A stretch of DNA of 7,654 nucleotides from Spirochaetota bacterium (lineage in GTDB: Bacteria; Spirochaetota; Spirochaetia; Treponematales; Rectinemataceae): the NCBI GenBank assembly GCA_029265255.1, contig JAJUJQ010000037.1, forward strand, positions 1 through 7,654. Direction: 5' to 3'. Positions 1 through 7,654 of the stretch are shown piece after piece. Numbering within the stretch: the stretch's first letter is position 1; every line of letters begins with the position of its first letter. A program made the translations under genes and the position numbers. Under the pieces are notes generated by a model. The model was not told the origin of the DNA. It did no database searches and was given only the letters and a program-made list of their open reading frames with translations.

Positions 1-237
1 CTTCCGGTACGGCGAGGTGAGGAGCACTTCCTCCACGATATCCTGAATTTCCTCCACGGTGGGAGTCTTTTCGCCGAGCGCCTGCTGGGCCAGCGTCAGG
101 GCGCGGAGCGCGAGGCGCTTTGCGATCGGCGCATCGAACTCGCCCGTGGCGGCACCCGCCTTCATGATCGCTCTGGTGATCTTCTCCGCATCGAAGCTGA
201 CCTCGACGCCATTGCGTTTGATGATCGACTGAAACAT
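1..237 (-). CDS. nrdD: Ribonucleotide reductase N-terminal ATP-cone, probably anaerobic class III (NrdD); 3' part outside window
   Basis: Only the first 79 residues are in the window and the frame is open to the edge. They form an ATP-cone, the allosteric nucleotide-binding domain at the N-terminus of ribonucleotide reductases. It starts MFQSIIKRNGVEVSFDAEKI (basic-NG-V-FD-KI pattern, residues 6-20) and ends in the typical PTVEEIQDIVEEVL helix (59-72). The ATG at 237-235 is preceded by a strong AGGGAGGAAG Shine-Dalgarno at 245-254. Ribonucleotide reductase makes deoxynucleotides for DNA synthesis in the cytoplasm. The ATP-cone also occurs in NrdA, NrdJ and NrdR. NrdR is unlikely because it has an N-terminal zinc ribbon before the cone. 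I favour class III NrdD from the anaerobic context and because B12 riboswitches usually repress B12-independent isozymes. The catalytic part is not visible, so the class is an inference. The leader carries NrdR boxes and a cobalamin riboswitch, which strongly supports a reductase. Confidence 0.72.
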   Translation of the reverse strand, partial: MFQSIIKRNGVEVSFDAEKITRAIMKAGAATGEFDAPIAKRLALRALTLAQQALGEKTPTVEEIQDIVEEVLLTSPYRK

Positions 238-244
238 GGTATCT

Positions 245-269
245 CTTCCTCCCTCGGGAAATGAACCGA
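245..269 (-). promoter_or_regulatory. Strong RBS with candidate sequestering hairpin (expression platform of the riboswitch)
   Basis: The ribosome binding site AGGGAGGAAG (245-254) lies 7 nt before the reductase ATG. The stretch UUUCC (257-261) can pair with GGAAG (245-249) across a 7-nt loop and would mask the GGAGG core. An overlapping alternative, UCGG (266-269) with CCGA (254-257), would leave the core open. No T-run follows any stem between the riboswitch and the start codon, so translational control looks more likely than transcription termination. The stems are short (4-5 bp), so this is a proposal from inspection and not a computed fold. Confidence 0.45.
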
Positions 270-279
270 CACATCCGAC

Positions 280-490
280 AGGATAGGTCTTCCGGCTCCG
301 GGCGCTCTACTCGCCCGCCTTCCCATCTCACCCTCTGGCGAGACAGTGGCTTTTTGTTGGGCTTTCGCTCCCGACACGGCTGCGGGGCAGCGGGAGAATC
401 GCACTCCTCTTCCCTGGCTTCCTGCCGCTTCACGCTGCATGCCCCACTCCACTACCACGGAGCGATTCTTGGCATGCAGGATTCTATCCT
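280..490 (-). ncRNA. Cobalamin (B12) riboswitch in the reductase leader
   Basis: On the minus strand the conserved blocks of the B12 element occur in the right order. They are GGGAA with GGAGTGCGATTCTCC (393-407), the GCTGCCCCGCAGC hairpin (379-391), GCCACTG (344-350), GGGAAGGCG (316-324), and the B12 box GCCGGAAGACCTATCC (281-296; family pattern GCCAGGAGACCTGCC). A 7-bp P1 closes the domain: AGGATAG (484-490) pairs with CTATCCT (280-286), giving about 211 nt, normal for the class. Two extra hairpins are visible: CTGCATGCC/GGCATGCAG (471-479 with 435-443) and GGGCG/CGCCC before the B12 box. Binding of a cobalamin such as adenosylcobalamin normally lowers expression of the downstream gene. Here P1 ends only 42 nt before the reductase ATG. 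ATCC (281-284) can alternatively pair with GGAT (273-276), which competes with P1 and offers a possible switch. Confidence 0.92.
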
Positions 491-518
491 AGGCGAGAAC
501 CACGGGGCTGTCAATATA
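486..518 (-). promoter_or_regulatory. Candidate reductase promoter region (two competing assignments)
   Basis: Option A by consensus is TTGACA (509-514), a 17-bp spacer, then TAGGAT (486-491). The transcript would begin near 479, which would leave the 5' strand of riboswitch P1 (484-490) out of the RNA. Option B is a -10 of TATATT (513-518) with no good -35, starting near 506 and keeping the whole riboswitch. Both options overlap the proximal NrdR box, as expected for a repressor site. Which is used cannot be settled from sequence. Confidence 0.4.
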
Positions 519-524
519 TTGTGT
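509..524. promoter_or_regulatory. NrdR box 1 (proximal)
   Basis: TGTCAATATATTGTGT matches the ACACAATATATTGTGT form of the NrdR palindrome at 13 of 16 positions, and its central CAATATATTG is a perfect match. NrdR is an ATP-cone repressor that senses nucleotide status and binds paired boxes upstream of ribonucleotide reductase genes. The box overlaps both candidate promoter elements and is centred 31 bp from a second box. Confidence 0.8.
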
Positions 525-539
525 GGAAAATTTTCATAT

Positions 540-555
540 ATACAACAGATTGTGT
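540..555. promoter_or_regulatory. NrdR box 2 (distal)
   Basis: ATACAACAGATTGTGT matches the same palindrome at 13 of 16 positions, with the right half (ATTGTGT) intact and the centre weaker. The centre-to-centre distance to box 1 is 31 bp, or three helical turns, the spacing known for tandem NrdR boxes. It begins 9 bp past the stop codon of the LacI-family gene. Confidence 0.72.
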
Positions 556-563
556 ACCATCTC

Positions 564-1553
564 TTACGACGACTGTCGCACGATGAGGCTCGAGGGTAAG
601 AGGACCCGCATGGGATCTGGCTTTCGGCCTTCGATGCATTCGAAGAGCATGGCGGCGCTCACTTCTCCCATGCGCTCGAGGGGCAGGGCAAAGGTAGTGA
701 TGGGGATGGGCCAGAAGGAAGCGAACTCTCTGTCGTCGTAGCCGACGACCTTGAGGTCGCCGGGGATCGCCAGCCCATGCGCAAGGGCTCGGTTGATAGC
801 ACCTGCGGCCATGTAGTCGTTTGCACAGAAGACCGCATCGATGTCGGGACAGCGCTCAAGGAGTGCATCGAGGCAGCGGGCTCCTGATTCGGCGCTGAAG
901 TCGCCATGGATCACCCTCTCCGCTGGTTCAAAGTCGACGCCGCATTCTTCGAGGGCACTGATGAAGCCTGCGAGCCGTTCGATACTCGCAAGGCGTCTTT
1001 CCGGCCCCGCGATCACCGCCGGGTGGCGGGCACCCCTGGATACGAGGTGGAGCGCGGCCTCTTTTCCTCCCGCAACATCGTCGGGCTGGACGGAAGGCAG
1101 CGAATCGTGGATGAAGGTGTTGACGGTGACTGCGGGTAAATCGAAGACGGCGCGCATCTCTGAGCTGATCGCCTGGCGCACGCCGTAGGCAGCGATAATG
1201 CCATCCACCCGGCGCTTGCGCAAAAAATCGATAGCGCTCGATATGTCGTTGTCGAATTCCACGCCGCTCGTAAAGAGCAAATAACTGTTTCTTTCGCGCG
1301 CGACTTTTTCTGCGCCATGAATGATCCTTGAGGCGAACACTTCGGTGATATCGAAGGCAAAAAAGCCGATGACGCCTGAGGTCGTCGTGCGGAGCGCCCG
1401 CGCGGCGGGGTTCGGCTCATAGCCGAGCCGCTCGATGGCATCGTATATCTTGTCCTTCGTGGCCTGGCTTATGGGGCGTTTGCCGCTGAGGGCGTGGCTG
1501 ACGGTCGACACCGATACGCCCGCGGCAACGGCGACATCGCGGATGGTGACCAT
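564..1553 (-). CDS. LacI-family transcriptional repressor, likely local regulator of the sugar operon
   Basis: A complete 329-residue protein of normal LacI-family length. The N-terminal helix-turn-helix is VTIRDVAVAAGVSVSTVSHAL (residues 2-22), followed by GYEPNPAARALRT with the hinge helix and its minor-groove leucine L54. The rest is a periplasmic-binding-protein-like effector domain with DGIIA near 117, an R193 in IERLAGF equivalent to the inducer-contacting arginine of LacI, FCANDYMAAGA near 242-252, and VVGYDDREFA near 269-278. It is the last gene of the operon, 17 bp after the glycosidase stop, with only a weak ribosome site (GGTAAG) and no visible promoter of its own. It probably binds the CG-centred palindrome at 6960-6993, which has the AAAACGTTTT core typical of the family. 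That would make it autoregulatory, with a sugar or cleavage product as inducer. Both points are inference. The recognition helix has SH where SR is common. Confidence 0.93.
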   Translation of the reverse strand: MVTIRDVAVAAGVSVSTVSHALSGKRPISQATKDKIYDAIERLGYEPNPAARALRTTTSGVIGFFAFDITEVFASRIIHGAEKVARERNSYLLFTSGVEFDNDISSAIDFLRKRRVDGIIAAYGVRQAISSEMRAVFDLPAVTVNTFIHDSLPSVQPDDVAGGKEAALHLVSRGARHPAVIAGPERRLASIERLAGFISALEECGVDFEPAERVIHGDFSAESGARCLDALLERCPDIDAVFCANDYMAAGAINRALAHGLAIPGDLKVVGYDDREFASFWPIPITTFALPLERMGEVSAAMLFECIEGRKPDPMRVLLPSSLIVRQSS

Positions 1554-1570
1554 GTTCTTACCATACTACA

Positions 1571-3988
1571 TCAGGCCCGCCTTGTGCGATACGCTCCTCT
1601 CAGCACAAGGCGGAGATGTTCTGGCGCGCACTGGAAGCGAAACTCGACGCTCCGGCCGCCTGTGTTCCCCTCATCATCGAGGATGAGAAAGCCTTCGGGG
1701 ACAGTAAAGCGCCAGTACTTTCGGTAGTCGGCGTCGATGGCCGACTGTGTGCGCACGATGTCGAGCACGGCATCGCCGCTGGGCGTCGTTTCGAAGGCCA
1801 TGCGCCAGCGCCAGTAGCTGCCAGGAACAAAATCGCTCTCGCCGTCGTCCTCGCTGTGGATGCAGACAATGGGACGCGAGGCGACATTGCCGGCGCCAGC
1901 GGGAGGCACGACGAGGAATTCATACTCATCCAGCGCCGTCTTCCCCACTGAGCCTACCTTCAGCGATGTAGGGATCACCGTGCCGCAGCGGAAAAAATAT
2001 CGCAGCGAATCGAGAGGATAGTCGAATTCGAGGTGGGTGCCCCCGCGGTGCAGTATGCCGGTGCTCGGGTCGAACCAGTCCGCTCCCGAGGGGAACTGGA
2101 GCTCCGCCCTGGTCATTCCTCGCTCAGGCGGGCCTGGGACAAGGATGGCATCTCCGGCCATTCTGTCGAGGCACTCGTAGGAAAGCGAATGATCGTCCGG
2201 AAATTCGAGCGCCACCGGGCTCTCCATTGGAATTCCGGTCTCCGAGGCGCGGATCGCCAGGTCGTAGATATAGGGGAGAAACCGATAGCGCTCCCGGATG
2301 AAACGACGGATCGCATCCAGCCAGTGCGGGAATATCCATGGCTCCGTGATGCTCCCGTCAGGCTTCCACGAGTGCATTACGAAGCGCGGCTGGAACACCG
2401 CGCTCTGGCACCAGCGGAGCAAGAGCTCCTCGTCTGGGGCAGGCCCCACGAAGCCTCCTAGATCGTGCCCGTACATCGGCATGCCGCTCAGACCCAGGTT
2501 CATGCCCATGACGATGTTGAAGCGGAAACATGCATAGCTGGAGACATTGTCGCCAGTCCACGTGCGCGCGTAGCGCTGGAGGCCCGCATAGCCTGAGCGA
2601 CTTATGAGCCAGGGTCGCTTGCCGGGATTGGCCTTGCGCATCGCCTCGAACGAGGCCTGTGCCATTTTTACTGGCAAAAACTTCTTGCATGCCTGGATGG
2701 GGAGGGACTCGTCCTCGATCTCGAACTCGTTGTTGTCGTTCCAGACTCCCGAGACACCCTTGTCGAGGATGTGCTCGGTCAGTGCTGTAACCCACCAGTC
2801 GAAACCTTCTTTTCGAGAAAAATCGATGAACGAGGCGCTGCCCCCCCAGTAATAGCTCTTGAGCGGAGCGCCATCGGCATCCGGGATGAATGCGCCCGCA
2901 GCCGCAAGGCGCCTGTACCAAGGGTGGCTCGACAGAATCCCCGGCTTTACGTTACAGCAGATGCGGTATCCCCTGGCGCGGAGGGCGCGGATGAACTGCC
3001 CAGGATTAGGAAATTTTTTCCTGTTCCAGACAAAGGTGTAGCGCTCGCCGTTGTCCGCTTTGACATACCCTGAAGAAAAATACATGCCTTCGCAGGGGAT
3101 GCCCTCTTTTTCTACGCGCTCGAAGAATTCGAGTATTCTCTCCTGTGCGTTGTCAGGCTCGGTGTATCCCATGCTGGAGGTGAGGTAACCGAAAGAGAAA
3201 AGGGGAGGAAGTGCAGGCATGCCTGAGAGCCTACAGTAGGCCGAGATGATGTCGCGGTAGTGGTGCCCTGTCATGACATAGTAGCCAAAAGGGCCCCCCG
3301 CAAGCACGACATCATAGTAGAACATGCTCTCGACGCCGAAGTTCACTTCCTCCACCTGCAGGTTGGGGAAGTAGAGTCCGCACAGGGCGCCGCGCTCCCT
3401 GTTGACCTTCATAAAGAAGGGCACCGATTTGTAGAGAGGATCGCTCGATGCCGCGTCATAGCCGAGGGCGTCCCTGTTGAACAGTTTGAACAGACGGTTG
3501 CGCTTGTTCAAATTTCCCGTCTTTTCTCCGAGGCCGAAGAAGGCGTCGCCGTCCTCGAGGCGGAAGTTGAACTTGCCCCGCACCGAGCCTGGCACGGCCC
3601 CCTCTTGAACCCTGAGTGGATACTGGGGAACCACGAGGTCCCTGTGGCCTATCTCGCCGCCGTGGACGAGCACCTCGTCTTCGTACACGGACAGCAGGGC
3701 AGTCTCCTTGTGGATCAGAACCTTCGTGCCTCCGTGGCGAAGCTCATATTCGGTCTCCCTTTCGGCGAACGAGTCCCAGACAAGGCCGGCGCCGCCGGGT
3801 GTGTCCACGACGAGCCCAGGGTAGGGCACATTCGCCGTGGGCGGCACAATCGATTCGTCGAAGATATAAAAAACGGACAGGACGCGGGGAGCCTGGATCG
3901 AGACTTCAAGCCTGCCGTTTTCTCCGAAAAGGGCCGCTCGGCCACCTTCTATGTGGAATTTGTCGAGATTTTTTAGTACATGCAGCAT
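1571..3988 (-). CDS. Glycoside hydrolase family 31 (alpha-glycosidase/alpha-xylosidase type), cytoplasmic
   Basis: An 805-residue GH31 enzyme, which hydrolyses alpha-linked sugars with retention. An N-terminal beta-sandwich (to about 250) is followed by the TIM barrel. The barrel contains GVWNDNNE (414-421) with predicted nucleophile D418, SRSGYAGLQRYARTWTGDN with predicted acid/base D480, and GHDLGGFVG (507-515). Beta-rich C-terminal domains follow. The usual GH31 nucleophile signature is W-x-D-M-N-E; here the methionine is asparagine. The body (SSGYVKADNGERYTFVWNRKKFPNP, KPGILSSHPWY) recalls the clostridial CPE1046-like GH31 branch, a memory-based and tentative match. There is no signal peptide, so it should act on imported oligosaccharide. 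I chose the ATG at 3988 over upstream in-frame starts because it lies 2 nt after the permease stop, has GGAGTGAAGG upstream, and the extra 74 residues would be an out-of-frame read of the permease gene. The substrate cannot be named. Confidence 0.92.
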   Translation of the reverse strand: MLHVLKNLDKFHIEGGRAALFGENGRLEVSIQAPRVLSVFYIFDESIVPPTANVPYPGLVVDTPGGAGLVWDSFAERETEYELRHGGTKVLIHKETALLSVYEDEVLVHGGEIGHRDLVVPQYPLRVQEGAVPGSVRGKFNFRLEDGDAFFGLGEKTGNLNKRNRLFKLFNRDALGYDAASSDPLYKSVPFFMKVNRERGALCGLYFPNLQVEEVNFGVESMFYYDVVLAGGPFGYYVMTGHHYRDIISAYCRLSGMPALPPLFSFGYLTSSMGYTEPDNAQERILEFFERVEKEGIPCEGMYFSSGYVKADNGERYTFVWNRKKFPNPGQFIRALRARGYRICCNVKPGILSSHPWYRRLAAAGAFIPDADGAPLKSYYWGGSASFIDFSRKEGFDWWVTALTEHILDKGVSGVWNDNNEFEIEDESLPIQACKKFLPVKMAQASFEAMRKANPGKRPWLISRSGYAGLQRYARTWTGDNVSSYACFRFNIVMGMNLGLSGMPMYGHDLGGFVGPAPDEELLLRWCQSAVFQPRFVMHSWKPDGSITEPWIFPHWLDAIRRFIRERYRFLPYIYDLAIRASETGIPMESPVALEFPDDHSLSYECLDRMAGDAILVPGPPERGMTRAELQFPSGADWFDPSTGILHRGGTHLEFDYPLDSLRYFFRCGTVIPTSLKVGSVGKTALDEYEFLVVPPAGAGNVASRPIVCIHSEDDGESDFVPGSYWRWRMAFETTPSGDAVLDIVRTQSAIDADYRKYWRFTVPEGFLILDDEGNTGGRSVEFRFQCAPEHLRLVLRGAYRTRRA

Positions 3989-3990
3989 GA

Positions 3991-4800
3991 TTACGCCTTC
4001 ACTCCGCCTGCGGTCAGTCCTTTTACGAAATATTTCTGCAGCGCTAAGAATACGACGATCATCGGTATCATCGTCACGACGGTCATCGCGAGGAGATTCG
4101 CCCAGTTTATCTGGAACTGCCCTACAAAGTTGGCCAGCGCCAGCTGCAGGGTCATCTTTTTCTTGACCGAAATGACGATGAAGGGCCAGAGAAAATCGTT
4201 CCACCGCCACATGAACGAAAAGATCGCGATCGTCGCGATGATGGGCTTCGCGAGCGGCACAATAATCTTCGTGAAAATGCGGAACTCGCCCGCGCCGTCG
4301 ATTCTCGCCGCCTCGATGAAGGAATTAGGAATCGTCTGGATGTACTGCCGCGCCAGAAACACGCCGGTAGGCGTGGCCGCCGGAGGAATAATGATGCCCC
4401 ACAGCGTGTTGAGCATGCCGAGCTCTTTCAAAAGGATAAAAATTGGGACCATGATCGCCTGGAGAGGGATCATCAGCGTGCCCACCATGATAGAGAAGAT
4501 GAGGTCGCGGCCCCTGAACCAAAATTTGGAGAGAGCGTACCCTGCCATAACATTTATAGAGATCGTGAGCAACGTCGCGACCACCGACACGAAGATCGAA
4601 TTCTTGTAGTAGGTGATAAAGTCGCCGCTGGCGAATGCCTTCACGTAGTTGTCGAGCGTCGGAGAACGCGGCAAGATCGTCAGTGGGTACGTGAAGAGTT
4701 CGGACTGTGGCTTCAATGAAGAGATCACCACCCACAGGAGGGGAAAAAGAAATATAAAAGAGACGAGGATGAGGAGGATATACTTGAGTATTCTATTCAT
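3991..4800 (-). CDS. Carbohydrate ABC transporter permease, CUT1 MalG-type
   Basis: A 269-residue inner-membrane permease with six expected membrane segments. The first is at about 5-27 (YILLILVSFIFLFPLLWVVI). The EAA loop that docks the ATPase is EAARIDGAGEFRIFTKIIVPLAKP (about 163-186). The C-terminus QKYFVKGLTAGGVKA is the classic MalG-family ending. The start ATG overlaps the last 8 bp of the upstream permease gene and has GGGAGGAG 8 nt before it, so the two halves of the channel are translationally coupled. Together with the MalF-type partner it forms the membrane pore for the binding protein encoded upstream. The family imports di- and oligosaccharides or glycerol phosphate; the neighbouring GH31 suggests an alpha-linked oligosaccharide. 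Confidence 0.95.
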   Translation of the reverse strand: MNRILKYILLILVSFIFLFPLLWVVISSLKPQSELFTYPLTILPRSPTLDNYVKAFASGDFITYYKNSIFVSVVATLLTISINVMAGYALSKFWFRGRDLIFSIMVGTLMIPLQAIMVPIFILLKELGMLNTLWGIIIPPAATPTGVFLARQYIQTIPNSFIEAARIDGAGEFRIFTKIIVPLAKPIIATIAIFSFMWRWNDFLWPFIVISVKKKMTLQLALANFVGQFQINWANLLAMTVVTMIPMIVVFLALQKYFVKGLTAGGVKA

Positions 4801-5698
4801 TGGTGTACTCCTCCCTCTGCGCCGCGAACTGAAGCGCAGTGAACAGCCCTATGATGGCTAGGAGAATCACGGACATCGCAGCGCCGTAGCCCATCCTGTC
4901 CTCCTCGAACGCCGCCTGGTAGATGTACTGGACGATGAACTTAGTGGACGTGCCCGGGCCTCCCTGGGTCATCACGAATATGAGCTCGTAGGCCTTGAAC
5001 GCCTCGATCGTGGCCAGCACGATGACGACGAGGAGAATAGGCCTGAGGAGAGGAAGTGTGATGCGTCGAAACACAGTAAAGCGGCCTGCACCGTCGATCT
5101 CTGCCGCTTCGTAATAGGTCTTTGGGATGGCCTGCAGGCCGCCGACGAACATCATCATAAAATAGCCCACCCTGGTCCACACCGTGACGAAGATGAGGCT
5201 TATGTTCGCCATGGTGCCGTCAGTGAGCCAGGGCAGGGGTTTTCCCCCCGCCAACCGCAGCACATAATTGATGATTCCTAGGTCATACCCCAAAAGCCAT
5301 CTCCAGGCGATGCCCACGATGATCATGCTGAGCATGGTCGGGACATAGTACATTGCGCGGAATACGCCCATCCCCTTCCCTTCGTCGGCAAGAGGAAGGG
5401 CGAGCGCAAGCGCGAACGTCGCCAGGAGCGGCACGACCGCAGCGACATAGACGAGGGTGTTCTTAAGCGTCAGCCAAAACATGGAATCGTGGAGTATGTT
5501 CCTGAAGTTTTTGAGCCCCACAAAGGTCGAGCCTTCGAGGAAGCTCCAGTCGAAGAGCGACATGCGGAGGCCCAGGATCGCGGGCAGAATGATGAATATG
5601 CCAAAAATGAGCAGATTCGGCGCAAGAAACAGCATGGGAACGAGCGTCTGCTCAAAGGTGCCGTGAGATCGCTTCCTGGGCTTCATAGTCGTTGCCAA
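4793..5698 (-). CDS. Carbohydrate ABC transporter permease, CUT1 MalF/UgpA-type
   Basis: A 301-residue membrane protein that forms the second half of the sugar import channel. A short basic N-terminus (KPRKR) is followed by a first membrane segment at about 20-45 (MLFLAPNLLIFGIFIILPAILG). The EAA loop is YEAAEIDGAGRFTVFRRITLPLLRP (196-220), followed by the family pattern FVMTQGGPGTST (241-252). The reading frame begins at TTG (5698), 12 nt after the binding-protein stop. An in-frame ATG at 5686 (MKPRKRSHG) is an equally good start. Neither has a recognisable Shine-Dalgarno, which is odd in this operon where the other transport genes have good ones; coupling to the upstream stop is likely. The final codons overlap the next permease by 8 bp. 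Confidence 0.94.
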   Translation of the reverse strand: MATTMKPRKRSHGTFEQTLVPMLFLAPNLLIFGIFIILPAILGLRMSLFDWSFLEGSTFVGLKNFRNILHDSMFWLTLKNTLVYVAAVVPLLATFALALALPLADEGKGMGVFRAMYYVPTMLSMIIVGIAWRWLLGYDLGIINYVLRLAGGKPLPWLTDGTMANISLIFVTVWTRVGYFMMMFVGGLQAIPKTYYEAAEIDGAGRFTVFRRITLPLLRPILLVVIVLATIEAFKAYELIFVMTQGGPGTSTKFIVQYIYQAAFEEDRMGYGAAMSVILLAIIGLFTALQFAAQREEYTNE

Positions 5699-5710
5699 TA
5701 GTCGTCGTTA

Positions 5711-6949
5711 TCAGAAGTACGAATTGCCCTTAGCCTGGATGTTGGCCGCGGTCTGCTCCATCGTCTGTTTTCCGAGGAGTCCTTCCACGATCTGCTCGCG
5801 GGCATAGGCGTTGAGTTTGGCCACCACATCGCTCTTCCAGTCCTCCGCCGTATAGGCCGGGGTAAGGTTGAGGTCCTGGGTGAACACAGCGAAATCCTTC
5901 GATCGTGCCGCGTAGGCTATGGTGGCATCTTTGCGCGCCGACAAGTTGAAGGTGTCCCTGCAGTACTGCTCGTTGTGCGCCTTATCGGAGAAGACCGCAA
6001 TGAGATCGAGGGCATCTTTCTTGTTGGGCGAATTCTTGAAGGTGCCGACGAACTTGCCACCCGGCACAGAGGAGTTGATCTTGCGGCTCGGCATGCGCAC
6101 CGCACACCACTCGAAATCTTTGATGTTCTTGTTGTAGGCGTTGATGAGCCACGAACCGCCGACATGGCAGGCCACGAGGCCCGACTGGAAGAGCTCCTGA
6201 GGATTCTCGGAGCCCATCCAGACCGATTTGGGGGCAAGGCCTTCATCGTGCAGCATCTTGAAGAACTTGAGCGCATCCAAAGTTTCGGGAGTGTTGAAGT
6301 TCATCGATGTGCCGTTATTGGAGAGGAAACGCCCCCCTGCCTCATAGAGGAAGGTCGAGAAGCGGTGCGTCGAGAAGTCAACCGTGATGCCGTACTTAGC
6401 CTTCGGATTCGCCTTGAGCACTTTTTTCATCGCGTCCACCCACTGATCCCATGTCCATGTCTGCGAGAGCTTCTCCACATCGATGCCTGCGTTCTTGAAA
6501 TAGGTCTTGTTCACGATCATGCCGTTGGCGGTGGCCTCCGTGGGCATCGCCATGAGCCGGCCATTCTCGTCTCGCCCGAGGGCCAAAGAAGAAGCGAAGT
6601 ATCCCTTGGCGAGCTCATCGAAGACTGGCTTTCCGGAAAGCGGTTCGAGGCTATTCACGAAGAGCGGCACATGGGCGCTCGCGAGCCTGGCGACGTCCGG
6701 GGGATTCCCGCCCGCGATCATCATCCTGAGCTTGTTCTCGTAGTCCTTGAAGGGAATGACCTGCATGTCGATGGCGATGTTTGGGTGGCTCTTCTGATAA
6801 TCGGCCATCGTCGCCATGAACACGTCGGATTCATTCGCGTCGTTGAACCACAGCACGGTCAGCGTCGTCTTGGGCTGTGCCCAGAGGGTACTCAGAGCCG
6901 CCACCACAAGAAGGAACACCAGCAGGGATGCTGTCTTTCTCTGTTTCAT
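5711..6949 (-). CDS. Extracellular sugar-binding protein (CUT1 ABC transporter, family 1 solute-binding protein)
   Basis: A 412-residue periplasmic sugar receptor of normal length. The signal peptide is MKQRKTASLLVFLLVVAALS, cleaved probably after TLWA at residue 24. There is no lipobox cysteine, so the mature protein is soluble in a periplasm, as in diderm bacteria. The mature part opens with TTLTVLWFNDANESD and shows the family features FKDYENKLRMMIAGGNPPDVARL (about 67-90), a TWTWDQWVDAMKKV segment and a VGGSWLINAYNK region. An in-frame upstream start (MTILRRQ, 6973) is rejected: it lies inside the operator palindrome, whereas the ATG at 6949 has GGAGG 6 nt upstream and leads directly into the signal peptide. 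It is first in the operon and feeds the two permeases. The ligand is unknown; an alpha-linked oligosaccharide is inferred from the GH31 gene. Confidence 0.95.
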   Translation of the reverse strand: MKQRKTASLLVFLLVVAALSTLWAQPKTTLTVLWFNDANESDVFMATMADYQKSHPNIAIDMQVIPFKDYENKLRMMIAGGNPPDVARLASAHVPLFVNSLEPLSGKPVFDELAKGYFASSLALGRDENGRLMAMPTEATANGMIVNKTYFKNAGIDVEKLSQTWTWDQWVDAMKKVLKANPKAKYGITVDFSTHRFSTFLYEAGGRFLSNNGTSMNFNTPETLDALKFFKMLHDEGLAPKSVWMGSENPQELFQSGLVACHVGGSWLINAYNKNIKDFEWCAVRMPSRKINSSVPGGKFVGTFKNSPNKKDALDLIAVFSDKAHNEQYCRDTFNLSARKDATIAYAARSKDFAVFTQDLNLTPAYTAEDWKSDVVAKLNAYAREQIVEGLLGKQTMEQTAANIQAKGNSYF

Positions 6950-6955
6950 TGTCTG

Positions 6956-6960
6956 CCTCC
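6956..6960 (-). promoter_or_regulatory. Ribosome binding site of the sugar-binding protein
   Basis: GGAGG with a 6-nt spacer to the ATG at 6949. It decides the start in favour of MKQRKT over the upstream MTILRR. The last G of the motif is also the outermost base of the adjoining palindrome, so the operator directly abuts the ribosome site. Confidence 0.85.
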
Positions 6961-6993
6961 GTAGAATCGTCAAAACGTTTTGACGATTCTACG
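6960..6993. promoter_or_regulatory. Perfect 34-bp palindrome, probable LacI-family operator
   Basis: Each 17-base half (CGTAGAATCGTCAAAAC) is the exact reverse complement of the other. The centre, TCAAAACGTTTTGA, is CG-centred like most LacI-family operators. The palindrome overlaps the last bases of the -10 element and covers the expected transcription start near 6984, a classic repressor position. The likely ligand is the repressor encoded at 564-1553 in the same operon. The perfect symmetry extends well beyond the 14-20 bp usually needed, so part of it could serve another protein or an RNA structure. Confidence 0.85.
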
Positions 6994-7019
6994 ATAAGGC
7001 CATTTTTTAATTCTGTCAA
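6991..7019 (-). promoter_or_regulatory. Sigma70-type promoter of the sugar operon
   Basis: A consensus -35 TTGACA (7014-7019) and a -10 TATCGT (6991-6996, 4 of 6 matches) are separated by exactly 17 bp with an A-rich stretch in the spacer. The predicted start near 6984 lies inside the operator palindrome. A better -10 look-alike, TAGAAT (6986-6991), would need a 22-bp spacer and is less likely. Confidence 0.7.
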
Positions 7020-7050
7020 GTTTTTTTTGAGGCTTTTTCCAATGCGTTCC

Positions 7051-7068
7051 TTTCAAACCGGTTTACAA
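7051..7068. promoter_or_regulatory. Possible second LacI-type operator
   Basis: A 10-bp perfect palindrome AAACCGGTTT (7055-7064) with partly symmetric TTT/AAA flanks. It is CG-centred, as LacI-family and catabolite-type sites are, and lies upstream of the operon's -35. Its centre is 83 bp from the centre of the main operator, close to eight helical turns, which would suit repressor looping. Its arms differ from the main operator, so a different LacI-family protein could be the binder. Confidence 0.45.
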
Positions 7069-7100
7069 AGAAGATGGCGCGGCTCGAAATGCACCTCAAA

Positions 7101-7654
7101 TCAGACTTCCTCGGCCTTGCGGACAAGTCTCTTCCACTCCCACTCGACATGCTCCTGAATCTGCGCGATATCTTCGTCCGAAAGATGGCGGAAGCGGCTC
7201 TGTGTGCGAAGGTATTCCCGCACCGGCTTATCCCCCGCTTCGTTGATGGTGTACGTGGTGCCGTCTTCGACCTCATAGAGAGGAAAGGCCTTCGTCTGAA
7301 CGGCCAGGCGCGCCACCCCGACAGAGTGCTCCGGCGCAAAGCCCCAACCCGTAGGGCACGAAGCATAGAGGTGGATGAAGCGCAGACCGCTCCGCATGAA
7401 GACGGCCTTCCTCAACTTCCGCTCGAGGTCTTCCGGGTAGGCGATACTCGCGGTCGCCGCATAGGGAATTCTGTGGGCCGCCATAATCTCGACGATATTC
7501 TTCTTGTCGGTCCGCTTCCACTTGTCGCCCGGCGTCGTCATCGTCCTGGCGCCCCAGGGCGTCGAGGAGCTCCGCTGCACGCCGGTGTTCATGTAGGCTT
7601 CGTTGTCGTAGCAGACGTAGATGAAATCTTCACCGCGCTCGGCGGCGGCGCTCA
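7101..7654 (-). CDS. porB: Pyruvate:ferredoxin oxidoreductase beta subunit (C-terminal part; start outside window)
   Basis: The visible 183 residues match the C-terminal half of the thiamine-diphosphate-binding beta subunit of 2-oxoacid:ferredoxin oxidoreductases. Best signatures are CYDNEAYMNTGVQRSSSTPWGA (residues 14-35 from the window edge), KKNIVEIMAAHRIPYAATASIAYPEDL, and the FIHLYASCPTGW segment followed by ARLAVQTKAFPLYEVEDG. The enzyme oxidatively decarboxylates pyruvate to acetyl-CoA and passes electrons to ferredoxin in anaerobes. The family is about 310-320 residues, so roughly 130 N-terminal residues with the main cofactor motif lie beyond the edge. The gene ends with TGA at 7101; no intrinsic terminator is evident before the next promoter. 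A 2-oxoisovalerate-type paralogue is possible, but the MNTGVQRSSSTP motif favours pyruvate. Confidence 0.93.
   Translation of the reverse strand, partial: SAAAERGEDFIYVCYDNEAYMNTGVQRSSSTPWGARTMTTPGDKWKRTDKKNIVEIMAAHRIPYAATASIAYPEDLERKLRKAVFMRSGLRFIHLYASCPTGWGFAPEHSVGVARLAVQTKAFPLYEVEDGTTYTINEAGDKPVREYLRTQSRFRHLSDEDIAQIQEHVEWEWKRLVRKAEEV

Follow-up and report, generated by a model that had tools for sequence, protein, structure and literature searches.

We analysed a window of 7,654 bases of contig JAJUJQ010000037.1 from a Spirochaetota bacterium. On the minus strand, positions 564-6949 form a run of genes in one direction encoding a solute-binding protein, two permeases, a GH31 glycosidase and a LacI-family regulator. 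The regulator gene (564-1553) has its stop at 564, at the top of the 563-to-1 reading order, and ends 8 bp before the first of two NrdR boxes. The 326-bp leader that follows (238..563, minus strand) carries, in order, a pair of NrdR boxes, a promoter and a cobalamin riboswitch, and leads into nrdD, whose ATG is at 237 and whose 5' end (1..237) runs off the window. The box and promoter block occupies 555-486 and the aptamer 462-265. The earlier note on this DNA had claimed that two controls, a pair of NrdR-type palindromes and a full B12 riboswitch, are packed into these 326 bp, and our analysis confirmed the claim.

The NrdR boxes and the promoter

Boxes were scored against ACACWATATATWGTGT, which we take to be the NrdR-box consensus. 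The scan for such boxes that the earlier note had proposed returned two, both on the minus strand: the distal box 1 (ACACAATCTGTTGTAT, 540-555) and box 2 (ACACAATATATTGACA, 509-524), each with 13 of 16 matches and 31 bp apart. No other 16-mer in the window scores higher than 11. No comparable pair arose in 20,000 Markov-simulated sequences with the composition of the 326-bp leader, nor in 20,000 with that of its 84-bp AT-rich part, under a pair criterion laxer than the real pair (each box at least 12, sum at least 25, spacing 30-33 bp); the chance rate of the pair is negligible. The score itself was checked on 761,621 bases from 80 nrdD loci, in plus orientation only. Pairs with each box at 12 or more and a sum of at least 26 occurred 10 times, at eight loci, in every case upstream of nrdD and no further from it than 1 kb. 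Single 16-mers with a score of at least 14, a cut below which the window's own boxes, at 13, fall, numbered 18, and every one of them was situated upstream of nrdD at a distance of no more than about 1.5 kb.

A sigma-70 type promoter, TTGACA-17-TAGGAT (486..514, minus strand, 10 of 12 matches), is the only promoter-like site in 150-700, where shuffled sequences gave a mean of 0.3. Box 2 ends in its -35 hexamer, TTGACA, and transcription would start near 479. The arrangement thus combines two 16-bp palindromes at a distance of 31 bp with a -35 element inside the second. NrdR boxes have been described as 16-bp palindromes (PMC4409342), and NrdR sites as made up of two such boxes spaced by about 31-32 bp (PMC2892513), in the portions of these reports available to us.

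We compared the leader with those of the two loci closest to the window, L001 (a Spirochaetia MAG) and L002 (a Spirochaetales MAG), and with that of a third genome, G019. Box 1 is identical to the window's in L001 and L002 (16/16) and matches at 14/16 in G019, and box 2 matches at 16/16, 15/16 and 14/16, respectively. The bases between the boxes drift (14/15, 12/15 and 8/15), as does the promoter spacer (14/17, 11/17 and 9/17). A hexamer spacing of 17 is found in all four leaders, and the -10 hexamer is kept at 6/6 in L002 and G019 and at 4/6 in L001.

The riboswitch and its expression platform

The search with the Rfam covariance model, also proposed in the earlier note, matched RF00174 at 462-265 on the minus strand with 69 bits (E 7.3e-16) against a gathering threshold of 31.5, so the objection that a significant match might be lacking falls away. 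The match spans model positions 1-189, with the conserved GCCACUG box in the alignment. The predicted transcript likely starts about 17 nt before the aptamer, with a CUGCAUGCC/GGCAUGCAG hairpin. Between the window and L001, L002 and G019, the aptamer core is conserved at 128/133, 126/133 and 121/133 positions and the aptamer tail at 40/41, 38/41 and 38/41; the 5' part of the leader drifts among all four.

We found no terminator-like site in 150-700 of the window, and an intrinsic terminator was accordingly rejected as the expression platform. With no such site found, translational control through a hairpin over the Shine-Dalgarno (SD) sequence is likely, as judged from predicted folds. The hairpin, predicted at 238..267 (minus strand), covers the SD GGGAGGA (253-247) and folds at -9.6 kcal/mol (z -1.86), or at -9.4 (z -1.19) when slightly different ends are chosen; its counterpart in L001 folds at -9.8 (z -2.02). 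A hairpin around GGGAGG 3' of the aptamer is present in eight of ten related leaders, absent from L014 and L030, with z-scores over the ten of -0.34 to -2.25 that are individually weak. The nrdD SD follows directly on the aptamer in the window and in L001. The gap from aptamer to ATG is 27 nt in the window, 119 nt in L002 and 177 nt in G019; in the latter two it also contains a second SD, and the tail stretches folded there are no more stable than their shuffles (z 0.02 and 1.13). For these reasons direct masking of the SD is a model that suits the compact leaders of the window and L001 alone.

The reductase and its counterparts in other genomes

Only 79 codons of nrdD lie inside the window, and they encode an ATP cone alone (61 bits), which leaves identity with a class I or II reductase ambiguous; the full-length relatives settle the matter for class III. 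L001 is 97% identical over the 79 residues (DNA 92.8% over 6,238 bases) and L002 90% (DNA 85.6% over 5,492 bases), and the genes of both run on to a full-length NrdD of 704 residues, which scores 577 bits in L001 and 564 bits in L002 with the NCBIfam NrdD model (cut-off 326), and 1078 and 1066 bits with PRK08270. The nrdG gene that the earlier note had suggested looking for is present in L001, where NrdG2 (205 bits, cut-off 131) overlaps the 3' end of nrdD, giving an nrdDG operon in which an NrdD family member adjoins an NrdG. Judged from its closest relatives, the window's reductase is a class III NrdD, and B12 should therefore not be needed for it.

The two nearest genomes, G001 and G002, each encode NrdR once (188 and 187 bits) and the class II, B12-dependent NrdJ (1,182 and 1,180 residues). 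The expectation that nrdR and nrdJ would accompany the leader thus holds in these two. In G019, where the stacked leader is likewise present, a search of the 2.2 Mb assembly found neither NrdR nor NrdJ. RF00174 matched at least three times in G001 and at least four times in G002, with 150 of 179 and 150 of 189 candidates scored; in each genome one riboswitch precedes nrdD, and no match lies on the nrdJ contig. NrdJ is therefore present without a riboswitch on its contig in G001 and G002. The earlier note had also suggested looking for B12 uptake genes, and both genomes do have a riboswitch before a TonB-dependent receptor whose best model is a B12 receptor, at scores (201 and 195 bits) that stay below the cut-off of 600. 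A further G001 riboswitch precedes an ABC binding protein weakly like BtuF (30 bits, cut-off 234), and of the two remaining G002 riboswitches, the first precedes a succinyl-CoA-ligase-like gene and the second is on a small contig. These other riboswitches share just 10-19 identical bases locally with the nrdD aptamer. The first of the remaining pair (L097:8525-10929) is the strongest in G002, at 111 bits, and its downstream gene encodes a single chain of 690 residues that unites ATP-grasp, CoA-ligase and CoA-binding domains.

NrdR-like pairs also precede nrdJ, with 21/32 matches in G001, 23/32 in G002 and 24/32 in G024, which suggests that NrdR controls both reductases. Upstream of nrdJ in L088, L089 and L138 (about 866-912 of the oriented locus), a conserved NrdR-like box is followed 31 bp on by a degenerate partner. 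The gene content of G001 and G002, with a class III NrdD, NrdR and NrdJ, supports the earlier prediction that the cell would shut this reductase off when B12 is present and use NrdJ instead.

Within the family of G001, represented by 30 genomes, we found NrdD in 17, a class I or II large chain in 28 and some cobalamin riboswitch in 29. The riboswitch precedes nrdD at four of the 17 NrdD loci (G001, G002, G019 and G024), at least two of the 17 being without a gene start, and an NrdR pair accompanies it in three of the four. A wider survey drew the 80 best relatives from species genomes; at 71 of these loci at least 600 nt of upstream sequence were available. At least nine of the 71 have a same-strand riboswitch within 900 nt upstream of nrdD (L001, L002, L009, L010, L014, L030, L035, L059 and L067; L059 and L067 assigned from coordinates, the other seven by script), a count from which stricter filters and a limit of 40 scored candidates per genome may have kept some. 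A B12-box 7-mer prefilter missed L035, which the whole-genome search recovered, and passed L017 and L037, which have no Rfam match. The nine loci belong to two spirochaetes, four Nitrospirota, two Desulfurellales and one other bacterium. NrdJ scores over its cut-off in all nine genomes against 30 of the 62 others (Fisher p 0.0032, with kinship not corrected), a p value that overstates the case since the nine come from these few lineages. Counting L005, in which a riboswitch lies 1,103 nt before nrdD, as the one extra positive gives 10/10 against 29/61, all other loci being judged at 900 nt. NrdR is over its cut-off in seven of 11 riboswitch genomes and below it in G019, G057, G080 and G088. 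In four further loci (L018, L033, L036 and L052) a cobalamin riboswitch lies just upstream of nrdD on the opposite strand, by coordinates, and would serve the divergent gene.

Proposed descent and function of the two-switch leader

In a tree of 76 NrdD rows built by a quick method, L001, L002 and G019 join L005, a Nitrospiraceae MAG, with support 100. These four sit in a group of nine (support 93) that otherwise holds Nitrospirota and one Deferribacteres MAG, and nine other NrdDs of the family stand apart, behind a branch of 2.03. The tree omits five incomplete rows (L010, L014, L034, L059 and L068), three of them riboswitch-bearing; of the 17 family loci, 10 were added, two (L001 and L002) were already in and five (L108 and L116-L119) were omitted. 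We also compared 77 aptamers, 17 taken to start with and 60 hand-picked from riboswitch listings. The nearest aptamer outside the window's clade is L162, which is the one in L005 and is identical at 127 of 151 bases. In the aptamer tree the window, L001, L002, G019 and L162 are joined (support 0.999) within a 17-row cluster (0.92) that is otherwise made up of Nitrospirota, one Deferribacteres and one other bacterium. The surrounding 19-row clade takes in none of the family's 25 other aptamers among the 77, nor the nrdD aptamer of G024.

The two trees, which are rooted at midpoints and sample spirochaetes thinly, agree, and so the aptamer and the enzyme share one history that is best explained by joint transfer; on these alignments, they seem to have moved together between distant bacteria. 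L005, a single MAG contig for which mis-binning is possible, has at 4577-6001 an NrdR-like box (4577, 14/16), the aptamer (4721-4898), a Peripla_BP_2 gene that scores 37 bits with the BtuF model (cut-off 234), and nrdD at 6001; its genome encodes both NrdR and NrdJ. This arrangement could be the ancestral form of the window's leader. A fuller scenario would have NrdR site, promoter, riboswitch and nrdDG arriving in one transfer from a Nitrospirota-like donor. An ABC binding-protein gene would once have stood between riboswitch and nrdD, as in L005, and its later loss would have put the riboswitch's own SD before nrdD in the window and L001 and left longer remnants in L002 and G019. We hold this scenario tentatively, as slightly more apt to be wrong than right. 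The sequence at the second-box position in L005, although it ends in TTGACA, matches at only 8-9/16, which lowers the scenario's probability, and the arrival of both switches together is less sure than the shared history of aptamer and enzyme. A search of the L002 and G019 gaps for traces of the binding-protein gene gave nothing convincing, so that the loss step is our inference. If the scenario holds, a central enzyme and its regulation crossed phyla together, and the newcomer was wired from the start.

As to function, we consider it probable that the leader governs an anaerobic nrdDG operon through two consecutive switches, first the NrdR boxes and then the cobalamin riboswitch. The elements, their order and conservation, the class of the gene in relatives and the occurrence of NrdR and NrdJ in both sister genomes are observed, and we infer how these switches would act. 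At high dATP, NrdR would bind the paired boxes and cover the -35 hexamer, and little mRNA is therefore proposed to be made when deoxynucleotides are plentiful. Any mRNA that is made would begin with the riboswitch; with adenosylcobalamin bound, the SD would be held in its hairpin and NrdD would stay untranslated. The cell would then rely, in the presence of B12, on NrdJ, whose promoter has NrdR-like boxes and no riboswitch. Several observations count against this model. G019 has the stacked leader while NrdJ and NrdR were not found there, and of the two NrdR-like boxes before nrdJ the second is degenerate. The limits of the SD hairpin given above, in L002 and G019 and across the ten leaders, count here as well.

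The riboswitch might instead be a passenger from a lost uptake gene that once stood before nrdD, with little or no function in its present place. The closest aptamer, that of L005, does precede a Peripla_BP_2 gene and then nrdD, and the long gaps with a second SD in L002 and G019 could be what remains of such a gene. A core kept at 121-128 of 133 positions in three relatives while the 5' part, the spacer and the inter-box bases drift argues against this, as do the abutment of aptamer and SD in the window and L001 and the seven further loci where no more than 900 nt separate a riboswitch from nrdD (gap contents aside), and we regard a passenger as unlikely.

It would take still more to explain the palindromes away, as sites of another regulator or as plain AT-rich promoter sequence, and to leave the riboswitch as sole control. 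Paired 16-mers 31 bp apart match the NrdR pattern and occur before nrdD homologues of several phyla, and similar, weaker pairs precede nrdJ in the same genomes, with NrdR encoded in G001 and G002; this makes the idea very unlikely, even though NrdR was not found in G019, and G024 and seven loci (L009, L010, L014, L030, L035, L059 and L067) have a riboswitch without a recognisable box pair. Nor do we give much weight to nrdD being transcribed mainly by read-through from the sugar-uptake and lacI run, with the NrdR promoter mattering little. Some read-through is possible, as 8 bp separate the end of lacI, on the same strand, from box 1 and no site resembling a terminator was found in 150-700, but downstream stands a good promoter whose hexamers and spacing are conserved, and a read-through transcript would still traverse the riboswitch, so that a dominant role for read-through is highly improbable.

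The two-switch logic has precedents. The earlier note had drawn its interest from the presence of both controls on one leader, a combination already published in 2013 for Propionibacterium (Cutibacterium) acnes, where nrdAB and nrdDG have nrd-boxes and cobalamin riboswitches and the same logic was proposed (PMC3848588). According to the available part of that report, P. acnes likewise has these elements before its B12-independent reductases and no riboswitch before nrdRJ. Its nrdAB has a single box at the promoter and its nrdDG a box pair far downstream of the active promoter, whereas the window's pair coincides in part with the predicted promoter from which the riboswitch of the class III gene would be transcribed. 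Streptomyces coelicolor nrdABS also has a B12 riboswitch (PMC4991794 and PMC3293853, citing Borovok 2006), on a B12-independent reductase beside an adenosylcobalamin-dependent NrdJ as here, and its NrdR regulates class Ia and II reductases (PMC2892513); as far as these texts were accessible, nrdABS differs in being class Ia, oxygen-dependent and under transcriptional control, while the window's enzyme is class III and probably controlled at translation. In Chlorobium a cobalamin riboswitch precedes nrdD, as in the window, and regulation in Chlorobi is described as mainly translational; NrdR boxes go unmentioned in the accessible portion of the report (PMC8620254). The nrd promoters of Salmonella and Pseudomonas have a pair of palindromic boxes as well, at a distance of about 31-32 bp (PMC2892513), and in P. 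aeruginosa NrdR box 1 overlaps the -10 (PMC4409342); the available sections of both reports do not mention a riboswitch. We found no report of such combined NrdR and riboswitch control of nrdD in spirochaetes, in a search that reached few subscription papers. The regulatory logic is not new, and the joint descent of nrdD and aptamer may be. With this leader, the joint control of a B12-independent reductase by NrdR and B12 reaches into Spirochaetota and to a class III enzyme there, the switches apparently standing in series.

Two further features of the window lie away from the leader. A 32-bp perfect palindrome, GTAGAATCGTCAAAACGTTTTGACGATTCTAC, is found at 6961-6992, upstream of the sugar-binding protein gene, and is a possible operator for the LacI-family regulator encoded at 564-1553. 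Beyond it, on the minus strand at 7101-7652, we found a partial TPP-binding enzyme (Pfam TPP_enzyme_C), possibly the beta chain of a pyruvate:ferredoxin oxidoreductase.
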